Below are positions 1 to 7,046 of a stretch of 7,046 bases of DNA, in pieces (the first letter of the stretch is position 1; every line of letters starts with the position of its first letter). The notes below the pieces were generated by a model, which ran no database searches, had not been told where the DNA came from, and saw only the letters and a list, made by a program, of their open reading frames with translations. Both the position numbers and the translations under genes were made by a program. Origin of the DNA: a candidate division Zixibacteria bacterium SM23_81 (lineage in GTDB: Bacteria; SM23-81); the NCBI GenBank assembly GCA_001304015.1, contig LJUY01000083.1, forward strand, positions 1-7,046. Direction: 5' to 3'.

Positions 1-999
1 TACCATCAGGTTTCCAACCGGCTGGATGAGGCTCTCAAAGAGGCTCTGGAAAACTTGGGCGCCTCGCCATCTTTTGTCATCCAGGATGAACAAGAGATGG
101 CGGAGGGGGAGAAAGGATGGCGATTTCGCCATCTGATGGTTCGAGTCACCGACCAGATTCCTCTGCTGCGCTGCAACCTGGCCATTACCAGATCAGTTCA
201 GCTGGCCGGCGGCCAAGTCCTGAGCGTACAGCACCAGCGCGGGGAGGGACGCCTGACCATGGAGTTGGGAGTATCGGGTCTCCGAACTCACCTGGTGGAG
301 CTCATTTCTGACGATAGCATCTCGCCAACTCTGGGTTACCTTGCTCTGATCATCGACGACTTTGGGGCGATTCACAATCAGGTGGCCGACGCCTTCATAC
401 GTCTTCCCATCGCCCTGACGGTGGCCGTCATTCCAGGCCACCAAACCTCCCAGCAGGTTGCTCGTCAGGCCAATGCCTCTGGCCATCAGGTATTCGTCCA
501 TCTGCCCATGCAGCCCAAAGATGGCCAATTGGGTGAGAAAAACGGTATTTTAGTGGACCTGTCCGAGGAGGAAATTCGTCGCCGAGTTCGCTGGGCCCTG
601 GCTGAGATTCCTGAAGCTGTGGGCGTCAACAACCATATGGGGTCTCTGGCCACTGAGAATGAACGCGTGATGCGCACTGTCTTGGAGGAGATCAAGAGCG
701 CTGGCAAGTTCTTCGTGGACAGTCGAACCAGCCCTCAATCGGTGGCCCCGGATGTGGCCGGAGAGCTCGATCTCCCCTGCGCCAAATCGGAGAGCTTTCT
801 TGACGACCAAGACGACGAATCGCATATCAAAAAAAGACTGGCGGCGCTCGCCGACAGGGCTTTAAAAGACGGCTCGGCCATCGGCATCGGCCACATCAGG
901 GCCAATACCCTACAAGCACTTGAGGAGATGATTCCCCAACTGGAGAAAGAGGGCGTGCGCTTCGTTCACGTCTCGCGGGTGCTGGAAGCACGCCGCTAG
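1..999 (+). CDS. Divergent polysaccharide deacetylase (YibQ/DUF610 type), 5'-truncated by the window
   Basis: The frame is open from base 1, so the true start and any signal peptide lie upstream; 332 residues are visible. The TTG at 55 is only an internal codon. Visible residues 1 to about 110 form an N-terminal alpha/beta region. The NodB-like deacetylase domain follows, with the metal-site motif IIDDFG (bases 349-366), HLPMQP (from 499), NNHMGS (628-645), VDSRTS (from 715) and IGIGH (near 880-894). These are hallmarks of the YibQ family, a divergent relative of polysaccharide deacetylases usually exported to the periplasm. Its substrate is not well established; a cell-wall or envelope glycan role is inferred from the fold. 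The gene ends with TAG 27 bases before pdxJ, suggesting co-transcription. Family assignment is firm and enzymatic activity is not proven. Confidence 0.88.
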   Translation, partial: YHQVSNRLDEALKEALENLGASPSFVIQDEQEMAEGEKGWRFRHLMVRVTDQIPLLRCNLAITRSVQLAGGQVLSVQHQRGEGRLTMELGVSGLRTHLVELISDDSISPTLGYLALIIDDFGAIHNQVADAFIRLPIALTVAVIPGHQTSQQVARQANASGHQVFVHLPMQPKDGQLGEKNGILVDLSEEEIRRRVRWALAEIPEAVGVNNHMGSLATENERVMRTVLEEIKSAGKFFVDSRTSPQSVAPDVAGELDLPCAKSESFLDDQDDESHIKKRLAALADRALKDGSAIGIGHIRANTLQALEEMIPQLEKEGVRFVHVSRVLEARR

Positions 1000-1026
1000 A
1001 GACAAGATCGCTCATGGGGGTGTAAG

Positions 1027-1740
1027 ATGGTGAAGCTGGGCGTCAATGTGGACCACGTAGCTACCGTCCGGGAGGCGCGAAAGACGGACGAGCCGGATCC
1101 CGTGGCCGCCGCCATCGCGGCCGAGCTAGGGGGCGCAGACGGGATTGTCTGTCACCTGAGGGAAGACCGTAGGCACATTCAGGATCGAGATCTCCGCCTC
1201 CTCAAAGAGGTGGTTCGCACCCACCTCAATATGGAGATGGCCGCCACTGAACAGATGGTCAAGATCGCCCTGGATATCAAGCCCGATATGGTCACCTTAG
1301 TGCCAGAAAAGCGTGCGGAGGTGACCACCGAGGGTGGCCTCGATGTCCGGCAGAACCACGAGCAGCTCGCTGAGACGATCCCAGCCCTGCAAAATGCGGA
1401 CATCCTGGTCAGCCTCTTCGTCGATCCCGATGTGGAGCAGCTCAAGGCTGCGGCACGACTCCGCGCCGATTATGTCGAGATTCACACTGGTTTGTATGCC
1501 GAGGCTAAGGACGCCGAGGAAGAGCTGGCTCAGCTGGAAAAGATCCAGCATGCCGCCGCCATCGCCGCCAAATTGGGCTTCGGGGTCAGCGCGGGGCACG
1601 GTCTGACCTACCAAAACGTGCGCTCCATCGCCGAAATCGAGGAAGTGGAAGAGCTGAACATCGGTCACACCATCGTGTCACGGGCCATCATGACCGGCAT
1701 GGAACAAGCTGTTCGGGAGATGGTCAAGCTGATCAGATGA
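1027..1740 (+). CDS. pdxJ: Pyridoxine 5'-phosphate synthase PdxJ
   Basis: This 237-residue protein has the normal length for PdxJ, a cytosolic TIM-barrel enzyme. PdxJ condenses 1-deoxy-D-xylulose 5-phosphate with 3-amino-2-oxopropyl phosphate to give pyridoxine 5'-phosphate, in the DXP-dependent vitamin B6 pathway. The N-terminal [13 protein letters not shown] (residues 6-18), HLREDRRHI (43-51), LNMEMA (68-73), TLVPEK (90-95), SAGHGL (188-193) and NIGH (211-214) are the family's signature segments. They include the expected catalytic His43, Glu70 and His191. The ATG at 1027 is the natural start because the protein begins directly with the first barrel strand, and a G-rich stretch (1016-1020) serves as a weak ribosome binding site. 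It follows the deacetylase gene by 27 bases, probably in one transcript. No other vitamin B6 gene is visible. Confidence 0.97.
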
Positions 1741-1759
1741 AGTGCGCTCAGAAATTGTA

Positions 1760-1788
1760 TTGACAGGGGCGAGAGGACTGTTTATATT
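1760..1788 (+). promoter_or_regulatory. Sigma-70-type promoter for secDF
   Basis: A perfect -35 hexamer TTGACA (1760-1765) is separated by exactly 17 bases from a -10 hexamer TATATT (1783-1788, five of six consensus bases). Transcription should begin near 1795, leaving a leader of about 90 nt before secD. It lies in the pdxJ-secD gap, so secDF can be transcribed independently of the upstream genes. The same two hexamers with the same spacing occur in front of rex. Confidence 0.85.
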
Positions 1789-1830
1789 GCTCTTTCGTTG
1801 CGGGACTGGTGGGAAGCTGCCAACATCTTA

Positions 1831-1870
1831 CCCTCAGAATCCCGTTCGGGGAGCTGTGTGGGCTGAGAGG
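1831..1870 (+). other. Possible structured 5' leader of secD
   Basis: Within the predicted leader, CCCTCAG (1831-1837) can pair with CTGAGAGG (1863-1870) with one bulged A. The region between holds a small CCC-GTTC-GGG hairpin (1841-1850). The pairing ends just before the ribosome binding site AAGAGG (1874-1879), which stays free. No known riboswitch class is recognised, and folding alone does not show regulation. Confidence 0.3.
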
Positions 1871-1886
1871 GAAAAGAGGTTATTCT

Positions 1887-3530
1887 ATGAGAAAATCGCT
1901 GAGATGGAGAGTCATCCTCATCGTCGTGGCCATCCTTCTGGCAATCTGGTATCTGTATCCCACCATCAGGCTCAACCTCCTGCCTGCCGAGGCTAAAGAG
2001 CAGATGGATCCCCAGGCTCTGTATAACCTTGAGAAGAAGACCATCAGGCTGGGCCTGGACTTAAAAGGCGGAATGCACCTGGTCATGGAGGTGGACAAGA
2101 GCAACTTGACGCCATCGGAGGCTGACGATGCCTTGGATCGAGCTCTGGAGATCATACGCAACCGCATCGATGAATTCGGCGTGTCCGAGCCGGTGATCCA
2201 GAAGCAGGGGGGAGAACGCATCATCGTGGAGCTCCCCGGGCTGCAGGATGAGACCAGGGCCAAGAAGCTCATCGGCAGAACCGCCCTCCTGGAGTTCAAG
2301 CTTCTCCAGGACGACGAGCTGTTCCAGTCTGTCCTGACCAAAATTGACCAGGCCTTGGTGGAGCAAGGAATATCGACAGAGGAGCTCGAAGAAGCAGAAG
2401 AAGAACCTCTTCCCACGCTGTTCGAAGAGGAGCTTCAGAAAGAGGAAGCGCGTATGCCGGAGTCTGCGTTGGCCGAGATGCCTTTCTCCTCCCTTCTCGT
2501 TCGGCTGGGCGCTGATCTGGCCGTCATGGAGGACAACATTCCCAAGGTAGAAAAGCTGCTGAGGAGCCCCGTAGTAGAGTCGCAAATACCAGCAGGAGCT
2601 CAACTTGCTTGGGATACTGAAGAGGAAGAATATAATGGGATCAATTATCGGCGCATCTACTTGCTATACCAGAATGCAGAGTTAACCGGCAAAACCCTGA
2701 CCAACGCTCGAGTGGAGATCGGGCAGGGGATGGATTTGAAGACGGCTAACAAGCCCTATGTGGCCGTTGAGTTTAACAAACAAGGGGCCAGAGATTTGAC
2801 TCGGGTGAGCGCCGCAAACGTTCAGAAGCGCCTGGCCATCGTGCTGGACGACAAAGTTTACAATGCACCTGTCATCGAGGAAAAGATTCCCGGTGGTAAA
2901 GCCAGAATTACCGGCAGTTTCACCATGAACGAGGCTCGCGATTTGGCCATTATCCTCAGAGCTGGAGCCCTGCCCGCGCCGGTGGAGATCATCGAGGAAC
3001 GAACCGTGGGACCCTCTCTGGGCTCCGATTCCATTCGGATGGGAGTTCAAGCAGCCATCATCGGCATGATCATCGTGGTGCTGTTCATGATCGTATACTA
3101 CAAACTCGCCGGGCTCATCGCCAATCTGGCCCTTCTCCTGAATGTGATCTTCATCATGGCCGTCTTGGCAGGACTGGGGGCCACCTTGACCCTGCCGGGA
3201 ATTGCCGGCATCATCTTGACCATCGGCATGGCCGTGGATGCTAACGTCCTCATCTTCGAGCGCATACGAGAGGAGCTTCGCGCCGGGAAAACTGTCCTCT
3301 CGGCCATCGACAGCGGTTACTCGCGAGCCTTCCGAACTATCCTCGATGCCAATCTCACCACCCTGATCACGGCCATCGTTCTCTACAACTTCGGAACCGG
3401 ACCTATTAAGGGGTTCGCTGTGACCCTTTCCATCGGCATCGTGGCCAGCATGTTCACGGCTATAGTCATCACCAGAGTTATCTTCCATTTTATTTACGCT
3501 CAACGCCCTCAGGTGAAGATCAGCATATAG
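1887..3530 (+). CDS. secD: Protein translocase subunit SecD
   Basis: SecD is an inner-membrane subunit of the SecDF complex, which uses the proton motive force to help pull exported proteins through SecYEG. The 547-residue protein starts at ATG 1887, preceded by AAGAGG (1874-1879) at 7-base spacing; a longer GTG start at 1809 lacks such support. One membrane segment lies at residues 9-26. The family motif LGLDLKGGMHL is at 55-65 and begins the periplasmic head. After YNAPVIEEKIPGG (325-337) comes the RND-like membrane block: about 384-404, 408-429, 437-455, 486-505 and 510-535. It contains GMAVDANVLIFERIREE (447-463), whose Asp451 matches the conserved proton-path Asp. The head carries an acidic stretch at about 165-190, longer than in minimal SecD proteins. 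secF follows after 40 bases. No yajC is next to it. Confidence 0.97.
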   Translation: MRKSLRWRVILIVVAILLAIWYLYPTIRLNLLPAEAKEQMDPQALYNLEKKTIRLGLDLKGGMHLVMEVDKSNLTPSEADDALDRALEIIRNRIDEFGVSEPVIQKQGGERIIVELPGLQDETRAKKLIGRTALLEFKLLQDDELFQSVLTKIDQALVEQGISTEELEEAEEEPLPTLFEEELQKEEARMPESALAEMPFSSLLVRLGADLAVMEDNIPKVEKLLRSPVVESQIPAGAQLAWDTEEEEYNGINYRRIYLLYQNAELTGKTLTNARVEIGQGMDLKTANKPYVAVEFNKQGARDLTRVSAANVQKRLAIVLDDKVYNAPVIEEKIPGGKARITGSFTMNEARDLAIILRAGALPAPVEIIEERTVGPSLGSDSIRMGVQAAIIGMIIVVLFMIVYYKLAGLIANLALLLNVIFIMAVLAGLGATLTLPGIAGIILTIGMAVDANVLIFERIREELRAGKTVLSAIDSGYSRAFRTILDANLTTLITAIVLYNFGTGPIKGFAVTLSIGIVASMFTAIVITRVIFHFIYAQRPQVKISI

Positions 3531-3538
3531 CCATCTTC

Positions 3539-3556
3539 AAGGCCCTCGAGGCCTTT
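3539..3556 (+). other. Hairpin between secD and secF
   Basis: AAGGCC (3539-3544) and GGCCTT (3550-3555) form a perfect 6-bp stem with a 5-base loop, followed by only three T residues (3554-3556, two of them in the stem). It sits in the 40-base gap just before the secF ribosome binding site. It is too weak for a convincing terminator. It may modulate the secD:secF message ratio or be incidental. Confidence 0.35.
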
Positions 3557-3570
3557 CATGGGGAAAGAAG

Positions 3571-4470
3571 ATGCAAATTTTCAAAGACACGCACTTCGAT
3601 TTCGTCAACAAACGCAAGATCGCCTTTTTATTCTCAGCAGCCCTCATTGTGCTGGGGGTCATCTCCCTGGCTGTGCACAGGGGACCCTCCTTCAGCATCG
3701 ATTTTGCTGGTGGCACGCTTCTACAAATACAATTTGAAAATGACCTCTCTGTTCAGGAAATCCGCAGTGCCCTGGAAAAGATTGGCTGGGCGGATGCTGA
3801 GATACAGAAGTTCAGCCAAGGAAATGAGTTCCTCATCCGAGTGAAGAAACAGGAAGTGGGCACCATGGTTGGAGACCAGATTAAGTCTGCCCTAAGTCAG
3901 AATTTCCCGGATAACGAGTTCCAGGTTCGACGAGAGGAGAAGGTGGGACCCAAGATAGGAGAGGAGCTCAAGAGCAAAGCCGTCTGGGCTATCCTTTACG
4001 CCATGATCGGAATCCTCATCTACATCTCTTGGCGCTTCGAATTCAAGTTCGCCGTGGGAGCCATCGTAGCTCTGTTTCACGATGTCTTGATCACCGTGGG
4101 CATCTTCTCTCTTCTGAACAAAGAGATCTCCCTGGCCATTGTGGCTGCCCTTCTGACTATCGTCGGGTATTCCCTGAACGACACCATCGTCGTGTTCGAT
4201 AGAATCAGGGAAGACCTGGCTCTCATGCGAAGCCAGACCTACGAGGCGATCATCAATGCCAGCATCAACCAAACTCTCGGCCGCACTGTCATCACCTCTC
4301 TCACCACGTTCTTGGTGGTCGTCTGCCTCTTCACCCTGGGCGGAGAGGTGATTCACGATTTCGCCTTCGCCTTGATGATCGGCGTCATCGTGGGAACCTA
4401 CTCATCAATCTTCGTGGCCAGCCCCGTGCTCATCGAGTGGCACAGCCGGCTTCTGGCCAAGAAAAAATAG
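3571..4470 (+). CDS. secF: Protein translocase subunit SecF
   Basis: SecF pairs with SecD in the inner membrane to form the proton-driven export motor. The 299-residue protein has the usual length. A first membrane segment lies at about 16-34, followed by the diagnostic SIDFAGGTLLQIQF (42-55) opening the small periplasmic domain. REEKVGPKIGEEL (121-133) leads into the five-helix RND-like block, at about 136-153, 159-180, 186-206, 238-256 and 264-286. GYSLNDTIVVFDRIRED (199-215) carries Asp204 and Arg211, matching the conserved proton-relay region. FDRIRE is the counterpart of FERIRE in SecD. GVIVGTYSSIFVA (271-283) is also typical. The ATG at 3571 is preceded by GGGGA (3560-3564) at 6-base spacing. 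It shares the secD transcript and is followed by a terminator. Confidence 0.97.
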   Translation: MQIFKDTHFDFVNKRKIAFLFSAALIVLGVISLAVHRGPSFSIDFAGGTLLQIQFENDLSVQEIRSALEKIGWADAEIQKFSQGNEFLIRVKKQEVGTMVGDQIKSALSQNFPDNEFQVRREEKVGPKIGEELKSKAVWAILYAMIGILIYISWRFEFKFAVGAIVALFHDVLITVGIFSLLNKEISLAIVAALLTIVGYSLNDTIVVFDRIREDLALMRSQTYEAIINASINQTLGRTVITSLTTFLVVVCLFTLGGEVIHDFAFALMIGVIVGTYSSIFVASPVLIEWHSRLLAKKK

Positions 4471-4493
4471 CACTCATATCTCATCGTCAGGTT

Positions 4494-4508
4494 TTGTGAA
4501 GTTTTCAC
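4494..4508. promoter_or_regulatory. Imperfect Rex-like inverted repeat downstream of secF
   Basis: TTGTGAA (4494-4500), a 3-base spacer and TTCAC (4504-4508) form an inverted repeat with the same half-sites as the perfect Rex operator at 5904-5921. However, the spacing is one base short and the right arm lacks the terminal AA. It precedes the DUF579 gene by about 110 bases. Binding by Rex is doubtful on spacing grounds. Confidence 0.2.
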
Positions 4509-4557
4509 TCGGATTTCATAGATCTGAGCAGAGACCCCGGGGCGAGTTTTACAGGAC

Positions 4558-4593
4558 AAGGCTACCCTGTGTGCATCAGCTGGGTAGCCTTTT
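4558..4593 (+). terminator. Rho-independent terminator after secF / leader of the DUF579 gene
   Basis: AAGGCTACCC (4558-4567) and GGGTAGCCTT (4582-4591) form a perfect 10-bp stem around a 14-base loop, and the stem runs into TTTT (4590-4593). The T tract is short but the stem is strong. On the + strand it would end the secDF message 88 bases after the secF stop. It ends only 27 bases before the ATG at 4621, so it may also act as an attenuator in the leader of that gene. Confidence 0.7.
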
Positions 4594-4620
4594 AAACAAC
4601 AAAAACTACTGAAGACGCCG

Positions 4621-5208
4621 ATGGATTGGCTCCTTTTTATAAAACTCGTGCTGTTCAAACTCAAACACCGCGGGAGCCAGCTTTGGATAAAGGAACTGCT
4701 GCTCATCGTGAAGGCCATCCGTCATTATCCACGATGCCGTCTCTTGCTCTTCGGGCTGGGGTGGGATACGTTCCTGTGGATAGATATAAATAAAAACGGG
4801 CGCACAGTTTTCTTAGAGGACGATAAAGGTTGGTTTGAAAAAATAACGCAGCAAGCTCCCAACGCAGAGGCCTACCTCATTGATTATCCTCATAATATCA
4901 CGCAATGGAAAACATTGCTGGACAAACCACGTGAATTGGAGTTGAAGTTACCAGAGGAGGTCACTCGCACCAGTTGGGACGTCATCGTTGTGGATGCCCC
5001 GGCCGGGTATCGCATTGTCGAGGAACAGGCCGGGCGTATGTCGAGCATCTACATGGCATCCAAATTGATCAAAAAAGGCGGCGATGTCTTCGTGCACGAT
5101 TGCACAAGAGAACTCGAGAGGGCTTATGCGGAGAGATATCTGGGAGAGGAGAACTTCATCTGTGAAATCAAGGGGCGGGCTCTTCTAAGGCAATATAGGG
5201 GCTCTTAG
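4621..5208 (+). CDS. DUF579 (Polysacc_synt_4) family protein, plant glucuronoxylan methyltransferase-like
   Basis: The 195-residue protein matches my recollection of the DUF579 family, known mainly from plants. There GXMT enzymes move a methyl group from S-adenosylmethionine to O-4 of glucuronic acid on xylan, and IRX15 proteins affect xylan. Family motifs appear in order: LLFGLGWDTFLW (42-53, the S-adenosylmethionine glycine motif region), GRTVFLEDD (60-68), VDAPAGY (124-130), GRMSSIYMA (138-146) and DVFVHD (155-160). No signal peptide or clear membrane helix is seen, so it is probably cytosolic. The substrate in this organism is unknown. The ATG at 4621 has only a weak GAAG upstream; the conserved core begins near residue 40, so a GTG at 4648 is possible. 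Bases 4741-4980 are about 46% GC by hand count, lower than sampled pdxJ and secF blocks, a mild hint of transfer. Confidence 0.8.
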   Translation: MDWLLFIKLVLFKLKHRGSQLWIKELLLIVKAIRHYPRCRLLLFGLGWDTFLWIDINKNGRTVFLEDDKGWFEKITQQAPNAEAYLIDYPHNITQWKTLLDKPRELELKLPEEVTRTSWDVIVVDAPAGYRIVEEQAGRMSSIYMASKLIKKGGDVFVHDCTRELERAYAERYLGEENFICEIKGRALLRQYRGS

Positions 5209-5211
5209 GCC

Positions 5212-5248
5212 GAGCTACTGGTTGTTGGACACCGTCAGCAACCAGCTC
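5212..5248 (+). other. Hairpin after the DUF579 gene, without a T tract
   Basis: CTGGTTG (5218-5224) pairs perfectly with CAACCAG (5239-5245). The stem can extend through GAG (5212-5214) with CTC (5246-5248) if CTA is bulged. It starts just after the TAG stop. No run of T follows, so it is not a canonical intrinsic terminator; it may be an RNA-stabilising 3' end or incidental. Confidence 0.4.
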
Positions 5249-5338
5249 GTCTTGAGAAAAACACCTCTGTTTTCATCCATAGTGAACAAGCCAAATCTTC
5301 ACTGGCCACCTTTTACTTAATGACGGGATTATCGATCC

Positions 5339-5842
5339 TTGCAAATACTTGCCTTGATAATCTTTGGCCTCGTCCTCGTCCTCGGGCTTGTGGCCATCCC
5401 CCTCGGCTTCCCGGGGACATTTATTATCTTCGGTGATGCTTTATGTTACGCGCTCATAACCCGTTTTCGGGGCGCCATCACCGTGAAGTTCTCGCTGGCG
5501 CTCCTGGCCATAGCCCTTTTCGCCGAGCTGATGGAATTTCTTCTGGGCACCTTCACGACTCTCAAGTTCGGTGCCTCAAAGTGGGGCGTGGTGGGAACCT
5601 TGGCCGGCGGCATTCTGGGAGCTTCCTTCGGGTCCGCTGCCTTTCCATTTGTGGGAACTCTGGTGGGCGCCATCATCGGCGCATTTCTGGGAGCCTTCAT
5701 CCTGGAGTACCTCCATCGTGACAATCATGCAGCGGCAGCCAAAGCTGGATTCGGCGCTTTCGTGGGAAAAATCCTGGGCATGACCATCGCCCTGGCCTGT
5801 GCTATCGCCATGATCGCCTTGATCCTCATTCGCCTCATTTGA
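5339..5842 (+). CDS. DUF456 family integral membrane protein
   Basis: This is a 167-residue, very hydrophobic protein of unknown function. It begins with a membrane segment (about 3-20) and the family's PLGFPGTFIIFGDALCYAL (21-39). A segment at about 50-70 follows, then AELMEF (62-67) and KFGASKWGVVGTLAGGILG (76-94). A glycine-rich stretch with repeated GxxxG spacing reaches LGAFILEYL (117-125), and the last hydrophobic segment is at 136-165. This arrangement is that of DUF456. No ATG is available: an in-frame TGA lies at 5321-5323, and TTG 5339 is the first plausible start, with a weak GACGGGA (5322-5328) 10 bases upstream; TTG 5354 is an alternative. It lies alone between two 110-130 base gaps, and neighbours give no functional clue. 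Confidence 0.85.
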   Translation: MQILALIIFGLVLVLGLVAIPLGFPGTFIIFGDALCYALITRFRGAITVKFSLALLAIALFAELMEFLLGTFTTLKFGASKWGVVGTLAGGILGASFGSAAFPFVGTLVGAIIGAFLGAFILEYLHRDNHAAAAKAGFGAFVGKILGMTIALACAIAMIALILIRLI

Positions 5843-5864
5843 GTCCTTTCCTGAGAAAAATCCC

Positions 5865-5893
5865 TTGACAGCCTCCCCAGCCAGCCCTATATT
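5865..5893 (+). promoter_or_regulatory. Sigma-70-type promoter for rex
   Basis: TTGACA (5865-5870), a 17-base spacer and TATATT (5888-5893) give a near-ideal vegetative promoter. The predicted start of transcription is about 5900, immediately before the Rex operator. It begins 23 bases after the DUF456 stop codon. Confidence 0.88.
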
Positions 5894-5903
5894 CTGTGTC
5901 GGA

Positions 5904-5921
5904 TTGTGAAAGTGTTCACAA
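5904..5921. promoter_or_regulatory. Rex operator (autoregulatory)
   Basis: TTGTGAAAGTGTTCACAA is a perfect 7+7 inverted repeat (TTGTGAA, four bases, TTCACAA). It equals the established Rex recognition site TTGTGAAnnnnTTCACAA. It lies about 3 to 21 bases downstream of the predicted transcription start and 34 bases before the rex ATG. Bound Rex would therefore block initiation or promoter clearance and repress its own gene when NADH is low. Confidence 0.92.
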
Positions 5922-5955
5922 GCATGGAACAGGTGAATGAGGGGTTGGCTGACCT

Positions 5956-6618
5956 ATGAGCAGGATCTCCGACGCCACCATCACGCGATTGTCCCAGTAC
6001 TATCGTTCTCTGGCCTCTCTGGAAGAGGGCGGGCAGGAGATGGTTTCCTCCATGGCACTGGCTAGAAAACATGGAGTTACGCCTGCCCAGGTGAGGAAAG
6101 ACCTGTCCTGCTTTGGTCAGTTCGGAACCCGCGGGCTAGGATATTCGGTTTGTCAACTCAAAGAGACCATCGCCCGTATTCTGGGGCTTCACCGAATTTG
6201 GAATGTGGCCCTTGTGGGGGCGGGCAGCCTGGGGTCGGCTCTGATATCCTACAAGGAGTTTAAGAGGCAGGGATTTCACATCGTCGCCGTATTCGACAAC
6301 GATCTCGACAAGGTGGGAAAAAAGAGGCGTGGATTGACCATCTTGGACATTCGACGTCTGCCCCAGATGGTCAAGAAGTTGGACATCAACTTGGCCATCA
6401 TCGCCGTGCCTAAAGACGCGGCCCAATCCGTCGCTGACCTCCTGATTAAGGCGGGCCTCAAGATGATCCTCAACTTCGCGCCGATAAGCTTAAAAGCCTC
6501 CCCGGGGATAACCATCAGAAACGTAAACATGGCCATCGAGCTCGAGGCCCTCAGCTACAGATTGGTCGCAGATAAGTCTTTTCGGCCCGGCAACAACCCT
6601 CAGTTAACGCCCGTATAG
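5956..6618 (+). CDS. rex: Redox-sensing transcriptional repressor Rex
   Basis: Rex is a cytosolic dimeric repressor that senses the NADH/NAD+ ratio. It binds DNA when NADH is low and releases when NADH rises, inducing fermentative, respiratory or hydrogen-metabolism genes. The 220 residues match the usual length. The N-terminal winged helix (1 to about 80) includes ISDATITRLSQYYRSL (4-19) and the recognition region QVRKDLSCFGQFGTRGLGY (45-63). The Rossmann domain begins at NVALVGAGSLGSAL (83-96), with VFDND (112-116) and NFAP (173-176), and ends in the domain-swapped helix RNVNMAIELEALSY (188-201). An in-frame TGA at 5950-5952 makes ATG 5956 the first start; GAGGGG (5939-5944) is the likely ribosome site at a longish 11 bases. 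Its promoter carries a perfect Rex operator. No other Rex target is obvious here. Confidence 0.97.
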   Translation: MSRISDATITRLSQYYRSLASLEEGGQEMVSSMALARKHGVTPAQVRKDLSCFGQFGTRGLGYSVCQLKETIARILGLHRIWNVALVGAGSLGSALISYKEFKRQGFHIVAVFDNDLDKVGKKRRGLTILDIRRLPQMVKKLDINLAIIAVPKDAAQSVADLLIKAGLKMILNFAPISLKASPGITIRNVNMAIELEALSYRLVADKSFRPGNNPQLTPV

Positions 6619-7046
6619 CTTTCTTCTTCTGGCCTCTAGAAGATCGTTTTGCATGCCAGCAAACTCCGCCGCCGTGAGCACCTCCACTTCCCGCAATTTG
6701 GCTGCAGAAAAGACTCCCTCCAATTTCTCCTTCCATTTGAGCTCTCGCAGAAGATGATGATCGAGAACCAGCTTTTTCACCTGGGTTTTCTCCACTATCT
6801 CCGATAATTTTTGCGTGGCCTGGTGAAGGCTCTCCATGGAGTAGCGCCGCCCTAACATATAGGTCAACGGACCGTCACAGAAAATCACCTGGGGATTCTC
6901 CTGAAATAGAAAGCTCGTCTGTTCCTTCGACAAGGGGCCCTGGACATCGGAGGTGTGCAGAAACTTGCTCTCCTCCTGAACACAGACCTGGACCACGTAA
7001 CCAAGTTTCGGCCCTGGGCCATGAAAAACGGGCGGAGAAAACCGGA
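6604..7046 (-). CDS. UPF0282-type metallo-beta-lactamase-fold hydrolase, C-terminal part
   Basis: The frame stays open to the right edge, so about half of a protein of roughly 300 residues is missing. The GTG at 6996 is only an internal codon: further upstream the reading continues FHGPGPKLGYVV, a segment expected inside this family. Of 146 visible residues, the motifs are HTSDVQGP (from base 6957 downward), VIFCDGPLTYMLG (near 6885-6847) and LVLDHHLLREL (near 6771-6739). Asp in SDVQGP and the DHH pair are the expected metal-site residues of the fold. I recall this pattern from UPF0282 proteins, which are described mostly from archaea and whose function is unknown. The N-terminal HxHxDH-type motif is outside the window. 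It ends with TAA at 6604-6606, inside the last codons of rex on the other strand. Confidence 0.75.
   Translation of the reverse strand, partial: RFSPPVFHGPGPKLGYVVQVCVQEESKFLHTSDVQGPLSKEQTSFLFQENPQVIFCDGPLTYMLGRRYSMESLHQATQKLSEIVEKTQVKKLVLDHHLLRELKWKEKLEGVFSAAKLREVEVLTAAEFAGMQNDLLEARRRKLYGR

Follow-up and report, generated by a model that had tools for sequence, protein, structure and literature searches.

We consider it likely that the open reading frame (ORF) at 4621-5208 of the DNA analysed here encodes a horizontally acquired, soluble, SAM-dependent and probably metal-dependent sugar O-methyltransferase of the DUF579 family, which would act on a surface glycan. The DNA in question, hereafter the window, is one whole contig (C52) of 7046 bases belonging to a 3.07-Mb draft genome (92.6% complete), where the DUF579 gene is found in a single copy. 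A sequence-only reading of the window had already pointed to the plant-like character of this gene; to this we add an empty site in a related genome, a linkage of relatives with glycosyltransferase genes, a probable metal site, and divergent family members in many uncultured phage contigs. The features of the window are the following:

1-999, divergent: polysaccharide deacetylase
1027-1740, + strand: pdxJ
about 1887-3530, + strand: secD
3571-4470, + strand: secF
4473..5338, no strand: inserted DNA between secF and the DUF456 gene, approximate extent, from alignment with contig L046 of genome G001 (reverse complement)
4558..4593, + strand: terminator-like hairpin and short T run, AAGGCTACCC-N14-GGGTAGCCTTTT, between secF and the DUF579 gene; perfect 10-bp inverted repeat
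4621..5208, + strand: DUF579/PF21729 predicted SAM-dependent sugar O-methyltransferase, 195 aa (PF21729 9.2e-38; AlphaFold2 pLDDT 94.6, class I fold)
5218..5245, + strand: stem-loop just past the DUF579 stop codon (RNA fold of 5195-5300, -34.5 kcal/mol, z -3.3)
about 5339-5842, + strand: DUF456 gene
5956-6618, + strand: rex
6604-7044, - strand: partial gene, PRK04286 family match

The ORF starts with ATG, ends with TAG and encodes 195 aa. In a Pfam profile search, the product matched PF21729 (IRX15_IRX15L_GXM), the profile of the plant DUF579 family of IRX15, IRX15L and GXM, at 9.2e-38 and 130.1 bits against a cut-off of 27.8, which confirms the family membership proposed earlier. The accession given for it at that time, PF04669, is outdated and now denotes PBDC1, which has no match in the genome, nor does it appear among the Pfam matches of the protein (E up to 1). 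The A. thaliana family profile TIGR01627 (A_thal_3515) was matched at 5.3e-36 and 124.4 bits, under the NCBIfam cut-off of 149.85. All five motifs listed in the sequence-only reading (FGLGWDT, GRTVFLEDD, VDAPAGY, GRMSSIY and DVFVHD) are indeed carried by the ORF, and the order FGLGxD, FLEDD, VDAPxGY, GRMxSIY, VFVHD is presumably that of plant GXM proteins, as checked only through the profile. The PF21729 alignment falls into two stretches (profile positions 2-82 and 105-181 of 189), about 22 positions (~83-104) being skipped, so that the protein is shorter than the model. No membrane anchor is present, as had been claimed: hydropathy over 19 residues peaks at 1.03, and a short amphipathic helix makes up the N-terminus. 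In its length, its solubility, the missing Golgi anchor, the skipped profile stretch and the score under the TIGR01627 cut-off, the protein differs from plant GXM. Calling it a minimal catalytic core is apt as a description of size, other bacterial relatives being of similar length, and says nothing on catalysis.

The stop-to-stop open frame around the gene spans 206 codons only, in keeping with the missing anchor. A coding function of the ORF is supported by its being kept across phyla and by a dN of 0.18 vs a dS of 1.0 between two DUF579 copies of one Spirochaetales genome. A PDB sequence search with the protein gave chance matches only and no sequence relative. The product is a new member of a known family already sporadically annotated in bacteria: a 'TIGR01627 domain-containing protein' of Priestia megaterium, WP_221785236.1, is 43% identical to it over residues 20-183. 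That relative is encoded within a polysaccharide locus of a plasmid, whereas the window gene is a lone chromosomal insertion.

The class I methyltransferase fold expected in the sequence-only reading was recovered in the predicted structure. AlphaFold2, supplied with an alignment of 28 sequences (window, bacterial and phage), gave a model with a pLDDT of 94.6 and a pTM of 0.92, for which 990 of 1000 aligned chains in a structural comparison reached Z >= 8, the top 50 being nearly all methyltransferases. The closest solved structures were TrmR (Z 15.8), the mycobacterial polysaccharide 1-O-methyltransferase MeT1 (Z 15.8, rmsd 3.0, 162 residues aligned) and the Mg-containing mycinamicin 3'-O-methyltransferase MycF (Z 15.2, rmsd 2.9, 166 aligned), followed by many COMT-like metal-dependent enzymes at 13.5-15. 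With rows within Z 1 of one another taken as tied, this neighbour list assigns the model to a COMT-like O-methyltransferase fold and names no single relative. Methyltransferases of tRNA and of catechol are tied with these among the nearest folds, and hence the substrate cannot be read from the fold. In a viral fold library, the best match was the uncultured phage protein A0A6J7WRU7 (1.5e-7, 18% identity), and the other matches were general methyltransferases.

Residues L42, F44, G45, G47, D49, F64, E66, W119, D120, D125, P127, R139, D160, R163 and E166 are invariant in 28 of the 28 bacterial and phage sequences, thereby covering the core FGxGxD, E66, VDxP, R139 and D160/R163/E166, for which the agreement with plants is seen via the profile only. 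Placed on the model, the candidate functional residues are:

4750..4767, + strand: glycine-rich loop FGLGWD (residues 44-49), predicted SAM-binding motif I, at the end of model strand 40-44; F44, G45, G47 and D49 invariant in 28 homologues
4816..4818, + strand: acidic E66, predicted SAM ribose contact at the end of strand 2 (61-66); invariant in 28 homologues
4993..4995, + strand: D125 (VDAP), predicted metal/active-site Asp after strand 4 (119-124); invariant in 28 homologues
5095..5100, + strand: H159-D160, predicted metal/active-site pair after strand 5 (150-158); D160 invariant

Residue 159 is H in 21/28 and D in 7/28 homologues; both H and D are able to bind metal. In COMT, Mg2+ is bound by one Asp together with a neighbouring Asp-Asn pair (PMC4118827); going by secondary structure and conservation, D125 and H159-D160 would fall where COMT-like enzymes carry their metal ligands. 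We therefore regard D125 and H159-D160 as a probable metal site of the model, and their placement, the COMT ligands and the presence of CoCl2 in assays of poplar GXM (PMC3921138) together suggest a metal-dependent mechanism. Herein, SAM would be bound within the Rossmann fold through the FGxGxD loop and E66, while D125 and H159-D160 would bind a divalent metal which, by analogy with Mg2+ in COMT-like enzymes, may position and activate a sugar hydroxyl. The methyl group would then pass from SAM to a hydroxyl of a surface polysaccharide or its precursor, this acceptor presumably being the product of glycosyltransferases whose genes lie in other parts of the genome.

Characterised enzymes set the frame for such a mechanism. 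MycE and MycF are sugar O-methyltransferases. MeT1 acts on oligomannosides and was assayed with SAM and MgCl2 (PMC9883506); the crystal of MycF likewise contains Mg. These activities indicate that a COMT-like fold serves sugars. MeT1 and MycF share the fold with the window protein at Z of about 15-16, while belonging to other sequence families (11-14% identity). Closer in sequence are the plant enzymes GXM1-3 and PtrGXM1-4 of DUF579 clade I, which have the PF21729 domain in common with the window protein and for which SAM-dependent O-methylation is established (PMC3921138); plant DUF579 enzymes methylate glucuronic acid (GlcA) with SAM, with CoCl2 in the assays (PMC3921138, PMC6508755). From clade III of the same family, AGM1 and AGM2 carry out 4-O-methylation of arabinogalactan GlcA (PMC6508755), so DUF579 enzymes can change the acceptor glycan while keeping GlcA. 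Unlike the window protein, AGM1 and AGM2 are eukaryotic and Golgi-located.

A sugar on a bacterial glycan is the most likely target because relatives in bacteria and aquatic phages often adjoin sugar-transferring enzymes. Taken as a plain listing of loci, the linkage is as follows. At three Spirochaetota loci, related to one another, a GT4-type gene is divergent to the DUF579 gene, and the partner proteins are 58% identical; another Spirochaetales copy (L005) sits at a contig end. Paceibacter has a GT2-DUF579 fusion with an adjoining GT8 gene. In Thermoactinomyces, a TOD1/MUCI70-type glycosyltransferase gene lies 17 bases upstream of the DUF579 gene. The DUF579 relative on plasmid unnamed2 of Priestia megaterium has galU, glycosyltransferase and pyruvyltransferase genes nearby. 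Finally, on one phage contig (L010, 4269-8591), genes for a GT29-like protein, a cytidylyltransferase and an HpcH-type aldolase follow immediately downstream. Through their neighbours and fusions, the relatives lend indirect support to the earlier suggestion that the protein methylates a bacterial glycan. Counting against it, no glycan gene adjoins the window copy, and likewise several Smithella relatives (L008, L056 and L057) have no clear glycosyltransferase neighbour as judged by eye.

It is at this point that a different substrate has to be weighed. The acceptor of an enzyme with the same fold might be a small molecule or secondary metabolite, or else an aromatic hydroxyl like those methylated by caffeoyl-CoA and catechol O-methyltransferases; most of the structural list, at Z of about 14, consists of COMT-like enzymes that O-methylate small molecules, and the window gene stands alone, with no adjoining glycan gene. 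However, the protein belongs to PF21729, whose characterised plant members act on polysaccharide glucuronic acid, and among its relatives fusion with glycosyltransferases or linkage to them occurs, which leads us to consider a small-molecule substrate unlikely.

The preferred reading, a sugar O-methyltransferase, fits the capacity of the host. It had been noted that no glycan-synthesis gene lies beside the ORF; this holds for the adjacent secF, DUF456 and rex genes and does not hold for the genome, in which 21 GT4-type matches and two full-length nucleotide-sugar dehydrogenases lie away from the DUF579 gene. One dehydrogenase is a TuaD-like UDP-glucose 6-dehydrogenase (539 bits, under the TuaD equivalog cut-off of 700), the other being of the UDP-N-acetylhexosamine type. 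Because of these two enzymes and the GT4-type matches, UDP-GlcA and surface glycans are plausible in this organism. A search of the genome for the GT4 partner of the Spirochaete loci found general GT4 similarity of 24-32% only and no clear ortholog. The methylated sugar itself cannot be told from sequence. Glucuronic acid is a possible substrate, considering the plant enzymes and the TuaD-like dehydrogenase of the host, and by that analogy its O-4 might tentatively be named as the single most likely target, another sugar being as plausible.

How did the gene arrive in the window? Genome G001, of the same family, has the DUF456 gene and rex right behind secF and lacks the ~870 bases in which the DUF579 gene lies. 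When the window is aligned with the reverse complement of L046, similarity extends through secF as far as 4472 and sets in again close to where the DUF456 gene begins, with identities of 83% for the secF end and 75% for the DUF456-rex stretch; no repeats marking the insertion ends were found. Among the genomes searched, only three others belong to the same phylum, a DUF579 copy being found in none of them, and the two besides G001 have unrelated genes after secF. GC content is 0.485 in the insert and 0.552 in the window outside it, and the GC3 of the DUF579 gene is 0.59 vs 0.66-0.74 for its neighbours. The simplest reading is that the gene was inserted in the lineage of the window, loss from the other genomes being less likely because of the GC composition. 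To judge from the DNA, then, the DUF579 gene appears to have been acquired horizontally.

Such a recent arrival could also be a passenger, unused or decaying in its host. It is a lone inserted gene with the terminator-like hairpin upstream (RNA fold of 4540-4625, z -2.4), a pattern scan upstream found no promoter, inspection by eye gave no clear Shine-Dalgarno sequence, and its GC3 is still unlike that of the neighbouring genes. On the other hand, the ORF is intact, retains all invariant residues and yields a confident structure model, and we hold an unused or decaying passenger to be quite improbable, keeping to a functional sugar O-methyltransferase.

The DUF579 family is sparse in the sampled bacteria. 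Around the window, 1/60 genomes has a match, namely the window's own; in the phyla of the Spirochaetales, Thermoactinomyces and Smithella genomes, the counts are 3/296, 1/398 and 3/297, that is 0.3-1% of genomes, each set including the genome that led there. A scan of a named-genome collection with two short patterns, which gives a lower bound, found at least five loci, in Spirochaetales, Victivallaceae, Paceibacter, Smithella and Thermoactinomyces. We did not count the Victivallaceae contig (L006, 3465 bases, coverage 2.4) as a separate lineage: it agrees with Smithella L008 in gene order and close sequence and is probably mis-binned. The nearest kin of the window protein are Spirochaetota proteins of about 55% identity, and in an unrooted tree of prokaryotic and phage sequences it clusters with four Spirochaete copies (support 97/82). 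An RNA-modifying methyltransferase of the TrmR or fibrillarin kind, in whose favour TrmR ties for the top structural Z (15.8) and fibrillarin homologues occur in the structural lists, is highly improbable in view of this patchy distribution and the insertion, ill-suited to a housekeeping RNA enzyme, of identities of about 10-20% to the TrmR and fibrillarin structures, and of the glycosyltransferase linkage of relatives.

Relatives are also carried by 46 viral-contig loci, near-identical phages included, of which 23 distinct sequences entered the tree. These contigs probably represent T4-like phages, since several of them bear T4-type gp32- and UvsX-like genes (by eye). Cultured phage records gave no match with three queries (the window protein and two phage homologues), nor did PHROGs. 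The phage relatives found in glycan islands are divergent members from uncultured aquatic phages, and their occurrence suggests, as far as sequence goes, that some aquatic phages may methylate glycans, either of their own surface or of the host's. It is tempting to suppose that the DUF579 glycan O-methyltransferases form an ancient family of bacteria and phages, moved between phyla partly by aquatic phages building methylated glycans, with the plant xylan and arabinogalactan enzymes as a late offshoot and with prokaryotic members methylating sugars other than GlcA, e.g., the nonulosonic acids that adjacent phage genes produce; we put this forward as a speculation that is more doubtful than not. 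The functional work on the family that we found in the literature is all on plant cell walls, and a literature search for the plant motif found nothing. Prokaryotic members might show by which residues sugar and position are determined, they are a possible source of the plant DUF579 genes, and the small soluble ones from bacteria and phages would lend themselves to solving a first crystal structure, no sequence relative having been found in the PDB.

Several further observations concern the relatives. The Spirochaetales genome G060 has two DUF579 copies (L049 and L005), each other's nearest relatives. At 8261-9522 of the Thermoactinomyces locus (L009), two families best known from plants, the TOD1/MUCI70-type glycosyltransferase and DUF579, stand side by side in a bacterium. 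On phage contigs L010 and L058-L068, DUF579 genes are found in glycan islands with genes for nucleotide-sugar transferase, GT29 sialyltransferase-like, cytidylyltransferase and HpcH-type aldolase proteins. Longer phage proteins of 446-907 aa hold the DUF579 domain within a larger chain: L003 3870-5540 (the rest of which has no Pfam match), L066 4885-6540, L063 5212-6552 and L086 4582-7305.

Finally, we would comment on rex. An imperfect Rex-like half-site pair with spacing off, TTGTGAAGTTTTCACT, which may be due to chance, is seen at 4494-4509 of the window, within the insert and ahead of the DUF579 gene. Before rex itself, at 5865-5921, a strong sigma-70-like promoter (TTGACA-17-TATATT) is followed by a perfect Rex-type operator, TTGTGAAAGTGTTCACAA, which is kept in G001 with one change, TTGTGAAAGTCTTCACAA; such an arrangement suggests that rex is probably self-regulated.
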